Below, piece after piece: positions 1 to 64,000 of a stretch of 64,000 nucleotides of DNA. The notes beneath the pieces were generated by a model. It did no database searches. It worked only from the letters and a program-made list of their open reading frames with translations, and was not told the DNA's origin. Made by a program: the position numbers and the translations under genes. Source of the DNA: Archaeoglobus veneficus SNP6 (GTDB lineage: Archaea; Halobacteriota; Archaeoglobi; Archaeoglobales; Archaeoglobaceae); contig NC_015320.1 of NCBI RefSeq assembly GCF_000194625.1, positions 124,001 through 188,000 of the forward strand, in the 5' to 3' direction. How positions within the stretch are numbered: position 1 is the stretch's first letter; each line of letters opens with the position of its first letter.

Positions 1-1555
1 TGTTTATGCCCAGCGGTGAGAGGTCGATGTCCTCTTCGGGGTACAGCACATTGCATATCTCCGGCACGCTGAGGTTCTTTGGCAGCCACGTGCCTTCAAG
101 CGCCTTTTCGACTGGCCCGGGCTGACCCATATCGTCTCTCGGCCCTAAATTCCACGTTGAAGGTACGATACACTGGTAGTTGTGGATCTTCTTGTTCTTT
201 ATGTTGGTGTAGTGCAGCAGTGCTCCACGGGGAGCTTCCCAGAGACCAAAGCCCTCTGCGTTGTCTGGAACGTACTTATAGTCTGGAATTCTTCTGTCAA
301 CGATGTCGCCGCTCATGTACTGCTTGAGCTCTATTGCCCACTCCATTACCTTCGTTGCGAACCAGACAGTCTGGGCTACTCTTGCAGCCACCCTGTCGAT
401 TACCGAGCCCTTGGGGTTCAGCACGTCCCACTTGAAGGTGAAGGTCTCTCCAGTTACGGGGTTGGTAACGTCGATCTTCCAGTGGAGGCCAAATGTGTTG
501 ATCATCCTTGCGAGAGGTCCAACTTCGTATACCTTGCCCTCATAGCGGGGAGCCTTCATCCACGCGTAGGCTCCAGGCTTGTCCTTCCTTACTATTACAT
601 CGCCCTCCCTCGGGTGTCTGCCGGAAATGCTGTCGTCGTAGCGTGAATACTTAACGTACTCGGCAATCTTACTGAGATCGAACTTCTTGAAGTCTCCATC
701 CCATGCTCCGGCCTTTATCAGGGCGTTGTCTCTGTAAGTCGGCTTTCCATCCTGCGCCTCAACCCACTTGTCGTAGTCGTTCACGTCCGGGAATAGACCG
801 TAGCTCAGGAAGTTTCCATACGTTGGGCCCAAGTCCTGCAGTCCTCTAAAGTCTATGTCGAGCAGCGCACTTACCGCTTCGCCAACGTGCTCGTTTCTCT
901 CAACAAGAGCCATCAAATCGGGAACCATTGTGTTCACGGCGAAATCCCAGAGTTCTGTCATGTTGGTAAGCGTGGTTGCAATTCTGTCGAGAGTTGGCTT
1001 GACGGTCACACCACCAGGATACTCACTCGTGTGGTGGGGGAACTTACCGCCCCACAGCGCTACAATCTCGTTAGCCTTTCTCTGCATTTCTATACACTTC
1101 ACATAGCTCGAACCAAGGCCAAGTTTGGCAATTCCTGGTTTACCCAGTGCCGGCGGAACCATCGGCGGGTACTTGCATATAACACCGAGTTCTGGGCCAA
1201 TGAGCAGGTACGTGTGAATCATGTGGTCATAAACGTAGTATGCTCCGTGCAGGATGTTTCTGATGAGTATTGCCGCGGGAGGCGGTGTAACTCCATAAGC
1301 GTGGTCTAAAGCCTGTATCGCCGTCTCACCATGCGGGGCTGGACAGACTCCGCATATTCTCTGGGTTATGAAAAACGCGTCTCTCGGGTCTCTCCCCCTG
1401 AGAATGATCTCAAAACCTCTGAACAGGTTTGTGTGGCTGTAAGCCTCTTTAACAACCGTCCACGTTCCTGTCGAAGTGGTAATATCCTGAGTTTCCATTG
1501 AAATGCCGAGATGGCCCTCAATTCTTGTTACGGGATCCATTACCACCTTTGCCAT
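1..1555 (-). CDS. vhtA: NiFe hydrogenase large subunit, Vht type (3' end cut by window)
   Basis: Catalytic subunit of a membrane-associated NiFe hydrogenase that oxidises H2 and, with the small subunit just upstream, feeds electrons to a membrane carrier. About 518 residues are visible. The N-terminal metal motif RICGVC lies at residues 65-70 and continues PAPHGETA, supplying two of the four cysteines that bind Ni and Fe. The C-terminal cysteine motif lies beyond the window edge, so intactness cannot be judged. The ATG at 1553-1555 follows a strong TAAGGAGGTG site in the 12-bp gap after the small-subunit gene. The reading frame runs open to base 1. The specific symbol is by analogy with methanogen and Archaeoglobus enzymes that have a TAT-exported small subunit. 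Confidence 0.93.
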   Translation of the reverse strand, partial: MAKVVMDPVTRIEGHLGISMETQDITTSTGTWTVVKEAYSHTNLFRGFEIILRGRDPRDAFFITQRICGVCPAPHGETAIQALDHAYGVTPPPAAILIRNILHGAYYVYDHMIHTYLLIGPELGVICKYPPMVPPALGKPGIAKLGLGSSYVKCIEMQRKANEIVALWGGKFPHHTSEYPGGVTVKPTLDRIATTLTNMTELWDFAVNTMVPDLMALVERNEHVGEAVSALLDIDFRGLQDLGPTYGNFLSYGLFPDVNDYDKWVEAQDGKPTYRDNALIKAGAWDGDFKKFDLSKIAEYVKYSRYDDSISGRHPREGDVIVRKDKPGAYAWMKAPRYEGKVYEVGPLARMINTFGLHWKIDVTNPVTGETFTFKWDVLNPKGSVIDRVAARVAQTVWFATKVMEWAIELKQYMSGDIVDRRIPDYKYVPDNAEGFGLWEAPRGALLHYTNIKNKKIHNYQCIVPSTWNLGPRDDMGQPGPVEKALEGTWLPKNLSVPEICNVLYPEEDIDLSPLGIN

Positions 1556-1567
1556 ACTTCCACCTCC

Positions 1568-2620
1568 TTACTCCTTCTTCTCCTCGTGTTTTCCTTTACT
1601 CGCAACGTGTTTTACCGCATGTATCGCTATACCCGCAGCAGTAGCTGCAAGTATTCCCTCACCGATCTTTGTGGCGTTGAAACCGAGAACAGTCGGAAGC
1701 TCAGAAACCTCCGAATAGAACGGCGAGAATCTGTCAGGCCATCCCGGTTCAGCACATCCTATGCACATGTTCGTTTCGACACAGTAGCTTGTGTGGTTGT
1801 TCCATTTTCTGAGTGCACAATCAGTCCAAACTATTGGACCCTTGCAACCCATCTTAAATCTGCATCCCTCTTCTCCAGGTCTTGTGGTAAATAGTCCCCT
1901 GTCGTAGTACGGTCTGTAGGGGCACAGTTCGTCGTGCATGTTGGTGCTAAAGAAGACCTTCGGCCTACCGTATTTATCAAGTTCTATCGGGGCACCTATC
2001 ATTACCGCTGCAAGAATTACAGTTATGTGATCCGGATGAGCAGGGCAGAATGGGAGGTTGATTACAGTTTTATTAATTCCAACCTGCTTCAGGAACTCTT
2101 GCACGCTCATGGCTCCGGTTGGATTTGGCTTCGCAGCAGGTATTCCGCCAAAAGTCGCACACTGCCCTACCGCAACTATCGCATCCGCGATTTCTGCAGC
2201 TTCTCTCAAGTGATCTCTGAAATCCTTGCCAGCGATCTCACAGTACCCTTCCTCCTGCACCGAACCCTCCACGACAAGAATTCTTCTGCCTTTCGTTCCC
2301 TTTTCCCACCTTTCCTTCTTTAGTCTCTCTGCAAGGCTTCCCGATGCGGGATGAATTGTTTCCATGTAATCAGGCAGAGCAATCGGTAATCCAGACGTAC
2401 CCACAGTTATTTCCGTCAAAATCTGGACCAAGTCCGGCTCGGTTGCCTGGGCAAATGATATCGTGCAGCCAGTGCAAGCAGCACCGTTGAGCCAGCAGAT
2501 GTGCCAGTAGTCCTTGACTTCTGTAAGTGCTTCAACGATTTCGGATTTGTACGTTGTGAGAAAGGCCGTTGCTCCCAGCGCTGCAACTCCCTTCATAAAG
2601 TTTCTTCTGCTAAGTTTCAT
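1568..2620 (-). CDS. vhtG: NiFe hydrogenase small subunit with TAT signal
   Basis: Electron-transfer subunit carrying Fe-S clusters. It begins with a twin-arginine signal (SRRNFMKG, residues 4-11) and a hydrophobic stretch, so the folded heterodimer should be exported and face outside. Proximal cluster cysteines appear as CTGC (residues 49-52) and in GQCATFGG; a cysteine-rich C-terminal half (GCRFKMGCKGP, CIGCAEPGWPD) binds the other clusters. A final hydrophobic helix followed by a charged tail suggests a membrane anchor. A start 18 bases upstream is in frame, but the ATG at 2620 has an ATAGGAGGTG site at the right spacing and places the TAT motif at the N terminus. 350 residues. First gene of the operon; the large subunit follows after 12 bases. 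Confidence 0.93.
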   Translation of the reverse strand: MKLSRRNFMKGVAALGATAFLTTYKSEIVEALTEVKDYWHICWLNGAACTGCTISFAQATEPDLVQILTEITVGTSGLPIALPDYMETIHPASGSLAERLKKERWEKGTKGRRILVVEGSVQEEGYCEIAGKDFRDHLREAAEIADAIVAVGQCATFGGIPAAKPNPTGAMSVQEFLKQVGINKTVINLPFCPAHPDHITVILAAVMIGAPIELDKYGRPKVFFSTNMHDELCPYRPYYDRGLFTTRPGEEGCRFKMGCKGPIVWTDCALRKWNNHTSYCVETNMCIGCAEPGWPDRFSPFYSEVSELPTVLGFNATKIGEGILAATAAGIAIHAVKHVASKGKHEEKKE

Positions 2621-2673
2621 GCCTTCACCTCCTATCAAATTGTCTTGATGTTAATCCTTATTGTGAGGTAGGG

Positions 2674-2684
2674 ATTATTTAAAC
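2674..2684 (-). promoter_or_regulatory. TATA box of the hydrogenase operon
   Basis: On the minus strand the stretch reads GTTTAAATAAT, preceded by an A-rich element, about 54 bases upstream of the small-subunit ATG. Transcription would start near 2655 and leave a short leader holding the ribosome site. Position and composition fit an archaeal TATA/BRE; no experimental support. Confidence 0.45.
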
Positions 2685-2779
2685 TTTTTTCAAATTTCTC
2701 AAGTATAAATTAAAAACTAAAGAACTTAACACTTAGTAACACTTTTTTCCTAACTTCTTATCATCCAAGACCTCAAACT

Positions 2780-2785
2780 AAAAAA
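2780..2785 (-). terminator. Possible oligo-T terminator after hypE
   Basis: Downstream of the hypE stop the minus strand reads CCTCTTTTTTAG, a run of six T. Archaeal RNA polymerase terminates at such runs, so this may separate hypFE from the hydrogenase operon. Weak evidence, sequence only. Confidence 0.25.
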
Positions 2786-2796
2786 GAGGTGTTAAC

Positions 2797-3834
2797 TTAG
2801 CAAACCCTCGGAATGGGGTCTGCAGTTGGAGGTGGCATAATTTTGCGGGTGCCTATGGTCGTTTCTATAACAACCTCCCTAAACTCCGAAGTAGCGTAAC
2901 CGACAATTGCAGCATCTTTTTGTCCAGCTTTTTTCAGAGCTTTAAGCACCTCTTCAGCCAGATCTGCAACGACACCCATTACGACTTTGCCCTCATTGGC
3001 CATCATGAGCGGATCGAGGCCAAGCACATCGCAGAAGCTCTTCACGTCATCTCTTATCGGTATTTTCTCCTCCTCGATGAGAATTCCAACGCCGCTCTTC
3101 TCGGCTATCTCGTTGAGTGCCGCGGCAATTCCGCCTCTCGTTGGATCTTTCATGGCAGTAATGCCACCTGTCTCAAGAGCATTCTTCAGGAAAAGCCAGA
3201 CTGGATAAACGTCAGATTCTACGTCGAGTTCGAATCCAAAACCCTCTCTGCTCGCCATAATGGCTGCTGCGTGCTCGGCTATGTTGCCGGTGATTATTAC
3301 TGCGTCTCCCTCTGCGAGTCCTCTGTCTCTGACCCACGAATAGGGGTAGCTACGATATTCCCTAACGATGCTAAGGTTCTTCTCGAGGTGCTCGTTTCTC
3401 AGGCCAATGCCCGTAGTGTTAACAGCAATCCCTATATTCGCTTCAACCACCTTTGTATCCCCGGTTATTATCTTTGCATCTATTTTTTCGAGCCATTCAG
3501 CCATGTCATCGAGAATTCTGTCGAGAGTTTCGACGGAGAAGCCATCCTGAACTATGAGAGACATGGACATGACTGCCGGCTTCGCTCCCATTACTGCGAG
3601 ATCGTTAGCAGTACCGCAAACTGCAAGGCTGCCTATGCTTCCTCCCGGAAAAACCGGTGGACTTACGACGTATGAGTCTGTTGTGAACGCGTAGCCGTTG
3701 AAATCGGAAGAATCATCAAGTTCTGAGAGGGCAATTTCTCCAGCCTTTGAATCGAACCTCGATATGACGTGCTTCCTGAGAAAATCCATCATGTACTTTC
3801 CGCCGGCTCCATCCTCCTTTCTTATCAACTTCAT
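2797..3834 (-). CDS. hypE: Hydrogenase maturation protein HypE
   Basis: HypE dehydrates a carbamoyl group carried on its C-terminal cysteine to a thiocyanate, the precursor of the cyanide ligands on the hydrogenase iron. The protein has the expected length (345 residues), the AIR-synthase-like ATP-binding fold (N-terminal GAGG, then DPTRGG near residue 225) and ends exactly in PRVC, the family's essential terminal cysteine. Its ATG overlaps the hypF stop codon (ATGA), so the two are translationally coupled; carbamoyl transfer from HypF to HypE is the next step in the pathway. Confidence 0.96.
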   Translation of the reverse strand: MKLIRKEDGAGGKYMMDFLRKHVISRFDSKAGEIALSELDDSSDFNGYAFTTDSYVVSPPVFPGGSIGSLAVCGTANDLAVMGAKPAVMSMSLIVQDGFSVETLDRILDDMAEWLEKIDAKIITGDTKVVEANIGIAVNTTGIGLRNEHLEKNLSIVREYRSYPYSWVRDRGLAEGDAVIITGNIAEHAAAIMASREGFGFELDVESDVYPVWLFLKNALETGGITAMKDPTRGGIAAALNEIAEKSGVGILIEEEKIPIRDDVKSFCDVLGLDPLMMANEGKVVMGVVADLAEEVLKALKKAGQKDAAIVGYATSEFREVVIETTIGTRKIMPPPTADPIPRVC

Positions 3835-6137
3835 GCAAGCTCCTCCAGAAACTTCGAAATATAAATCTGCCCAAAACTTATGCCGTTATCTCCTGCAGCA
3901 ACTTCTTCATTAACGAAAAGTCTGATTTCCTTCTCGCTGAGATACTTTTCAACGAGGGGTGTCAGGTAGGAGTTGAAGGCAACACCACCACTCATAACGA
4001 CATCGGCTTTTGCCTTCCTTGCTGCCCTCGCTGCAATCTCCGCAAGTCCGCAGGCGAGATAGTCTATCACCTGGTAGGCGATTGTGGATTTAGTCTCCCC
4101 CTCCAGATATCTTTCAAGGGCGTCACAGATGACTGGTTTTACCCTCAGTACTTCTACCTCCGACGTCTTTGCCTCAAACCCCTCTGTAATGCATGGAGAT
4201 GGATAGATTGCCTCTTCTCTTTCGCTTGAAATTATGGGCTCGTAGTACGGCTCGCCCTCCTTTACGCACGCTTCAAGCTTCATCGCTGGTTCTCCTTCGT
4301 ACGTCCTTTCGAAACACAGCTCGAGCATGGCAGAGCACGCGTCGAGATATCTGCCGGCTGACGATGCCTTTGCCAATGCCAGACCCTCGTCTATTTGCTT
4401 CGCAAAGAGCTCGAAGTTTTCACCCGACCTCAGATATCTGCTGTAGGGTTCGAGAATGTTGTAATCTCCCTTCTCAGTATACACAGCCGAGAACAGCACT
4501 CTGAGCGGGAAGCGAACTGCAAGATCTCCTCCAAGAAGCTCGAGGGTCTCAAGCCTCCCCACGCGTTCAAATCGCCGATTTTCGAAATCTATCAGGAGAA
4601 CCTCACCACCCCATGTAGTGCCGTCAAAGCCGTAGCCAACACCGTCAACCGCTATGGCAACAGCCCTGTCTATCCCTCTTTCCGCCATAACGGACATTCC
4701 GTGGGCGAAATGGTGCTGAACTCTGACGAGTTTGGAATTCGCATCCTCGGCCAGCTTTTCGGCAAAGCGGGAGGTGTTGTAGAGCGGATGGGCGTCGCAT
4801 ATCACTGCATTGATGCGATCCATCCGCAGGAAAGATGTAAAGAAATCTATGGCTTTCTTGAAAAACTCGTTATAGGTCCTGAAGTTTGCCGTATTGCCTA
4901 TGTACTGGGAAAGGACGACTTTACCATCCTTAAGCAGGGCTATGGAGTTGTAGAGTTCTGCTCCCAGAGCGATTGCGTTGATATTAACGTTAAGGCTGAA
5001 GGTTTTTGGGACGAAACCTCTGGAACGCCTGATAATCATCCTGTGATTTCCCACGAACTTAATCACGGAATCGTCAACCCTGTTGGCAATTACGAGGTTG
5101 TGGCGAAGCACGGCGTCAAGAGCTAAGCTGAAGACACCATCATCGATGAACATAGGTTCTCCGGGCATGTTTGCAGATGTGAGAACGATGAAGTCTGCTT
5201 TCAGGAAACGAAAGAGTATGTGGTGAATCGGGGCATATGGCAGCATTATGCCAATGGTATCGAGATCTGGTGCAACTGCGAAGAATGAATTAACGTCCTT
5301 CTTCCTCAACACGGTTATGGGACGGATGTAGCTAAGCATTTCGTTTTCCTCTTCGCTGCTGAGTTTTGCCACCCTTTTTACAGCTTCCACATCCCTCGCC
5401 ATTACTGCAAAGGGCTGCTGGGGTCTGTTCAGAATCTTCCTGAGATTCCATACGACTTCATCATCTGTAATACATGCGATGTGGTATCCGCCGAGACCCT
5501 TGATTGCAATGATTTTGCCAGAATCTATGAGTTCCGCAGCCCTTATTATTCCATCGAGTCCTCTTATTATCCTGTTTCCAAGAACGAGCTCGTAGTCCGG
5601 CCCACATTGTCTGCAGGCGATGGACTGCGCATAGTAACGCCTGTCTTCAACATCCCAGTACTCTTTGCTGCATTCGCTACAGAGCGGAAAGTCCACGAAT
5701 GTCGTGTTTTCCCTGTCGTAGGGTAGTCTTACCGCTACGCTGAAGCGGGGCCCGCAGTCGGTGCAGGAGATGAAGGAGTAGAGATACCTCCTGTCTTTAG
5801 GGTTGAAAAGCTCGTTAAGGCAGGCGTCGCATGTGGCAACATCCGGGGGAGGAAGAGAGAGTTCCTTTCTGCTTCCGCCGCTTTTTTCAATTGTAAAGTC
5901 CTCGGGAGGTTTTAAATCGACTTCTTCCACCCTTACAGACTCAACGACTGCAATGGGCGGCTTCTCTTTCCTGAGTCTCTCGACGAATTCGTCAACCCGC
6001 GAGTCTATGATAATTTCAACCGTGCCGTCACCGGTATTTTTCACATAGCCTTTGAGTCCCATTGACTTTGCGAGCCTGTAAACGAAGGGGCGAAAACCGA
6101 CTCCCTGAACGATTCCCTTTACCGTGAGTCTGTACAT
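3831..6137 (-). CDS. hypF: Carbamoyltransferase HypF
   Basis: HypF activates carbamoyl phosphate and transfers the carbamoyl group to HypE for cyanide ligand synthesis. All expected domains are visible in 768 residues: an N-terminal acylphosphatase domain (GIVQGVGFRPFVYRLA), two zinc fingers built from paired CxxC motifs (starting CDACLNELF and CSECSKEYW), a YrdC-like nucleotide-binding domain and a Kae1-like C-terminal domain with the metal motif VQHHFAHGMS. An in-frame extension of 32 codons upstream exists, but the ATG at 6137 gives the standard acylphosphatase start. No convincing Shine-Dalgarno precedes it. It is divergent from the stress-protein gene at 6306. Confidence 0.95.
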   Translation of the reverse strand: MYRLTVKGIVQGVGFRPFVYRLAKSMGLKGYVKNTGDGTVEIIIDSRVDEFVERLRKEKPPIAVVESVRVEEVDLKPPEDFTIEKSGGSRKELSLPPPDVATCDACLNELFNPKDRRYLYSFISCTDCGPRFSVAVRLPYDRENTTFVDFPLCSECSKEYWDVEDRRYYAQSIACRQCGPDYELVLGNRIIRGLDGIIRAAELIDSGKIIAIKGLGGYHIACITDDEVVWNLRKILNRPQQPFAVMARDVEAVKRVAKLSSEEENEMLSYIRPITVLRKKDVNSFFAVAPDLDTIGIMLPYAPIHHILFRFLKADFIVLTSANMPGEPMFIDDGVFSLALDAVLRHNLVIANRVDDSVIKFVGNHRMIIRRSRGFVPKTFSLNVNINAIALGAELYNSIALLKDGKVVLSQYIGNTANFRTYNEFFKKAIDFFTSFLRMDRINAVICDAHPLYNTSRFAEKLAEDANSKLVRVQHHFAHGMSVMAERGIDRAVAIAVDGVGYGFDGTTWGGEVLLIDFENRRFERVGRLETLELLGGDLAVRFPLRVLFSAVYTEKGDYNILEPYSRYLRSGENFELFAKQIDEGLALAKASSAGRYLDACSAMLELCFERTYEGEPAMKLEACVKEGEPYYEPIISSEREEAIYPSPCITEGFEAKTSEVEVLRVKPVICDALERYLEGETKSTIAYQVIDYLACGLAEIAARAARKAKADVVMSGGVAFNSYLTPLVEKYLSEKEIRLFVNEEVAAGDNGISFGQIYISKFLEELA

Positions 6138-6260
6138 GGCAATCGGAAATAATTTGTTACCGATAAATAAATACTTGATGCTCAATTTACTAAACCTGTT
6201 TTTGTCAATGCTGAGTGAGCATCTGCAACGCACATTTCATACTTCTCACTACAAATTCCG

Positions 6261-6271
6261 AAAAATATATA
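6261..6271 (+). promoter_or_regulatory. TATA box for the stress-protein gene
   Basis: AAAAATATATA lies about 40 bases upstream of the ATG at 6306, in the gap divergent from hypF. The expected start of transcription is near 6291, leaving a leader of about 15 bases. Confidence 0.4.
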
Positions 6272-6305
6272 CCTGAACAGAAACAACAATAAATTGTGAG
6301 CGGAA

Positions 6306-7055
6306 ATGATGGATAAAGTCCTGTTTCCTGTTGAGTTTATGAATCCTGTATCAAAGCTCGATTCACTGAGAAAATTCGCGAGAAAGGTCGTACTAACTCA
6401 CATCGTCGAGATCATGCCCCTGTCATCTCATTTAGAAGTAAAAGAGGATGTTGAAAGAAGATTGGGTGGAATGGCCGAAAGACTCAAGGAAACGGGAGTT
6501 GAGACGAGAACAGTCGTGAAGATTGGCAATCCGGGTTTGAAGATTGCCGAGATTGCTGAGAGGGAGAAAGCCGACATGATTGTTGTTCCTGTAATGAGTG
6601 GTGGCTTCTTCAAAAGGCTGATTTACGGAAACATGGCAAACAACGTTCTAAAGTTCAGCAGGAGGCCGATTCTTGTCGTGAAGGATGGTTTTGACGATAA
6701 CGCCTTTGAAAAGCCTCTAATATCCCTGCCCCTTGAGGATGCGGAGTTCTGTCTCGACATTATGGATACTCTCAAGGGAATCAGGAAGATGATTAAAACG
6801 GCCGTGTTCTACCATGCGGGCAATGGGAAAGAGGAGCTTGAGTACTACGCCAGGAAGCTCGGTGTGCCTTATGAAGTTGTAGTAGAGGAAAGAAAGAAGC
6901 TGCCGGAGCAGATTGTGAATGCTGCTGTTTCAACCAAGGCTACTTCGATAATCGTTGGCAGAAAAAGCAGGTTCTTCGACGATATTGTCATGCTCGGCAC
7001 AGCCGCTTCGGTTGTTAGAAGGTCTCCTCTGCCCGTGCTCGTGATACCGAAGTAG
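6306..7055 (+). CDS. Tandem universal stress protein (UspA family)
   Basis: Two Usp-type alpha/beta domains of about 125 residues follow each other. The first ends with MSGGFFKRLIYGNMANNV and the second with GRKSRFFDDIVMLGTAASVV, both close to the G-x2-G-x9-G(S/T) ATP-binding pattern, although the second lacks the second glycine. Usp proteins act in the cytoplasm during stress, often as nucleotide-binding dimers; a tandem protein may form the dimer internally. ATG codons at 6306 and 6309 are both possible. A second tandem Usp lies 490 bases downstream with a DsrE-like gene between them. No specific function can be assigned. Confidence 0.85.
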   Translation: MMDKVLFPVEFMNPVSKLDSLRKFARKVVLTHIVEIMPLSSHLEVKEDVERRLGGMAERLKETGVETRTVVKIGNPGLKIAEIAEREKADMIVVPVMSGGFFKRLIYGNMANNVLKFSRRPILVVKDGFDDNAFEKPLISLPLEDAEFCLDIMDTLKGIRKMIKTAVFYHAGNGKEELEYYARKLGVPYEVVVEERKKLPEQIVNAAVSTKATSIIVGRKSRFFDDIVMLGTAASVVRRSPLPVLVIPK

Positions 7056-7143
7056 AATAGAGTAAGATTATTTTATCAGATTTAATCACCACAAATTTTT
7101 TAGGTTGTCCGCTCAGCCATAATGCTTGTCAGGAGGTGAAATT

Positions 7144-7485
7144 GTGTACAAGGCAGTATTTCACGTAGATATGGATGACACACCTGTTTTCGAACTTACA
7201 CTGGCCAACATAACAAACTTCCTGAAGGACGTGGGCGACGCAGAAGTAGCTTTGCTTGCCAACGGATTTGCTGTTAAGCTCTTTGTGAAAAGTGCAAATG
7301 AGAAGTTCAGAGAAAAACTTGAGGAGCTTCATAAGAAGAGAGTAAAGTTCTACGTCTGCAACAATGCCCTGAATGCCCATAAAATTAACAAGGATGAGAT
7401 CTTTGAGTTCTGTGAAGTCGTGCCAGCTGGCATAACCAAGCTCGTGGAACTGCAGCAGGCAGGATACGCCTATATAAAGCCATAA
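7144..7485 (+). CDS. DsrE/DsrF-like small protein
   Basis: A 113-residue cytoplasmic protein resembling the DsrE/DsrF-like fold: beta-alpha N-terminal half with a hydrophobic strand (EVALLANGFAVKLF) and a conserved-looking cysteine in the segment KFYVCNNAL, the position that carries the reactive cysteine in several family members. Such proteins relay sulfur or bind small ligands; the role here is not known. A GTG at 7144 is chosen because AGGAGGTGA lies immediately upstream; a TTG at 7126 would overlap that site. It sits between two tandem universal stress proteins on the same strand. Confidence 0.75.
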   Translation: MYKAVFHVDMDDTPVFELTLANITNFLKDVGDAEVALLANGFAVKLFVKSANEKFREKLEELHKKRVKFYVCNNALNAHKINKDEIFEFCEVVPAGITKLVELQQAGYAYIKP

Positions 7486-7546
7486 AGAGTTTATATGCAG
7501 TAGATGCAAAAAATCGTCTTGGCTCAATTTAATGGAGGTGGTAGTA

Positions 7547-8404
7547 ATGATAAGAAAGGTACTGTTCCCTGTGGACTTCTCAATAGTCTCTGAATACGCT
7601 TTCGGAAACTGTATACCCAGGTTCTTTGCTTCAGGAGCGGCTAACGAGCTGATCTTATTCTACGCCCTCGACCTAGTCCCCCAGTCAGCAGAGGAGCTCG
7701 AGGCTGTTGAGGAAATAGAAAGAAAGTACAAGAAGAGGATCGATGAAATCTCGAAGGAATTCGAGGAGATGGGAATAAAGACAAAGGGAATTGTGAGACT
7801 CGGAACTCCTGCCCTGGAAATTGCCAAGATCGCTGAGGAGGAAGACGTTGACCTAATATACATGCCAATGAAGGGCGAGAACATATTCAGAGAGATGCTG
7901 ATAGGTTCAACAGCTGCGAACGTCGCAAGGGCTGCCAAGAAGCCAGTTCTCCTCGTAAGGTACGAGTGGGATAGAGGAAAGAAGTCCATCAAGTGCTACT
8001 GGGATGCAAAGAGGGTTTTCGAGAGGCCTCTGATAGCTGTAGATTTTTCACAGTGCTCGGAGAAGGTGATACGCTCAACTGATGTGTTCAAGGAGTTTGT
8101 CAAAGAGGCAGTTCTGATGCACGTCGTTGACTACGGAAGAGCTGACGAAGTGGAGGAGAACGCAAAGAAGGCAATGGAGGGTCTGAAGAGGTACGAAGAA
8201 ATGCTCGACTTTCCGGTTGAAAAAGAAGTACACACGGGAGTTGCATCAAAGGAAATCCTCATGACTGCTCCAGTTAAGGGTGCCACGCTGATAGTAATCG
8301 GAAAGAAGGGCAAGAGCATAATCAAGGAGCTGCTCCTCGGCAGTACGGCAGAGAGCGTAATAAGGAATTCCGTGCTTCCTGTTCTTGTTGTGCCATGTGG
8401 GTAA
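7547..8404 (+). CDS. Tandem universal stress protein (UspA family)
   Basis: 285 residues with two Usp domains. The first ends MKGENIFREMLIGSTAANV and the second GKKGKSIIKELLLGSTAESV; both carry a good G-x2-G-x9-G-S/T ATP-binding pattern, better preserved than in the paralogue at 6306. GGAGGTGG precedes the ATG at 7547 by nine bases. A TATA-like GTTTATATG at about 7489 suggests its own transcript. The two paralogues with a DsrE-like gene between them form a small stress cluster beside the hydrogenase maturation genes. Confidence 0.87.
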   Translation: MIRKVLFPVDFSIVSEYAFGNCIPRFFASGAANELILFYALDLVPQSAEELEAVEEIERKYKKRIDEISKEFEEMGIKTKGIVRLGTPALEIAKIAEEEDVDLIYMPMKGENIFREMLIGSTAANVARAAKKPVLLVRYEWDRGKKSIKCYWDAKRVFERPLIAVDFSQCSEKVIRSTDVFKEFVKEAVLMHVVDYGRADEVEENAKKAMEGLKRYEEMLDFPVEKEVHTGVASKEILMTAPVKGATLIVIGKKGKSIIKELLLGSTAESVIRNSVLPVLVVPCG

Positions 8405-8541
8405 TTGAATAAACTTATTTCATCTTTCCCTATTTTCTTAAGATAGTTTTTGTTTTTTATGATGTTTGCTAAAAATTACGTAAATATTTGAGTGTTCGCT
8501 CCTAGGTCTCTCTTCGATCAGCATACATCGCAATCAAAATA

Positions 8542-8673
8542 CTACGTCCCAATTTCGGCACTATGCTTGCTCCAACAACCGGGCACTTCACCATAAGCAT
8601 GCAGAATCGTCTCCTCAAACCCACTGGGCTCCCATAGTTGCCCTGTCAGTTGTTTTCCTCCATGTCCAGCCTT
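8542..8673 (-). pseudogene. Short protein-coding remnant, family unknown
   Basis: An open segment of 43 codons without a start codon and closed by TAG. Its translation (containing GQLWEPSGFEETILHAYGEV followed by PGCWSKHS) has the amino-acid balance of real protein rather than a shadow frame. No gene overlaps it. It may be the decayed end of a transposase or enzyme gene. Not recognised. Confidence 0.25.
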
Positions 8674-8766
8674 TTATGCCTTATAACTTTTAAAGTCTAT
8701 AATATTTTTAAGATATTTTATAGTGCAATCAGAGAAATAAAAGAGGACATATCTAACTCTACAAAT

Positions 8767-8931
8767 TTACTTGTCAATTTTCTTAAAAACCTTCTTTATC
8801 TCAACGTCCCAGCTTAATCTTGCGTGTTCCTTACCGAGAGATTTCCTGTAGTCGGCTCGTATCTGCTGGTTTGCGACTTTTTCGAGTAGCTCGTCGTCTG
8901 CTGGTTCCTCGCCACTGACTTTTTTACACAT
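8767..8931 (-). CDS. Small ORF of 54 residues, unknown
   Basis: ATG at 8931, TAA at 8767. The product is short, highly charged and helical in character (SGEEPADDELLEKVANQQIR then a lysine-rich end VFKKIDK). The frame stays open for 18 more codons upstream of the ATG, so this may be the tail of a longer broken gene. No ribosome site is evident. No other gene covers the interval. Confidence 0.3.
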   Translation of the reverse strand: MCKKVSGEEPADDELLEKVANQQIRADYRKSLGKEHARLSWDVEIKKVFKKIDK

Positions 8932-9025
8932 GAAGATTCGTCTAACCAGAGGAGTATATTTGGCTTTTGATTGAGCAGAGCAGTTTTAAGAGCACATATA
9001 ATTAACTCTTTCAGGATGGGACAGA

Positions 9026-9035
9026 TTTTTATATC
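9026..9035 (+). promoter_or_regulatory. TATA box for the DUF599 gene
   Basis: TTTTTATATC lies 21-30 bases before the ATG at 9056. This spacing places transcription initiation at that start codon, favouring a leaderless message and the 9056 start over the in-frame ATG at 9047. Confidence 0.45.
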
Positions 9036-9055
9036 TCTCGCTTAAAATGCTTTGC

Positions 9056-9700
9056 ATGCTTGATGCTTTAAATATAACAGCGTTAGCAATCTATCTCTTA
9101 TGTTTTGCAGGATATCACGGGACATATTTCATCCTGCTAAAAAAATGTCCTCACAGGGCTGTAAAAGCCTACATCAACAAACTCAGGGAAGATGGAATTG
9201 AGTACATGATTAAGAGGGGAGATCAAATTGTCGTCGTGCAGGCACTCAGAGATGCAATAATGGTTTGCAATCTGTTTGCATCCTCTACATTGATTTTCAT
9301 TGGTGCTATCCTGAACCTCCTCATAAACATGGATAAACTCGCCAGAAATATGGGTGTATGGAATCTGCACCATTTCCAGTTTAAGATTTTGTTTATGGTT
9401 GGAGTATTATCAGTCTCCTTTATTTTTCTGGTTTCTGCCCTGAGATACTACAGACTCGTGGCAGTACTGGTCATGGCTCCTCCAGAATCGATACAAAAGT
9501 ACACCGGTGAGCCCGCTCACAGATATCTGGGAAAGGCCCTGAACAGCGGATGTACCTACTACACACTGGGAAGCCGAGGCCTCATATACAGCCTCCTGAT
9601 ACTGCTGTGGCTTGTAAATACAGAGGCATTCGTAGCGGTAGTGGTGGGTATAACCATACTGCTCGCAAAATACAGGGATTTCCGCCATAAGGCATGTTAA
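9056..9700 (+). CDS. DUF599 family membrane protein
   Basis: 214-residue integral membrane protein with about four hydrophobic segments: one at the N terminus ending CFAGYHGTYF, two in the middle (LFASSTLIFIGAILNLLINM and ILFMVGVLSVSFIFLVSALR) and one near the C terminus after the motif YYTLGSRGLIY, characteristic of DUF599. Function unknown. A paralogue lies at 15640-16249 with about half of the residues alike and the same start context; alignment with it supports ATG 9056 (MLDALNIT against METIDAVA) rather than 9047. Convergent with the regulator at 9716. Confidence 0.8.
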   Translation: MLDALNITALAIYLLCFAGYHGTYFILLKKCPHRAVKAYINKLREDGIEYMIKRGDQIVVVQALRDAIMVCNLFASSTLIFIGAILNLLINMDKLARNMGVWNLHHFQFKILFMVGVLSVSFIFLVSALRYYRLVAVLVMAPPESIQKYTGEPAHRYLGKALNSGCTYYTLGSRGLIYSLLILLWLVNTEAFVAVVVGITILLAKYRDFRHKAC

Positions 9701-9715
9701 AACCATTAGCAGAGT

Positions 9716-10240
9716 TCAACCCATCTCTGCACGTTCCCAAGCTTCCACAAAACCTTCGACAAGTCTGTCGAGAAAACTCTCTTTATACGTTATAATAAGC
9801 CTCACAACCCTCTCAGGGTCCTTAACCTTGAAGTAACTCTCCCTCCCTTCCTTTTTTCTTTCGACGATCCCTACTTCCACGAGCTTATTCAGGTGCCACG
9901 AGACTGTAGATGGGGAAAGATTAACGCTTCTGGATATGTCTTTATTGTTCGCGCCGGGATTGCTCAGAAGGTGTATCAAAATACGTCTTGACGTTCTGCG
10001 CCTTAGAAAGGACAGTATCTTCCTGTCAGCCTCATCCAGCCGGCAATCTTTCGGAAAGTAGCGAATGTATTCACCGTCCTGCTCAGACCTTACTAAATTC
10101 TTCTTCTCCAGATAATGGAGGTGATACTGCAAATTCCCAACAGCTATCTTCAATCTTCTTTCAATTTCTCTGAAATGTATGCCGGGAGACGTTCTTATAA
10201 GTTCGTATATCCTTCTCCTCGTCTCAAGATCGATTTCCAT
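9716..10240 (-). CDS. Tandem winged-helix transcriptional regulator
   Basis: 174 residues holding two winged helix-turn-helix domains. The first (residues 1-70) contains HFREIERRLKIAVGNLQYHL, the second (about 75-150) contains NNKDISRSVNLSPSTVSWHL, both with the ArsR/MarR-like pattern of recognition helix and wing. No metal or ligand domain is seen, so it probably binds DNA as a dimer and responds to an unknown signal. It follows a small membrane-protein gene by seven bases, an arrangement in which the membrane partner often senses and the regulator responds. Confidence 0.8.
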   Translation of the reverse strand: MEIDLETRRRIYELIRTSPGIHFREIERRLKIAVGNLQYHLHYLEKKNLVRSEQDGEYIRYFPKDCRLDEADRKILSFLRRRTSRRILIHLLSNPGANNKDISRSVNLSPSTVSWHLNKLVEVGIVERKKEGRESYFKVKDPERVVRLIITYKESFLDRLVEGFVEAWERAEMG

Positions 10241-10247
10241 GCTTCAC

Positions 10248-10517
10248 CTACTCTTTTACGACCATTGCAGAAAAGAACAGCAGCAGTATTACAAAATCGA
10301 GCAGATTCGCTGTAACATCGATGATGTCTCCTTTTTGAGGGATCAGGATGTCAGAGGCCTTCAGGAAGCCCTTTAGAGCGTAAAAGAAAAATGCTGCTGA
10401 AACGAGCATAAGCTTTCTCCTTCTTTCCCGCAAGTAAGCTATGGCTGAGATAGTAAATATTGCAAGGGCAAGAAGACTCGAAAGGACTCTTATTATTTCA
10501 TCCAAGTCCAGTTCCAT
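10248..10517 (-). CDS. Small three-helix membrane protein
   Basis: 89 residues with three hydrophobic segments: about 12-28, 37-54 (MLVSAAFFFYALKGFLKA) and 66-86. An arginine-rich loop (YLRERRRKLM) follows helix one, suggesting a cytoplasmic loop. Related small proteins are found beside winged-helix regulators in archaea, but no function is known. It is upstream of, and almost certainly cotranscribed with, the regulator at 9716-10240 (gap of seven bases). Confidence 0.65.
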   Translation of the reverse strand: MELDLDEIIRVLSSLLALAIFTISAIAYLRERRRKLMLVSAAFFFYALKGFLKASDILIPQKGDIIDVTANLLDFVILLLFFSAMVVKE

Positions 10518-10581
10518 CTTTTACACCTTTTATACTATCTGTTATTATAATCTGGTGCAAACTAAAAATAAAAAAGTTTGG

Positions 10582-11034
10582 TTACTCTGTTTCGAGTGCT
10601 GTCTCCTGTTCTTCGGTGATTTCTTGCTCGCCGCTTTCGTGGTCATCACCGCTGTCAATATGCAGCACTTGCCCAGTTCCAGCATCGACCTTGACGTCCT
10701 TTACTCCAGCGTTGGTTGAAATCTCAACTGAATACACGACATATCCGTTTTCGTTGTCGAGTGAAACCTTAACGACCTTCCCCGGAACTTTTGCAAGTGC
10801 CGCATTTTCTGCATCCTTTGGTGTTATTTTTGCGTAACTTTCGAGTGCCTTGGCTTCCTGAGCTTCGTCACCGTTCATCTGCGGGGCCTTGATTGATGCG
10901 ATGTAGCCCGGTTCCTGCACATCGTTCTGCACATCTGCCGTTTGCACACTTGTTGTGCTTGCTGCTCCCACCGCCCCAATAGCACCCAACACTGCCATTG
11001 CAACCAGCAACACAATCATGTAGCTTCTTTTCAC
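10582..11034 (-). CDS. Exported PepSY-domain protein
   Basis: 150 residues. A positively charged start (KRSYM) and a hydrophobic stretch ending VGAAS form a Sec-type signal peptide. The mature part contains a PepSY-like domain with the repeats ALESYAKITPKDAENAALAK and VYSVEISTNAGVKDVKVDAG, the second with the usual DAGTGQVL turn. PepSY domains bind or inhibit peptidases and may modulate cell-surface proteolysis. The C terminus is very acidic. The GTG at 11034 is chosen because GGGAGGTGATATC precedes it; an ATG 15 bases upstream would overlap that site. Confidence 0.8.
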   Translation of the reverse strand: MKRSYMIVLLVAMAVLGAIGAVGAASTTSVQTADVQNDVQEPGYIASIKAPQMNGDEAQEAKALESYAKITPKDAENAALAKVPGKVVKVSLDNENGYVVYSVEISTNAGVKDVKVDAGTGQVLHIDSGDDHESGEQEITEEQETALETE

Positions 11035-11189
11035 GATATCACCTCCCATATCTTTAATCTTACCTTAATCTCATCTTAAATAGCCATTTTGGTGCAAATA
11101 TCGAATATTAGTACAGTTTTCGAAGAATTCATGCAGTATCTCCTAAATTGCTCCATCAAAATGATTTAGAACGGGCGACAGATTCCAAA

Positions 11190-12806
11190 TCAGTTTGATC
11201 GTTTCAAAATCTTGTAATGCCTTGCCCGTTTGAGCACTTCTTCCTTCTTCTGCTTGTCTTCAAAATGAATGTCAACTGAATGCTGCGGTGTCAGGCCAGC
11301 CTTCTGTCTGAGTTCTCTTGCAACACCTTTTTCTTTATTCTTTGCTGGGGGATTCTCTGTAAGAACGAGCAGATCAACATCGTGGGCTCTGCCAATTTCC
11401 CCACGGGCAATGCTGCCAACCAGATACACCTCTGCATCTTCAAAAGCATCCACTATGCAATCAATAATACCATCAATCCATCTATGCCAGTTTTTCAGGT
11501 TTTCTTCTCTCTTCCTGAGCCTTATGTCCAAACACTCCTCGATCTTCCTGCCTGTGACAGTTCTGTAGGATGCCTCAATCAAAAAAGATGCTACAATCAT
11601 GGTGTAGAAGACCATCAAATTCTTTACGTCGGTCTCGGCCATCCTGTATGTGAGCGTAACAAGAGCCACAAAGGTTAGCGTGGCTCCTGCTGCTGGAACT
11701 ACCGGGTTTAGCTTAACGCTATCACGGAGCTTTAATGCTGCGATGTTCACAAAGAGAAAGATGAGCAAAAATCCACTGCTCCCAGCTGTGGATATGGACT
11801 CGAGGCTTGCAGTATTTGCGAACAGCAAGGAGAGGATGCTTATAATAAGCAGGCCTTCATAAGCCTCCTTCCAGAGAGGTTTCTCAACAGCTTTAGGAAG
11901 CTGTCCGTACTTTGCCACCATGTAACTTGCTCTTGCAGTGCCGTAGAGAGTGGCATTTATCGCTGAGCTAGTGGACGCTAAGGCAGCAAACGTGACTAGC
12001 CAAAATCCAATCTCTCCGAGGGGTGGTTCCGCTGCAGCTGCTAAAGCGTAGTCCCTCGCTTTAATTATCACATCATACGGCAGATTTCCAACTGTGACAA
12101 CTGCAATCATCACATAGATTGCTATCACGAGCAGAACCGCAGCGTAGAAGGCTTTTGGCAGAATTGAAGGGTCTTCGACGTCGCTTCCTGTATTCGCTAT
12201 CAGCTCAAAGCCCTCGTAGGCGAGAAATATTATCATCCCGCCTGCAACAATGCTCACGGGATCTGCCCAGTTTGATGGTGAAAGTCTGGCTGCGTCCACA
12301 AAAGCCATACCCGCTCCGGCCACGATTAGCAGTACCGCCAGCTTAAATGCTACAAGCAAGTCCTCAGTTTTCCCACTTATAACCGCTCCCAGTGCGTTAA
12401 TCGAGGTAAACAGAACAATAGCAAAAGTTGTCAGCAGATGCTTTGTAATGATCGGGTTGGTGAAGTCCAGCACATTTGCACCGTAGCTGCCGAAGGCGTA
12501 GGCGTAGAGGGAGATCATAACGATGTAACTTGCGAGCAGCAATACGTTGAGGGTGCCAGAGAGCAGTCCTGTTCCGTATGCTCTCACGATGAATTCTATT
12601 GTTCCTCCCTCGCTTGGATACCTGACCGACAGTCTGGCGTATGAATAGGCGGTTGTCAGCGCTATAAGACCGGCTAAAAGAAAAGCTATTGGGGCGGCAC
12701 TTTTCGATAGCTGAATGCTCAAACCTAAAACAGCAAAGATGCCGCCACCAATCATTCCTCCTACACCTATGCTGAAAGCTTCCCAGAAGCCGATCTTTTT
12801 CCTCAT
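11190..12806 (-). CDS. APC-family amino-acid permease fused to a nucleotidyltransferase domain
   Basis: 538 residues. The first 400 or so form an APC-superfamily transporter: the start GFWEAFSIGVGGMIGGGIFA is the typical TM1 with its glycine-rich substrate motif, and about twelve hydrophobic segments follow, including EDPSILPKAF after TM6. After a charged linker the C-terminal 100 residues contain the signature of the MNT/DNA polymerase beta nucleotidyltransferase fold, VGSIARGEIGRAHDVDLLVL, with GS and the DxD pair, and a further D in SVDIHF as a candidate third metal ligand. This domain should be cytoplasmic. The open frame is continuous with no sign of frameshift. Substrate unknown. The fusion suggests regulation of transport by NMP or AMP transfer, which is inference. 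Confidence 0.85.
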   Translation of the reverse strand: MRKKIGFWEAFSIGVGGMIGGGIFAVLGLSIQLSKSAAPIAFLLAGLIALTTAYSYARLSVRYPSEGGTIEFIVRAYGTGLLSGTLNVLLLASYIVMISLYAYAFGSYGANVLDFTNPIITKHLLTTFAIVLFTSINALGAVISGKTEDLLVAFKLAVLLIVAGAGMAFVDAARLSPSNWADPVSIVAGGMIIFLAYEGFELIANTGSDVEDPSILPKAFYAAVLLVIAIYVMIAVVTVGNLPYDVIIKARDYALAAAAEPPLGEIGFWLVTFAALASTSSAINATLYGTARASYMVAKYGQLPKAVEKPLWKEAYEGLLIISILSLLFANTASLESISTAGSSGFLLIFLFVNIAALKLRDSVKLNPVVPAAGATLTFVALVTLTYRMAETDVKNLMVFYTMIVASFLIEASYRTVTGRKIEECLDIRLRKREENLKNWHRWIDGIIDCIVDAFEDAEVYLVGSIARGEIGRAHDVDLLVLTENPPAKNKEKGVARELRQKAGLTPQHSVDIHFEDKQKKEEVLKRARHYKILKRSN

Positions 12807-13041
12807 TTTACCGCCCAGATGTTTTTTGATTTTTGGTTTTAAACTTTTTATTAAGAAGACAGTCTGTTAGGCTGCTACTTTACTTTTGAAATATGCTGTA
12901 ACGCAACTACCTGCTTAGATTATTTCTATTTCTATAAAACCCACTAAACTATTCGAAAACATTAAAATATTGTTAGTGACAAAAGTCCTCCATGAAACTT
13001 GAAGATGTTGTTTTTTCATTTTTCGTGGAGTTTTGTTTTCA
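12807..13041. other. AT-rich gap upstream of the permease
   Basis: 235 bases between the divergent permease gene and a small membrane ORF. It holds the presumed permease promoter (minus strand, A/T-rich stretch around 12830-12860) and nothing else that could be recognised. Confidence 0.4.
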
Positions 13042-13197
13042 ATGGTCTTTGTGGTCTTCGGTTTGTGGATAGTTAGAATAGCAAGCAAGGACAAAGACAA
13101 AGAGTTTCTACCTTTTTTGCCAGCGGGTTTGATAATACTGTTTATTGGCTTGTTTTTGTTGTTTTGGTTTTTATACGCTTTTATATCAAATTTATAG
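13042..13197 (+). CDS. Small membrane protein, 51 residues
   Basis: ATG at 13042 with GTGGAG ten bases before it; TAG at 13195-13197. The product has a first hydrophobic segment (VFVVFGLWIVRIA), a charged loop (SKDKDKEF) and a second segment (LIILFIGLFLLFWFLYAF), that is, two membrane helices with a cytoplasmic loop. The frame does not shadow any longer gene. Not assignable to a family; typical of small archaeal membrane proteins. Confidence 0.5.
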   Translation: MVFVVFGLWIVRIASKDKDKEFLPFLPAGLIILFIGLFLLFWFLYAFISNL

Positions 13198-13504
13198 TTA
13201 CCTACTAATTAAACTTTTCGTTCTTGAACATCTTCCAGTTTAAGGATAGGCGTACGATTGTGAAACACACCACTATAGGATTCCTACGTAAAAGTGTAAT
13301 TTTTCCAGATGTGTTTTAGTCTGTAAAGGATTATATTCTCTGATTCCTACCCTTAGGAGCAAAGTAGAGTATTAAACTACTTACGGTTTGAAACAAACCC
13401 GTTATCAACAGTGTTATAGTCGTAAATAAAGATCTGAGAAAGGGCATTGAAAAGCCGACTTTAGTCAAGTATACTTTGGCGAGCTTCTTCAGCCAACTCG
13501 AGCT

Positions 13505-13936
13505 GTGGAGTTGCTCTACAGACCACACCTTTCTTCAGCAATGGCCTGGGGATCTATCATTCTCGGGACCTACTTTATGCTTGGTTTTGTGGATCTTTAC
13601 TGCATATATCGATACAGAAACTTGCCGAGAATTCTGGTTTATTGCATCATCTTTGACCCGCTCCTTTTAATGAGCTATGTGGGTATGGTAATTGGTCTGG
13701 CTGTTGGCAGGGACGTGTGGCACACACCAATCTGGTGCAGCAGCGTACATGATCGTTGATTTCAACTACAAGGGTGGACTGGTTATAAGTGGCATTACCG
13801 CGATTTCTCAACCGGTCCGAGGTACAACATCACAAAATCTCCTGGAAGTGTTAAACCTGAGGGCATACCCATTTCAAGAGACATTGCATACGAAAAGACA
13901 TGTACCAAAAGACTGATATTCCGGATATATTCCTAA
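13505..13936 (+). pseudogene. Membrane-protein gene with an in-frame stop
   Basis: One frame stays open from 13505 to 13936 except for a TGA at 13757-13759. The first part encodes hydrophobic segments (IILGTYFMLGFVDLY, YCIIFDPLLLMSYVGMVIG) and the second a soluble tail with a plausible composition (GPRYNITKSPGSVKPEG). The TAA ends five bases before the TatD-like gene, so they may once have been an operon. An alternative open frame overlaps 13692-13916 and cannot be excluded. The rest of 13198-13504 shows nothing recognisable. Confidence 0.3.
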
Positions 13937-13941
13937 AAATC

Positions 13942-14700
13942 ATGAACTTTATCGATTCCCACACCCATGCATACATGCTTTCCGGTAGAGACCTCGAGCT
14001 CATGGGTTTGTCGGGAGTAAACACCGCCGTTCTCTGCAGTTTTGTTCCAGTCGCGAAATATGCGGAAACGCTGATGGATCACTTCACCGAACTCGACACC
14101 GTGCATCGCGCACGACTTTCTGAGTACGGCATTACCGCCCATATCTTCGTCGGGATCCACCCGAGGTGCATACCAGAGGAATGGAGAAGGCTGCTTCCCA
14201 TTATAGGGGAGTGCATCGAAGCGGGTAAGGCAAAAGGTATCGGAGAAATAGGGCTGGAAAAGGCAAACGAGACGGAAATAGAGGTTTTGAAAGAACAGTT
14301 AATTCTTGCAAGAGAGTACGATGTGCCGGTGATAGTGCACATACCTATGCAGAACAGAGCAAAAATCACTGACAAAATCCTATCCATGGCAAACGAGGTG
14401 GGAATGGACTTGGGCAAGCTTGTTGTTGACCACACAGATGATGACACCATAGACTTAATCAACGAGGCAAACGCCGTGCCGGGGCTTTCGGTCAAACCCG
14501 GGCTGTTAACACCGGAGAAAATAGCCACCAACATCGATAAGTATAGAAACGGGCTGCTGAACAGTGACTGCGCTTCTCTAACCAACACAGACCCCCTTGC
14601 AGTGCCAAAGACAGCGAGGCACCTGATGAAGGCCGGAATCGAGAAGGCAATTGTTGAGAGATTATCTAACCGCAACGCGCAGAACATCCTGAAGGGTTAA
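13942..14700 (+). CDS. TatD-related metal-dependent hydrolase
   Basis: 252 residues with the amidohydrolase TIM-barrel layout. The N-terminal FIDSHTHAY gives the HxH metal pair (residues 7 and 9). Further candidate ligands are the glutamate in KGIGEIGLE, the histidine in PVIVHIPMQ and the histidine in LVVDHTDDD, followed by a late aspartate in LLNSDCA. This is the ligand set of TatD-like and related hydrolases, which act on nucleic-acid ends or small amides; the substrate is not known. An upstream in-frame start at 13900 would overlap the preceding reading frame; ATG 13942 starts directly at the first strand. The next gene begins two bases after its stop. Confidence 0.8.
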   Translation: MNFIDSHTHAYMLSGRDLELMGLSGVNTAVLCSFVPVAKYAETLMDHFTELDTVHRARLSEYGITAHIFVGIHPRCIPEEWRRLLPIIGECIEAGKAKGIGEIGLEKANETEIEVLKEQLILAREYDVPVIVHIPMQNRAKITDKILSMANEVGMDLGKLVVDHTDDDTIDLINEANAVPGLSVKPGLLTPEKIATNIDKYRNGLLNSDCASLTNTDPLAVPKTARHLMKAGIEKAIVERLSNRNAQNILKG

Positions 14701-14702
14701 CT

Positions 14703-15050
14703 ATGAATCCAGAAGAAAATCTGGACGATTTATCCAGAAGAGTTCTGCTTCATCTTTTGATTTTTGGGCCAGATACGCCCAAACTTATGGGAAAGAGGCT
14801 CCTCGGAGAGAGAACAAATATTGATCCGCCGAATATAAAAGAAGTCTGCATAAAGCTCTGTGAGATGGGGCTCGTGAAGAGGAGAGATGGAAAAACACTT
14901 CCAAAGCGTACACCGACTTCAAGCATAAAACCATGGATAAAGATAAAGGCGAAATCAAAGGAAACGGCAAAACATGGCCAGTATTTTGAGCTGACCAAGG
15001 AAGGGAAAAAGGTGGCTAAGGCAGTAAGGAATAACCATGAGCGGGAATGA
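14703..15050 (+). CDS. DUF2250 winged-helix protein
   Basis: 115 residues resembling DUF2250 proteins: a winged-helix core (SRRVLLHLLIFGP, then VCIKLCEMGLVKRRDGKT) followed by a basic linker and the closing motif HGQYFELTKEGKKVAK, typical of archaeal winged-helix proteins that end with a recognition wing. Presumed DNA-binding. It follows the TatD-like gene by two bases and overlaps the next DUF2250 gene by 14 bases, so the three are one transcription unit. Confidence 0.72.
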   Translation: MNPEENLDDLSRRVLLHLLIFGPDTPKLMGKRLLGERTNIDPPNIKEVCIKLCEMGLVKRRDGKTLPKRTPTSSIKPWIKIKAKSKETAKHGQYFELTKEGKKVAKAVRNNHERE

Positions 15051-15636
15051 CTTCAAAAGTGTCGAATTAAAGCCGCTGCAGGTTTACATACTGTTTCATC
15101 TGCGCCGCGCCAACATCGACTACGCGAAGTCGATAGCTCGAACGCTCAAAATGGAGCAGCAGGAAATCGAGAAGGTGCTTAAAGAACTGGAGGATATGAG
15201 GTTTATCGAAAGGACTCACGGCTCGGCCATAAAGCGCAGCGAGGCGAGGTTTAAGCTGAGCCACGAGGTCAGAAAGCACCACACCTACTACGGGCTCACA
15301 AAAGATGGCGAACACACGATAAGAAGTATCAGGGATGACTTCAGTGAATACCTCGCCCATCTTACCGGCTGCAATGTAACCTTCCCCATTCTGCAATTTT
15401 TTCGCATGGCCGGATGCGAACATGCCGGCGTTGTGGCCAGAGCATTTTCCATGAGAATTGACGAGTGCCGGGAGCTACTTGCAAAGCTCGTGCAGCTTGG
15501 ATTGCTTGTGTACTGCGACTCAAAGGTGCTGAAAAGAAAGCACAGAAAAGCCAAGGCAAAAAAGGAGACAAGGACACACCACAGATACTACAGACTGTCG
15601 AGGCTTGCAGAGATGCTGCTCAGGTATGCAGACTGA
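15037..15636 (+). CDS. Two-domain DUF2250 winged-helix protein
   Basis: 199 residues with two winged-helix units. Unit one contains YAKSIARTLKMEQQEIEKVL and ends HHTYYGLTKDGEHTI; unit two contains HAGVVARAFSMRIDECRELL and ends HHRYYRLSRLAEMLL. The repeated HH-YY-LT/S pattern matches the single-unit protein encoded just upstream, so this gene is a duplication product. Likely a DNA-binding regulator; its targets are unknown. A fragment similar to its 3' part occurs again at about 16681-16728. Confidence 0.72.
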   Translation: MSGNDFKSVELKPLQVYILFHLRRANIDYAKSIARTLKMEQQEIEKVLKELEDMRFIERTHGSAIKRSEARFKLSHEVRKHHTYYGLTKDGEHTIRSIRDDFSEYLAHLTGCNVTFPILQFFRMAGCEHAGVVARAFSMRIDECRELLAKLVQLGLLVYCDSKVLKRKHRKAKAKKETRTHHRYYRLSRLAEMLLRYAD

Positions 15637-15639
15637 GCG

Positions 15640-16249
15640 CTACTTTTTCATAAAATCCCTGAAAAACGCGAAGAGGAGGGTGACGGTAATGACGACAGCC
15701 ATGAAGAGCAGTGTGTTGAAGAACCAGGCAATTGCTCCCAAGAGTGTAAAAGCTGCATCCCCTATTGAGCAGCCTGCCAAGATACTCGTGTGCCTCCTCA
15801 CCCGTAGCATCTTTTATGACTTCTGGAGGGGTTGTGGCAAACAGACTGACGAGGCGGTAGTAGCGGAGAGACGATATGAAAAACATAAACGAGGCGGCCT
15901 GGATTGTTGCAATGAACAGGATTTTGAGTTCAAACGTTTCTACATCTACAATTCCGAGACTCTTTGCCAAGTCTCTCAGATTTATCAGCAGGTTCAGGAG
16001 GATACCTATAAAGATGAGGGTTGAGGAAGCGAGCAGGTTACTCACGTAGATGACATCTCTAAGCTGCTGTATGAGGAGGAGATGGTCACCCTTCCTGAGA
16101 ACAAACTCAATTCCCTTCATTCTGAAGAAATTTGCGTGAGATTTTATTGTCTTCTCCGGCTTAAACCTGTGAACTATAAAATAAGAGCCATGATAGCCTG
16201 CAAAACAGCAAAGGAAGACTACTATTGCTACTGCATCGATAGTCTCCAT
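15640..16249 (-). pseudogene. DUF599 membrane protein, frameshifted near the 3' end
   Basis: Paralogue of the gene at 9056. The frame from ATG 16249 encodes three DUF599 membrane segments up to FYTLG (base about 15742), then runs into polar out-of-frame sequence. Removing one G from the GGG at about 15740-15742 restores AIAWFFNTLLFMAVVITVTL and a hydrophilic end FRDFMKK with a TAG at 15640-15642, exactly the length of the intact paralogue. The gene therefore carries a one-base insertion, either real or a sequencing error. It follows the DUF202 gene by a start/stop overlap. Confidence 0.75.
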
Positions 16250-16530
16250 TATTTGCTCTTCTTAATCTCCCCCTCTATTACTTTTTCTATCCGCAGAGCC
16301 ATGTAAAGGCGATAGACGCCGTATCCGATCATCAAGAGACCGGCCACAATCGGCAGGATTGCAACCGTCTGTAATTCAAAACAAACTTCATACAAGCGCA
16401 TTAAAACGAGGACCGATGCAACGACGGTTAACCCAGTCCTTATCCACGCAAGAGCTGTTCGTTCACTTGCATAAGCCGTTCGCATCCTCGAAAGAACTTC
16501 TGTGTCCATATAATTGTTAAAATCTCGCAT
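16249..16530 (-). CDS. DUF202 family membrane protein (YidH-like)
   Basis: 93 residues. The N-terminal motif RTAYASERTALAWIRTGLTV is the DUF202 signature and is followed by two or three hydrophobic segments (VASVLVLMRLY, AILPIVAGLLMIGYGVYRL). Function unknown; family members are small inner-membrane proteins. An internal ATG 21 bases downstream is an alternative start. Its stop overlaps the start of the frameshifted DUF599 gene, so both membrane proteins are translated from one message. Confidence 0.78.
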   Translation of the reverse strand: MRDFNNYMDTEVLSRMRTAYASERTALAWIRTGLTVVASVLVLMRLYEVCFELQTVAILPIVAGLLMIGYGVYRLYMALRIEKVIEGEIKKSK

Positions 16531-16680
16531 TTTATTGACCTTTCGACTGTGAAATTTACATTAAAAATAATATATTAAAAAATTCGATACTGTTCCATAC
16601 CTGTTTAAAACGGCTTCAATACCCTATATTGCGAAAATGAGACCAAACCATGCCGACAATAGAACTATTCAGAGTGCTTC

Positions 16681-16728
16681 ACCTACTGCGATTCAAAGGT
16701 TCTAAAAGGGAAGTCTAACTTTCAGTGA
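16681..16728 (+). pseudogene. Fragment similar to the end of the DUF2250 gene
   Basis: The frame FTYCDSKVLKGK corresponds to VYCDSKVLKRK of the protein encoded at 15037-15636. The DNA is alike at 25 of 30 bases. The fragment has no start, is closed by TGA and lies in the gap before hypA. It is probably a leftover of a duplicated DUF2250 gene. Confidence 0.35.
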
Positions 16729-16760
16729 ATTTTCACAGAGCGAAATCACCCTACAAGAAA

Positions 16761-16770
16761 TAATTATAAC
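16761..16770 (+). promoter_or_regulatory. TATA box of hypABCD
   Basis: TAATTATAAC lies 24-33 bases before the GTG start of hypA. The spacing implies transcription begins at, or a few bases before, 16794, so the message is probably leaderless. Confidence 0.4.
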
Positions 16771-16793
16771 TTCGGGGTGGGATACTACTCCTC

Positions 16794-17126
16794 GTGCACG
16801 AGATGAGTTTTGCTCAGGCAATTGTTGAGAACGTTTTGAAACTTGCCGAGGAGAAGGGCGCAAAAAAAGTGTCGAAAGTTCTCGTGGAAATGGGCGAACT
16901 CCTGCTTATAAATCCGGAACAGCTCGAGTTCTGCTTTCAGGTTGCAAGCAGTGGGACAATTGCTGAAGGAGCTGTCCTCGAACTCGAATTCATCAAACCT
17001 CACATCGAGTGTCTGCTCTGCGGGAAAAGATACGACGAACCCATCGCAATCTGCGAATGTGGAGGGATTATTAAAGTTGAAGGCGGTAAGGATATGGTGA
17101 TTCGGAAAATAGAGATGGAAGTGTGA
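16794..17126 (+). CDS. hypA: Hydrogenase nickel-insertion protein HypA
   Basis: HypA binds nickel and, with HypB, inserts it into the hydrogenase large subunit. The GTG start gives the N-terminal MHE whose histidine is the nickel ligand. Of the structural zinc site the first CxxC (ECLLCG) is standard, but the second appears as CEC (ICECGG), one residue shorter than the usual CxxC. Length (110) is normal. First gene of hypABCD; hypB begins 12 bases after the stop. Confidence 0.94.
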   Translation: MHEMSFAQAIVENVLKLAEEKGAKKVSKVLVEMGELLLINPEQLEFCFQVASSGTIAEGAVLELEFIKPHIECLLCGKRYDEPIAICECGGIIKVEGGKDMVIRKIEMEV

Positions 17127-17138
17127 GGGGGTGTGACC

Positions 17139-17801
17139 ATGCACAGGATTGAAGTTGATGCTGAAATTGACGTACTTGAGGCAAACAGAAGACTTGCCGC
17201 AGAAAATCGGGAATTCCTGAAAAAGCATGGCATTACAGCCATCAACATAATGGGGGCTACCGGCAGTGGAAAAACACTGCTGATCGAGAAGACTGCTGAC
17301 GCTCTTGGCGACAAGGTCAGGATGGGGGCAATTCTTGGCGATGTCGTTGGCAAGGCGGACTACGAGAGGGTTGCGAGGCACGGAGTTAAGGCGGAGATGA
17401 TAAACACGGGCAAGGAGTGCCACCTCGACGCCCATCTGATACACCATGCAATAGAGAAGTTTAATGATGTTGATCTGCTGCTCATGGAGAACGTTGGAAA
17501 CCTTATATGTCCCGTTGACTTCGATTTAGGTGAAGATTATCGAGTTGTGATGGTGAGTGTTACAGAAGGTGATGACGTTATTGAGAAGCATCCCGAGATC
17601 TTCAGGCTTGCGGACGTGATCATCATCAACAAGGTCGCTTTGGCTGAGGCGGTTGAAGCTAACGTAGACAAGATGGTGGAAGATGCGAGAAAACTCAATG
17701 CCAAGGCAAAAATTATCAAGATGGATTTAAAGAAAGACGTAGGCTTTGATGAATGGCTTGAGTGGCTTCAAGAAGTCATGAGCAAGCAGAATGGAAGGTG
17801 A
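17139..17801 (+). CDS. hypB: Hydrogenase nickel GTPase HypB
   Basis: GTPase that drives nickel delivery during NiFe hydrogenase maturation. 220 residues with a P-loop GATGSGKT, the metal-binding GKECHLDAH loop whose Cys-His pair bridges the dimer, the switch region ENVGNLICP and the guanine motif NKVA. It has neither the N-terminal nickel motif nor the histidine-rich stretch of some bacterial HypB. ATG 17139 follows GAGGGGGTG; a GTG six bases earlier is within that site. Confidence 0.95.
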   Translation: MHRIEVDAEIDVLEANRRLAAENREFLKKHGITAINIMGATGSGKTLLIEKTADALGDKVRMGAILGDVVGKADYERVARHGVKAEMINTGKECHLDAHLIHHAIEKFNDVDLLLMENVGNLICPVDFDLGEDYRVVMVSVTEGDDVIEKHPEIFRLADVIIINKVALAEAVEANVDKMVEDARKLNAKAKIIKMDLKKDVGFDEWLEWLQEVMSKQNGR

Positions 17802-17806
17802 TAACG

Positions 17807-18022
17807 ATGTGCTTGGCAATTCCTGGCAAAGTAGAGAGCGTTGAATATCCATTTGCCATAGTTGACTTCAGCGGGACAAAAAAGAAGGTAAGAATAGACC
17901 TCGTTGACGATGTAAAGCCTGGCGAGTACGTACTCGTCCACGTTGGCTTTGCAATTCAGAAAGTTGACGAGGAGGAGGCGAAAAAGCTGGAAGAAATGCT
18001 TGCAGAAATCCTCGTAGAGTGA
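17807..18022 (+). CDS. hypC: Hydrogenase maturation chaperone HypC
   Basis: 71-residue chaperone that, with HypD, carries the Fe(CN)2CO unit to the hydrogenase large subunit. It begins MCLAIPGKV, with the essential Cys2 exposed once Met is removed, and folds as a small beta barrel with a C-terminal helix. ATG 17807 is preceded by GGAAGGTGAT. An in-frame upstream start overlapping hypB is possible but would bury Cys2. Confidence 0.95.
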   Translation: MCLAIPGKVESVEYPFAIVDFSGTKKKVRIDLVDDVKPGEYVLVHVGFAIQKVDEEEAKKLEEMLAEILVE

Positions 18023-19119
18023 TGGGTATGATTTCGCTGGAGAAGGTCAAGACGGGCATAAAGGAGCTATCAGCAAAGATAAAAAAAGAGATGGAGAGTG
18101 AAGAGGAAATAAGAATAATGCATTTATGTGGGACGCATGAAGACACGATTACTCGCTACAACATACGAAGCTTGCTGCCGGAGAATCTCAAACTTCTCAG
18201 CGGACCCGGCTGCCCTGTCTGCATCATCCCCGATACGGACTTGCAGATGGTCTTTCACCTCATCCAGAACGCAAACATAATCTTCACAACCTTCGGCGAC
18301 ATGGCGAGAGTACCGTTTGAGGGCAAATCTCTGTTTTACTACAGGTCGAAGGGTCATGACATAAGAATCGTTTACAGCGTTTTCGATGCGGTTGAAATCG
18401 CAAAGCAGAGCGATAAGCCCGTAGTGCACTTCGGAATTGGCTTCGAAACGACGATGCCTTCAACCGCTCTGGCCATCCTCGATGGCGTTGAGAACTTCCA
18501 CGTCTTCTCCTCGCACCGATTTTTCATTCCTGCCATGGAGCATCTGCTTTCTCTCGGCGAAGCGAGGATTAACGGCTTCATAAACCCAGGGCACGTTTCC
18601 ACTATAGTCGGCGTTAAGGCTTACGAGCCAATAAAGGAGAAGTATGGAGTTCCACAGATAATTGCCGGATTCGAGCCTTACGATGTCATGCTTGCCGTTT
18701 ACAACCTCGTTAAGGCCATAAAGAATGGAGAGAAAGCTCTACTCAACGAGTACACGAGGGCCGTGAAATACGAGGGCAATGTAAAGGCTCAGCAAGTCAT
18801 GGACGAGGTTTTCGACAGGCACGACTGGGAGTGGAGAGGTCTTGGAGTTGTGCCAGCGTCGGGAGGAGCGATACGAAAGAAGTACGAGGATTACGATGCG
18901 ATGAAGGTGTTTGAAGATGTCTTTAAGGATTTCGAGCCGAAAGAGGATGCAAGAAAGAGGGCATGCAGGTGTGGGGAGGTGTTGAGGGGGTTAATCACAC
19001 CATCCGACTGCCCGCTCTTCATGAAGGCCTGCACACCCAAGGACCCTATAGGGCCGTGCATGGTCAGCTTCGAAGGCACATGTAACATCTGGGCCAAGTA
19101 CGGTGGATACAAAATTTAG
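18022..19119 (+). CDS. hypD: Hydrogenase maturation protein HypD
   Basis: Scaffold Fe-S protein on which the Fe(CN)2CO group is assembled with HypC and HypE. Motifs visible: MHLCGTHEDT (iron-binding cysteine and histidine), GPGCPVCI, GFETT, INPGHVS, and the C-terminal cysteine cluster for the [4Fe-4S] centre (CRCGEVLRG, then CPLFMKAC and a later cysteine). 365 residues, normal. ATG 18022 overlaps the hypC TGA; ATG 18028 is an alternative. Last gene of the hypABCD unit. Confidence 0.95.
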   Translation: MGMISLEKVKTGIKELSAKIKKEMESEEEIRIMHLCGTHEDTITRYNIRSLLPENLKLLSGPGCPVCIIPDTDLQMVFHLIQNANIIFTTFGDMARVPFEGKSLFYYRSKGHDIRIVYSVFDAVEIAKQSDKPVVHFGIGFETTMPSTALAILDGVENFHVFSSHRFFIPAMEHLLSLGEARINGFINPGHVSTIVGVKAYEPIKEKYGVPQIIAGFEPYDVMLAVYNLVKAIKNGEKALLNEYTRAVKYEGNVKAQQVMDEVFDRHDWEWRGLGVVPASGGAIRKKYEDYDAMKVFEDVFKDFEPKEDARKRACRCGEVLRGLITPSDCPLFMKACTPKDPIGPCMVSFEGTCNIWAKYGGYKI

Positions 19120-19218
19120 CTGGTGATTTTACTGTAGCAGCCATTAGACATTTCACCATAAATCCAGCCTAACTATTTTTGTATAACGCCTCTACTCCGT
19201 CAGCCCTAACAGCACAAG

Positions 19219-19228
19219 TTTATATACT
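19219..19228 (+). promoter_or_regulatory. TATA box of aroE
   Basis: TTTATATACT lies 19-28 bases before the ATG at 19247, so that start codon is at the expected transcription start. This supports a leaderless message and argues against the in-frame ATG at 19232. Confidence 0.45.
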
Positions 19229-19246
19229 CCCATGCTAACTCGTGGC

Positions 19247-20062
19247 ATGGATTGCTACGGAGTTATAGGATACCCTATCAAGCACTCCGTCTCACCCGCG
19301 ATGCACAATGCAGCGTTCAGACGTCTCGGGATCGACGCCATCTATCTTGCATTTGAAGTTAGGCCAGAGTCGCTGAGAGATGCCGTATTCGGCGCGAAAG
19401 CCCTGGGCATCAGAGGGCTTAACGTAACGATACCACACAAAGAAGAAATTCTAAAGTTTGTCAAACCCGTGGGCATAGCGGCGAAGATAGGGGCTGTGAA
19501 CACCGTTGTCGTCGATAGGCTTGAAGGTCACAACACAGACGCCTATGGGGCGATGAAGGCCCTGGAAAATGCGGGCGTTGGAGTGGAAGGAAAGACCGCG
19601 CTTCTGGTTGGGGCTGGTGGAGCAGCGAGGGCGATAGCTTTCGCACTCGTAGAAAATGGAGCAACGGTTATTGTCACGAACAGGACGGAATCGAAGGGTT
19701 TAAAGCTTGTAGAAGATGTGAGAAAATCCGGAGAATGCATATTTTACCCCTATGACAGACTCGAGGAGTTGAAAGGCAAGATCGACATTATAATCAACGC
19801 GACACCCCTCGGCATGAAGGGTTTTGAGTCGAAATTGCCCGTACCAGAGGGGCTTGTAGATGATGTCGTCGTCTTCGACACGGTCTACAATCCAATGGAG
19901 ACTCTTCTGATATCCCTCGCAAAGCGCAGGGGTTGCAGGGTTGTTTACGGGATTGACATGCTCGTCTTTCAGGGGGCTGAAGCGTTCAGATTATGGCTTG
20001 ACGTTGATCCGCCAGTTGACGTGATGAAAAAAGCCGCCATAGACGCGTTGAAGTTAAAATGA
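19247..20062 (+). CDS. aroE: Shikimate dehydrogenase
   Basis: NADP-dependent reduction of 3-dehydroshikimate to shikimate in the chorismate pathway. 271 residues. The substrate-binding motif VIGYPIKHSVSPAMHN opens the protein, the catalytic lysine is in NVTIPHKEE, the aspartate in GHNTDAYG, the nucleotide-binding loop is VGAGGAARAI and the NADP motif is VTNRTESK. Chorismate synthase (aroC) is at the far end of this window and mqnA, which consumes chorismate, at 35.7 kb. Stand-alone transcription is suggested by its own TATA box. Confidence 0.95.
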   Translation: MDCYGVIGYPIKHSVSPAMHNAAFRRLGIDAIYLAFEVRPESLRDAVFGAKALGIRGLNVTIPHKEEILKFVKPVGIAAKIGAVNTVVVDRLEGHNTDAYGAMKALENAGVGVEGKTALLVGAGGAARAIAFALVENGATVIVTNRTESKGLKLVEDVRKSGECIFYPYDRLEELKGKIDIIINATPLGMKGFESKLPVPEGLVDDVVVFDTVYNPMETLLISLAKRRGCRVVYGIDMLVFQGAEAFRLWLDVDPPVDVMKKAAIDALKLK

Positions 20063-20122
20063 TACTGGTAGCATGACAACGCCATCAGCAATAGTTATCT
20101 ACCCCGCCCAGAAACGCGAGGC

Positions 20123-20665
20123 ATGGAACTGACATTCATTACGTCCAACGAGGGGAAGTTCAGGGAAGCAGAACAGATTGCCGCGAAGTACGGGATATCG
20201 CTCAAGTGGAAAAAGATGTCGTATCTCGAGCCGCAGGGGAGCAGCCTCGAGGAGATTGCAAGCCTCAGCGCAGAGATGCTCAGCAAAGAGTTAAAAGAGA
20301 CATTTTTCATAGAAGACAGTGGCCTGTTTATCGAGGCACTGAAAGGTTTCCCCGGCCCATATTCATCCTACGTTTTCAAAACCATAGGCAACGAGGGAAT
20401 ACTGAGGCTGATGGATGGCGTTGAGGATAGACGTGCGTACTTCCTCGCTGTAATTGCGTACTTCGACGGGAGCGAAGTGCAAACATTCACCGGCAGAGTT
20501 GATGGCGAGATTTCTACGGAGATGCGGGGTAGCGGAGGATTCGGCTTTGACCCGATATTTCTCTACAACGGCAGGACATTTGCTGAAATGGGAGAAGAGA
20601 AGAACGCAGTTTCCCACCGCAGGAGAGCACTTGAAGGCTTCTTTACATGTCTCAGCGACCGCTAA
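20123..20665 (+). CDS. rdgB: XTP/dITP pyrophosphatase (Ham1/RdgB family)
   Basis: House-cleaning nucleotide pyrophosphatase that hydrolyses dITP and XTP to monophosphates and keeps deaminated purines out of DNA. 180 residues with the family motifs [10 protein letters not shown] at the N terminus, [18 protein letters not shown] and the C-terminal SHRRRAL purine-binding motif. Follows aroE by 60 bases, possibly with its own start since TAGTTATCTA lies about 25-30 bases before the ATG. Confidence 0.94.
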
Positions 20666-20791
20666 ATTAGTTTATACACCCAATCTTTTAAGATTTCCCT
20701 CCCCCTTATCAAATCTTCGTAGCTATTAAGATGTTCCGCTGCACTGAACCAAAGATAACAAATTAAATTAAAAGATATATGGAAGATAAAA

Positions 20792-21367
20792 TTATTTCGT
20801 AAAGCCTCCGGAGATGACGACCCTCAGCGCGTCCTCAACGCTCATGTCGAGGTATATTAACTCCTCCTCGGGCACAAGGACGACGAGTCCGGACGTGGGG
20901 TTTGGAGAAGTCGGTATGAACACGTTAACGAGCTTTTTACCGGTTTTTTCGATGGCTTCATCCATTCGTGTTCCCGTCGTGAACCCTATCGCGTAGATCC
21001 CCTTTCTTGGGTACTCCACAAGCACGACACCCTTAATTCTCTCGGTTTCAGATACGAGGATTGCCTTGCTTGCCTCCTTCGCCGCCGAATAAATTGTCCT
21101 CACTACGGGAATCTTCCTCAGAAAGTTCTCCGTTGCCTCGATTACCTTGTTACCTATCGCAAACCTCCCCAGTGCCCCGAGAGCAAATATCAGAGCTACG
21201 AGCGCTATCCAGCTTAGCCCCGGGAAGTAGAACCCAATTATCTTCAGGAGTGCAGGTTTCAGCAGGTTGTCCACGAACGTAAAAGTCCAGTAGACCACGT
21301 ACACAGTCGCGAGCAGTGGTATGAGTATCAGGAGTCCCGCCAGGAACGTATTTCGTAACTCGGACAT
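20792..21367 (-). CDS. DUF502 family membrane protein
   Basis: 191 residues with two N-terminal membrane helices (TFLAGLLILIPLLATVYVVY and WIALVALIFALGALGRFAI) and a soluble C-terminal domain containing IPVVRTIYSAAKEASKAI, GVVLVEYPRKG and FIPTSPNPTSGLVVLVP, all typical of DUF502. Function unknown; family members are widespread in bacteria and archaea. ATG 21367, no strong ribosome site seen. Convergent with rdgB. Confidence 0.88.
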   Translation of the reverse strand: MSELRNTFLAGLLILIPLLATVYVVYWTFTFVDNLLKPALLKIIGFYFPGLSWIALVALIFALGALGRFAIGNKVIEATENFLRKIPVVRTIYSAAKEASKAILVSETERIKGVVLVEYPRKGIYAIGFTTGTRMDEAIEKTGKKLVNVFIPTSPNPTSGLVVLVPEEELIYLDMSVEDALRVVISGGFTK

Positions 21368-21679
21368 TACTACTCTCCTTAACCCCGCTCTATAAAAAAC
21401 CTCTGATAAAACAAAATGGAAAATCTTTTATCTCATCATGAGTTCGTGCTGCTGATGACAGATAAGATTTGCTTTTATTGGTACATTCATGGACTAAACC
21501 ATCTACGCTGTTGCTTTACCAAGCTCCACACCCTATGCTGCGAAAAATTCAATAAAAAGGTGGTTAAACTTAAATTGTTAAGTTGAATTGATTCTTGCTC
21601 ATCATAACTATTGTAAGGATAAGAATAAAAATCGTAAAATATAAATAGCTTGAGCTATGCTTTGATTATGGTGATGCCA
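21368..21679. other. AT-rich gap with a promoter-like element
   Basis: About 310 bases without a gene. A TATA-like AAAATATAAATAG at roughly 21636-21648 precedes a micro-ORF at 21680 and could also serve the prenyltransferase gene. Nothing else was recognised. Confidence 0.4.
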
Positions 21680-21748
21680 ATGAAGAGGGAGAGAAGGGAG
21701 AAGGAAGCTGAGGAAGTGTTTAAGACGATAAGACTGTATTGGGGTTAA
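21680..21748 (+). CDS. Micro-ORF of 22 residues, unknown
   Basis: ATG at 21680 is preceded by GGTGAT at a proper distance and by a TATA-like element about 35-40 bases upstream. The peptide is strongly charged then hydrophobic-aromatic (KRERREKEAEEVFKTIRLYW). It could be a leader peptide of the downstream prenyltransferase gene, the start of a truncated gene, or chance. No homologue is known to me. Confidence 0.25.
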   Translation: MKRERREKEAEEVFKTIRLYWG

Positions 21749-21792
21749 TTAAGCATTGTATAATTATTTTGTTAGAATACTAAAGCTACATT

Positions 21793-22707
21793 ATGTATAG
21801 GGTGTCAGTAAATTTAGTGAAATTGTCGGCGACGCCTGCAACAATAATATATCCATACCCTTTTCTTGCTTTTCTTGTTTTTTCTCTTTCGGGAACGCTC
21901 AGTCTAATTTCCTTAATCAAGGCAATTATCATCTCATTCCTCTTTTACGCTGGGATAAATCTGTGGAACCATGTAAATGACGTAAAAGAGGACGTCCTCG
22001 CTGGTAAGAAAAACATTTTAACAGAAAACGAGAATGTCAGAATGGGGGCTGCAGCTCTTTCAGCTTTTCTCTACGTAATTTCCTTTATACTCTCAGCCTA
22101 TTGGATAATTGACAAAAAAGGTATCATAGCCTTTACCGGAGCTGCCATTGCCACATGGATATACTCTGACAGGATGGTACTCGGAAAGATGATAAGGAGG
22201 TGGAAAGACTACTATGTTACTGAAGTCCTTGCCTACATTATTTCTGCTCCGTCAATAACGCTGTTATTATGGACTCTCTTCGCACCCATATCGCCAAAGG
22301 CGTTTGCCCTTTCTGTAATTATGACCCTATTTTTACTTCCCGGAGCATTTCTTAAGGATATAAAAGATATAAGCAGTGACAGACTTGCTGGCTTGAAGAC
22401 CCTTGGTGTAGTCTTCTCTCCCCAGACGCTGTTGAAGGTTTCTTTGCTTTTACTGAGTTTTTACTACCTATCTATTTTAGTATTTTCTATCACTGGCGTA
22501 TTTCCATCTTTCTGTGCATTCTCACTTCTTTCCTTTCTTGGATTAATTTATACAATAAAATATTTCCTGAATAATAAATGGGCCATATCTCCTAAATCAG
22601 TAAAGCCAATTAAAATTATGGTCTATTCTAACCTGATATCTCTTTTAATTCTTATTGTAGCAGGTATTACTCAAACTCTACCATTGCCGAGGTTCCACCT
22701 AAATTAG
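21793..22707 (+). CDS. UbiA-family prenyltransferase
   Basis: 304 residues, almost entirely membrane-embedded (about nine helices). The first aspartate-rich motif is present as NLWNHVNDVKEDVLAGKKN and the second as FLKDIKDISSDRLAGLKTL, which bind the Mg-diphosphate of the polyprenyl donor. The exact acceptor is not clear: menaquinone precursor, geranylgeranylglyceryl phosphate or a porphyrin are all possible. The futalosine genes mqnA and mqnC in this window make a role in menaquinone synthesis attractive but unproved. The gene is unusually AT-rich compared with its neighbours, as is the overlapping convergent FIST gene, so this block may have a different history. Confidence 0.85.
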   Translation: MYRVSVNLVKLSATPATIIYPYPFLAFLVFSLSGTLSLISLIKAIIISFLFYAGINLWNHVNDVKEDVLAGKKNILTENENVRMGAAALSAFLYVISFILSAYWIIDKKGIIAFTGAAIATWIYSDRMVLGKMIRRWKDYYVTEVLAYIISAPSITLLLWTLFAPISPKAFALSVIMTLFLLPGAFLKDIKDISSDRLAGLKTLGVVFSPQTLLKVSLLLLSFYYLSILVFSITGVFPSFCAFSLLSFLGLIYTIKYFLNNKWAISPKSVKPIKIMVYSNLISLLILIVAGITQTLPLPRFHLN

Positions 22708-24019
22708 CAAAAATACTTTTGTGTACTTCGCTTAGATATTTTTTATCCGGCACTGGTATATAAGCCGAGGGAAAAGAAGAGAAAATTCCAAAATATTTAT
22801 TACTTTTTTCCCTAACAACATCTAAGAATTTATGAATGTTTCCACCGAAACTCATTATAGCATTTTGATCAACAACATAAAAGTCAAAGCCCTTAAGTTT
22901 TTTCTTTTCAAATATTTCCGCAAATGCTTTTACCCCTCCTCTAAATACTTCTCCACCGAATATTACTTCATCATAAAAATTATCAACATTAAAAAGTGAG
23001 GGATATATATTAAGAGGATAGTTAAATAAGCCCAACCCTGCACTTCCGTAGGTTTCCTTACTTATAAACGATAAACCATATGGTGTTGCCATTTGCAACT
23101 TACCGCTCTCAACTTTTTTGAGAAATTCATCTTGACTAACGTCTTCAAATCCACTCCTCTTCATTTTCAAAAAAGCAACGGGTTTCAAGCCGTTTATCTC
23201 ACCGATTGCCAGTCCCCCTTTAACGACTTTAACTTCTTCCACTCCAGCAAAATAATTCTTAATTACTTCAAAGGTTTCCTCATAACTGTTCCCCCTCTCG
23301 GGAAATATATCATGGAAAAGTACGTTAGCTTTTCCCTTAAAACACATTGCCGCTGATCCGAAACCCAATTCATTATAATCTGCCAAAATAAGAGGTGTAT
23401 ATGAAGTAGCCTCAAGGGGCATAAGGTTCAGACCCAGTATAGGTATGGAGCCGCCTGTTTTTTCGGCCACTATCTTTAGCACATCGTTGATCGGAAAAAC
23501 GAACTTAGATCTTAGATAATCAGAAAATTCTTTAAGAACATCCTCTTTTTCCTTAACACTTTCCCCTCTAATGTATCTTCGGTAGTAAACCCTATCTTTC
23601 AAAAAGTATTTCAAAAATCCAAACTTACTTGGAAAATAGAGGGCTGGAAACATCAAAAGAATGGCATCCCATCCCTTTCCAATCTTTTCTCCGAGCTTCT
23701 CTGCCGTTCTGGTTGCAGTCTTATCTTTAGCCCAGAAAACCTCCACCTTTCCATCAAATTCACCGAGAAGGGCAGCAACCCCTCTCATCCAAATTTCATC
23801 TTTGACGAGGTAGCCCTCAACAGTGCAGCCGAGCATCTTCGCATCGGGAAACTTCTTTTTGAGCAATTGGATAAAAAGCTTGTAGTTTTTCCAGACCCCT
23901 TCAGTTAAAAAGAGGAGGAGAAAATTCGGTTCGAAGTCTATCTGCTCAAGCTGCTTTGCAATCTGCCTGTAAGCTTCCTTAGCATCGTTGGACGGAGAAT
24001 AAACAACTTCAGCCCTCAT
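22667..24019 (-). CDS. FIST-domain sensory protein
   Basis: 450 residues. The N-terminal half matches the FIST pattern of a ligand-sensing domain (ILLMFPALYFPSKFG; SIPILGLNLMPLEA; GFGSAAMCFKGKANVLFHDI) and the rest resembles the FIST C-terminal region (GLKPVAFLKMK; ATPYGLSFISKET; FGGEVFRGGVKAFAEIF). FIST domains are thought to sense small molecules such as amino acids in signal transduction. ATG 24019 overlaps the end of the Roadblock-like gene by 11 bases; no Shine-Dalgarno, consistent with coupling. Third gene of a KaiC/Roadblock/FIST operon. Its 3' end overlaps the convergent UbiA gene by 41 bases. Confidence 0.78.
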   Translation of the reverse strand: MRAEVVYSPSNDAKEAYRQIAKQLEQIDFEPNFLLLFLTEGVWKNYKLFIQLLKKKFPDAKMLGCTVEGYLVKDEIWMRGVAALLGEFDGKVEVFWAKDKTATRTAEKLGEKIGKGWDAILLMFPALYFPSKFGFLKYFLKDRVYYRRYIRGESVKEKEDVLKEFSDYLRSKFVFPINDVLKIVAEKTGGSIPILGLNLMPLEATSYTPLILADYNELGFGSAAMCFKGKANVLFHDIFPERGNSYEETFEVIKNYFAGVEEVKVVKGGLAIGEINGLKPVAFLKMKRSGFEDVSQDEFLKKVESGKLQMATPYGLSFISKETYGSAGLGLFNYPLNIYPSLFNVDNFYDEVIFGGEVFRGGVKAFAEIFEKKKLKGFDFYVVDQNAIMSFGGNIHKFLDVVREKSNKYFGIFSSFPSAYIPVPDKKYLSEVHKSIFANLGGTSAMVEFE

Positions 24020-24371
24020 AACCAACAAGAACGCCAAGCTGTTTTTTGACCGACATCACGTCAACCTCTAACTTATACATGGAAACTTCTTCGCTGGCCA
24101 TTATGCTCAGAACGAGGGTTCTGGAAACAGGATACATGTGTATTCTCACGTCTCCAAACCTGAAACTCGCTTCGCTCAGGTTGCGGTTAAATATCTGGTA
24201 GAGCATTTCCTTTATCTGCCCCTCCAGCCAGTAAAGTGTTCCTGCGATTTCTCGTTTCGGCGCATTTATCTTTATAAAGACGGGGACGCCATCTATCCTG
24301 TACAGAGCCACCATTTTTATTCCAGGATCAGAATATATTGGAGAAAGGAGTAACGATATTCTGGAGATCAT
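24009..24371 (-). CDS. Roadblock/LC7-like small protein
   Basis: 120 residues with the alternating strand-helix-strand pattern of Roadblock/LC7 proteins: MVALYRIDGVPVFIKI, a long helix (AGTLYWLEGQIKEMLYQIF), then paired strands RIHMYPVSRTLVLSIMAS and a C-terminal helix. Prokaryotic members regulate Ras-like GTPases (MglB type) or act as dimer platforms. No small GTPase gene lies adjacent; the neighbour is a KaiC-like ATPase, which may be the partner. The family call is by fold pattern only. Confidence 0.5.
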   Translation of the reverse strand: MISRISLLLSPIYSDPGIKMVALYRIDGVPVFIKINAPKREIAGTLYWLEGQIKEMLYQIFNRNLSEASFRFGDVRIHMYPVSRTLVLSIMASEEVSMYKLEVDVMSVKKQLGVLVGYEG

Positions 24372-24380
24372 CCTGCACCC

Positions 24381-25232
24381 TCAGGCGTACTTTCTCAGAA
24401 TCCCGAGTATTACTTCCCTCACTCCACTCGCTCTGCTTTCCGCAAGCCTCTGGAGCTTCTTGAGCAAATCCCTGTCTATATCTTCCTTTCTCAAGCCAGC
24501 CTCCCTGATGAGCTGGTCAAGGTTAACTTCCTCCCGCATGGACTCAACGAATTCCCATCCCTCGACGACTATTCCAACTCCTTCGAGTATCCTGTACGGG
24601 AATACTCCTTCCGCGTGCCAGGAGCCGCGGTGCTTTATAATGCGTAGCGTGCGGTTGAATGCTTCGCCGTAGCCGTTATTCTTCAGGTGTATCACACTGT
24701 CACCCAGAAACAGCGGTATGACCACAGAGGGTTCACTCATATTTCCGTTAAGGGGTTCTTCGAGAGTTATTACGGCGGTTCCAATCTCCCTCAACTTGGA
24801 GAAGAACCAGTTAACATCGTTTCGCATGTCATAGCTCAGAGAGGAGATTAGAGGGGTAAACGAGTCTATCGCTATCCTCGTTGTTTCTCCCGCTTCAGCC
24901 GTTATAAAGCCAAGCAGGTCGTTGTTTATGTACGTGATGTTTTCAGCGTAAAACTTGTCTATGGCGAGCATGCCGCTGTTAACGTAGTCTTCGATGTCGT
25001 CCCATCCCATTGCGTCGGCTGTATCAACAACGTCCTTAACGTCCATGTCGAATGACACGAATATGCCTTTCTCACCTCTTTCAAGCCCCTTAAGGATAAA
25101 CTGGAGCGCAAATATTGTTTTTCCAGTTCCTGTGGAACCAAGGACTATATTAGCAGTATTCGAACGGTAACCTGAACCGAGAAGTTCATCGAGGCCATAA
25201 ATACCAGTCTCGACTCTCATCTCCATCCTCAT
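24381..25232 (-). CDS. KaiC-like RecA-superfamily ATPase
   Basis: 283 residues. The start VETGIYGLDELLGSGYRSNT followed by Walker A GSTGTGKT (residues 32-39) and a Walker B aspartate in IAIDSFTPL is the classic archaeal KaiC-like layout with a single ATPase domain. The C-terminal 80 residues are helical and unlike KaiC, probably for partner binding. Such proteins act as signal-transducing ATPases or regulators; a role here in passing a FIST signal is inference. ATG 25232 is preceded by GCGGTGATTACA. Gap of nine bases to the Roadblock-like gene. Confidence 0.82.
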   Translation of the reverse strand: MRMEMRVETGIYGLDELLGSGYRSNTANIVLGSTGTGKTIFALQFILKGLERGEKGIFVSFDMDVKDVVDTADAMGWDDIEDYVNSGMLAIDKFYAENITYINNDLLGFITAEAGETTRIAIDSFTPLISSLSYDMRNDVNWFFSKLREIGTAVITLEEPLNGNMSEPSVVIPLFLGDSVIHLKNNGYGEAFNRTLRIIKHRGSWHAEGVFPYRILEGVGIVVEGWEFVESMREEVNLDQLIREAGLRKEDIDRDLLKKLQRLAESRASGVREVILGILRKYA

Positions 25233-25357
25233 TGTAATCACCGCAATAGTAGCATTGCGTTTCCTTTATAAATTTTTTCCGAATTCAACACAGAATAGCT
25301 TAAAATTTTAATAAAGTCCTACATTCAAAAAATTAGAAATTATTATTATAATTTAAA

Positions 25358-26344
25358 CTATTTATCCTCTATACCCCTCTCGGTGACTTTAAAAACAGCT
25401 TCACCTTCAGGCAGGTGTGGCGAGTCGATGAGCCTCGCTACTCTCAGCTCTCCCTTGCTCTTCCTCAGGTAGATGCGAAACGTAGCTGTGTGCGCAACTA
25501 TATGCCCTCCTACAGGTTTCGTCGGGTCGCCAAAGAATGTGTCGGGCTTCGCCTGAACCTGATTTGTGACGACGATTGCTGCATTGAAGATTTCTCCGAA
25601 CCTCATTAAGTCGTGCAGGTGCTTGTTCAGCTTCTGCTGCCTGTCGGCAAGCGTTCCCCTACCAACGTATTCAGCTCTGAAGTGGGCCATAAGCGAGTCC
25701 ACGATGAGGAGCTTTACCTGCTTTCCTTCCTTTTTGAGTTTGTTCGCAAGCTCTTTGGCATTATCAACGAGGAGCATCTGGTGATTTGAGTTGTAAGCCT
25801 GGGCGACATATATGTTCCTCAGCACCTCTTCTGGATCGAGTCCTTTTGCCTCGGCCATCTGTATTATTCTCTCCGGCCTGAAGGTATTTTCGGTATCTAT
25901 CACGATTACAGAACCTTCAAGCCCTCCAAGATCGCGGGGAAGCTGGACGTTTACGGCAAGTTGATGGCATATCTGCGTTTTACCACTTCCAAACTCACCA
26001 AAGAGTTCCGTTATGGACTGTGTTTCCACACCACCACCAAGCAACTCATCGAGAGCCTTACTCCCGGTCGTAATCTTGCCTATGCGCCTTCTGCGCTCGA
26101 GTACCTTATCACCACTCTCAAACCCGCCAACGTCTGCAAGCTTTCTGGCAGCGGATATTATTTTTGCGGCCGTCGATTCGCCGATTTCTGCAGCAGCACT
26201 GAGTTCAGATGGGGAGGCTACGGCAATCGCCTCTATAGTTGAGAAACCTGCCTCTCTAAGTTTTTCAGCTATTGCAGGACCGACGTTGGGCAAATCTTCA
26301 AGATCGATAACCTTCATGCTACCTGATTCGCTATCCTCACCCAT
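25358..26344 (-). CDS. radA: DNA repair recombinase RadA
   Basis: Archaeal Rad51/RecA orthologue that polymerises on single-stranded DNA and catalyses strand exchange. 328 residues: an N-terminal helix-hairpin-helix domain (about 1-65, [17 protein letters not shown]), Walker A GEFGSGKT at 116-123, Walker B LLIVDSL, and the L2 region [11 protein letters not shown]. Full length. CAGGGTGGAATGA precedes the ATG. Divergent from cbiB with shared promoter DNA between. Confidence 0.96.
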
Positions 26345-26370
26345 TCATTCCACCCTGCCTGAATACTGCA

Positions 26371-26384
26371 AGTATACTTAAAGT
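26371..26384. promoter_or_regulatory. Divergent radA/cbiB promoter core
   Basis: AAGTATACTTAAAG reads as a TATA-like box on both strands because of the palindromic AAGTATACTT. It lies about 27-40 bases upstream of each start codon (26344 on minus, 26407 on plus), a distance compatible with both transcripts. Confidence 0.4.
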
Positions 26385-26406
26385 CATTTTTGGCCGGTGC
26401 GAAAGT

Positions 26407-27297
26407 GTGAAAAGTCATTACATTCTCCAGCCTTTAATGCTATCTGATCAAATGGCAGTTCTCCTCCTCGCCGTAATCCTTGATTTTGCTTTTGGTGAGC
26501 CGCCCAGCTTTGCACACCCCGTCGTCTGGTTCGGAAAGCTTATAGGTTTCTTCGATTCGAAGTGGAATAGGAGGGGTTTGCCGGACGTGATTGCCGGAGC
26601 GTTTTTCACGTTTATTGTTATTGCCTTCGCCCTTTTGCTCTCACAATCTCCTTCTTTGCTTCCTCAGCCGTTCGATTTTCTTGTTTCGACATACCTGCTC
26701 TTTTCCTGCATATCCATAAGAAGCATGGTGGACCATGCAAAAGCGACGATATCCAATGGTGTGGATGCGAAGAAAGTTCAGATGATAGTAAGCAGAGACA
26801 CAAGCAAGTTGAGCAGACACCAGCTATGTTCTGCAGTAATAGAGTCTGTTGCCGAGAATTTCGTCGATGGTGTTCTTGCCCCGCTTCTTTACTTCGCAAT
26901 CTTTGGCCTGCCGGGAGCTGTTGTTTACAGGGCGATAAATGTTTGCGATGCGATGGTTGGCTACAGGACTCCAGAGTATGAAAAGTTTGGAAAGTTCGCT
27001 GCTCGCATTGACGATGCTGCGAACTTTATTCCAGCACGGCTCTCGGTTCTGCTCTTCGCCCTGCTGAATCCGAGGGCTTTGAAGGCGTACAGGCATAGCG
27101 TCAAGCTGAACGGCCATGCGATGGTTGCGATGGCATACACCCTCAGGGTTACTCTGGAAAAACCTGGGAGCTACATAATCAAAGCCGGGAGGCTCCCGAG
27201 CGAGAGAGACGTGGAGAGGAGTATCTCTGTTTTCTGGATGGTTTCATGCCTTGCAGTTTTGTTTTCCGCTGTGCTGATTGTGCTAAAGTCGTTCTAA
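26407..27297 (+). CDS. cbiB: Adenosylcobinamide-phosphate synthase CbiB/CobD
   Basis: Membrane enzyme of cobamide synthesis that attaches the aminopropanol phosphate side chain to adenosylcobyric acid. 296 residues with about five membrane segments and the family motifs ILDFAFGEPPSFAHPVVWFG, VSRDTSKL, SVAENFVDGVLAPLLYF and MVGYRTPEYEKFGKFAARID. GTG 26407 fits the promoter spacing; an internal ATG at 26437 is possible and would still keep the first helix. Confidence 0.93.
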   Translation: MKSHYILQPLMLSDQMAVLLLAVILDFAFGEPPSFAHPVVWFGKLIGFFDSKWNRRGLPDVIAGAFFTFIVIAFALLLSQSPSLLPQPFDFLVSTYLLFSCISIRSMVDHAKATISNGVDAKKVQMIVSRDTSKLSRHQLCSAVIESVAENFVDGVLAPLLYFAIFGLPGAVVYRAINVCDAMVGYRTPEYEKFGKFAARIDDAANFIPARLSVLLFALLNPRALKAYRHSVKLNGHAMVAMAYTLRVTLEKPGSYIIKAGRLPSERDVERSISVFWMVSCLAVLFSAVLIVLKSF

Positions 27298-27324
27298 CAG
27301 GAATTCACTGCACGCTGAACCGTT

Positions 27325-27334
27325 AAAGATATAA
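27325..27334 (+). promoter_or_regulatory. TATA box of the AIM24-like gene
   Basis: AAGATATAAC lies 23-32 bases before the ATG at 27357, consistent with a leaderless message. Confidence 0.4.
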
Positions 27335-27356
27335 CATACGAAATAAAACAAAAATT

Positions 27357-28028
27357 ATGAAACACAGAATTTTATCGAAACCGAGCTACAGCCTTCTCGA
27401 GGTTGAGCTTGAAGATGGAGAGGAAATCGTCGCTGAGACGGGCGCAATGGTGTACATGAGAAACGTGGAGCTGAAGACAGAGGTTAAGGGCGGGCTGCTT
27501 GCCGGATTAAAGCGCTCTCTGCTTGGTGGCGAATCCTTTTTCGTCAACAGATTCATTTCAAAAGGAAAAGGTCTTCTCGGCCTCGCACCTCCATACCAGG
27601 GAGACGTCATCCACATCCCGTTGAACGGCAGGATATACGCCCAGAGTGGAGCGTTCCTTGCATCCTCGCCAGACATTTCAATTGACACGAAGTGGGGAGG
27701 GGCAAGGACTTTCTTTGCAGGAGAGGGGCTATTTCTCCTCAAACTTGACGGGCTGGGCGACGTGTTATTGTCATCCTTTGGAGGTATCGAGAGAATTGAC
27801 GTAAATGGCTCTCTGATCGTTGACACTGGACACATAGTCGCCTTTGAGGATACGCTCGCCTTTAAAGTCAGGAAGGCCGGAGGCCTGAAGGCAACGCTGC
27901 TGAGTGGAGAGGGACTCATCGCAGAGTTTGAGGGAGAAGGGAGCGTCTGGATACAGACACGTTCCGTTAGTGAATACGTTGGCTGGCTATCGTCGCTGCT
28001 GCCAAAGAGGGGAGAAGAAAAGCTTTAA
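27357..28028 (+). CDS. AIM24 family protein (TIGR00266 type)
   Basis: 223 residues rich in beta strands and glycine turns, without signal peptide. Motifs LLEVELEDGEEIVAETGAMV, GESFFVNRFISKGKGLLGLA, SGAFLASSPDISIDTKWGGA and VDTGHIVAFEDTLAFKV are characteristic of the AIM24/DUF124 family. The fold resembles a double-psi beta barrel; cellular role unknown in archaea. Ends six bases from the convergent argS. Confidence 0.88.
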   Translation: MKHRILSKPSYSLLEVELEDGEEIVAETGAMVYMRNVELKTEVKGGLLAGLKRSLLGGESFFVNRFISKGKGLLGLAPPYQGDVIHIPLNGRIYAQSGAFLASSPDISIDTKWGGARTFFAGEGLFLLKLDGLGDVLLSSFGGIERIDVNGSLIVDTGHIVAFEDTLAFKVRKAGGLKATLLSGEGLIAEFEGEGSVWIQTRSVSEYVGWLSSLLPKRGEEKL

Positions 28029-28034
28029 AAATAT

Positions 28035-29708
28035 CTACATCCTCTCAAGTGGCTCAATTCCAAGAACCTCAAGCCCGTTACGGAGCACTATGCGGCAAGC
28101 ATCAACTATCGCAAGGCGATGCATCCTGTACTCTGCCTCAGCCTTCAAAACGGGATGCTGGGTGTAGAAGTCGTTGAAAGTCGTCGCAACATCCATTACG
28201 TACTCAGCAAAGACGTTGGGGCGGAGCTCTTTCACAACTCTCTCGATCACCGAGGAAAACTTCGATAACAGCATTACGAGCTTCCTCTCAAGCGGTGTGC
28301 ACAGCTCTCCGACAAATTCCAGGTCGGGCATGCCTTCGCTTACCGCCTTGCGTAAAATGCTGCACGCCCTCGCATGGCTGTACTGGATGTAGCTCGCAGT
28401 CTGTCTTTCGAAATCCAACGCTTTCTTCCAGTCAAAGGTTATTGGCTTCTCGGGAGCGACCCTTATGAAGTCGTAGCGCAGCGCTCCGATTGCAACTGCC
28501 TTTGCCACATCCCTTTTCTCTTTTTCGTCAAATCCTCTGTCCTTTATTATCTCGTAAGCCTCTCTGTACACCCTATCAATAAGCTCATCTGCTGAGATGA
28601 ACTTACCCTTTCTCGTACTCATGGAACCCTCAGGCAGCGAAACAAACTCGAAGAAGACAATCTCCGGAGGTTTAAGACCTATAAGTTTCAGGATGTCCGA
28701 AAGCTGACTTCCAATCAGCTTGTGGTCAGCCCCGAGGACGTTTATAAAGCGTTCGAAGTTCTCGTTCTTCCAGAGATGATATGCGAGGTCTCTCGTTACG
28801 TATAGCGTTGTGCCGTTCTCCCTTCTGATGACGACGTTCTTCTTGTACCCGAGCTCGCTCAAGTCAATCGTCCACGCTCCGTCCTTCTGTATCAGCCCCT
28901 TTTCGTCGAGCATTGAAATTATGCGGTCAACGTAGCCGTTTCTTATAAATTCAGATTCCCATACGTACTCGTCGTGAACTATGTTAAGATTTTCCAGCGT
29001 TTCTTTCGCCCCTTCGAGTGCCCTGCTTACAGCATCTCTGAAAAGCTTTGCTGTCTCCTCGTCGCCCTCCTCGTACTTCTTCATGAGTTCTTCCACTTTC
29101 GCCTCGATTTCGTCCTTCTCCTCGGGATGCTCTTCTATGTAGCGGTTTATGGCTATGTAGGCTTTGGCCACAGCATGGTCCGGCTTCTCCGTCTTGTCGA
29201 GGCCGAACTTCTCAATTCCGAGTACTGTAAGTGCCACCTGCCGCCCCATGTCGTTGACATAGTAGTGTGTGGTGACGTTGACTCCAGCCTTTCTGAATAT
29301 TCTTGCGAGGGTGTCCCCAATGATTGAGTTCCTGATGTGCCCGATGTGCAGGGGACCATCGGGATTCGCTGATGTGTGCTCGATGAGTACCTCTCCCCCG
29401 AGTGCGAGCGAGCCGTACTCCTCGTCGCTATCGAGAATGTAGTTGATGGTGTCTTCCAAGAACTCGTAGCTCGCGAAGAAGTTTACGTAGCCATTAACAA
29501 CCTCAACGCTGCCTATGTAATCGCTCTCAATGCTCAGCTGCGAGACAATCTCCTCTGCCACTTCCTGGGGCTTCTTTTTCATCTCCTTTGCGAGCTTAAA
29601 GGCTATTGTGCATGCCAAATCAGCGTGCTCGCTCTCCCTGACAAAGCGCTCATCAACGTCAAACTTCTGGAGCGATTTGATGACATCCTTCCTGAACTGC
29701 CTGAACAT
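28035..29708 (-). CDS. argS: Arginyl-tRNA synthetase
   Basis: Class I synthetase that charges tRNA-Arg. 557 residues: an N-terminal Add-1 domain, HIGH motif in PDGPLHIGHIRNSIIGD, the KMSKS equivalent in GSMSTRKGKF and a C-terminal DALR anticodon-binding helical domain with HARACSIL. Length is within the usual archaeal range. ATG 29708; A/T-rich DNA upstream. Confidence 0.96.
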   Translation of the reverse strand: MFRQFRKDVIKSLQKFDVDERFVRESEHADLACTIAFKLAKEMKKKPQEVAEEIVSQLSIESDYIGSVEVVNGYVNFFASYEFLEDTINYILDSDEEYGSLALGGEVLIEHTSANPDGPLHIGHIRNSIIGDTLARIFRKAGVNVTTHYYVNDMGRQVALTVLGIEKFGLDKTEKPDHAVAKAYIAINRYIEEHPEEKDEIEAKVEELMKKYEEGDEETAKLFRDAVSRALEGAKETLENLNIVHDEYVWESEFIRNGYVDRIISMLDEKGLIQKDGAWTIDLSELGYKKNVVIRRENGTTLYVTRDLAYHLWKNENFERFINVLGADHKLIGSQLSDILKLIGLKPPEIVFFEFVSLPEGSMSTRKGKFISADELIDRVYREAYEIIKDRGFDEKEKRDVAKAVAIGALRYDFIRVAPEKPITFDWKKALDFERQTASYIQYSHARACSILRKAVSEGMPDLEFVGELCTPLERKLVMLLSKFSSVIERVVKELRPNVFAEYVMDVATTFNDFYTQHPVLKAEAEYRMHRLAIVDACRIVLRNGLEVLGIEPLERM

Positions 29709-29816
29709 CGCAACGAGTTCGTGAACAAGTATTTAAATTGATGGGGTCGATTGCCGCTTAACCAAAATTAGGCCAGCAGCTACAACAACCTCAATTCGTT
29801 AGATGCATCGAGCTTT

Positions 29817-29835
29817 ATCCTAAATATATTAGGAT
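29817..29835 (+). promoter_or_regulatory. Palindromic operator upstream of feoB (DtxR-like)
   Basis: ATCCTAAATATATTAGGAT is a 19-bp palindrome with 7-bp arms (ATCCTAA and TTAGGAT) and a 5-bp AT centre. Its length and the TTAGG half-site resemble operators of DtxR/IdeR/MntR metal repressors, and the centre looks like a TATA box. Repressor binding with ferrous iron would block transcription of feoB, about 130 bases downstream. The repressor gene is not in this window. Confidence 0.5.
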
Positions 29836-29963
29836 TAATTATTTACGCAGCTAAAATTAACTATTTCGTGCTCACCTTTAAGCGTTTCACGTGTAAATAG
29901 CATATGCCGATTGGTTTTAAAACCGTGAGGAATTCCCAATGCTGCAAGGCCGGGAGGTACGGA

Positions 29964-31661
29964 ATGCTGAAGGTCGCAATGGTCGGTAATCCAAACGTTG
30001 GAAAGACCGCTCTGCTGAATGCACTGACAGGAGGAAGTTTTGAAGTAGGAAACTTCCCCGGTACTACTGTTGAGAAGAAGGAGGGGCGAGCAGTTATAAA
30101 TGGCGTTGAGGTGGAGTTCGTAGACCTGCCGGGAATATACAGCCTCGAAGCTTACAGTCTCGACGAGAAGATAGCCCGCGACTACCTCGTAAATGAGAAA
30201 CCGGATGTTGTTCTGAACGTTATCGACGCAACAAATCTTGAAAGGAACCTTTACCTCACACTCCAGCTTTGCAATTTAGGCATTCCGATGGTTATTGCTT
30301 TGAACATGCTCGATGAAGCGAGGAAAAGGGGGATAGAGATCGATGCAAAAAAACTCGAGGAGATCCTGGGTGTGCCTGTCATTGAAACCATCGCCGTCGA
30401 AAAGAAAGGCATTGAAGAGCTGAAAAAGGCCCTGTTCAGTCCGGCAGTCTGCAGGCTGAGGGTTGAAAACAGGCTGAAATTGGCCGAACAGATTGCCAAA
30501 CAGGTTGTAGAAAAAAAGGAAGCCTTTACATACCTGGACGCAATAGACGAGGTTTTTACAGACCCCCTTTTCGGCATTCCCGTCTTTTTCTCCGTTATGT
30601 GGATGGTGTTCCGCTTCACGTACGACGTTGCTTCGCCCCTCGTGAACGCCGTAGACCTGGCTTTTTCGCTCCTTGCAGATGCGATAGGCAGCGAAGGTGT
30701 TCTTGCGTCCCTGCTCAGCCAGGGAATAATAAAAGGTGTCGGCAGCGTCCTCGTGTTCGTTCCAAACATAGCGTTCCTCTTCATAGCCCTTGCAGTCATG
30801 GAACTCAGCGGTTACATGGCAAGGGCCGTCTTTATAATGGACAGAACAATGAGCAGATTTGGTCTGAACGGAAGGGCAGTAATACCGCTTATTATGGGCT
30901 TTGGATGCAATGTGCCGGCAATAATGGCGACGAGGGCCATTGAAGACTGGAAGATCAGGATTACGACCGTCCTCATCAATCCGTTCATGTCCTGCAGCGC
31001 CCGCCTTCCGATATACATCCTGTTTGCTGGCACGTTCTTTCCGTCGATGGCGAGTGCAGCCATAATGTCTCTCTACCTCCTCGGCGTCCTCCTTGCTCTT
31101 ATTTCGGCCTTCGTACTCAGAAGGTTCGTTTTCAGGGGGGAGGCGGAGTTCATAATGGAGATGCCTCCCTACAGAATTCCAAAGTTCTCTGCCATCGCAA
31201 AGCTGACGTGGAGCAGAGTCAAGCACTTCATAGAGAAGGCTGGAACTGTCATCCTTGCAATGTCCGTCGTAATATGGCTCCTGACGAATTATCCGTCGAA
31301 CAGCATCGAGGAGAGCTATGCGGGAATGCTCGGCAGAGCAATTCAGCCTCTCTTCGCCCCGATGGACTGGAGCTGGGAACTCGTCGTGGCACTTTTAATG
31401 GGGTTCGTTGCAAAGGAGGTCGTTGTCGAGACGATAGGGATAACTGTAGGAGATGGTCTTGCAGGTCTGCTAACTCCCGCTCAGGCCTTCGGCTTCATGG
31501 TTTTCTCCCTCCTCTACATGCCCTGCCTTGCAACCCTTGCGGTTATAAGAACCGAGGCTGGAAGTTGGAAATGGACGGGTTTTGCTGTCGTTTACAGCTT
31601 TAGCGTAGCCTACGTTGTGTCTTTAGCTCTCATAAAATTAATGAGGTTCTGGAGGTGGTAA
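29964..31661 (+). CDS. feoB: Ferrous iron transporter FeoB
   Basis: GTP-gated ferrous iron permease. 565 residues: N-terminal G domain with G1 GNPNVGKT (residues 8-15), GTT in switch I, G3 DLPGIYSL and G4 NMLD, then about eight membrane helices with the Gate motifs, including PLIMGFGCNVPAIMATR and a second copy GFVAKEVVVETIG. No FeoA is encoded beside it. An upstream in-frame start at 29904 exists; ATG 29964 is preferred since GGGAGGTACGGA lies directly upstream. A small membrane gene follows at once. Confidence 0.94.
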   Translation: MLKVAMVGNPNVGKTALLNALTGGSFEVGNFPGTTVEKKEGRAVINGVEVEFVDLPGIYSLEAYSLDEKIARDYLVNEKPDVVLNVIDATNLERNLYLTLQLCNLGIPMVIALNMLDEARKRGIEIDAKKLEEILGVPVIETIAVEKKGIEELKKALFSPAVCRLRVENRLKLAEQIAKQVVEKKEAFTYLDAIDEVFTDPLFGIPVFFSVMWMVFRFTYDVASPLVNAVDLAFSLLADAIGSEGVLASLLSQGIIKGVGSVLVFVPNIAFLFIALAVMELSGYMARAVFIMDRTMSRFGLNGRAVIPLIMGFGCNVPAIMATRAIEDWKIRITTVLINPFMSCSARLPIYILFAGTFFPSMASAAIMSLYLLGVLLALISAFVLRRFVFRGEAEFIMEMPPYRIPKFSAIAKLTWSRVKHFIEKAGTVILAMSVVIWLLTNYPSNSIEESYAGMLGRAIQPLFAPMDWSWELVVALLMGFVAKEVVVETIGITVGDGLAGLLTPAQAFGFMVFSLLYMPCLATLAVIRTEAGSWKWTGFAVVYSFSVAYVVSLALIKLMRFWRW

Positions 31662-31662
31662 T

Positions 31663-31968
31663 ATTATCTCCCTCGCTTACGCTGTAATTTTCGCTATTCT
31701 CGCAGCGATTGAGGCGAGGGCTTCCCTGCTGAATGCCTTCGTCCTTCTCACTATCGCAGCCATTTATCTCAAGGGATGGGCTGGTAAGAGCAAAGCCTAT
31801 ACATTTACAGCGTCGCTGCTTGCAGTCTGCTTCGCAACTATTTCGGCTCTTGCCATGCTTGCTTCGGCGATAGATGCGGCTTTCTTCGACGGCTCATTCC
31901 GAGTTGAGACCGGTGTCTTCGGCTTTCTATCACTCCCTCTCCTCGACAGGCTGAGAAGGAGTAAATAA
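31663..31968 (+). CDS. Small membrane protein after feoB, apparent ATT start
   Basis: The frame encodes about 101 residues with three hydrophobic segments (LAYAVIFAILAAIEA, ASLLNAFVLLTIAAIYL, FTASLLAVCFATISALAMLA) and ends in a basic tail LDRLRRSK before TAA. No ATG, GTG or TTG exists in the first half: the frame is closed upstream by TAA and TGA inside feoB. GGAGGTG stands five bases before an ATT at 31663, perfect Shine-Dalgarno spacing, so ATT is the most likely start. The gene overlaps the end of feoB tightly and should be cotranscribed. Family not recognised. Confidence 0.55.
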   Translation: MISLAYAVIFAILAAIEARASLLNAFVLLTIAAIYLKGWAGKSKAYTFTASLLAVCFATISALAMLASAIDAAFFDGSFRVETGVFGFLSLPLLDRLRRSK

Positions 31969-32006
31969 CGTTACGGACCAGATGCCACACTGATCAGAAT
32001 GTCCCC

Positions 32007-32675
32007 TCAAATTAGTTCTATCGTTCCTCCATTTCCGAGCTTGCATTTAATTGAGCCAGCCGGCAGGTCGGGGACGATTCCGTCAACATCTATGTAAAAT
32101 ATGTCTTCCTCTCCAAAAGCGAAGTCGTTGTACCTCCTGATTTTCAGGATGACATCGTAGTAAACGTGCCACCTCTTCTCTATGAAGCCCGTATACACGC
32201 CCGTAGGGACAAAAACGAAGAATGTTAGCTCGTCAGGCATGACATCGTATATCATAGCCATGCTCGTCAGGTAGCGGGGCGTTGGGAATGGTACGTGAAT
32301 ACCGAAAAGTACAAGGAAGTCGTCGTCTTTCAGGTTTCTGAACGTTTCCTCACCTTCTATCGTCTCTTCACCACTCCACGGTATGAAGTCGTAAAGCTCC
32401 CCGAAAGGGACAGTTTCCTTCATCCCTATTTTGATGATCTTCGCGGTATCGAGTATTTCACCAAGCCCGGAATCCGACTTCGCCACGAAGTGGTAAAACC
32501 TGTTGAGAGCTCTGGACATTATCTCAGAAATTACTGCAACGTAGAAATCTTTTTTTGATGCGTAGTAGGGAATTACATGGAGGAACGCAAAACTCACCAT
32601 CGGTCTCAGGGCCGCGTAAGCAACTCTCGTCCTGAGACCCTCCAGCTTCCTTATCAGAACGTCTTCAATTTCCAT
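32007..32675 (-). CDS. Hypothetical protein, 222 residues
   Basis: No family recognised. The product is soluble, has an N-terminal helix (EDVLIRKLEGLRTRVAYAAL), a segment resembling a Rossmann-like strand-helix pattern, a central KETVPFGELYDFIPWSGEE and several aromatic strands toward the C terminus (FFVFVPTGVYTGFI, IFYIDVDGIVPDLPAG). It has no metal-binding cysteines or Walker motif. It is convergent with the small gene after feoB and lies next to an insertion sequence, but its composition is like that of the rest of the genome. Confidence 0.6.
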   Translation of the reverse strand: MEIEDVLIRKLEGLRTRVAYAALRPMVSFAFLHVIPYYASKKDFYVAVISEIMSRALNRFYHFVAKSDSGLGEILDTAKIIKIGMKETVPFGELYDFIPWSGEETIEGEETFRNLKDDDFLVLFGIHVPFPTPRYLTSMAMIYDVMPDELTFFVFVPTGVYTGFIEKRWHVYYDVILKIRRYNDFAFGEEDIFYIDVDGIVPDLPAGSIKCKLGNGGTIELI

Positions 32676-32735
32676 CTACCAATCTTGTGACAATGCATTT
32701 AAAAAATTTTCACGTGCAGATTCAATGTAATATCC

Positions 32736-32743
32736 TGCTTACC
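32736..32743 (+). repeat. Target-site duplication, left copy
   Basis: TGCTTACC immediately precedes the left inverted repeat of the insertion sequence. The same eight bases follow its right end at 33439-33446. Eight bases is the usual target duplication for IS6-family elements. Confidence 0.8.
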
Positions 32744-33438
32744 GGTAGTGTCAAGTTAACACCTCCAGTAGTTGTAGAAGGCCATAAAGCTCTCCAACCA
32801 GCTCTGTACAGAGACAAAAGAACTCCTGAATGGAAATCTGTTCCAGAACCTCTTCGTTCTCTCTTTAAACCTCGAAAAGAATCCTTCTACAGCATTTCTT
32901 CTACCAAACGTTTCATGCCTGTATCTCAGCCCTAACCTTTTCAAAGCCCACAGATACCAGAAACCTCTATCAACAACGATCTCTGGCTTGTTTTCGCAAT
33001 GCTTGAGAACTTCTCTAAGGAAAACGTAAGCTTCAAAGCTTCCTCTTCCTCCAGAAGCCCATATAGCTAGGCATTCCATGGTATCAACGTCTATAGCAGC
33101 CCAAACAAAGATTTGTTTCTTTTCCAGTTTTATTTTTGTTTCATCTATCGCAACAAGTCTTCTTTTCTTCTTTTCTGGTTGTTTTAAGACTGTTTTGAGT
33201 CTATGGTAGTAAATCCTAACAGATTCGTGACTTATTTCTTCGAATAAAGATAGAAAATCACTTGTTTTTCTCAAAGAAAGGCCAAAGAAGTATAATAATG
33301 CTGCAAGTATTTTAAGTTCCACATCTTTCCTGTTCCTTCGAAAGACTTTTGTAGACTTGACGTAATCTACCAACTGGCTTAGCGCAGGCTGCATAAGTTG
33401 TATCTTAGTTATTTATTTTTTGTTATTTTGACACTGCC
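32744..33438 (-). mobile_element. IS6-like insertion sequence, 695 bp
   Basis: A compact element with one transposase gene. The left end GGTAGTGTCAA and the right end (reverse complement GGCAGTGTCAA) form 11-bp terminal inverted repeats with one mismatch. It is flanked by exact 8-bp direct repeats (TGCTTACC), showing simple insertion with no later rearrangement. Removing it rejoins an intergenic sequence, so no gene seems to be interrupted. The perfect duplication and intact transposase suggest a recent insertion. Confidence 0.85.
32756..33394 (-). CDS. Transposase, DDE type, IS6/IS240-like
   Basis: 212 residues, cytoplasmic. An N-terminal helix-turn-helix-like region precedes the catalytic core. 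The DDE triad is visible as the D of VAIDETKIKL, the D of EIVVDRGFWYLWAL and the E of RRNAVEGFFSRFKERTK, with spacing typical of IS6/IS240 enzymes, and a tryptophan-rich segment (FVWAAIDVDTMECLAIW) between the first two. The protein catalyses replicative or cut-and-paste movement of the element around it. No internal stop or frameshift. Confidence 0.85.
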   Translation of the reverse strand: MQPALSQLVDYVKSTKVFRRNRKDVELKILAALLYFFGLSLRKTSDFLSLFEEISHESVRIYYHRLKTVLKQPEKKKRRLVAIDETKIKLEKKQIFVWAAIDVDTMECLAIWASGGRGSFEAYVFLREVLKHCENKPEIVVDRGFWYLWALKRLGLRYRHETFGRRNAVEGFFSRFKERTKRFWNRFPFRSSFVSVQSWLESFMAFYNYWRC

Positions 33439-33446
33439 TGCTTACC
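33439..33446 (+). repeat. Target-site duplication, right copy
   Basis: TGCTTACC immediately follows the right inverted repeat and is identical to the left copy. Confidence 0.8.
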
Positions 33447-33515
33447 TGCAAGGAACGTATCTTTACATCATATCCGCTGGAGTCTTCCAAGATGTACCTG
33501 TTCCGACCCAAAGCT

Positions 33516-33529
33516 TTACTATATTTTCT
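33516..33529 (+). promoter_or_regulatory. TATA box of the radical SAM gene
   Basis: TTTACTATATTTTC is centred about 24 bases upstream of the ATG at 33546, as expected for a leaderless transcript. It lies about 70 bases from the insertion sequence, so the promoter itself was not hit. Confidence 0.4.
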
Positions 33530-33545
33530 ACAAGAATATTTGAGA

Positions 33546-34547
33546 ATGAAGGAGGCATTACTGTACTCAACTGGAAGAGAAAAGAGAGCGAGGTGTCATC
33601 TCTGCTGGAATCTCTGCAACGTGGAAGAAGGGGAGAGGGGCAGATGTAATGCAAGGCTTAACGTCTCTGGAAGGCTTTATACCCTCACTTACGGGAATAT
33701 AAGCGCAATGGAGAGCAGGCCCGTGGAAATAAAGCCCTTCTTCCACTTCATGCCTGGAACGACCTCCATGACGTTCTCAACGTATTCGTGCAACCTTTCC
33801 TGCATGTGGTGCCAGAACTGGAGACTTTCGCGAACTCCACCGCCAGAGGGCTATCAGGTTGTCGATCCGGAGAAAATCGTCAGAGCGGCAATTGATGCGA
33901 AAGACAGGAGCACATGTGCGAGCTTCAACGAGCCAACACTCCTCTTCGAGTATCTCCTCGACCTCTTCCCCCTCGCAAAAGAGTTCGGGCTTAGAAACAC
34001 GATGGTCTCTAACGGCTACATGATGCCAAAGGCTCTCAAGATGCTGATTAATGCGGGACTCGACGCCATAAATATCGACGTAAAGGGAAGCAGAGAAGTT
34101 TACAGGAGATACTGTGGTGGTAAAAGCGACATCCACGTCTGGAAAAACATAAGGTTCGCTGCAAAGAGAATTCACGTTGAAGTCGTAAACCTGCTCGTAA
34201 GGAACGTGAATGATGACGAAGACTCCATACGGGAAATCGTGGAGAAACATCTGAAGTATGCCGGAGACGAGATTCCAATCCACTTTACCCGTTACTTCCC
34301 AGCGTTTCTCTTCGATAAACCCCCGACCGACGTTTCAAAACTCGAGAGAGCTGTTGAGATTGCGAGAAGGGAAGGAGTTGAATACGCCTACATCGGAAAC
34401 GTTCCCGGACATAAATTTGAAAACACCTACTGCCCGCAGTGCGGGGTTCTGCTCGTGCAAAGGTACCACACCACTGTTCTCGAAAACAGGGTGAAAAACG
34501 GGAAATGTCCCAATTGCGGGAAAGATATTTACGGGATATGGAGTTAA
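33546..34547 (+). CDS. Radical SAM protein, AmmeMemoRadiSam / PflA-like type
   Basis: 333 residues. A cysteine-rich N terminus (CHLCWNLCNVEEGERGRC) precedes the radical SAM motif CNLSCMWC, the barrel, and a C-terminal zinc-ribbon-like pair (CPQCG and CPNCGK). This order matches the archaeal radical SAM proteins of the AmmeMemoRadiSam group, named for association with AMMECR1 and Memo proteins; neither partner gene is in the window. The reaction is not known. The ATG at 33546 is preferred over 33492 because of the promoter spacing and the family's usual start. Confidence 0.85.
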   Translation: MKEALLYSTGREKRARCHLCWNLCNVEEGERGRCNARLNVSGRLYTLTYGNISAMESRPVEIKPFFHFMPGTTSMTFSTYSCNLSCMWCQNWRLSRTPPPEGYQVVDPEKIVRAAIDAKDRSTCASFNEPTLLFEYLLDLFPLAKEFGLRNTMVSNGYMMPKALKMLINAGLDAINIDVKGSREVYRRYCGGKSDIHVWKNIRFAAKRIHVEVVNLLVRNVNDDEDSIREIVEKHLKYAGDEIPIHFTRYFPAFLFDKPPTDVSKLERAVEIARREGVEYAYIGNVPGHKFENTYCPQCGVLLVQRYHTTVLENRVKNGKCPNCGKDIYGIWS

Positions 34548-34701
34548 GCCTGCCTACTGAAAGCGTATTATCTCGTTGATGGAATTGCGCCGCGCTTTCA
34601 CCATTCCCGTAAAAAAAGCTGGGTGATGCCGGCAGTTAGCTATTGGCAAGTATTGCCTGCCGTTTGCAGGAGCAGCTGATGTTATCGAGGTTATCAGCTA
34701 T

Positions 34702-35778
34702 TCAGAAATACCTCAGGATCTCGTAAAGCGTCGTACGCTGCGCTACCGGCCTTCCAACAGATTTTACAGCCCTGACAATGTCCTCAACCCTCGCAGGCTG
34801 GAAGGGTTTACCTGTAGCTCTCACAACATTCTCCTCAAGCATGGTTCCGCCGAAGTCGTTAGCTCCGAAGAAGAGCGCGAGAGTCGCAATTTCAAAACCC
34901 TGTGTGAGCCAGGAGGCCTGGATGTTTCTTATGTTGTGCAGAATTATGCGGGAAATAGCAAGAACCTGAAGGTACCTCGTCGCTGGGGCTGGATGCTTAA
35001 CCCTTCCATAAAGCTCAGTCCTCTCTGGTTGGAACGTCCAGGGGATGAAAGCAGTAAAGCCACCAGTTTCAGCCTGCAGATCACGAATCTTGAAAAGGTG
35101 CTCGACTATGTCCTCGTCGCTCTCGATGTGGCCGAACATCATCGTCGCGCTTCCCTTAAGTCCGATACTGTGAGCAGTTCGCATCACCTCGAGCCAGCCT
35201 CTGCTGTCAACCTTGTTAGGGCTGATTTGCGTTCTCACCCTGTCGCTTAGAATTTCCGCCCCTCCTCCAGGCAGTGAGTCCAAGCCAGCGTTTTTCAGCC
35301 TCTCGAGGACTTCTTTAACGCTGCACTTCTCGAGCTTCGCCAGGAAGTAAATTTCTGGCGGGGAAAGGGCGTGAAGCTGAATAGATGGGAAACGTCTTTT
35401 AATCTCGGAAAAAACGTTCTCGAACCACTCTATGCCAAGTTCCGGGTTCATTCCTCCCTGCATCAGGATCTGCGTCGCTCCAACTTCCACCGCTTCTTCG
35501 ATCTTCTTCAGAATTTCGTCGAGACTTAGGACGTAGCCTTCGTCATCGTTTCTGGCGTAGAATGCACAGAACTTACACTTGGATGTACATACATTTGTGT
35601 AGTTTATGTTCCTGTCAACGACGAAGGTTACGAGGTCTCCACACTTCCTTTTCCTTATCTCGTCTGCGATCTTCCCGAGGGCTGGAAGGGGTAGTTCGAA
35701 TAGCCTGAGGGCTTCCTCGAACGACAGATTTTCTCCTTCAAGGTTCTTCCTGACGTACTCGTACAATTCCGCTCTCAC
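34702..35778 (-). CDS. mqnC: Cyclic dehypoxanthinylfutalosine synthase MqnC
   Basis: Radical SAM enzyme of the futalosine menaquinone pathway that cyclises dehypoxanthinylfutalosine. 358 residues with CTSKCKFCAF binding the [4Fe-4S] cluster, GATQILMQGGMNPELGIEWF, SLPGGGAEILSDRVR and a C-terminal family pattern (ASWLTQGFEIATLALFFGAN; GTMLEENVVRATG). CofG and CofH of F420 synthesis are related, but the pairing with mqnA and these motifs favour MqnC. The gene overlaps the end of mqnA by 41 bases. Confidence 0.9.
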   Translation of the reverse strand: MRAELYEYVRKNLEGENLSFEEALRLFELPLPALGKIADEIRKRKCGDLVTFVVDRNINYTNVCTSKCKFCAFYARNDDEGYVLSLDEILKKIEEAVEVGATQILMQGGMNPELGIEWFENVFSEIKRRFPSIQLHALSPPEIYFLAKLEKCSVKEVLERLKNAGLDSLPGGGAEILSDRVRTQISPNKVDSRGWLEVMRTAHSIGLKGSATMMFGHIESDEDIVEHLFKIRDLQAETGGFTAFIPWTFQPERTELYGRVKHPAPATRYLQVLAISRIILHNIRNIQASWLTQGFEIATLALFFGANDFGGTMLEENVVRATGKPFQPARVEDIVRAVKSVGRPVAQRTTLYEILRYF

Positions 35779-36520
35779 GGCACATCTCCTCGAACGTCTT
35801 CAACCCTCTCCTTTCTGCATTACCCATCCTGTAGCTCAGGGTTTTAAAGTACTCCTCAAGGAACTCAGGGGGCATGCTGAACTTCGTTGCAGCTTCCGAA
35901 ACAACTTCCTCCATGTTTTTTAGGCCCCAGTCGATGGATTTGAATAACATAGCATCAACCGAGTTCGCGTCAACCTCTTGCAGGGAAGAGGATATGCCAA
36001 AGACCATCGGGAGGCCTGTGAGTTCGTACCACTCCTCTCCAAGGTCCATCACAACCCTGTATATCATCCTCGCCTTGATTGCTTCATCACCTATTACGAG
36101 CGCATGTTTGCAAATTTCGAGTAAATCCGATGCTTTTCCAGAATCTGTAAACACGAGCCTGTTTTTCAGACCTTTCTCCCCCAGGATAATCCTGAGAAGG
36201 TTTACAGAGGTCATTGTGTCGGCTGTAACAGCTATGGGGCTTTCGTCGAGTTCTTTCATCTTCGATACGACGACGACACTCAGCACTTTATCCCGTGATG
36301 CTATACAGAAGTTGTAGCTCCTGAGCTTTTCGGAATTTTGCAGGAAGAAGAAAGATGGGACAGGAGCGTAGTCTATGAGGCCAGAAGCGAGCATGGATGC
36401 CATCTGCTTGGGTGATGCTTCAACGATTTCAAAGTTCCGATTTTCTTTAAAACTCTTTTCAAGCCAGTAGTACGGGAGAAAGTTGTTTATGAGGCCGAAT
36501 TTTCCAATTCTGAATGGCAT
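35738..36520 (-). CDS. mqnA: Chorismate dehydratase MqnA
   Basis: First enzyme of the futalosine pathway; removes water from chorismate to give 3-enolpyruvylbenzoate. 260 residues with the periplasmic-binding-protein-like fold: IGKFGLINNFLPYYWLE, LASGLIDYAPVPSFFFLQ, TADTMTSVNLLRIIL, LVIGDEAIKARM and YELTGLPMVFGI are family motifs. mqnB and mqnD are not in the window. Upstream gene of a two-gene unit with mqnC. Confidence 0.92.
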   Translation of the reverse strand: MPFRIGKFGLINNFLPYYWLEKSFKENRNFEIVEASPKQMASMLASGLIDYAPVPSFFFLQNSEKLRSYNFCIASRDKVLSVVVVSKMKELDESPIAVTADTMTSVNLLRIILGEKGLKNRLVFTDSGKASDLLEICKHALVIGDEAIKARMIYRVVMDLGEEWYELTGLPMVFGISSSLQEVDANSVDAMLFKSIDWGLKNMEEVVSEAATKFSMPPEFLEEYFKTLSYRMGNAERRGLKTFEEMCRESGIVRVRQEEP

Positions 36521-36791
36521 TAAACGTCAAAACCGGCAAGGATAAAAAAGCGTTGCTCTTGCCTTATTCTGACAAGGTCTTGAGCTTTCTATATTTTGAT
36601 GGAGACGAGTCTGTCATTCCTCTTCTCCGTCTGGGGTTTCATATATATCTGCCATACTGGGCTGTCTTTTTCCGGTAGTTTCAGTTGTTACTGACAGAAT
36701 CCCGGGATTTCGGTACCGCATGCACTCGCGGTATTTTCACTTCCAAGACGACATTCACGAAAATATCCCGTGGGTGTCATTAGAGATGCCA

Positions 36792-37211
36792 CTAAACCTC
36801 AATAATAAAGTGCAGCTCTGTCGATGGGTCCTTAAGCAATCGCACCATCTCCCTGCTGAGGTCAGCAGCGGCTTTGTCTGCTTTTATGATGAGTGTCCTC
36901 CCGCATACGTAGTCGCTCTTCCTGACAACAATGTCGGTTGGATGAGTGAACGTGAGCCGGGGGCTCCCGAATCCAGTAACGACTTCTCTCATCCCGTAGT
37001 CAGGAAGGTAAAGCACAATCATAGCCTTCTTCCCGCCACACAGACACCCCTTTATTTCCTGTGGAAGATCCGAAATCGCTTTACTTGCTCTCACACCTAT
37101 AATACAGTCACCTCTCGGCGTCAGATGTTCGTCCTTAGTAATCTCGAGGGTTGTTGGATGCTTTGCTGTTATGTTTGGATGACCCCACGCGATGATTACT
37201 TCTCTCGGCAT
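36792..37211 (-). CDS. DUF371 family protein
   Basis: 139-residue small archaeal protein. It begins MPREVIIAWGHPNITAKHP, then LEITKDEHLTPRGDCIIGV, and later GFGSPRLTFTHPTDIVVRKS, which are the two halves of a DUF371 pseudo-duplication with the repeated HPTxxxxxK pattern. Function unknown. ATG 37211 is preceded by GGAGGAACGTATGCC; the gene starts 77 bases inside the end of the DUF1284 gene. It contains one copy of the dispersed 30-bp motif (37038-37067), in frame. Confidence 0.8.
   Translation of the reverse strand: MPREVIIAWGHPNITAKHPTTLEITKDEHLTPRGDCIIGVRASKAISDLPQEIKGCLCGGKKAMIVLYLPDYGMREVVTGFGSPRLTFTHPTDIVVRKSDYVCGRTLIIKADKAAADLSREMVRLLKDPSTELHFIIEV
37038..37067 (+). repeat. Dispersed 30-bp motif, copy A (inside DUF371 gene)
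   Basis: Thirty bases starting ACACAGACACCCCTTTATTT and ending CCTGTGGAAG. An exact second copy in the same direction lies at 37615-37644. The core TTTCCTGTGGAA is a near-palindrome. In the gene it encodes LPQEIKGCLC on the opposite strand. Confidence 0.7.
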
Positions 37212-37572
37212 GGCATACGTTCCTCCAGTCACACGTTGTGCAGGCTTTCTGCCTCCACACATCCATTATTTCCGGAATCTTCGCTCTAATCTCACTCCAT
37301 GAAACCTTTGAACCGGGAGAGATAGAGAGCAGATTTAGCGCGAGTTTGTCAAGTTCCCTAATCTCCGCGTCAGCTGTGCTGGAGTACGCACAAACTCCGC
37401 TGGAGTTGTGTGGACAGGTGGCGCAGACGTCATCCGCACCGTCAACCACTTCAACTCCAGTCCTTTCAGCATCTTTAAGCGCTCTGAGCAGGTTTTCTAC
37501 GAACTCGCGGTTATACCCCTCCCCTTTGAAGAAGTGCAGACATATAAGGTGATGCCCTCTGAACCTTACCAT
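37135..37572 (-). CDS. DUF1284 family protein
   Basis: 145 residues. The start FRGHHLICLHFFKGEGYNRE with its HH pair and the later cysteines (CATCPHNSSGVC; CTTCDWRNVC) match DUF1284, thought to be a metal- or Fe-S-binding protein of unknown role. The last 25 residues are read from DNA shared with the start of the DUF371 gene and are atypically polar, so the family core probably ends near residue 120. ATG 37572. Confidence 0.75.
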   Translation of the reverse strand: MVRFRGHHLICLHFFKGEGYNREFVENLLRALKDAERTGVEVVDGADDVCATCPHNSSGVCAYSSTADAEIRELDKLALNLLSISPGSKVSWSEIRAKIPEIMDVWRQKACTTCDWRNVCHAERSNHRVGSSKHNSKASNNPRDY

Positions 37573-37614
37573 ATATTAGTCAACCACACTAACCCTATTT
37601 AAAGTCATAACCCT

Positions 37615-37644
37615 ACACAGACACCCCTTTATTTCCTGTGGAAG
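37615..37644 (+). repeat. Dispersed 30-bp motif, copy B
   Basis: Identical over all thirty bases to copy A. It lies in the gap between the DUF1284 gene and the p27-like gene, 43 bases upstream of the DUF1284 start. Confidence 0.7.
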
Positions 37645-37770
37645 TGTGAGGTTGTAATATCGACAAGCCAATACAAATCTCGATTCGAATTCCTCTAAGC
37701 TCTGAGACCGGTAGAAGAGTGAAAAGTCCACGAACACAGATTTACGTCCTTAATAACGTACTCTATTTAA

Positions 37771-37787
37771 CTTTCACAGGAAATAAA
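37771..37787 (-). repeat. Dispersed motif, partial inverted copy C
   Basis: The plus strand reads CTTTCACAGGAAATAAA, matching the first 17 bases of the reverse complement of copies A and B at 16 positions. It lies just past the stop codon of the p27-like gene and points opposite to copy B about 130 bases away. Confidence 0.4.
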
Positions 37788-37792
37788 TAAAG

Positions 37793-38260
37793 CTAACCAA
37801 ATTTTCTAAGCTTCTCGAGGATTTCAACAGCTTTATTCATAGTCTCCACGATCTCCGCTATTCTGCATATGTCCTCCTCCCCCTCCAGATCTCTCGCGAG
37901 TTTACTGATAGCATCTTTAACTGCATCTTCCACGAGCGATCTATTCCATGTACCATCCCTTTCTGCGGATTTGTTCTCAGATTTTGCTAAATGTTTCACC
38001 GCTCCCACTTCAGTGTTTCTATCCTCCATTCCCTCTTTTTCCTGCTGAATCCCCCTATTATCAATCATCTGGCTCTTTTCCACATTCTCTACGCTGACGC
38101 CCTCACCCCTGTCAATTATGACGTTTCTGCCACATGAGGGGCAGAAAATCCTGGCGTTATCTTGAAACAGAGGAACCCTACAGTCTGGGCAGTAATACGA
38201 GAGCATCTTGGCTCCCTTATAAAGAAGCTCCGCCATCTCCGAAATTTTTTTATCTTCCAT
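37793..38260 (-). CDS. Zinc-ribbon protein, Sjogren/scleroderma autoantigen p27-like
   Basis: 155 residues. The N-terminal part MAELLYKGAKMLSYYCPDCR followed by VPLFQDNARIFCPSCGR is the zinc-binding signature of the p27/SSSCA1 family found in archaea and eukaryotes. A low-complexity acidic linker follows, then a helical C terminus with a coiled-coil pattern. Role unknown; suggested ties to mitosis in eukaryotes do not transfer. ATG 38260 (MEDKKI) is preferred over an in-frame ATG 24 bases upstream. Divergent from the UPF0147 gene. Confidence 0.75.
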   Translation of the reverse strand: MEDKKISEMAELLYKGAKMLSYYCPDCRVPLFQDNARIFCPSCGRNVIIDRGEGVSVENVEKSQMIDNRGIQQEKEGMEDRNTEVGAVKHLAKSENKSAERDGTWNRSLVEDAVKDAISKLARDLEGEEDICRIAEIVETMNKAVEILEKLRKFG

Positions 38261-38313
38261 GTTACCTATGTTGATAGGCCGCATTTAAAAATTTCACTTC
38301 TGGAGGTGGTACG

Positions 38314-38574
38314 GTGGCAAAAGAGGTGCCAGACAGCGTATTGGAAGTTCTGGACAGAATAATTCAGGACGACACGGTTCCGAGGAATATCAGGCGTGTT
38401 GCAAGTGAGATAAAAGAGAACTTGCTTCACGGTGAGGAGAGTCTCGCCGTAAGGGCTGCATCGGCGATCTCGATACTCGAAGAGATCTCTTCCGACCCAA
38501 ACATCCCGATGCATGTCAGAACCTTGATCTGGAACGTATCGAGCCAGCTCGAGAGGATCTCCGTTGAGGAGTAG
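38314..38574 (+). CDS. UPF0147 family protein
   Basis: 86 residues, entirely helical, with VLDRIIQDDTVPRNIRRVAS and SDPNIPMHVRTLIWNVSSQL, the paired DxxVPxxxR repeats of UPF0147. Conserved across archaea, function unknown. GTG 38314 is preceded by TGGAGGTGGTACG at ideal spacing. Confidence 0.9.
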   Translation: MAKEVPDSVLEVLDRIIQDDTVPRNIRRVASEIKENLLHGEESLAVRAASAISILEEISSDPNIPMHVRTLIWNVSSQLERISVEE

Positions 38575-38990
38575 GCAAGTAGTCTATACTGGAAATGAAG
38601 TAGAAATGTTTTTCCAGTTAGTCTATGCTATCTTGATTTATTATAGATATTGTCGAGCATAACTTGGAAATACAACTGTATATGTTACTACATCCCCTTA
38701 CCACCCTGCATTCGTTCAACTCTGCTATCTTCTGTTTTCAGTGGATGGGAATTTGTCATAGATTTATAGTGTTGGTTATCTTCCGGAAAGAACGCATTTT
38801 CAATCTTATATTGTCCCACTTAACGGTCTGCAATTTCCTTCCGAATTTCTCTTCTTTTTGTTTAGCGTGGATTGAACTATGCTTAGAAAGATCAAGTCTA
38901 TTACTTCTGCTCTTTTGGTCTGTAAATGAGCTGTACATCTTGTGCAGCGTGTTGAACGAGACTACATAGACCAAGTATTTTTAAACTCAT
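38575..38990. other. Intergenic AT-rich stretch
   Basis: Open frames exist on both strands (plus 38664-38969, minus 38756-38974), but they overlap one another, lack ribosome sites and have low-complexity or unbalanced composition. The minus-strand frame is lysine and serine rich and could be a decayed gene. Nothing is assigned. Confidence 0.4.
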
Positions 38991-38991
38991 C

Positions 38992-39175
38992 ATCCAGACG
39001 AAAGGGGTGTCTTCCAAATTGAAAAAGAGCTTAAAGCTGAGAGATCGGAAGTAGAAGACGTCTTTAAGCTGAGAAACGTGGACTCTTTATGGATAAAGAT
39101 CTATAGTTAAATTCGTCTATGCTAACGTACTTCTCATAGCAATTCTCGTTCGACTGGGATTCAGGGGGAAAAGAT
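38992..39175 (+). pseudogene. Remnant of a DDE transposase C terminus
   Basis: One frame reads FQIEKELKAERSEVEDVFKL followed by RNVDSLWIKIYS and a stop at about 39110; a shifted frame continues KFVYANVLLIAILVRLGFRG. The order ERSEVE-x-VF plus a following hydrophobic VYANVLLIA segment is typical for the final helix region of IS4/IS5-like transposases, the second E being the catalytic glutamate. With a stop and a frameshift and no 5' half, it is a dead fragment. The rest up to 39356 contains nothing recognisable. Confidence 0.55.
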
Positions 39176-39356
39176 GATGCTGCAGGTCGACTGAGTGGTG
39201 AGTTTGCAGACACCATAGGGTAATTATAGACGTTCCAGAAGTTTTGTCCCAAAAACCTTCAGCCTTGAGGTAAGAATAAAGAGGATCCGTAACCGGGGTG
39301 GTTTATACTACATCCCAATGAAACTACGAGGAAAATCCAAACGCCATACTAAAAAA

Positions 39357-42278
39357 TTAGCGGGATTTGCCGTTGAGCATCTCCTTTAGCTTAAAAGTTC
39401 TCTTTTCTCTCCTCCTCAAGTCATCGAGGATTCTATGGATTCTATTTATCTGGCTGTCTATCATTTCGAGGACTTTTTCCGTACTTATTTCATCCCTGAG
39501 TTCCATATACCCTCTCATTATAGCAAGCGGATTTCTCAACCTGTCTGCGAGGTACTCGAACTGCTCAATATTTTCTTTTAACTGTTTTATTGCGGCACTT
39601 CTTTCCTTCTCAACATCTATCGCCTTCAGTGCAAAGCCAAGATCGTCCGCGAGGTCGAGTAGCAGCCCTATCTCCTCAGTGTCGAAGGCATCTGAAACTG
39701 GCGAGTTAAAGCTCAGAATTCCATAGAACTTCTCCTCGTGGACTATTGGAATTACAAGAACCTGCAGGAATCTGTGCTCATCGTTAATGGGGCATTTTTC
39801 ACATATTTCGTCTCCCCACTCTACAAGCTTTGCTCTTCTCGTGGTAAGAACTTCTTCAACACAAGGGAGACCCTCCTTTAACCACTCTCTGAGCAGTTTC
39901 CTGCTTATCTTTCCCGTAACTGCCACAGGAGAAACTGCTGGCTTTTTACCCTCCCTGACGATTCCAACCCATACGGTCATGTAGTCCTCCACACTGGCAA
40001 AGGCTTTGCAGGCCCTCCTCAGCAATATCCTTCCGTCCTTCTCATGAACTATGAGCTGGTTTATCTCACTGGAAATCTGGAGGAGTTTATTCAGGCGTCT
40101 CAGGCTATTTTCCATTTTCTTTCTCTCAGTAATATCCCGTATAACTTTGTGGTAGCCTACCAGCCGTCCCTCCTCATCTCTCAGTATTCTCGCTGACTCG
40201 AGACAGTCTATCACGTTTCCCCTCTTTGTTCTATATCTAACCTCGAAGTTACTTACAAACTCATTACTGGAGAGACCTTCCAGCAACTTCTTTCTATCAG
40301 AGGGATTTACATAAAGCCTCAGGACACTCTGTCCAATTAACTCATCTCTCGTATACCCAAAGAGTTCTTCAGCAGCTTTGTTCACTTCGATTATTCTACC
40401 ATCCATATCTGTCAGAAGGATTGCATCCATCGAGGATTCGAAGAGTCCCCTGTACTTCTTTTCGCTCTCTCTAACCCTCTCCTCAGCCCTTATTTTCACA
40501 ATCCCCGCGGCCATATGCTCCGATATCGTATCTATGAGTTTTCTATCGAGTTCTGTTATCCTTTTTCCGGATTTAACTACAAGTTGTATTACACCCTGCA
40601 GTTCTCCACCGGAAATAAGGGGGACGGAGTACATCTCTTGGAGGTCACATCCAATACAAAGGTCGTGGAAATGCTCAGTGTACTTACTTCTCTTCATGTC
40701 AGGGATATAAAGTGGCTCCTTTCTGAGTGCTGTAACAACCGCAGTACTCTTACTATCTGGTCTGACCTTCTGAACCTTCGCAGATCTCTCCCCAAACTCT
40801 TCGTCAAAACCAATCTGCGTTACGGCCCTCAAAGTGTTAGTGTTCTTGTCATATATGAGAATCTCACCCATATCAAAGTCGAATACTCTCTTGAGCGCGT
40901 CAATTAAATTCGCTGCAAGTTCCTCTATACTCTCCGACTTGTTTACAGCCTCTCCAACGAGCCTGTACAACTCACTGAGATTGCGGATCTCCTCTTCCAT
41001 CCGCTTTCTTTCCGTGATGTCTTTTATTATCCCGTGATATATGATAGACTGCCCCTCTTTTATTGCAATTGCCGATTCGAGACAGTGAACGATTTTTCCG
41101 TCTTTTCTTCTGTATCTCATTTCCATGTTCCTAACAAAGCCGTCTCTCTCTATCTTTTCTATGAACTTCTTTCTGTCAGAAACGTCAGCGTACAACTCTC
41201 TCACGTCCATCTTCAGCAATTCATCTCTCGTATACCCAAAGAGTTCTTCAGCAGCTTTATTCATGTCAAGAATTTTGCCCTCAGACGTCGTCAGGTATAT
41301 AGTGTCCATCGAGGATTCGAAGAGTCCCCTGTACAACTCCTCACTTTTTCTCAACTCCTCTTCAATCCTTATTTTTGCAATACCAGCAGCTATATGCTCT
41401 GAAATGCTCTCGAGAAGCTTTCTGTCTCTTTCTGATATTTTCTTTCCTTTTCTCGTTATTATCTGGATAACACCATGCAGTTTACCCTTTGTGACGAGAG
41501 GTAGTGCGTATATCTCTTCGATGTCGAGTTTTCTGAAGATTTCTCTCGCATACGCTGTAAGGTCGTTCTCCTTTACATTGGAGATGTATATCGGCCTCTT
41601 TTCGATGGCAGTTCTTACTGCAATACTTGGATTTTCCTCGTTCACCTTATGAACATCAGCAGAATAATCGCCAAAAACTTCAAAACCGAGCTGAACAACA
41701 GCTTCGAGTGTATCTGTTTTTGGATTGTATATGAGAATCTCACCCATATCAAAATCTATTACTTCCTTTAACTCCTTCAAAATCATTGACGAGAGTTGCT
41801 CTATGCTCTCCGACTTGTTTACAGCTTCCCCTACAATTCTGTGTAGCTCACTAAGCTTTCTGATTTCAGCGTTCATCAGTTTCCTCTCAGTAATGTCTTC
41901 CATGGTCTCGATAACTCCAATCACTTCTCCATTTGACCTGAGTAATGAAGCTCTGAAGTAGATCCACTTTCCTATATGCGGGAGGTATAACTCGAGTTCG
42001 TACGTGTTTTCGTCAACCTTTCTTATCTTTTTCTTTTTTACTTTCCTCTTTCTGTAAAAGTTCTCAACTCCATCGAGAACAATGTCTGCGAGGAGCGGGC
42101 TTGGTTTGGAGAAGAAGGCTTTCCAGTGATTTGTGGTGCCTATTATCTCTTCCTTCCTTATCCCGGTGAGTTCCTCGCACGCCCTGTTCCAGTATCTAAC
42201 AACGTGGTTCCTGTCGATGACGAATGTCGGTACGGGTACGTTCTCGAGTATTTCTTCGAGCTTGAAGTCTCTACTCAT
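39357..42278 (-). CDS. Large PAS/GAF sensor protein without kinase domain
   Basis: 973 residues of sensor domains: PAS (about 1-130), GAF (150-300), PAS (310-430), GAF (435-590), PAS (600-720), GAF-like (730-890), then a short helical segment. The PAS-GAF block is repeated (for example AEELFGYTRDELLKMDV and AEELFGYTRDELIGQSV; VNKSESIEQL and VNKSESIEEL). The final segment LADRLRNPLAIMRGYMEL resembles a histidine-kinase dimerisation box with Asp where the phosphorylated His would be, and no ATPase domain follows. It probably senses signals for, or heterodimerises with, the kinase encoded just upstream, whose stop it overlaps by eight bases. ATG 42278 follows AGGAGGTGTCAACG. Last gene of the operon. 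Confidence 0.85.
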   Translation of the reverse strand: MSRDFKLEEILENVPVPTFVIDRNHVVRYWNRACEELTGIRKEEIIGTTNHWKAFFSKPSPLLADIVLDGVENFYRKRKVKKKKIRKVDENTYELELYLPHIGKWIYFRASLLRSNGEVIGVIETMEDITERKLMNAEIRKLSELHRIVGEAVNKSESIEQLSSMILKELKEVIDFDMGEILIYNPKTDTLEAVVQLGFEVFGDYSADVHKVNEENPSIAVRTAIEKRPIYISNVKENDLTAYAREIFRKLDIEEIYALPLVTKGKLHGVIQIITRKGKKISERDRKLLESISEHIAAGIAKIRIEEELRKSEELYRGLFESSMDTIYLTTSEGKILDMNKAAEELFGYTRDELLKMDVRELYADVSDRKKFIEKIERDGFVRNMEMRYRRKDGKIVHCLESAIAIKEGQSIIYHGIIKDITERKRMEEEIRNLSELYRLVGEAVNKSESIEELAANLIDALKRVFDFDMGEILIYDKNTNTLRAVTQIGFDEEFGERSAKVQKVRPDSKSTAVVTALRKEPLYIPDMKRSKYTEHFHDLCIGCDLQEMYSVPLISGGELQGVIQLVVKSGKRITELDRKLIDTISEHMAAGIVKIRAEERVRESEKKYRGLFESSMDAILLTDMDGRIIEVNKAAEELFGYTRDELIGQSVLRLYVNPSDRKKLLEGLSSNEFVSNFEVRYRTKRGNVIDCLESARILRDEEGRLVGYHKVIRDITERKKMENSLRRLNKLLQISSEINQLIVHEKDGRILLRRACKAFASVEDYMTVWVGIVREGKKPAVSPVAVTGKISRKLLREWLKEGLPCVEEVLTTRRAKLVEWGDEICEKCPINDEHRFLQVLVIPIVHEEKFYGILSFNSPVSDAFDTEEIGLLLDLADDLGFALKAIDVEKERSAAIKQLKENIEQFEYLADRLRNPLAIMRGYMELRDEISTEKVLEMIDSQINRIHRILDDLRRREKRTFKLKEMLNGKSR

Positions 42279-44337
42279 CGTTGACACCTCCTGAACGAAA
42301 TCTCAGTATGAAAACACTGCCCTCTGGCTCGTTGTCCTCTACGTGTATGCTTCCCCCGTACCTCTCAATGAGAGTTTTCACGAGGTACAGTCCAAGACCA
42401 GTCCTTCCTGTTTTCTCTCCTTTGAATCCCTCTTTGAAAATTTCCTCCTTGATTTCATCGGGTATTCCCGGCCCGTTGTCGGCTATTCTAACTTCCACCC
42501 AGCCGTTGATGGCTCTCGCTTCAATATCCACTCTCTTCTCTTCTTTGTCGTTATGGAAGATGGCATTAAGGAGAACGTTTTCGAATATTGAGGGGATCAT
42601 ATCGTCTGCAAGAACTTTGAGTCCTGCAGGAATCTTTACATTTACAATAGCTTTGTCCTTCACTTTCTCAATTTCTTTCTCGAGGACTTTCGAAATATCA
42701 ACGATCTTAAGCCCCCTTCCAGCCATTAACGCCTCTTCTATTTCCCTTATCGTACTTATTAGCTCCGTGCAGACAGCAATTCTCTCTTCTATCTTCTTAA
42801 GAAACTCTTCATTGCCGGAATCTCTGTAGAGGTCGAGATAACCCTTTATTATCGTCAGCCCATTCTTTATGTCGTGCCGCAGCATCTTGTTGAGGAGGCT
42901 TAAATGCTTGTTCATCCTCTTTATTCTCTCCTCAGCCTCCTTAAGCCTCGTTATATCTCTTGCAATTATTACGAGGTATCTCCTTCCTTCGAGTTCACAC
43001 TCCTTAAGACTGACAGAAATTGGAAACTTGCTGCCATCCCTCCTTACGTGCCAGCCCTCTACAGCCTCCCCTCTCCAGGCTGGAAGATCCATGACATCGT
43101 AAATCGTCTTCTCGAGAAGTTCATCCTTCGTGTATCCCAGCCACTCGCAGGCCGTCATGTTTACATCTATTATTTTCCCGCTCTCTGCCTCGACGAGGAA
43201 AATTGCATCATTACTGTAATCCATTAACGTTCTAAACCGCTTTAGTTCTTCTGCTCTGACGCGCTCGGTTATGTCCCTGCTTATCCCGATAATCCCGATA
43301 AACTCACCACCTTTATCGTAAACGGGAGCCTTTATTGTCTCGAAGGTGATTTTTCTTCCGTTGATGTACCCCGTTTCCTCAGTGCGCACAATGTCTCCTT
43401 TTGTCATCACGAGTTCGTCACTCTCCCTGCACTGGGCGGCAAGATAGGGCGGGAGGATTTCATCGTCTCTCTTTCCTACGATATCCTCTTTGGGTTTTCC
43501 GACGAGTTCCGCATAAGCTTTGTTGACGACGATGTTTCTGCCGCATGTATCCTTGAAGTAAACGACATCCGGAATTGAATCGACGAGAGCTTCAAGCAGG
43601 TCAACGGTTCGCCAGAACTTTATGGTAATTTTCCTCAGTTCCGTAACATCTCTGCAGACGAGGACGTAATCTTCACTCCCTTCTATTTTCGCAGGATTTA
43701 TTTCGAGATACCTTGGTTTTCCACCTGAGATTACAACGACTTCAAATTTCTCCGTCCACTTTCCCACCATCTCAGAGAGCCTGATTCTACTTTCATCGTC
43801 AAAGCATGGCAGCTCATAGATTTTCTTACCTGAGACATCTGACGTGGACAGTTCTGTAAGGTTAATCCAGGCGTTATTAACGTCCTTCACAGCCCCGTCT
43901 GGTGAAACAACTACAACGGGATCGGGGATTGACTTTAGCAAAACGTTCTTCTTTTCGAGTTCGATTTTTCTTCTCTCAAGTATGAAATGTCTCGCTAATT
44001 CCTCTACACGCTTTGAAAAGAGCTGGAAGAACCGCTTCTTATTTTTGATATTCAGAGGGTGCTCGAGGTATAAAACGCCCCCCTCAAATCTGTGAATGAA
44101 AACGTTATCGGGTTTCAGAATCTCGGCCTCTTCTATCGCATCCAGCGCGTCTCTATCATTTCTAAAGCCGAGAAGGGCCATGCACTTTACACAATCGAGT
44201 TCTACAAAGAGAGCAATCCGCCTCACTCCGAGAATTCTGGTGGCCCGTTCTATTACCTCCTTCCCGAATTCTTCTTCGCTTGAAGGAATAGTGAATGCGA
44301 GGAGTTCATGGAGCATCAGGAATTCGTAGAGGTCCAT
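42271..44337 (-). CDS. PAS-domain histidine kinase
   Basis: 688 residues, no membrane segments, so a cytoplasmic sensor. Order: N-terminal GAF-like region (1-115), three PAS domains (about 130-225, 240-360, 365-485), dimerisation/phosphoacceptor helix with MLRHDIKNGLTIIKGYL, and HATPase_c with N box VLLNAIFHNDKEE, G1 ADNGPGIPD and G2 GRTGLGLYLVKTL. All catalytic motifs are intact. The ATPase segment shares a 74-base identical stretch with the kinase at 45542. Its start directly abuts the FIST gene stop. Partner regulator is probably the receiver encoded first in the operon. Confidence 0.92.
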   Translation of the reverse strand: MDLYEFLMLHELLAFTIPSSEEEFGKEVIERATRILGVRRIALFVELDCVKCMALLGFRNDRDALDAIEEAEILKPDNVFIHRFEGGVLYLEHPLNIKNKKRFFQLFSKRVEELARHFILERRKIELEKKNVLLKSIPDPVVVVSPDGAVKDVNNAWINLTELSTSDVSGKKIYELPCFDDESRIRLSEMVGKWTEKFEVVVISGGKPRYLEINPAKIEGSEDYVLVCRDVTELRKITIKFWRTVDLLEALVDSIPDVVYFKDTCGRNIVVNKAYAELVGKPKEDIVGKRDDEILPPYLAAQCRESDELVMTKGDIVRTEETGYINGRKITFETIKAPVYDKGGEFIGIIGISRDITERVRAEELKRFRTLMDYSNDAIFLVEAESGKIIDVNMTACEWLGYTKDELLEKTIYDVMDLPAWRGEAVEGWHVRRDGSKFPISVSLKECELEGRRYLVIIARDITRLKEAEERIKRMNKHLSLLNKMLRHDIKNGLTIIKGYLDLYRDSGNEEFLKKIEERIAVCTELISTIREIEEALMAGRGLKIVDISKVLEKEIEKVKDKAIVNVKIPAGLKVLADDMIPSIFENVLLNAIFHNDKEEKRVDIEARAINGWVEVRIADNGPGIPDEIKEEIFKEGFKGEKTGRTGLGLYLVKTLIERYGGSIHVEDNEPEGSVFILRFRSGGVNDE

Positions 44338-45432
44338 TTAATCTCCCCCCACAGCTACTACTACTGTTTTATTGTGGAAAACGGGAACGTTAAACGTGGA
44401 ATAGATCTCACCAAACGTTAGGGGCCCTATAAACGGAACGGGCAGACTCTCTTTTATGGCTTTTATTTCCTCTTCAAACTTACTCCCGAGCAGAAACATT
44501 CTCGAAATGCAGTCAAAAACGAGAGCGAATCTGGGCTTTTTCACTCCGCTTGTCGCCAGCTCAACAACTTTCTCAGCCACTTTAATGATCTCCTCATTCT
44601 CACATCCCATAATTGTAACGACGGAGTTCTGGGGGACCTCACTCACAAGTTCGATGCTACCATCGTCCCCAAGAGCTATGGGGTCCCTTATAATAAAACT
44701 TCCACACGCGCACGGAAGACCGAAGGGATACTTCATTCCGTAAATTGCGAAGTTCTCTTTATCACACTCCACATATCTCGAGTACACCTCAAAGGCTTTT
44801 TCCCCCTCGATTTCGTAAATCTTCTTGCCCGAGGTCTTCGTTACTATCATCGGGTCAGTTAGTGGCCTCCATCCGTGACCAACAGCTGCACTGAGCGTTA
44901 CGTCAATAATGGCAGCAGCAAAACCGCTCTTTATTATTCCCTTTTCTGTGAACTGCTGAGTCCTCGTGCTCATCAGGTTGTCTCCTGAACCACCTCCTAC
45001 GTAGACGTATTCAGGACCAAGGGAGTTGTAAAACCCTCTGAGGAGTTCGGGTATACCATCTATAAAACCGTCGGGAAATATTATTGTAGTTCCAGATTTT
45101 ACCTTTCTGAAAACTTCACCAGCTTTTTCTCCACTCTTCCACGGATCTTTGACTTCCGAGAGGTACGTAATCGCTTTTACACCCTTCAGAGTGCACACAC
45201 CAATTCCTTCCCTGATAACTCCGTCAGGCGTCAGTATTCCGGCGGTGCAGCATCCAACGACTTTCCCCACGAGTTCAGCGACGGCTGAGAGAACATCCTG
45301 TCGCGTGTACGTGTTTGTTGTGAACAAAATCGTGAGGTCTGCTCCGCCTGATTGGTCCAGAGCTTCTTCTACTGCATTCCTTGCTGCTATTCCTGCATTT
45401 TCGTGGTTGCTGTAGGCTATTCCTACATGCAT
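44338..45432 (-). CDS. FIST-domain sensory protein
   Basis: 364 residues. FIST N half (VGIAYSNHENAGIAARNAVE; GKVVGCCTAGILTPDGVIRE; IFPDGFIDGIPELLRGFYN; YVGGGSGDNL) and FIST C half (SAAVGHGWRPLTDPMIVTKT; SVPFIG-like LPVPFIGPLTFGEIYS) are both clear and better conserved than in the protein at 22667. Predicted to bind a small ligand and control a kinase; it sits between two histidine kinases in the operon. ATG 45432 is preceded by AAAGGAGGAATTTCACC, which overlaps copy D of the dispersed motif. The upstream in-frame ATG at 45513 is rejected. Confidence 0.87.
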   Translation of the reverse strand: MHVGIAYSNHENAGIAARNAVEEALDQSGGADLTILFTTNTYTRQDVLSAVAELVGKVVGCCTAGILTPDGVIREGIGVCTLKGVKAITYLSEVKDPWKSGEKAGEVFRKVKSGTTIIFPDGFIDGIPELLRGFYNSLGPEYVYVGGGSGDNLMSTRTQQFTEKGIIKSGFAAAIIDVTLSAAVGHGWRPLTDPMIVTKTSGKKIYEIEGEKAFEVYSRYVECDKENFAIYGMKYPFGLPCACGSFIIRDPIALGDDGSIELVSEVPQNSVVTIMGCENEEIIKVAEKVVELATSGVKKPRFALVFDCISRMFLLGSKFEEEIKAIKESLPVPFIGPLTFGEIYSTFNVPVFHNKTVVVAVGGD

Positions 45433-45446
45433 GGTGAAATTCCTCC

Positions 45447-45476
45447 TTTCCACAGGAAATAGGGGGGTGTGTGTCT
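45447..45476 (-). repeat. Dispersed motif, copy D
   Basis: The plus strand reads TTTCCACAGGAAATAGGGGG followed by GTGTGTGTCT, 25 of 30 positions matching the reverse complement of copies A and B. It lies in the 110-base gap upstream of the FIST gene and overlaps its ribosome site. Confidence 0.5.
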
Positions 45477-45541
45477 CGTAATTGGCGTAATTATCATGAA
45501 CGAACTTTCGCAAAGGTTCTGGAAAGCTACAGGCATAAAAG

Positions 45542-46843
45542 TTACACCTCCCTCAATCTGAGTACGAAAACGCTTCCCTCTGGCTCGTTGTCCTCTACGT
45601 GTATGCTTCCCCCGTACCTCTCAATGAGAGTTTTCACGAGGTACAGTCCGAGCCCCGTCCGACCACTGCTCTCTCCCTTGAAACCCTCCTTGAACACTTC
45701 TTCCTTAACTTCATCCGGTATTCCTGGTCCATTATCCGCTATTCTCACCTCTATCCAACCGTCAACCCGATTGGCGGAGGCCCATATCCTCTTTTCGTCC
45801 TTGTCGTTGTGTACAACAGCATTTCTGAGGATGTTGTCAAAAACAACGTGGAGCATTTCGTTCGCCATAACAATCAGATCCTCGGGAACGGAAGTTGTAA
45901 CGATCACTCCTGGCTCTTTGACGTTCTCAATCTCTCTCAGCAGGACCTCTGTTAGATTCACGGGCTTCAGTTCTTCGGACCTCTCTACCTCTTCAGCACT
46001 CCTCACTTCGTCTATTAGCTCGAGAGCCTGGGCGATTACATTGTCAATTCTGTCAAAGTACTCACTTTTTGGATCCTCTCTTGCGATTTCTACAAAGTTT
46101 TTCAATGTAGTGAGGTAGTTGCAGAACTCGTGCCTCAAAACCCTGTTGAGAACTTCGAGTCTCCTGACTCTCCTCTTAAGCTCCTCTTCTCGCTCCTTTC
46201 TATCTGTGATATCTCTTAGAATCCCCTCAACTCCAACAAGAGCGGAATTCTCAATCCATGGCCACGCAACAACTTCAAACCACATGGTTCTGCCATCTCT
46301 GGCGAGCATTCTGAACTCAAATCTTGCCGGTTCTCCTCTGAAAACCTTTGAGATCTCTTCCACGACTTTCTTCACGTCGTCGGGATGAACCAATCGCTGA
46401 AACGTGGCGTTGACGAGATCAGATAGGTCGTAGCCGAGAACACTGCAAAATGCGGGATTTATCTCGATTTTTCCGAGTCTGAAGAGGACATCTCTTGAAC
46501 GAACGAAAAAGTGCCTGTATTCTTCCGACTCACTGCGCCTGATCACCTCTTCTGTAATGTCTCTGCAGGCAAAAATGAAACCATTTTTCAGGGGAGAGCA
46601 GCGACATTCGAGGATTATTCTCTGCCCATCTTTCCTTATTCCTTCGGCAACGAAGATCTGCTGACTTGTAGCTTCTGCATCGAAAGCGATGAGACTCGGC
46701 AGACTTCTCCCTCGAAGCTCCTCCTCGCCCTCCCGAAAGAGTCTTTCAGCCTCTCTACTACAACCCGTAATTTTCAGCTGGGAATCTGTAAGAATTAGGG
46801 CTACGGGGATTGATTTTAAAATTTCATTGGCCTTTGACCTCAT
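45542..46843 (-). CDS. PAS-domain histidine kinase
   Basis: 433 residues, cytoplasmic. Two PAS domains (about 8-105 and 110-215), phosphoacceptor box RVLRHEFCNYLTTLKNFVEI, N box VFDNILRNAVVHNDKDEKR, G1 ADNGPGIPDEV and G2 SGRTGLGLYLVKTL. It overlaps the receiver gene by 20 bases and follows it in one message, so phosphotransfer to that receiver is likely. A TTG 21 bases upstream is an alternative start but ATG 46843 gives a normal N terminus. Confidence 0.92.
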   Translation of the reverse strand: MRSKANEILKSIPVALILTDSQLKITGCSREAERLFREGEEELRGRSLPSLIAFDAEATSQQIFVAEGIRKDGQRIILECRCSPLKNGFIFACRDITEEVIRRSESEEYRHFFVRSRDVLFRLGKIEINPAFCSVLGYDLSDLVNATFQRLVHPDDVKKVVEEISKVFRGEPARFEFRMLARDGRTMWFEVVAWPWIENSALVGVEGILRDITDRKEREEELKRRVRRLEVLNRVLRHEFCNYLTTLKNFVEIAREDPKSEYFDRIDNVIAQALELIDEVRSAEEVERSEELKPVNLTEVLLREIENVKEPGVIVTTSVPEDLIVMANEMLHVVFDNILRNAVVHNDKDEKRIWASANRVDGWIEVRIADNGPGIPDEVKEEVFKEGFKGESSGRTGLGLYLVKTLIERYGGSIHVEDNEPEGSVFVLRLREV

Positions 46844-47219
46844 TTTTCTCGTTTTCTTTTCCAACTATCTTCTCTACAAGTTCCTCAAGCTTTTTCCTTC
46901 CAAATGGCTTCTCGAGGATGTCTACTGCTCCTGCTTCGAGCATTTCCTTGCCCTTGTGCGTAGCATACGCCGTAACGGCAACTATTTTTGCGTTGGGAAA
47001 TCTCTCGAGAATGGCTTTCGTAGCTTCTATCCCGTTCATACGGGGCATCATTATATCCATTAAAATCAGGTCGGGTTTGTGCTCTTCGCACATCTTCAGA
47101 GCTTCAATTCCATTTGCAGCTTCAATGACATCGTAGTTTTTCAGAATGAGCCTCATTACCTCTCTTATTGCTGGTTCGTCGTCAACTATAAGTATTTTTA
47201 CATTCTTCTTCCTGCCCAT
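46824..47219 (-). CDS. Stand-alone response-regulator receiver
   Basis: 131 residues, a single receiver domain. Acidic pocket VDDE (residues 12-15), phosphoacceptor D55 in LILMDIMMP, T83 in VAVTAYA and K104 in LEKPFGRKK are in place. No output domain follows; it probably acts by protein contact, as is common in archaea. First gene of the five-gene signalling operon. AAAGGTGAAAGAG precedes ATG 47219; a GTG nine bases upstream is rejected. Confidence 0.93.
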   Translation of the reverse strand: MGRKKNVKILIVDDEPAIREVMRLILKNYDVIEAANGIEALKMCEEHKPDLILMDIMMPRMNGIEATKAILERFPNAKIVAVTAYATHKGKEMLEAGAVDILEKPFGRKKLEELVEKIVGKENEKNEVKGQ

Positions 47220-47242
47220 CTCTTTCACCTTTAGGTTTGATT

Positions 47243-47252
47243 TGATATATCA
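47243..47252 (-). promoter_or_regulatory. Ten-base palindrome near the signalling promoter
   Basis: TGATATATCA is a perfect palindrome immediately downstream of the larger operator, at the expected transcription start of the signalling operon. It could be a second binding site for the same regulator; low information content. Confidence 0.25.
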
Positions 47253-47253
47253 T

Positions 47254-47273
47254 TATCACTACCATTAGTGATA
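47254..47273 (-). promoter_or_regulatory. Operator overlapping the signalling-operon promoter
   Basis: TATCACTACCATTAGTGATA has 8-bp inverted arms (TATCACTA and TAGTGATA) around CCAT. On the minus strand the adjoining TTTTAATATATCAC looks like the TATA box, so a protein bound here would block or bend the promoter of the receiver/kinase operon. Its regulator is unknown, and the operon encodes no DNA-binding domain itself. Confidence 0.45.
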
Positions 47274-47280
47274 TATTAAA

Positions 47281-47590
47281 AGTCTTTCGCATTTTGTTGA
47301 TGATGTGTTGATATTCTTTTGCACTACCTACTTTGCTATTTATAAAGTTGCCTAAATGTTTTTTTAAATTAAGTTTCTATATGATTCTAGCTTTATGGAT
47401 AATTTTTCAGAAAGATTATTTTCCCGGTAAATTTAAGCTGACAGCCATACGCCGTTGAAGCGAATACTCAGGAGTCGTTTGAAATGAACAGGCTGCGGTG
47501 TTGGTAAAATCCCTCTGAAAACAGCGTTACTGAAAGGGACATCAAGAGCGGCACAAGGTAGCTGTTGGTCATCGAAGCCGTGAGCGTGGA
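47281..47590. other. Intergenic stretch without recognised features
   Basis: About 310 bases, AT-rich in the first half. No gene, tRNA or clear regulatory element seen beyond possible further remnants of the neighbouring surface-protein pseudogene. Confidence 0.4.
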
Positions 47591-48055
47591 AGGGAGCGCT
47601 GCTGGATATCAGGACGACAACTCCGCCAGTGGTTGTGAACGCCGTACCGTAGACTCTGGAGTAAGTGTTGATGAGGGTAGGACAGGGAGTCAGTGGAACG
47701 GGCACTCACAATATCTCTTTCAGTTTCTGGGGAGTTCATGTGGAAAGGAAACACGTTCGTGTTTGTTCCGGATTTTCTTGAGTATAACACAGAGTACGTG
47801 GTTTATATTTCAGACGAAGCCACTGACATTGCGGGAAACAGGCTGGAGTTGTATAAATGGAGTTTTGAAACTGCAGCCCAGCCTCAACCACCACAGCCCG
47901 TGATGTCGGAATTAGAACCGCAACCACCCACGGCATACTTCAAAGTATCGCCAAATCCGGCAACGAGAGGTGAAACCGTTACGTTTTCCGGTTACGGAAT
48001 AGACCCGTACGAATCGCTCAACTATTGGGAGCAAACTAAGACCGGGAATTTGTGA
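47591..48055 (+). pseudogene. Surface-protein remnant with Ig-like (Big_5/PKD) domains
   Basis: Three frames are needed to follow one Ig-like domain: TPPVVVNAVP (frame one, stop), VDSGVSVDEG (frame two), then ERALTISLSVSGEFMWKGNT and VFVPDFLEYNTEYVVYISDE in frame three, the standard bacterial Ig-like/SbsA-type domain order. A proline-rich linker (QPQPPQPVMSELEPQPP) and a PKD-like start (AYFKVSPNPATRGETVTFSG) follow before a stop at 48055. Both ends are missing. The intact parent would be a large extracellular or S-layer-associated protein. Confidence 0.6.
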
Positions 48056-48146
48056 GTCCTTGCAACTCTTTACAACCTGTGTTTTGTGACAAAATCTCTG
48101 CTCACATTTTACCAGAAAAAGCGAAAGAACAACGAAACACTAAACT

Positions 48147-49853
48147 CTATTCTTTAAAGACCTCTCCAAACTCGGATATATCTTTGTCTGTACTGAGCAG
48201 CTCCCTAAGTGCTGGAGCGAGACCCCCTATATGGACTCTTATCTGTCTCGTTGTATCTCTGTCCCTTATCGTTACTGTCTCGTCCTCAAAAGTCTGGTGG
48301 TCAACCGTAACGCAGAAAGGCGTACCGATTTCGTCGAATCTTCTGTACCTCCTTCCTATGCTTCCGGAGTCGTCGTATTCTGTGAAAATACCCTCTTTCT
48401 TAAGCATGAATGTTATCTCGATGGACTTCTCGATAAAAGCACCCTTGGAGAGAAGCGGCAGCACAGCAACCTGAACGGGAGCCATCCACCTTTTGAGCCT
48501 CAGAACTCTTCTTTCCTCCCCGTCAACGATGTCTTTGTCGAACGCATGCTCGAGGATAGCAAAGGTAATCCTGTCGAGACCGAAAGAGGGCTCTATGACG
48601 TGTGGAGTAACCTTCTCACCGTGGATGAGCTCCTCCACCTCTTTGACCTCGAAAAACTCCCTGCTCACTGATATTTTCTCTCCATCTACTTCTACTTCGA
48701 TGGCCTCAATAGAATCGTCTGCAATCTCCATGCTTTCAAGAACTTCGGCAATCTTCTTCGCCTTCTGCCTGAATGTCGGCCCGAGCTTGCCCATGTTTGG
48801 AACGATCTTTCTCCTCTTCACCTTTACGGGCTCTTTAAAGGGTACGAAGACACTCAAGTCCTCTCCGCTGTACTTCATGTGTCTGCTGAGGTCGTAGTCG
48901 CCTCTGTCTGCAATTCCTACGATCTCTATCCAGCCGTAGCTCGTTAAGGCTTCTGCATCCCAGCAGTCCGAGGCGTAGTGAGCCCTTTCATCGTCGCGGT
49001 GCTGCCGGAACCTCAACCTTTCATCGTCTATACCTGCCTGAAGAAGGAATCTCCTCGTTTTTCCAATGAAGTACGCTATAACCTCATTGGCTATTATTCC
49101 CTTCTCAACAGCCTCTTTGAGAGTTATGACATGCTCGTTCCCAAACTTGTCGAGAAGCTTGACTTCATCATCTGCATAAATGTGAAAATCAGGATGCTTC
49201 TTCTCGCCCGGATGGACGAAGAACTCAAGTTCGGCCTGATTGAACTCTCTGAGCCTGATCACACCCTGTCTCGGGCTTATCTCGTTTCTGTAAGCCCTTC
49301 CAATCTGGGCAACTCCAAAGGGAAGCTTATCTCTAAAATAGTCCGCCAGCCTCTTGAAGGCAATGAATATTCCCTGGGCCGTTTCAGGGCGCAGGTAGCC
49401 CTTCTTCCCCTTCCCCGGCCCTATTTTCGTTTCGAACATGAGGTTGAACGGCGTTGGTTCTCCAAACTCACCGTCACATTCACACTTTAAGTCGAAGCTC
49501 TCGAGGATCTCCTTCACCGCCTCAACGGTCTCATCAGCCTCGATTCCGAGCTTCTCCTTTATGTAGTGGTCGGCCCTGAAAACTCTACCGCACTTCTTGC
49601 ATTCAATAGCCACGTCGGTGAAGGATGTGGCGTGGCCGGAGGCTATGAAAACTTCCTCTATTCCTACGGTTGGCGTGTCTATCTCGACAGCTCTCTCGTT
49701 AACTACGAAGAACTCGCGCCAGAGGTTCTCGAGCCTCCTACGCAATCCATTACCGAGAGGACCATAATCAATAAATCCGGCCATTCCTCCGTATATTTCG
49801 AAGGATTGCCAGAGAAAGCCCCTTCTGATGAGCATTTCCATGATTTCGCTCAT
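48147..49853 (-). CDS. glyS: Glycyl-tRNA synthetase, alpha2 type
   Basis: Class II synthetase charging tRNA-Gly. 568 residues: motif 1 region GGMAGFIDYGPLGNGLRRRL, zinc-like CKKCGRVFRADHYI and CECDGE, motif 2 AQIGRAYRNEISPRQGVIRL, motif 3 EPSFGLDRITFAIL and a C-terminal anticodon-binding domain (APVQVAVLPLL). Typical archaeal/eukaryal form. ATG 49853. Copy E of the dispersed motif lies 66 bases upstream. Confidence 0.96.
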   Translation of the reverse strand: MSEIMEMLIRRGFLWQSFEIYGGMAGFIDYGPLGNGLRRRLENLWREFFVVNERAVEIDTPTVGIEEVFIASGHATSFTDVAIECKKCGRVFRADHYIKEKLGIEADETVEAVKEILESFDLKCECDGEFGEPTPFNLMFETKIGPGKGKKGYLRPETAQGIFIAFKRLADYFRDKLPFGVAQIGRAYRNEISPRQGVIRLREFNQAELEFFVHPGEKKHPDFHIYADDEVKLLDKFGNEHVITLKEAVEKGIIANEVIAYFIGKTRRFLLQAGIDDERLRFRQHRDDERAHYASDCWDAEALTSYGWIEIVGIADRGDYDLSRHMKYSGEDLSVFVPFKEPVKVKRRKIVPNMGKLGPTFRQKAKKIAEVLESMEIADDSIEAIEVEVDGEKISVSREFFEVKEVEELIHGEKVTPHVIEPSFGLDRITFAILEHAFDKDIVDGEERRVLRLKRWMAPVQVAVLPLLSKGAFIEKSIEITFMLKKEGIFTEYDDSGSIGRRYRRFDEIGTPFCVTVDHQTFEDETVTIRDRDTTRQIRVHIGGLAPALRELLSTDKDISEFGEVFKE

Positions 49854-49918
49854 GCTGCCCAGCTTGTCAGCTTGCTTTTAAAGGTTTTCGTGTATGTAGC
49901 AGCTGGTGTGACATACTA

Positions 49919-49948
49919 TGACAATAACCCCATTGTTTCCTGTGGAAG
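49919..49948 (+). repeat. Dispersed motif, copy E
   Basis: The 3' thirteen bases TTTCCTGTGGAAG and the CCCC block match copies A and B; overall about 23 of 30 positions agree. It lies in the gap upstream of glyS. Confidence 0.4.
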
Positions 49949-50166
49949 TTCGTTATAAAATTTTTTGAGACCGTTCGTAGACGGATTTTCTAATCTACAA
50001 GATATTTCGGCTTAGGAAATGTACAAAACCTGTAGATTTGCAGATTTGCAAAAGAACTGCAGATGTCAAAACCCGGGACGGCATATTGCTGGCAATATTA
50101 TCAGGTAACATCAATATAGGTATGCAATGTGAAAAATTTTTATGCTATTAAAATTGAATCGGGTTG
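49949..50166. other. Gap between glyS and amzA
   Basis: Divergent intergenic DNA holding the glyS and amzA promoters, the palindrome at 50083-50098 and a T-rich stretch just before amzA. No RNA gene recognised. Confidence 0.4.
50083..50098 (+). promoter_or_regulatory. Sixteen-base palindrome upstream of amzA
   Basis: ATATTGCTGGCAATAT has perfect 7-bp arms (ATATTGC and GCAATAT) separated by TG, about 70 bases before the amzA start. It may be an operator or a chance palindrome. Confidence 0.3.
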
Positions 50167-50697
50167 ATGAGAATATGCATAAAACCTCTTGGCATCGTGG
50201 ACGTTACAGTACTGGATTTTTTACAGAGCAATCTTGCGAAGGTTTTTGGAGAGTGTGATGTGCTGCACATGGGGAAGATTCCGCCAGAAGCCTACAATCC
50301 AATGCGAGGCCAGTACAACTCTACAACCATCCTCGAAAATCTCGAACCCGCTGAAGGCTGCCATGTGCTCCTTGGTGTTACCGAGGAGGATATTTACGCA
50401 GGCAAACTGAACTTCGTTTTTGGCGAAGCTGAACTCAACGGTTCGAGGGCAATCATATCGCTCAGCAGGCTGAATCCGAACATCTATGGAATGAAGAACG
50501 GGGACTCACTCAAGATCAGGGCATTAAAGGAGGCAATGCACGAAATCGGGCACGTTTTAGGACTCGCACACTGCTCCAATCCCCGCTGTGTCATGCACTT
50601 TTCCAACAGCATATTCGACACCGATGCGAAGGACTGGAAATACTGCGATGTTTGCAGAGAAAGGCTTGAGAGTCGGGGCGTGAAAGTAAGGTTGTAG
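50167..50697 (+). CDS. amzA: Archaemetzincin metalloprotease
   Basis: 176 residues. The zinc-binding motif HEIGHVLGLAH is followed directly by the archaemetzincin cysteine pattern: HCSNPRCVMHFSNS and, after DTDAKDWKYC, a CDVC pair, which bind a second zinc. Met-turn methionine is in CVMHF. Family members are small cytoplasmic peptidases of unknown physiological substrate. A TTG directly precedes ATG 50167. Stand-alone gene. Confidence 0.93.
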   Translation: MRICIKPLGIVDVTVLDFLQSNLAKVFGECDVLHMGKIPPEAYNPMRGQYNSTTILENLEPAEGCHVLLGVTEEDIYAGKLNFVFGEAELNGSRAIISLSRLNPNIYGMKNGDSLKIRALKEAMHEIGHVLGLAHCSNPRCVMHFSNSIFDTDAKDWKYCDVCRERLESRGVKVRL

Positions 50698-50809
50698 CTT
50701 TTGAGTTAGATTGCAGCTTGTGGCGGCATTGGTTGGTTTCAGTTAGTTTCGGGTTAAGCGAGCTCCGGCAGGCATAACTGGTTTATTTGTCTGGAATAAT
50801 GCAAAAAGT

Positions 50810-51175
50810 ATGAAGTTCGTAGTACAAGAGCACTTCGCAGGTCATCACCACTATGATTTCCGCCTCGAAATGGACGGCGTGGCGAAGAGCTGGGCAGTTC
50901 CGAAGGGAATGCCGATTAAAAAGGGTGAGAAGAGACTGGCAATTCAGGTTGAGGACCACAGCGTGGACTACATGGACTTTGAAGGCGAGATCCCTGAAGG
51001 CATGTACGGTGCAGGGAAGATCATCATATGGGATAAGGGCACTTATGAACTTTTAAAAAGAAGCGAGAGCGAAATAAAAGTCAAACTCAAGGGAGAGAAG
51101 CTGAAAGGAACCTATGTCCTCGTTAAGTTCCCCAAGGCCGGGAAGGATGCGTGGCTTGTTATCAAGAGTGGTTGA
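50810..51175 (+). CDS. Stand-alone LigD 3'-phosphoesterase domain
   Basis: 121 residues equal to the phosphoesterase (PE) module of bacterial LigD, which trims 3' phosphates and ribonucleotides at broken DNA ends. Key residues are visible: the N-terminal VVQEHFAGHHHYDFRLEM with the catalytic histidines and D-x-R-x-E, WAVPKGMP, the second metal/phosphate histidine in EDHSVDYMDFEG, and IPEGMYGAGKIIIWDKG. Full domain, no fusion. The matching Ku and ligase genes are about 10 kb away on the same strand. ATG 50810; no ribosome site, possibly leaderless. Confidence 0.92.
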   Translation: MKFVVQEHFAGHHHYDFRLEMDGVAKSWAVPKGMPIKKGEKRLAIQVEDHSVDYMDFEGEIPEGMYGAGKIIIWDKGTYELLKRSESEIKVKLKGEKLKGTYVLVKFPKAGKDAWLVIKSG

Positions 51176-51658
51176 AGGCATTATGGCTGTGGTAAACTTC
51201 ACGGACGGCCTATATGGTAATGGGCCTCTTACACTTTTCCTGTACAGGTTTCATATTGAACGACGTGTCCGAATAACACGACTACTAGCATTTCCAATAA
51301 CTTCGCCACACTTTGGGGCATGCAACACCTTCCAGAACCTCCTTAGCCAGCCACCCCCGAGGACATCTTTTTTTGGAAAGATTAAGGCCCCCGTTCGGAT
51401 TTACGTGCTCTTTCTTGAGAACGGGCCTCAATCCGGTCGTTCTGATTATTTTACCGCATTTTGATGTTCAAGAGTGTCATCTCTCGTCTACCGAACAACT
51501 ACAGAATGCATCTATTTTTTAGCTTTTACGTTTAATCTTCGCGGTATCTGAGATAATTTAACTCTCAAAACATGTTGAACTTTCCATTCATCAAAATTAG
51601 GCTCATATAGGCTTAAAATCCTTGAAACGTGCTGTACAGTCGCTCATTCACTGAACAA
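51176..51658. other. 483-bp gap without a recognised gene
   Basis: Short frames occur on both strands; the minus-strand segment around 51345-51400 reads like a protein (GGLNLSKKRCPRGWLAKEVL), possibly a gene remnant. No start codon or ribosome site supports it. Nothing assigned. Confidence 0.35.
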
Positions 51659-52279
51659 TCATCCATCCATCTTAACCCTCGGCAGGTTCCAGCCAAATCG
51701 GATCGAAGCGATTCTGAGAATTGTGGTGGATAGTGCCGAAACAAACATGGCAACTTCAAGCGTCGTAACCCAGCTCAGGACGTAAAGCCCAGCGCCGCCA
51801 ATAAGGGCAGCAGTCGCGTAGAACTCGCGTGTAAAAACGAGGGGGACTTCTCCAGCAAGAACATCTCTTATTATTCCCCCACCCGCTCCGGTAAACATGG
51901 CAGCGAACACAACTCCAAGCGGGCCAAGCCCCACATTTAGGGCTACAGCCCCACCGAGTGCGGCAAAAGCACCCAGCCCAACCGCATCGAAGTACGGCAG
52001 AAGCCCAACAGCGTTCGCAAGCTTTCTGTACATGCAGATCGTGATCGTTATGGCTGCAATCGCTATGATAAAATCGGGCTCGCTCCTGAATGCCAGCGGT
52101 GGAACATTGCCAGCTATTATGTCTCTTGTAATGCCCCCTCCAAAGGCTGTAGCGAGACCGAGAAACGCACAGCCAAAAACGTCCATGTTTTTGTCGATTC
52201 CTTTGAGTGCACCGCTCACTGCAAATGCAAATACACCAACGTAGTTCATCGTCAGTACGACAAGCTCAAGCACGCCCAT
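51659..52279 (-). CDS. UPF0126 / TRIC-like membrane protein
   Basis: 206 residues with seven hydrophobic helices arranged as two similar halves: GVFAFAVSGALKGIDK with FGGGITRDIIAGNVPPLAF, and AALGGAVALNVGLGPLGVVF with GAGGGIIRDVLAGEVPLVF. This is the UPF0126 duplication seen in prokaryotic TRIC-type cation channels and glycine transporters of the YicG group. Substrate not known here. ATG 52279. Confidence 0.88.
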   Translation of the reverse strand: MGVLELVVLTMNYVGVFAFAVSGALKGIDKNMDVFGCAFLGLATAFGGGITRDIIAGNVPPLAFRSEPDFIIAIAAITITICMYRKLANAVGLLPYFDAVGLGAFAALGGAVALNVGLGPLGVVFAAMFTGAGGGIIRDVLAGEVPLVFTREFYATAALIGGAGLYVLSWVTTLEVAMFVSALSTTILRIASIRFGWNLPRVKMDG

Positions 52280-52280
52280 A

Positions 52281-52466
52281 TTAGCTATTCCTCATTTCGG
52301 AGTTTTCCATGAGATTTTCAATTTTTTCATCTGTAAGTGATCCCTTGTGACTTACTTTCTTTTTCATTGGAAAGGTAGCTGAACTCTCGTGGTCACCGCT
52401 GGACAAGCCAACGTTCATTGTACGTATTGGGGAAATACCTACGGCCACTCTGGACACCCCCTGCAT
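52281..52466 (-). CDS. Small ORF upstream of the UPF0126 gene, unknown
   Basis: 61 residues ending one base before the UPF0126 start. Composition is plausible (VAVGISPIRTMNVGLSSGDH, then a charged tail SLTDEKIENLMENSEMRN), but no ribosome site or family was recognised. It could be a fragment of a longer gene. The rest of the upstream gap, to 52827, shows nothing recognisable. Confidence 0.3.
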   Translation of the reverse strand: MQGVSRVAVGISPIRTMNVGLSSGDHESSATFPMKKKVSHKGSLTDEKIENLMENSEMRNS

Positions 52467-52827
52467 CGCAAGTAACGAAAGTCAAGAATTTACTATTTTT
52501 GGAACGGTCTAAGTCCGATTACCTTTTGCATTTCCAATGGCGCATAAGTCTGTCATTGTCGGATTTGTGGCGAATACTTGTAGAATTAAAGTAACCTGCC
52601 TACACTCCAGCAGCTGTCCGGAGTTTCGTCGAATTCCGATTTACTTCAACTTCTACTCCGTTTGTTGGGGAGTTATGTTGACCCTTCAATAGATTTTAGT
52701 CTGTAAAATAATAATCCAAAATTATTAGCCTCAGAGCCCATATGCATGCAATCTTAATTTGCCCAAGTTTGGTTATCACCCCTTCAGAAACAGCAGAGTA
52801 GAATAGTAACTTTTAAATCCCCCCGAC
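52467..52827. other. Gap without recognised features
   Basis: About 360 bases, AT-rich toward 52700-52800. No gene or RNA identified. Confidence 0.4.
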
Positions 52828-53196
52828 TCACACCTCGCGGAACTCGGTGACGAACTCGTTTATGGCCGTGTCAACCCTTTTGCATAGTTCGCCCAGCATC
52901 TTCCTCATTTTTTCCGCAACACGTTCAGGTTCCACAGGCATGTAAATGTAGTAGTAGCCTCCAGCCTCAATCGTTTTCTTCTCTCTGAAAACGAGCCCGC
53001 AGAGCATGAGCTTCTGGAGTGACTTGTAAATCGTGTTTTCGCTTTTTTCAATTGTCTCTGCAAGCTGTTCTATTCTCGCACCGCCAAGTTTTAGCAGAGT
53101 TCTGTAAATTAAAATATCAAATTCGTTCAGACCAAAAAAGCACTCCAGCACATTTTCGCAGCTCAGGGCGGTTATGGCTTCCCTTATCGACATCAT
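52828..53196 (-). CDS. TrmB-like winged-helix regulator
   Basis: 122 residues: a single N-terminal winged helix of TrmB type (FDILIYRTLLKLGGARIEQL, then ENTIYKSLQKLMLCGLVFRE) and a helical C-terminal dimerisation segment, without the sugar-binding domain of full TrmB. An N-terminal Cys (CENVLECFFG) pair could be redox-sensitive. The start overlaps the stop of the thioredoxin gene (ATG at 53196), so regulator and thioredoxin are made together; a thiol-redox sensor is a reasonable guess. Confidence 0.75.
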   Translation of the reverse strand: MMSIREAITALSCENVLECFFGLNEFDILIYRTLLKLGGARIEQLAETIEKSENTIYKSLQKLMLCGLVFREKKTIEAGGYYYIYMPVEPERVAEKMRKMLGELCKRVDTAINEFVTEFREV

Positions 53197-53513
53197 GGCT
53201 GTATGAGCTGGAGTGCTCTTTCAATTTCAACTCTAACTGCGGCCTCTGGCAGCGCGCCGATGAACGAATTTACGATCTTGCCCTTGTGGAACATCAGTAC
53301 GGTTGGTATGCTCGATATCCCGAACTCGAACGCAAGCTCGCGGTGTCTGTCAACGTTTACCTTGACGAACTCAACGCCGTCGAACTCCTTCTCGAGCTTT
53401 TCCAGTACTGGTGTCAGAAACCTGCACGGCCCGCACCAGTCTGCATAGAAGTCGACGACTACAAGGGTGTCCTTATTCACGATTTCCTTAAAGTTCCCGT
53501 TAACCTCCTTCAT
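53193..53513 (-). CDS. trxA: Thioredoxin
   Basis: 106-residue cytoplasmic thioredoxin. Active site WCGPC in VVDFYADWCGPCRFLTPVLE, buried aspartate in VDFYAD, cis-proline in ISSIPTVLMFHKG and the usual C-terminal helix. Full length. AAGGAGGTTAACGG-like sequence lies inside the start, and ATG 53513 is preceded by A/T-rich DNA. Overlaps the regulator gene by four bases. Confidence 0.94.
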   Translation of the reverse strand: MKEVNGNFKEIVNKDTLVVVDFYADWCGPCRFLTPVLEKLEKEFDGVEFVKVNVDRHRELAFEFGISSIPTVLMFHKGKIVNSFIGALPEAAVRVEIERALQLIQP

Positions 53514-53635
53514 GTTTAGTTGTTCTGCAGGAGAGGTATATAAATCTTACTGGTTTTTCCAAAAACATTAAAAACTGATTTTCAATAATATAGCCATAAA
53601 AAATGCGGAACTCAGTTAAAAAGTGGAAAAAGAAG

Positions 53636-54190
53636 TTACATGAGACCGAGGGCTGAGAGTTCTTCGGCTATCCTCTCCACAGCCTTTACAGCGTCTTCTG
53701 GGTTCTTGCCTCCCGTAACAACCATCTTCCCGGAGCCAAAGATTAGCACGACAACACGGGGCTTGTCAAGTCTGTAAACGAGACCGGGAAACTGCTCAGG
53801 CTCGTATTCGATGTTCTCAAGTCCGAGACCAATAGCAATTGCGTTGAGGTTTAGGTCAACGCCAAGATCAGCAGAAGCAACTATGTTCTGAACCTTAACT
53901 TCAGGTTCGAGGATTACGGGAATTCCGAGTTCGCTTATAATCTTGACAACCTGCCTTACTGCCCTGTTCGCATCTTCAACGGATTTCGAACCCGTACAGA
54001 CAACCTTTCCACTTCTGAAGATAAGAGCTGCAGCTTTTGGTTCTTTGGTCCTCAAAACGAGTCCGGGAAACTGCTTGGGTTTGTATTCGGCATCTTTTAC
54101 TTCTTTGGCGATTTTGTTGAGGTCTATGTTTTCCCCTATCTGAGTTGAAGCAACGACATTTTCTATTTTTATTTTATAATCCTTCTTCAT
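53636..54190 (-). CDS. tbp: TATA-box binding protein
   Basis: General archaeal transcription factor that binds promoter TATA boxes. 184 residues forming two direct repeats: [20 protein letters not shown] with [19 protein letters not shown] and SGKVVCTG, then [20 protein letters not shown] with [19 protein letters not shown] and [11 protein letters not shown] 54190 has CTGGGGGGTAAA before it; an in-frame ORF extending 20 codons further upstream is rejected because it would cross the promoter. Confidence 0.96.
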
Positions 54191-54210
54191 TTTACCCCCC
54201 AGAGTAAAAG

Positions 54211-54229
54211 GTTTATAAACTATATAAAT
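54211..54229. promoter_or_regulatory. Divergent promoter of tbp and the DUF1405 gene
   Basis: GTTTATAAAC (54211-54220) is a palindromic TATA-type box 21-30 bases upstream of the tbp start, and TATATAAAT (54221-54229) lies 22-30 bases upstream of the GTG at 54251 on the other strand. Two back-to-back TATA boxes serve the two genes; TBP may regulate its own promoter. Confidence 0.45.
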
Positions 54230-54250
54230 ACCTTTGCCTACTTCCTGCAC

Positions 54251-54862
54251 GTGAGACTATCATTGAGCGCATCATCGTTCCTCGGAATGTTCGCAGAATG
54301 CAGGATGAAAAGACTCGTATACTTCGCTCTTCTAGCGAATGCAGCCGGTACCGTCTACGGATGGTACTACTATCATCTCCAGCTTGCGGAAAACCCGGTT
54401 TACACGTGGCCGGTTATAACTGACAGCCCTAATTCAACCCTGCTGTTTACAGTAGCCCTCTTTCTCATCCTGAAAGGCAGGAAGAGCGACTTTCTCTCCT
54501 TTGCAGCTTCAGCAAGCCTGATTAAGTACGGGCTCTGGACCTGCTTCGTTCTGCTCTTCCACTCCGACTATTTCTTTTCACCCTACAGCCGACTTCTCTA
54601 TACCGGAATTTTTATCACACACTTCCTGATGGCGGTCGAAGCAATCCCCCTTGCCTGCACAATTACGGAACGAAAGCCGTACTTCGCAGCCGTTCTTGCT
54701 TGGCTGCTCTTCAATGACTTCTGCGATTACTGCCTTGGTCTGCACCCATACATCCCTCTTGATGGGATAGAAGTTGTTGCAGCCGTTACGCTTCTCCTGA
54801 GCTTCTTTTCCTTCGCGACAGCATGGCTCGCTGCGGGATACGGGAGTAAAAAATGTGAGTAG
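54251..54862 (+). CDS. DUF1405 family membrane protein
   Basis: 203 residues with six predicted membrane helices (for example [48 protein letters not shown]). Motifs match DUF1405, function unknown. The GTG at 54251 coincides with the predicted transcription start; ATG codons at 54287 and 54305 would also give complete proteins and the latter has CAGG before it, so the first residues are uncertain. Confidence 0.8.
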
Positions 54863-55035
54863 GTTGATCCTCTTAATTTTTCCACCGCACGATCAGTTAA
54901 AGGCATGTTATGATGGATACTCAATCCACAAACCTCAGCATAAGTTCTGGGGAGTCTATAGGCGCCATACCTTTAAACGTCGAAAGACATGATTGAAAAA
55001 AGGTCTAATCTCGCTTTAGGGCAGAAACGACGAAC

Positions 55036-55998
55036 TCACACCCTGATCCTCTCAATGCATACATATCTGTTGACCTCTCCATCACTGAAGGCGAAAATCA
55101 TACGCTTTCTAACGTTCTGGGCCAGCCTTACCGCCCTTGCAACCTCTCGCATTGGCAGAGGTTTGTCAGTGATGGAGACAAGGTACTTGGAGTGGGGAAG
55201 CTCCTCAACCCCTCTGACCTCCTCGTACAGCCTGAAGTCACTCCCGAACTTGAAACCCGTCTTCACGACAAAGCCTCTGCTCTTCAGATCTTTGTAAACG
55301 CTATATCTTCTCTCGAGGTTCGGCTCGATTGAAAGCGAAGCTTTCCACAACTCTTCGAAGGACATTCTTCTGCCCCTCGCATAGACCTCGAGAAAGCCAG
55401 CATCGACAAGGTAGAGGGCCTCTATGAGAGATAGCGTAACGACACCCCAGCCGAGGCTGCCGTAGAAGTGTTCCTCAAAAATCTCCTTTCGGTCGGTGAT
55501 AACTCTGTCTCCCGTGAATGTCCCCCTGAACGTCACGAGTTTCTCTTCCTGCCCTCCCTTGAGCTCCGGCTCGTACAGTCTGTAGTATGTTACTTCGCTC
55601 TCCTCATCCACAACAGCAAGAATAGGGTTCAGAGATTTTACAGTTCCATAGAGCGCGTAAAAATTCAGGTGCTCCCTCTCTGAAACAGGCAGAAAAATGT
55701 CTTTTCCAACTAATACTTCCCCCTGTGGCCTAACCCTGTGTCCACGCTCCCTTAAATCCTGAAAAACGAAGAACATGGGAGTGTATGCCGGATTAAGGGA
55801 TGCGCACCATTCAAGAACCTCTATCGGGTCTATAACCCTTTCACCATCTTTAACGCAAATAATGCCCTTAAACGACAGGTATGCGACCTCCACAGGATGG
55901 AGGATAATCTTATCTCCTCTTTTTGTGCCAAACTTTCTTTTTTCGAGGTTTTTTGTAGCCTTAACCCATGCAGAATTTCCATGGATGAAAGCCTCCAT
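55036..55998 (-). CDS. endA: tRNA-splicing endonuclease, long two-domain form
   Basis: Cuts introns from precursor tRNA at bulge-helix-bulge sites. 320 residues, the length of the homodimeric form with an inactive N-terminal repeat fused to an active C-terminal repeat, as in Archaeoglobus. The catalytic Tyr is in FGSDFRLYEE, the His in LPHSKYLVSI and the Lys in VRKRMIFAF. ATG 55998, A/T-rich DNA upstream. Confidence 0.94.
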   Translation of the reverse strand: MEAFIHGNSAWVKATKNLEKRKFGTKRGDKIILHPVEVAYLSFKGIICVKDGERVIDPIEVLEWCASLNPAYTPMFFVFQDLRERGHRVRPQGEVLVGKDIFLPVSEREHLNFYALYGTVKSLNPILAVVDEESEVTYYRLYEPELKGGQEEKLVTFRGTFTGDRVITDRKEIFEEHFYGSLGWGVVTLSLIEALYLVDAGFLEVYARGRRMSFEELWKASLSIEPNLERRYSVYKDLKSRGFVVKTGFKFGSDFRLYEEVRGVEELPHSKYLVSITDKPLPMREVARAVRLAQNVRKRMIFAFSDGEVNRYVCIERIRV

Positions 55999-56216
55999 AC
56001 ATTCTTTACAGAGGTAAGGGTTAAATTGTTAACGTATATTCTCGTTTGTTCTTTAGGCGGTCTAATCCTGTTTTTGAGGACTTAAAGAAAGCCCTCAAGA
56101 TTTTTTAGTGCTTTCCCCAAGCCGCTATCCCAATTTTATTCAATGCCGTTAATTGGGTGCAGAAAAGGCTTAATAGGATGAGTTGTATAACATATTAATG
56201 TAGGGTGATAATAATA

Positions 56217-56948
56217 ATGATGGAGTTGCAGCAGCACTACAGGGCGATTCCGGCTATACGGAGCAAGCCCACTGGTATAACTCTTCTCGATAAAAGGTTA
56301 GACGGGGGTCTGCCCGAAGGTAGTCTGGTTTGTGTTTATGCAAGTCCCATAAGCATGCCTGAAGCCTTCCTTTATCAGTTTGCGTCGGTCACTCAGACGT
56401 ACTACTTCATAACGTCCCGTCCTGCGCAGTACGTTAAGGAAAACATCGAAGCCATGGGTTTTTCCGCTGAAAACATCGAGTTTATCGACGTTTTCTCCCA
56501 GTACTATCTAAACGAATACGGACAGTTCGTGCTCGAAGACCGCTACAGAGATAAAGAGATATTCGACTTCGTTGACCATCACATCAACGAGATCCTTGCC
56601 AAGCAGGATGATTACGTGGTCATCTTCGACTCCATATCTTTCTTTCTCAAGCTCGATGTCGGCAGGGGGCTCAAGGAGTGGTTGATTAACAAGCTGTACA
56701 TCGCATCGAAGCAGAGCAAGAACCTGTTCTACATATACCTGATGAAGGGTGTACATTCTGAAGACATCGTTAACATGGTTATGGACATCTGCGATGTCAT
56801 ATTCGACATAGATTCGGAGCGTGTTGGCGATCGCATATCCAGCAGGCTCGCAATCCCGAAGATAAGGAACAAGCCGCCGATGATGGAGACCTTCAAGTTC
56901 TACATAAGCGAGGGTGTACAGATAGATACGTCGAGAGATATTGCGTAG
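56217..56948 (+). CDS. KaiC-like protein lacking Walker A
   Basis: 243 residues with the overall order of a KaiC-like domain: TGITLLDKRLDGGLPEGSLV at the start, a Walker B-like VVIFDSISFFLK, and a C-terminal arm (MMETFKFYISEGVQI). The P-loop position, where the KaiC-like protein at 24381 has GSTGTGKT, reads VYASPISMPEAFL, so it cannot bind ATP in the usual way. It is probably a pseudo-ATPase that pairs with active KaiC-like partners. GGGTGATAATA precedes ATG 56217; TATA-like GTATAACATATTA lies about 25 bases upstream of the predicted start. Confidence 0.72.
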   Translation: MMELQQHYRAIPAIRSKPTGITLLDKRLDGGLPEGSLVCVYASPISMPEAFLYQFASVTQTYYFITSRPAQYVKENIEAMGFSAENIEFIDVFSQYYLNEYGQFVLEDRYRDKEIFDFVDHHINEILAKQDDYVVIFDSISFFLKLDVGRGLKEWLINKLYIASKQSKNLFYIYLMKGVHSEDIVNMVMDICDVIFDIDSERVGDRISSRLAIPKIRNKPPMMETFKFYISEGVQIDTSRDIA

Positions 56949-57096
56949 CCATAGCTTTTTGAATTCTGGAGCTTCAGAACGAGGAGCGGTTCGTCAGAGT
57001 AAGGCAGTTTTAATAAAGAGTGTCTTGTCTGAATGAAGGAGTCTGAAGCAGAAATCGGGGCTTAAAACGGAGCCAGCGAGTTACAACCTGGACCAG

Positions 57097-57975
57097 TTAT
57101 TCCGAAAGAACCCTGTCAACATCTCTAACGGGCGGAAAAGTCCTCGCCCCATAATGCTGGATGCTGTACGCAGCAACGAAATTTCCGGCTTTCAGACACT
57201 TCTCCAGCGAGTAGCCTTTCACGTAACCGTAGAGGAAGCCAGCAGAAAAAGCGTCTCCCGCCCCGGTTGTGTCAACAACCTTAACTCTGAACGCCGGGCA
57301 GTGCACACTCTTTTCATCGCTGTAAGCTTTACATCCTTTTTCGCTCATGGTAACGACGAGTACGTCAACAAACTCAAGAAACTTCTCTGCGTTCCCTCCC
57401 AGCATCTCGAATTCCGGAAGCGAGAGAATTACAATGTCTGTGTACTGCAACAGCTCTGAAAGTCTTTCGAATCCCATGGCCGAGTAGGGGTGGCCGGGAT
57501 TCAGGATAACGGTCTTTCCTCTCTCCGTTGCCTTCCTTGCTATCTCGAGATGGATTTCAAAGCTGTTCGCAGCGGGAAATGGGTCAAGATAAAAGTATTC
57601 AACCTCATCGTAATCCCCGTTGGGGATTGAAACAGCAGCAGAACCCGCGGCGTTTGGATGGACGAAGAAGGTTCTTTCACCCTCGCTGTCCACGTAGATG
57701 TCCACCCTGCCAGTTTCAGGATGGGTAACAGCAGCTCTTACATCAACTCCGACTTTTTTCAAACTTGAGATAAAAAAGTCCGCATCGCTGTCTGTTCCAA
57801 TTGTGGAGTAGAATCTGCACGGCAAACCAAAGGAAGCGAGCCCATATATAACGTTTGCTGCAGCGCCTCCTGCCTCTTTAACCGAATTCCTTACAATAGC
57901 CTGCCCTCCCCTCTGCGGGTAGGAGTCTATTGAGTAGATGTGGTCAACGAGCGCAGGCCCTACACCAGCAATCAT
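57097..57975 (-). CDS. PfkB-family carbohydrate/nucleoside kinase
   Basis: Phosphorylates a sugar or nucleoside using ATP. 292 residues with an N-terminal substrate-binding half (GGQAIVRNSVKEAGGAAANV) and the C-terminal PfkB signature VVDTTGAGDAFSAGFLYG, whose aspartate is the catalytic base. Substrate (ribose, fructose, adenosine and others) cannot be told from sequence. Its start overlaps the TFE stop by four bases. Confidence 0.9.
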   Translation of the reverse strand: MIAGVGPALVDHIYSIDSYPQRGGQAIVRNSVKEAGGAAANVIYGLASFGLPCRFYSTIGTDSDADFFISSLKKVGVDVRAAVTHPETGRVDIYVDSEGERTFFVHPNAAGSAAVSIPNGDYDEVEYFYLDPFPAANSFEIHLEIARKATERGKTVILNPGHPYSAMGFERLSELLQYTDIVILSLPEFEMLGGNAEKFLEFVDVLVVTMSEKGCKAYSDEKSVHCPAFRVKVVDTTGAGDAFSAGFLYGYVKGYSLEKCLKAGNFVAAYSIQHYGARTFPPVRDVDRVLSE

Positions 57976-58475
57976 TGCAGGTTGCTCAGCATCTCATCAA
58001 TTTTTTCGATCTCCTCTCTGACCTTCTCCACTATAAGGCTTGTATCGAAGTACTCGAGGAATCCGCCGCACCTCGGACACATGAAGTTGAACTCCATCGC
58101 CTCCTCGTAGTTCACCTTAATGCAGCCATTGACACAAATGTAGTAAACGCTCGCCTCCTCCATCTCGAGTTTTTCCTCAAGCTTCCTCCTTGTCTTGAGC
58201 AGCTCTCTCCTAAGAACCTCGTTCTGCTTGTCGTAGTTTATCTTCCAGTAGTATTCCATCCATCCCGTCTCGTCGTCCCTCTTTCTTCTGTACTCTGCGA
58301 GTCCAAGCTCGTACAGAGCGAAAAGAGATTTTCTGACATCATTTATTTCAATCCCAAGCTCTGCTGAGAGCTCCTCGTCCGTGAACTCCCTCTTTGGTCT
58401 GAGGGTGTAGATGATGAGTCCGACGTCTCCAGCAACCCTTTCGATGAGTTCGCGGATGAGCTCGTCTGATTGCAT
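57972..58475 (-). CDS. tfe: Transcription factor E, alpha subunit
   Basis: Archaeal homologue of TFIIE-alpha that aids promoter melting by RNA polymerase. 167 residues: N-terminal extended winged helix (VGLIIYTLRPKREFTDEELS; FALYELGLAEYRRKRDDETG) and C-terminal zinc ribbon with cysteines in CVNGC and MCPRCGG, followed by a helix. ATG 58475 (MQSDELIRE) is chosen; a short in-frame extension upstream is possible. Cotranscribed with the PfkB kinase. Confidence 0.93.
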   Translation of the reverse strand: MQSDELIRELIERVAGDVGLIIYTLRPKREFTDEELSAELGIEINDVRKSLFALYELGLAEYRRKRDDETGWMEYYWKINYDKQNEVLRRELLKTRRKLEEKLEMEEASVYYICVNGCIKVNYEEAMEFNFMCPRCGGFLEYFDTSLIVEKVREEIEKIDEMLSNLQ

Positions 58476-58731
58476 CACGGTCACGTTCACAAATCTTATT
58501 TTTGTTCTTCCCCCTATTTAATTTTGCGATTTTGGCTGATAGTTATCATGGATGTCTCTTTTTGGAGAGATTTAAAGTTATATTTAATAATTTATTATTA
58601 TTTTGACTTAATTTGACTTTATTTGTCTTTGAGTGGACGCGAGCAGCCCTGGCAGGAATATTGTGTCTTGCAAAACATCCCTTTTTTGCACTCAACGAAT
58701 CCACAGGCAAAGCGAGGGATAGCGAGCAAGG
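58476..58731. other. AT-rich promoter region of tfe
   Basis: The stretch 58560-58620 is strongly A/T-rich with several TATA-like runs, fitting the tfe promoter on the minus strand. Nothing else seen. Confidence 0.35.
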
Positions 58732-59430
58732 CTATTCGAGACTGCCCACGACCCGTCTCAAGTCCCTGACTTTTCCGAGGTACACGACCTCTTCATCCAC
58801 GGCATAGACTTCGACATCATCAGCGTTCACGTGCAGAATCGGAGAAAGGAAGGAGTCGATGTTCAGAACGTCACTTCCAGACATTAGAGGAGAGAAAGCT
58901 GGAAGGACGATAATTTCCCTTTCACCCTTAACATGGAGGTAGCAGGGGAAACTGTACAAACCGCCCTTCCTTATCTTGACCGCCGGATGCTCGTGCCCCA
59001 TAATTATTCTCTCAGCTTCGCATTCCTTATGGCCATGCACAACCGTCCAGCCCCCAACGTCAATGCTCTCCTTCAACTCAATACCGTGTTTTGCGAGAAT
59101 TGCAGCGAGGAAGTTGTCGTGATTTCCTCTAATAACCTCAATTTTCACGCCGGAAAAAGCCTTGAGAAAAGCCTCTACGTCCTCCCACTCGTAGGGCAGG
59201 TTCCTGCTGAACTCGTGTTTCAAATCGCCAGCGATTATTAGCCTTTCAATATCGTACTTTTTCAGAATTTTTCTCGTGTTCGCTATAATGTCTCTTATCT
59301 GCATCCTTGGAAAAGCTACGCCGTAGTCCTGCATGACGTTCTCGAATCCCAAGTGTAAGTCAGCTATTATCGCCGTGTTTTCGATTATTACGGCTTTTTC
59401 AGGTGTGAGCTCCACGTTGCCAATTCTCAT
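58732..59430 (-). CDS. Metallophosphoesterase, archaeal SbcD-related
   Basis: 232 residues of the calcineurin-like phosphoesterase fold. Metal ligands: IADLHLGFE (D and H), IIAGDLKHEF, VIRGNHDNFL, VVHGHKE and MGHEHP. This pattern matches the single-domain archaeal SbcD-related proteins that hydrolyse nucleic-acid or nucleotide phosphoesters. It overlaps endonuclease IV by four bases, so a DNA repair role is likely. ATG 59430. Confidence 0.88.
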   Translation of the reverse strand: MRIGNVELTPEKAVIIENTAIIADLHLGFENVMQDYGVAFPRMQIRDIIANTRKILKKYDIERLIIAGDLKHEFSRNLPYEWEDVEAFLKAFSGVKIEVIRGNHDNFLAAILAKHGIELKESIDVGGWTVVHGHKECEAERIIMGHEHPAVKIRKGGLYSFPCYLHVKGEREIIVLPAFSPLMSGSDVLNIDSFLSPILHVNADDVEVYAVDEEVVYLGKVRDLRRVVGSLE

Positions 59431-60254
59431 AGGCTCTGGTAGGTTTTCTTAAGAAGCATCGCATCCTCTTCAAGGTTGGGGCTTTCGCATATCAGTATGC
59501 CCTCGACACCAAAGTCCTTCAGGGCCTTCAGCAACTCAACGTACTTGAAATCCGATTCTTCAAGGTTAAGGTGTGCTTTCTCACCCTTTAAGCCATAGTC
59601 AATCCCGCTTACGTGCATGTGCATGTTCTTCAGCGCTTCTTTTCCGAGTACATCCTCAACTTTGCTCAGAATCTCGCAGAATTCGTCGTAGCTATTATAT
59701 CGCCTGTACCTCGCGTGGATATGTGCGAAATCGACACACGGCATAACGTTTTCGAGCTCTTGGCTTAGTCTCAGCAGTTCGTCAAGTTCACCAAACTGCG
59801 TGGCCTTTCCAGTGGTTTCTGACCTGAGAATCGTTTTTATACCATGCTGCTCCATGTATTCGAGAACTTTTGCAATACCCTTCCTCACCCTTTCGTAAAC
59901 TCTCTCCTTCGACGACTTCTGGTAGTATGCTGCATGGAAAACTATGCTCCTTGCGTTGAATATGCTTCCAATTCTTACAGAATCGACTATTCGCTTGACG
60001 CTGTCCTCAAACTTGTCCTCCGAATTGAGATTGACGTAGTAGGGCGCATGAACGCTCAAGGCAACGCCTAAAGCCTCGCTCATTGTTGCGACCTCTCTGG
60101 CTTTGGTTTCGCCCATTTTAACGCCCCTGACGAACTGCACCTCCATTGCGTCGAGACCAAGCTCACTTATGGTCTTAACACCTCCGGCAGTACTTCTATC
60201 CTTCGAAGCGTGTGGGACGCCTGCAGTGCCGAAAAGCAGAGGCATATCTGGCAT
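59427..60254 (-). CDS. Endonuclease IV-like AP endonuclease
   Basis: 275 residues of the Nfo/xylose isomerase-like TIM barrel: LSVHAPYYVNLNSEDK, SIVFHAAYY, TILRSETTGKATQFGEL, PCVDFAHIHARYRRYN, MHMHVSGIDYGLKGEKAHLN and GILICESP carry the histidine, glutamate and aspartate ligands for zinc. Usually cleaves at abasic sites. The name Nfo is avoided as a symbol since archaeal members vary. ATG 60254 or 60245. It forms a unit with the metallophosphoesterase. Confidence 0.88.
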   Translation of the reverse strand: MPDMPLLFGTAGVPHASKDRSTAGGVKTISELGLDAMEVQFVRGVKMGETKAREVATMSEALGVALSVHAPYYVNLNSEDKFEDSVKRIVDSVRIGSIFNARSIVFHAAYYQKSSKERVYERVRKGIAKVLEYMEQHGIKTILRSETTGKATQFGELDELLRLSQELENVMPCVDFAHIHARYRRYNSYDEFCEILSKVEDVLGKEALKNMHMHVSGIDYGLKGEKAHLNLEESDFKYVELLKALKDFGVEGILICESPNLEEDAMLLKKTYQSL

Positions 60255-60292
60255 TTTGAAGTGAGGAGATAAATATTTACCCTATTTTTAAT

Positions 60293-60632
60293 GTGGGCTT
60301 TTCGGGTATGCTACAATCTGGTGTAAATGATGCTCTCGCTTTAGCTCAGGCTGATGCAGGCATAGTCATTGAAGCTGGCAATGTAGCAATAGAGACTGTT
60401 GACATCATTTTAGTCAGAAACGATCCAAGGGACGTCGTATCGGTAATTCACTGTATAGGAAAACGTATTCAAAGATGTTTCAGAACTTACTGTGGACCAC
60501 CGGCTACCTTTGCAATTCCTCTCGCTGCGGGCATACTTTATGGATACGGTACTGCTCACACCAGCCGTAGGAGCGTTGCTGATGAGCTTGAGCACGGTTA
60601 TAGTTGCAGTGAATGCGAGGATGCTGAAATAA
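60293..60632 (+). pseudogene. Remnant of a copper-type P-type ATPase C terminus
   Basis: In the first frame the conserved hinge region reads GVNDALALAQADAGIVIEAG and VRNDPRDVVSVI, as in CopA/CopB ATPases. It then shifts frame; FAIPLAAGILYGYG follows and a third frame gives LTPAVGALLMSLSTVIVAVN with ARMLK and TAA at 60630-60632, the normal C terminus of these pumps. At least two frameshifts and no N-terminal domains. The ancestral gene moved copper or similar ions out across the membrane. Confidence 0.7.
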
Positions 60633-60706
60633 GCGGTTGAAATAATACACAGAATTCTAAATATTCCCACTAAAAGTTTTTATCGATTGCTATCTTAGTT
60701 TAACTT

Positions 60707-61474
60707 ATGAAGGCTACTTGGAAGGGCTCAATATCCTTTGGCCTCGTGAGCATTCCCGTAAAGATGTACTCAGCAACGGTAACGAGAGAGCTAAAGTTCA
60801 ATCTCCTGCATGCGAAGGATGGCGGGAGGATTCGTTATAAGAAGGTGTGTGAGAAGTGCAACGCTGAAGTTCCGGCTGACGAAATCGTTAGGGGTTACGA
60901 AATCTCGAAAAACGAGTACGTTATACTGACAGACGAGGACTTCGAGAAAATTCCGCTGAAGTCTGTAAAAAGCATAGAGATAAAGCAGTTCTTCGACCCC
61001 TCTGAGCTTAGTGTGATTTACTATAATAACTTCTACTACCTCGCTCCCGAGAAGGGTGGTGAGAAGGCCTACTTCCTGCTGAAGGAGGCGATGAAAGCAA
61101 CGCAGAGCATGGCTATAGGAAAGGTTGGAATGAGGGGCAGGGAGCACCTCGTAGCCATAAAGGCGTTTGACGGCGGTTTGCTGCTCGCGCAGCTCCACTA
61201 TATAGATGAAATACGAAATCCTGCAGAAGTTCCGGGCTGGGGTATTAGCGTTGACGTGAGCGAAGAGGAACTCGAGCTTGCGAAGCAGCTCATTCTGGCG
61301 ATGAAAAAGCCGTTGAAGCTTGAGGAGTACAAGGACGAGTACAAGGAAGCTTTGCTCAAACTAATCGAGGCGAAGCTTGCGGGAAAGGAAATTACAATTA
61401 CAGAGGAGGTTACAGCTGCGAAGTCACTGATGGATGCACTGAAGGCAAGCCTCGAGGCTGTGAAAGAATCTTAG
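60707..61474 (+). CDS. ku: Ku protein, bacterial type
   Basis: 255-residue Ku-core protein that binds DNA ends and starts non-homologous end joining. The N-terminal motif WKGSISFGLVSIPVKMYSAT, central CEKCNAEVPADEIVRGYE, the YYLAPEKGGEKAYFLLKEAM region and the C-terminal SLMDALKASLEAVK helix match bacterial and archaeal Ku. The LigD-type ligase follows 76 bases later, as in bacterial end-joining loci. The phosphoesterase is 10 kb upstream and a LigD-type polymerase is not in the window. TATA-like AT-rich DNA precedes ATG 60707. Confidence 0.95.
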   Translation: MKATWKGSISFGLVSIPVKMYSATVTRELKFNLLHAKDGGRIRYKKVCEKCNAEVPADEIVRGYEISKNEYVILTDEDFEKIPLKSVKSIEIKQFFDPSELSVIYYNNFYYLAPEKGGEKAYFLLKEAMKATQSMAIGKVGMRGREHLVAIKAFDGGLLLAQLHYIDEIRNPAEVPGWGISVDVSEEELELAKQLILAMKKPLKLEEYKDEYKEALLKLIEAKLAGKEITITEEVTAAKSLMDALKASLEAVKES

Positions 61475-61550
61475 TTAGACGAAACTTCGGTCGCGGTAGA
61501 ACCGGTACACAAAGGAACTTTCCCGTCTGGAACATTGCAGGAGGCAGACA

Positions 61551-62525
61551 ATGGAAGACTGGTTCAACAGAAAAATCAAGCCAATGCTGGCAGTCAGAGG
61601 CAAACCTTTCAGCAGTGACGACTATATATATGAGATAAAGTGGGACGGGACGCGCTGCATAGCTTTCGTTGATGTTGGGAAAAAGAGACTTAGATTGCAA
61701 AACAGAAGGCTGATTGAGATAGCGTATCGCTACCCCGAGCTTGACTTCTTCGATTTTGAGTCGCAGAACGCCGTGCTCGATGGAGAAATAGTCGTTTTCC
61801 ATAATGGAAAGCCGTCGTTCCCCCTTTTGCAGCAGAGAGATCACGTTGACAGCAGGCTAAAGATTGAAATCCTCTCGAAAAGGATTCCCGCCGTTTACAT
61901 AGCCTTCGACGTGCTTTATACGGCAAGCGACGGGTGGATAATGAATTTACCATTAGTGGAAAGGAAGAAAATTCTCGACGAATTGGCGGAAGAGGCAAGG
62001 AGGGTTACGAAATCTGAGTTTATAGAAGGGGCGGGAGTAGAATTTTACAGAAAGGCAATTGAAATGGGACTCGAAGGCGTGATGGCCAAGCGTAAAAACA
62101 GCACGTACCAGCCGGGAAAGAGGAGCGCCGCATGGGTCAAGATGAAGAAGCGAAAGACCCTCGACTGTATAATCGTCGGCTGGCTGGAGGGCGAGGGGGT
62201 TAGAGAAGGGAAGTTCGGTTCCCTTGTTTTAGCCCTGAAATCAGGGGATAAACTCGTCCACGTTGGTCAGGTTGGCACAGGCTTCGAGTCCGACTTCATA
62301 GACTGGTTCTACGAGAAGCTGAAGGAGATTGAAATTAGCAAGCCATGGTTCGAAGCAGAATTCAAGCGAAGAGTGCACTGGGTTAAGCCTGTGTATGTCT
62401 GTGAGGTCGAGTTTCTCGAAGTTACTGAAGACGGAAAGTTAAGGGCTCCTGTCTTTCTGAGACTCAGGGATGATAAGGGGCCGGATGAGTGTACCGTTGA
62501 GGGGCTTTATGGCTTGGTTGACTGA
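61551..62525 (+). CDS. ATP-dependent DNA ligase, LigD ligase domain
   Basis: Joins broken DNA ends held by Ku. 324 residues equal to the ligase module of LigD without fused polymerase or phosphoesterase. Catalytic lysine is in YEIKWDGTRCIA, motif III FDVLY, motif IV GLEGVMAKRKNSTY, motif V SAAWVKMKK, then the OB-fold (IIVGWLEGEG; VHVGQVGTGF). Full length and intact. ATG 61551 has GCAGGAGGCAGACA upstream. Confidence 0.95.
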   Translation: MEDWFNRKIKPMLAVRGKPFSSDDYIYEIKWDGTRCIAFVDVGKKRLRLQNRRLIEIAYRYPELDFFDFESQNAVLDGEIVVFHNGKPSFPLLQQRDHVDSRLKIEILSKRIPAVYIAFDVLYTASDGWIMNLPLVERKKILDELAEEARRVTKSEFIEGAGVEFYRKAIEMGLEGVMAKRKNSTYQPGKRSAAWVKMKKRKTLDCIIVGWLEGEGVREGKFGSLVLALKSGDKLVHVGQVGTGFESDFIDWFYEKLKEIEISKPWFEAEFKRRVHWVKPVYVCEVEFLEVTEDGKLRAPVFLRLRDDKGPDECTVEGLYGLVD

Positions 62526-62584
62526 TTTTATCGAAGAGTTGGCTTGGGAATAAGGGAGGAGGGATTGACAAGATTCCGGTAAAC

Positions 62585-62593
62585 TTTATGTAT
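62585..62593 (+). promoter_or_regulatory. TATA box of the toxin-antitoxin pair
   Basis: TTTATGTAT lies 24-32 bases before the antitoxin ATG at 62617, so the transcript is probably leaderless. Confidence 0.35.
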
Positions 62594-62616
62594 TACATCA
62601 TACTAAGTTGCATTAC

Positions 62617-62922
62617 ATGAGAATGGTGACAACCTCCGTAAGGCTGCCCAAGGAACTGCTCGATGAGCTGGAGAAAATCAGCAGGGAAGAAGGAATTGAC
62701 AAGGGAGCAATCATCAGGAAACTCCTAACGGAATCACTGAGAGAATACAGGGTAAAGAAGGCAATGGAGATGTACAGAGAAGGTAAGGTGTCTCTCTGGA
62801 AAGCAGCGGAAATAGCTGGTATAACCTACAGAGAGGCTCTTGAACAGCTAAGGCTGAGGAACATTCCTTTCCGATACGACATTGAAGACCTCGAAGCTGA
62901 CGTTCGCTGGGCGATGAAATGA
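62617..62922 (+). CDS. Antitoxin, RHH / UPF0175 type
   Basis: 101 residues. The N-terminal ribbon-helix-helix (VTTSVRLPKELLDELEKISR) binds DNA as a dimer; the C-terminal UPF0175-like part (REGKVSLWKAAEIAGITYRE) wraps the toxin. Pairs with the PIN-like toxin that overlaps it by four bases. ATG 62617 or 62623 possible. Confidence 0.85.
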   Translation: MRMVTTSVRLPKELLDELEKISREEGIDKGAIIRKLLTESLREYRVKKAMEMYREGKVSLWKAAEIAGITYREALEQLRLRNIPFRYDIEDLEADVRWAMK

Positions 62923-63419
62923 CCGCCGTTAGCAATGCTGGTCCACTTATTCACTTCGCTCAAATTGGCAGACTTTTTCTACTAAAGGATATCTTTGGTA
63001 GAATCATACTCCCCTCGCTTGTTAAGGTTGAAGTGGTTGATGCGGGTAAAAAGCTGGGTAAGCCGGATGCTTTTCTCATCGAAGGTGAAATCGGTAGGTG
63101 GATTGAGGTTTGCGATAACCCTGGGGGAGTGGAAGAGATTGCAAGCAGAGCGGGCATACATGCTGGAGAGGCTGCAGCAATCCTTGTTGCAAGAGAGAAG
63201 GGCCTGCCCGTCCTGCTCGACGACATCGCAGCTAGGAGGTTTGCTGCTGGCCTGAGATTGGAAATCGCTGGTAGCGTTGGTGTGCTGATTAAGGCTGTGA
63301 AGATGGGGCTGATAGCGAAGAATGAGGCAGTAGAGTCTCTTGAAAGTCTGTCTGAGGTTATGTGGATGAATGCCGTCGTTTTTGAGAGGGCCAGAAGGGT
63401 TATCGAGTCTATGGAGTGA
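62919..63419 (+). CDS. Toxin, PIN-like DUF3368
   Basis: 166 residues. DUF3368 proteins are PIN-domain-like: candidate metal-binding acids occur in SNAGPLIHFAQ (first site lacks the usual Asp), GIHAGEAAAILVAREKG (E) and PVLLDDIAARRFA (DD). It probably cleaves RNA when free from its antitoxin. It shares the antitoxin's message (ATGA overlap). The absence of the usual first Asp at SNAGP is common in this family. Confidence 0.85.
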   Translation: MTAVSNAGPLIHFAQIGRLFLLKDIFGRIILPSLVKVEVVDAGKKLGKPDAFLIEGEIGRWIEVCDNPGGVEEIASRAGIHAGEAAAILVAREKGLPVLLDDIAARRFAAGLRLEIAGSVGVLIKAVKMGLIAKNEAVESLESLSEVMWMNAVVFERARRVIESME

Positions 63420-63448
63420 GCTGCGAGCATCCTAAAAACCACAAAAAG

Positions 63449-63456
63449 CTATAAAC
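63449..63456 (+). promoter_or_regulatory. TATA box of aroC
   Basis: CTATAAAC lies 22-29 bases before ATG 63478, fitting a leaderless start. Confidence 0.4.
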
Positions 63457-63477
63457 CAGGCTGTGCTAAAGTGATGC

Positions 63478-64000
63478 ATGGTTGGAAACACCTTCGGCCA
63501 CATCTTTCGCGTAACAACGTGGGGCGAAAGCCATGGGAAAGCTGTAGGCTGTGTCGTTGATGGCTGTCCTGCTGGCCTCGACATCAGCAGTGAGGTAATT
63601 CAGCGGGAGCTCGACAGGAGAAAACCGGGTGGGAGGCTTGCAACAAAGAGAAAAGAAGAAGACAAAGTCGAAATTCTATCTGGAGTTTTTGAAGGTAAAA
63701 CACTCGGCACACCAATATCCATGCTCATCTGGAATAAAGATGTGGATTCGAGGCCGTACGAAGAGATTAAGGACCTGCTCCGCCCGGGACACGCAGATTA
63801 CACGTATCTTGCGAAGTTCGGCATCAGAGACTGGCGTGGTGGTGGAAGAGCCTCAGCAAGAGAGACTGCTGCGAGAGTGGCAGCGGGAGCTATAGCGAAG
63901 CACCTCCTCGCAAGGTTTGGTGTGAAGGTTGGAGGATACGCGAAGGAAATCGCCGGCGTAAGCTGTAACGTTGATGGCATGAGTTTTGAGGAGATAGTCG
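63478..64000 (+). CDS. aroC: Chorismate synthase (3' end cut by window)
   Basis: Final enzyme of the chorismate pathway; removes phosphate from EPSP using reduced FMN. About 174 residues are visible. The start [20 protein letters not shown] with its conserved histidine, then [46 protein letters not shown] and [20 protein letters not shown] with its second conserved histidine nearby are family motifs. Gene continues past the window edge. Confidence 0.96.

Follow-up and report, generated by a model that had tools for sequence, protein, structure and literature searches.

A four-gene archaeal module of KaiC-like ATPase, Roadblock-like, FIST and UbiA-type prenyltransferase genes composed of two separable pairs

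Archaeal KaiC-like ATPases have been proposed to serve as hubs of signal transduction (Makarova, Galperin and Koonin 2017, mBio 8:e01959-17, via PMC5847659). The locus described here resembles this proposal, as far as it is rendered in PMC5847659, in that an archaeal single-domain KaiC-like ATPase is tied to likely input and adaptor domains, but differs from the hub descriptions by adding a set made up of a Roadblock protein, a FIST protein and a UbiA prenyltransferase. No description of this set was found in the literature on KaiC with FIST or UbiA, although an earlier mention in Makarova et al. 2017 is possible. The MglA/MglB system of Myxococcus and Thermus, with its Roadblock GAP, and the Ragulator/Rag system likewise combine a similar predicted Roadblock fold with a P-loop NTPase, whereas the NTPase of the present locus is a RecA-fold KaiC-like ATPase and a small GTPase is absent. 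Cyanobacterial KaiC and the archaellum protein ArlH share the KaiC ATPase domain; unlike these, the protein studied here has one domain, replaced phosphosites, a replacement of one of two acidic residues, and other partners. NosP and FBXO22 have the same FIST fold (based on Pfam, and on Foldseek for FBXO22), but the FIST protein of this locus, with no kinase or F-box partner recurring among its annotated neighbors, is linked to a membrane prenyltransferase. Finally, ChlG with the geranylgeranyl reductase ChlP, DGGGP synthase and MenA belong to the same UbiA superfamily, members of which sometimes lie beside a reductase of the geranylgeranyl reductase family, whereas the UbiA protein considered here is the divergent fourth one of its genome and is tied to KaiC, Roadblock and FIST.

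The analyzed window comprises 64,000 nucleotides of the Archaeoglobus veneficus SNP6 genome. Its minus strand carries, in head-to-tail order, genes for a KaiC-like single-domain RecA-fold ATPase (24381..25232, 283 aa), a Roadblock/LC7-like protein (RBL; 24009..24371, 120 aa) and a FIST-family protein (22667..24019, 450 aa). The gap of 9 bases between the first two genes (24372–24380) and the overlap of 11 bases between RBL and FIST (24009–24019) are exactly those given in an earlier note on this DNA. On the plus strand, a gene for a UbiA-superfamily membrane prenyltransferase (21793..22707, 304 aa) is convergent with FIST, and according to the gene coordinates the 3' ends of both genes overlap by 41 bases (22667..22707). 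FIST and UbiA were convergent in all 37 measurable homologous pairs, 33 of which had a 3'-end overlap of 4–50 bases. Because of this orientation the two genes are not part of one transcript. The KaiC-like, RBL and FIST genes, in turn, appear to form an operon with its own promoter, since a TATA-like box (TTTATAAA; 25265..25272, minus strand), preceded by an A-rich BRE-like stretch, lies ~33–40 nt before the ATG of KaiC, and several relatives have a comparable box upstream of this gene. A scan for sigma-70-type promoters, a model ill-suited to archaea, yielded chance-level hits only. The KaiC-like gene starts with the ATG at 25232, with an open GTG further upstream at 25241; for FIST, a TTG at 24037 is likewise open besides the ATG at 24019, which is an invariant column in the alignment of 20 homologues. 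The upstream neighbor, outside the module, encodes the RadA recombinase (25358..26344, minus strand; TIGR02236, 550 bits).

The KaiC-like protein matched PF06745 with an E value of 5e-40 (137.7 bits; cut-off 26.6), and a PDB search retrieved KaiC with E values as low as 5e-42. Walker A (GxxGxGKT) and D126 of Walker B were invariant across 22 homologues. In alignments with the acidic pair E77/E78 of the KaiC CI domain, the first site is D or E and the second mostly M, L or F. The earlier description of this ATPase as active-looking thus agrees with the Walker motifs, but has to be qualified, as only the first residue of the acidic pair is kept. The S431/T432 phosphosites of cyanobacterial KaiC correspond to L-F here and to L-Y in relatives, and the protein consists of one domain where clock KaiC is recognized by two domains and the phosphosites. 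Genes for kinases or receivers were also not recurrent among the annotated neighbors, in line with the absence of phosphotransfer suggested in the earlier note.

As a single sequence, the RBL of the window matched neither a Pfam family nor a PDB entry. At the family level, however, PF03259 was matched by 8 of 24 members (E up to 1; best 4e-4), the best PDB matches of the family profile were Roadblock proteins, and a DG motif was invariant in the homologues. The AlphaFold2 model (pLDDT 90.8) has the element order a-b-b-a-b-b-b-a of the Roadblock fold and was matched by Foldseek to MglB, MglC, an archaeal Roadblock protein and Ragulator (probability 1.00, TM ~0.7). Hence, family profile and predicted structure agree on the Roadblock/LC7 identity that had been assigned to the 120-residue protein, even though Pfam fails on the single sequence, and the predicted fold is Roadblock-like rather than the different one named beforehand as a refuting outcome. 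No Ras-like GTPase partner of the MglA/MglB type is among the conserved genes of the module. A KaiC-GTPase fusion occurs in some genomes, only in a separate cluster nearby.

The FIST protein of the window exceeded the PF08495 cut-off (24.6 versus 23.2 bits), and this family was matched by 14 of 20 homologues (best E 9e-10). Its AlphaFold2 model (pLDDT 93.9) had FBXO22 as the top Foldseek match (E 3e-9), so that Pfam and the model together bear out the proposed FIST identity of the 450-residue protein; a search of the family profile against PDB sequences gave no match. The UbiA protein matched PF01040 with an E value of 1.5e-17 (64 bits; cut-off 34.2). Its NDxxxD- and DxxDxxxD-type aspartates are intact, with N59, D63, D67, D189, D192 and D196 being invariant in 21 homologues, and ~seven hydrophobic segments fit a polytopic membrane protein. 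It is a divergent member of the UbiA superfamily. Since the same genome encodes three further, more typical UbiA proteins, and relatives without the module retain theirs, the module UbiA is an extra enzyme. On the same two grounds, it was rejected as the DGGGP synthase or MenA of this genome.

RBL and FIST (presence threshold E<1e-20) were both detected in 53 of 393 genomes of the phylum, and 339 genomes had neither. RBL alone was found in one genome, at a contig end. UbiA, which was searched in 305 of these genomes, never occurred without FIST (0/305), and FIST without a UbiA match was restricted to G001, G005 and G280, in which FIST is truncated by the end of a contig or incomplete for other reasons. 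Ten Archaeoglobaceae genomes without RBL and FIST also lack the module UbiA, and the nine of them tested for KaiC contained remote paralogues only, or none at the threshold. As the FIST alignment was too little conserved for a pattern scan of the collection, KaiC was used as the query instead. This query alone identified 55 named loci, of which 52 had RBL adjacent on the same strand. Among annotated neighbors, KaiC, RBL and UbiA were the only gene families that recurred beside FIST across lineages.

The four genes are present in Archaeoglobi, Methanoperedenaceae, other ANME-2/GoM-Arc1 and Methanonatronarchaeia, and they persist while their flanks vary by lineage, with RadA, CbiB and ArgS in Archaeoglobaceae and unrelated genes elsewhere. 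RadA, CbiB and DUF502 were rejected as members, because their linkage is confined to Archaeoglobaceae. The arrangement is not due to chance, as it was seen in every relative with a covering contig except for splits of two and two genes. The neighborhood of KaiC, Roadblock and FIST anticipated in the earlier note is therefore conserved in related genomes, but the three-gene unit drawn there (22667–25232) left out UbiA (21793–22707) as the fourth conserved gene with the same phyletic pattern. Co-loss counts for less than the raw numbers suggest, since one deletion can remove adjacent genes; there were perhaps ~three independent losses of the module. Protein distances among the four module proteins were correlated (Spearman 0.58–0.86), which is consistent with vertical co-inheritance but, as the comparison covered these four proteins only, carries little weight.

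Where the locus is broken, it separates into KaiC-RBL and FIST-UbiA. The two pairs are ~1.27 Mb apart in G161 and at separate places in Methanoperedens nitroreducens, and in the ANME-2 loci FIST-UbiA is inverted relative to KaiC-RBL. The four genes are thus a module of two pairs with shared inheritance, loss and relocation. As FIST stays with UbiA and Roadblock with KaiC at these splits, a direct relay from FIST to the KaiC-like ATPase within one operon, as initially put forward, is not the sole, and perhaps not the best, wiring.

Our preferred reading, held tentatively and at a little less than an even chance, is that a KaiC-Roadblock ATP switch informed by FIST controls the synthesis of an accessory prenyl lipid. 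The physical interaction, signaling direction, ligand and lipid product that we infer would be as follows. The KaiC-like RecA-fold ATPase and Roadblock would constitute one functional pair, an ATP-driven conformational switch independent of KaiC phosphosites, and FIST and the UbiA-type membrane prenyltransferase the other. FIST may bind a small molecule from the prenyl-lipid pathway, probably one of its precursors or products, and Roadblock, as a dimeric scaffold or regulator, would link the state of FIST with the nucleotide state (ATP or ADP) of the KaiC-like ring. This complex could tune the activity or supply of UbiA, which would join a prenyl chain to an acceptor; in some lineages, an enzyme of the geranylgeranyl reductase family might then saturate this chain. 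The product would be accessory, being neither a core membrane lipid nor menaquinone. A more far-reaching version, according to which a KaiC-type switch with Roadblock and a FIST sensor, but no phosphosites, directly controls a membrane prenyltransferase and forms a four-part regulator of an archaeal prenyl lipid in anaerobic methane oxidizers, Archaeoglobi and Methanonatronarchaeia, is possible but doubtful.

KaiC-like ATPases are abundant in archaea, but the input, partner or output is known for few of them. The module offers candidates for all three, including a measurable candidate output in the form of a UbiA-made prenyl lipid. Pairing of Roadblock with a RecA-fold ATPase, and not with a small GTPase, would broaden the known targets of Roadblock proteins. 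Since ANME-2d methane oxidizers and Archaeoglobus are among the carriers, a hitherto undescribed membrane lipid, or the way it is regulated, could be relevant to anaerobic respiration.

The cohesion of FIST with UbiA, and not with KaiC-RBL, at the splits also accords with a biosynthetic role, in which FIST, as an enzyme or a substrate carrier, would prepare the acceptor for UbiA or deliver it, and KaiC-RBL would be an ATP-dependent factor for the assembly or localization of the enzyme complex at the membrane. This explanation, which we consider unlikely though worth weighing, gains from weak fold matches of the FIST model to cyclic-amide hydrolases and chorismatases (E 4e-4 to 1e-2, TM ~0.25) and from the proximity of some loci to terpenoid genes. 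However, FBXO22 was the clearly stronger match, and its FIST domain is, to our knowledge, non-enzymatic. Furthermore, FIST domains such as that of NosP are described as sensory, and a catalytic residue set was not identified in the FIST protein.

Alternatively, KaiC, Roadblock and FIST could be a three-protein signaling unit with its output elsewhere, such as motility, transcription or other targets, and UbiA might be kept by conserved synteny only. The apparent operon of the three genes, which in the window is preceded by a TATA box of its own, the position of UbiA on the opposite strand, and the proposal of KaiC proteins as archaeal signaling hubs (PMC5847659, citing Makarova 2017) would suit such a unit. 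We nevertheless regard it as improbable, because UbiA follows FIST in every informative genome, remains with it where KaiC-RBL relocates (G161, Methanoperedens), and is retained while the flanks turn over. In addition, neither FIST-KaiC-RBL without UbiA nor the reverse was found among the 393 genomes (UbiA searched in 305).

That the module makes or regulates menaquinone is very improbable. UbiA enzymes do make quinones, and Archaeoglobus and Methanoperedens use menaquinone, but a link was rejected because MqnA/MqnD (PF02621) and the module are distributed differently: these genes occur in family f7 and in members of genus g10 that lack the module, whereas the module occurs without them in G026, G036, G045, G198 and G257. 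That KaiC-RBL, like cyanobacterial KaiC, times lipid or energy metabolism through slow ATPase activity is barely credible despite the resemblance to the KaiC CI domain, given the single domain, the absence of the CII phosphosites and the fact that no KaiA or KaiB genes were seen among the neighbors.

Genes of the geranylgeranyl reductase family were detected at the module in 7 of 393 genomes only and are missing from most carriers, including the genome of the window; on this basis, the reductase was rejected as an obligatory member. Its linkage to the module in two distant lineages nevertheless counts in favor of the preferred reading. In four genomes of Archaeoglobaceae, from three genera (G014, G257, G015 and G244), the gene adjoins UbiA and has the same orientation, and in two Methanoperedens-type loci it is located between RBL and FIST.

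The genes for the KaiC-like ATPase (25232-24381), the 120-residue Roadblock-like protein (24371-24009) and the FIST protein (24019-22667) are all located on the minus strand of the window, with a 9-base gap between KaiC and Roadblock and an 11-base overlap between Roadblock and FIST, exactly as described in the earlier note, which had proposed these three genes as a signalling unit. A fourth gene, encoding a UbiA-type prenyltransferase (21793-22707), lies on the opposite strand and overlaps FIST by 41 bases. In nearly all contig-covered homologous loci UbiA follows FIST on the opposite strand, and the 3' ends of both genes overlap in 33 of 37 measured pairs. The start codons of the operon genes are predicted; the ATG of FIST is backed by a methionine that is invariant across an alignment of 20 homologues. 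A TATA-like box ~33-40 nt upstream of the KaiC ATG, with similar boxes upstream of KaiC in several relatives, is a putative promoter.

With KaiC as sole query, 55 named loci were retrieved from Archaeoglobus, Geoglobus, other Archaeoglobi including JdFR-21 and JdFR-42, Methanoperedenaceae, other ANME-2, one GoM-Arc1-type genome and Methanonatronarchaeia. The last class was recognised through Methanohalarchaeum, which belongs to it. The class name follows PMC5852551. The Roadblock gene directly follows KaiC in 52 of the 55 loci, and the exceptions (L068, L094 and L111, the latter being the least clear) are at or near contig ends. KaiC pairs with Roadblock and FIST with UbiA, and both pairs are retained together. 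This structure is evident from genome G161, where KaiC-Roadblock maps to 1.707 Mb, beside RadA, and FIST-UbiA to 0.436 Mb, from the likewise separated pairs of Methanoperedens nitroreducens, from the inverted orientation of FIST-UbiA relative to KaiC-Roadblock in ANME-2 loci, and from the finding of no genome that had one pair and verifiably lacked the other. In one Methanoperedens locus (L104:5229-12013), Roadblock and FIST are duplicated with a squalene-hopene-cyclase-like gene in between.

The search for conserved co-occurrence that the earlier note proposed as a check was positive: at E<1e-20, Roadblock and FIST were both present in 53 of the 393 genomes of the phylum and both absent from 339, and in the single Roadblock-only genome the contig ends there. 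UbiA without FIST was found in none of the 305 genomes searched for UbiA. Three genomes with FIST and no listed UbiA (G001, G005, G280) have incomplete FIST matches, and the contigs of G001 and G005 end there; the remaining genomes listed in this way were apparently outside the 305-genome sample, and UbiA was directly observed in G336, G363 and G388. Ten Archaeoglobaceae genomes without Roadblock and FIST also lack this UbiA, and the nine of them searched for KaiC gave only remote paralogues or no match at the threshold; G027, whose contig ends inside KaiC, is uninformative. The Fisher value for co-occurrence (3e-65) ignores shared ancestry and is not readable as a probability. The module was lost independently on few occasions, perhaps three, and neighbouring genes can disappear together in a single deletion. 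Synteny that outlasts flank turnover and the retention of both pairs in broken loci are stronger evidence.

The family calls of the earlier note also held. The first protein matches PF06745 (E 5e-40), with KaiC as its closest PDB match. Since 22 homologues all retain the Walker A motif and the Walker B Asp, while the acidic pair E77/E78 of KaiC CI aligns with D-M (D/E, then mostly M/L/F, in relatives) and the CII phosphosites S431/T432 align with L-F (L-Y in others), ATPase activity is plausible and autophosphorylation at the latter positions is not. In genome G015 (L036:5251-6178; same region in L158), KaiC appears as two open frames, either broken or mis-assembled, and the rest of the module is kept. 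The 120-residue protein alone had no match in a Pfam search; 8 of 24 members of its family match PF03259, and the best PDB profile matches of the family are Roadblock proteins. Its AlphaFold2 model (pLDDT 90.8) has the elements in Roadblock order, and Foldseek gave a probability of 1.00 against MglB, MglC, archaeal Roadblocks and Ragulator. The FIST protein scores just above the PF08495 cut-off, 14 of 20 family members match PF08495, and the top structural match of its model (pLDDT 93.9) is FBXO22. Two FIST genes occur in tandem between Roadblock and UbiA at L054:1589-4433 (G198).

The UbiA protein has about seven hydrophobic segments and invariant Asp motifs. It is a divergent, extra UbiA, as the genome encodes three others that score much higher against PF01040. 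In G014, G257, G244 and G015, UbiA is preceded on its own strand by a gene for a geranylgeranyl-reductase-family FAD protein (TIGR02032, 3e-11 to 4e-25, under the model's own cut-off), in some cases separated from it by DUF502 or small open frames; in L101 and L092 such a gene is located between Roadblock and FIST. The reductase-family gene is rare, with 7 carriers among 393 genomes, and in one of them, G022, the module is absent. A menaquinone role of the module does not fit the distribution of MqnA/MqnD. A DUF502 membrane protein is encoded at 20792-21367 (minus strand); several Archaeoglobaceae loci have a homologue of it close to UbiA, and none was seen in other lineages.

We infer a scheme of control in which FIST would sense a pathway metabolite, Roadblock would couple FIST to the ATP state of a KaiC ring, and the resulting complex would control UbiA, which may make an accessory prenyl lipid. 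In the leading alternative, FIST itself would be an enzyme or carrier within the pathway. Roadblock proteins are well known as regulators of small GTPases; the present module includes no such GTPase. KaiC-like ATPases have been proposed as archaeal signalling hubs (Makarova 2017, as cited in PMC5847659); in our incomplete coverage of the literature, no report joining KaiC with FIST or UbiA was found.

A second cluster near the module, at L117:10352-12595 (Methanoperedens) and L144:12400-13599 (SCG-AAA382B04), encodes a DUF7504/KaiC-like protein and a fusion of a KaiC domain with a small GTPase of the Ras/Arf type; L117 also has a Roadblock protein that clearly belongs to PF03259. It is unusual for a KaiC-GTPase fusion to sit next to a Roadblock protein. 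Four overlapping or adjacent plus-strand genes at 16794-19119 of the window resemble, by eye, the hydrogenase maturation genes HypA, HypB, HypC and HypD, an ordinary arrangement.
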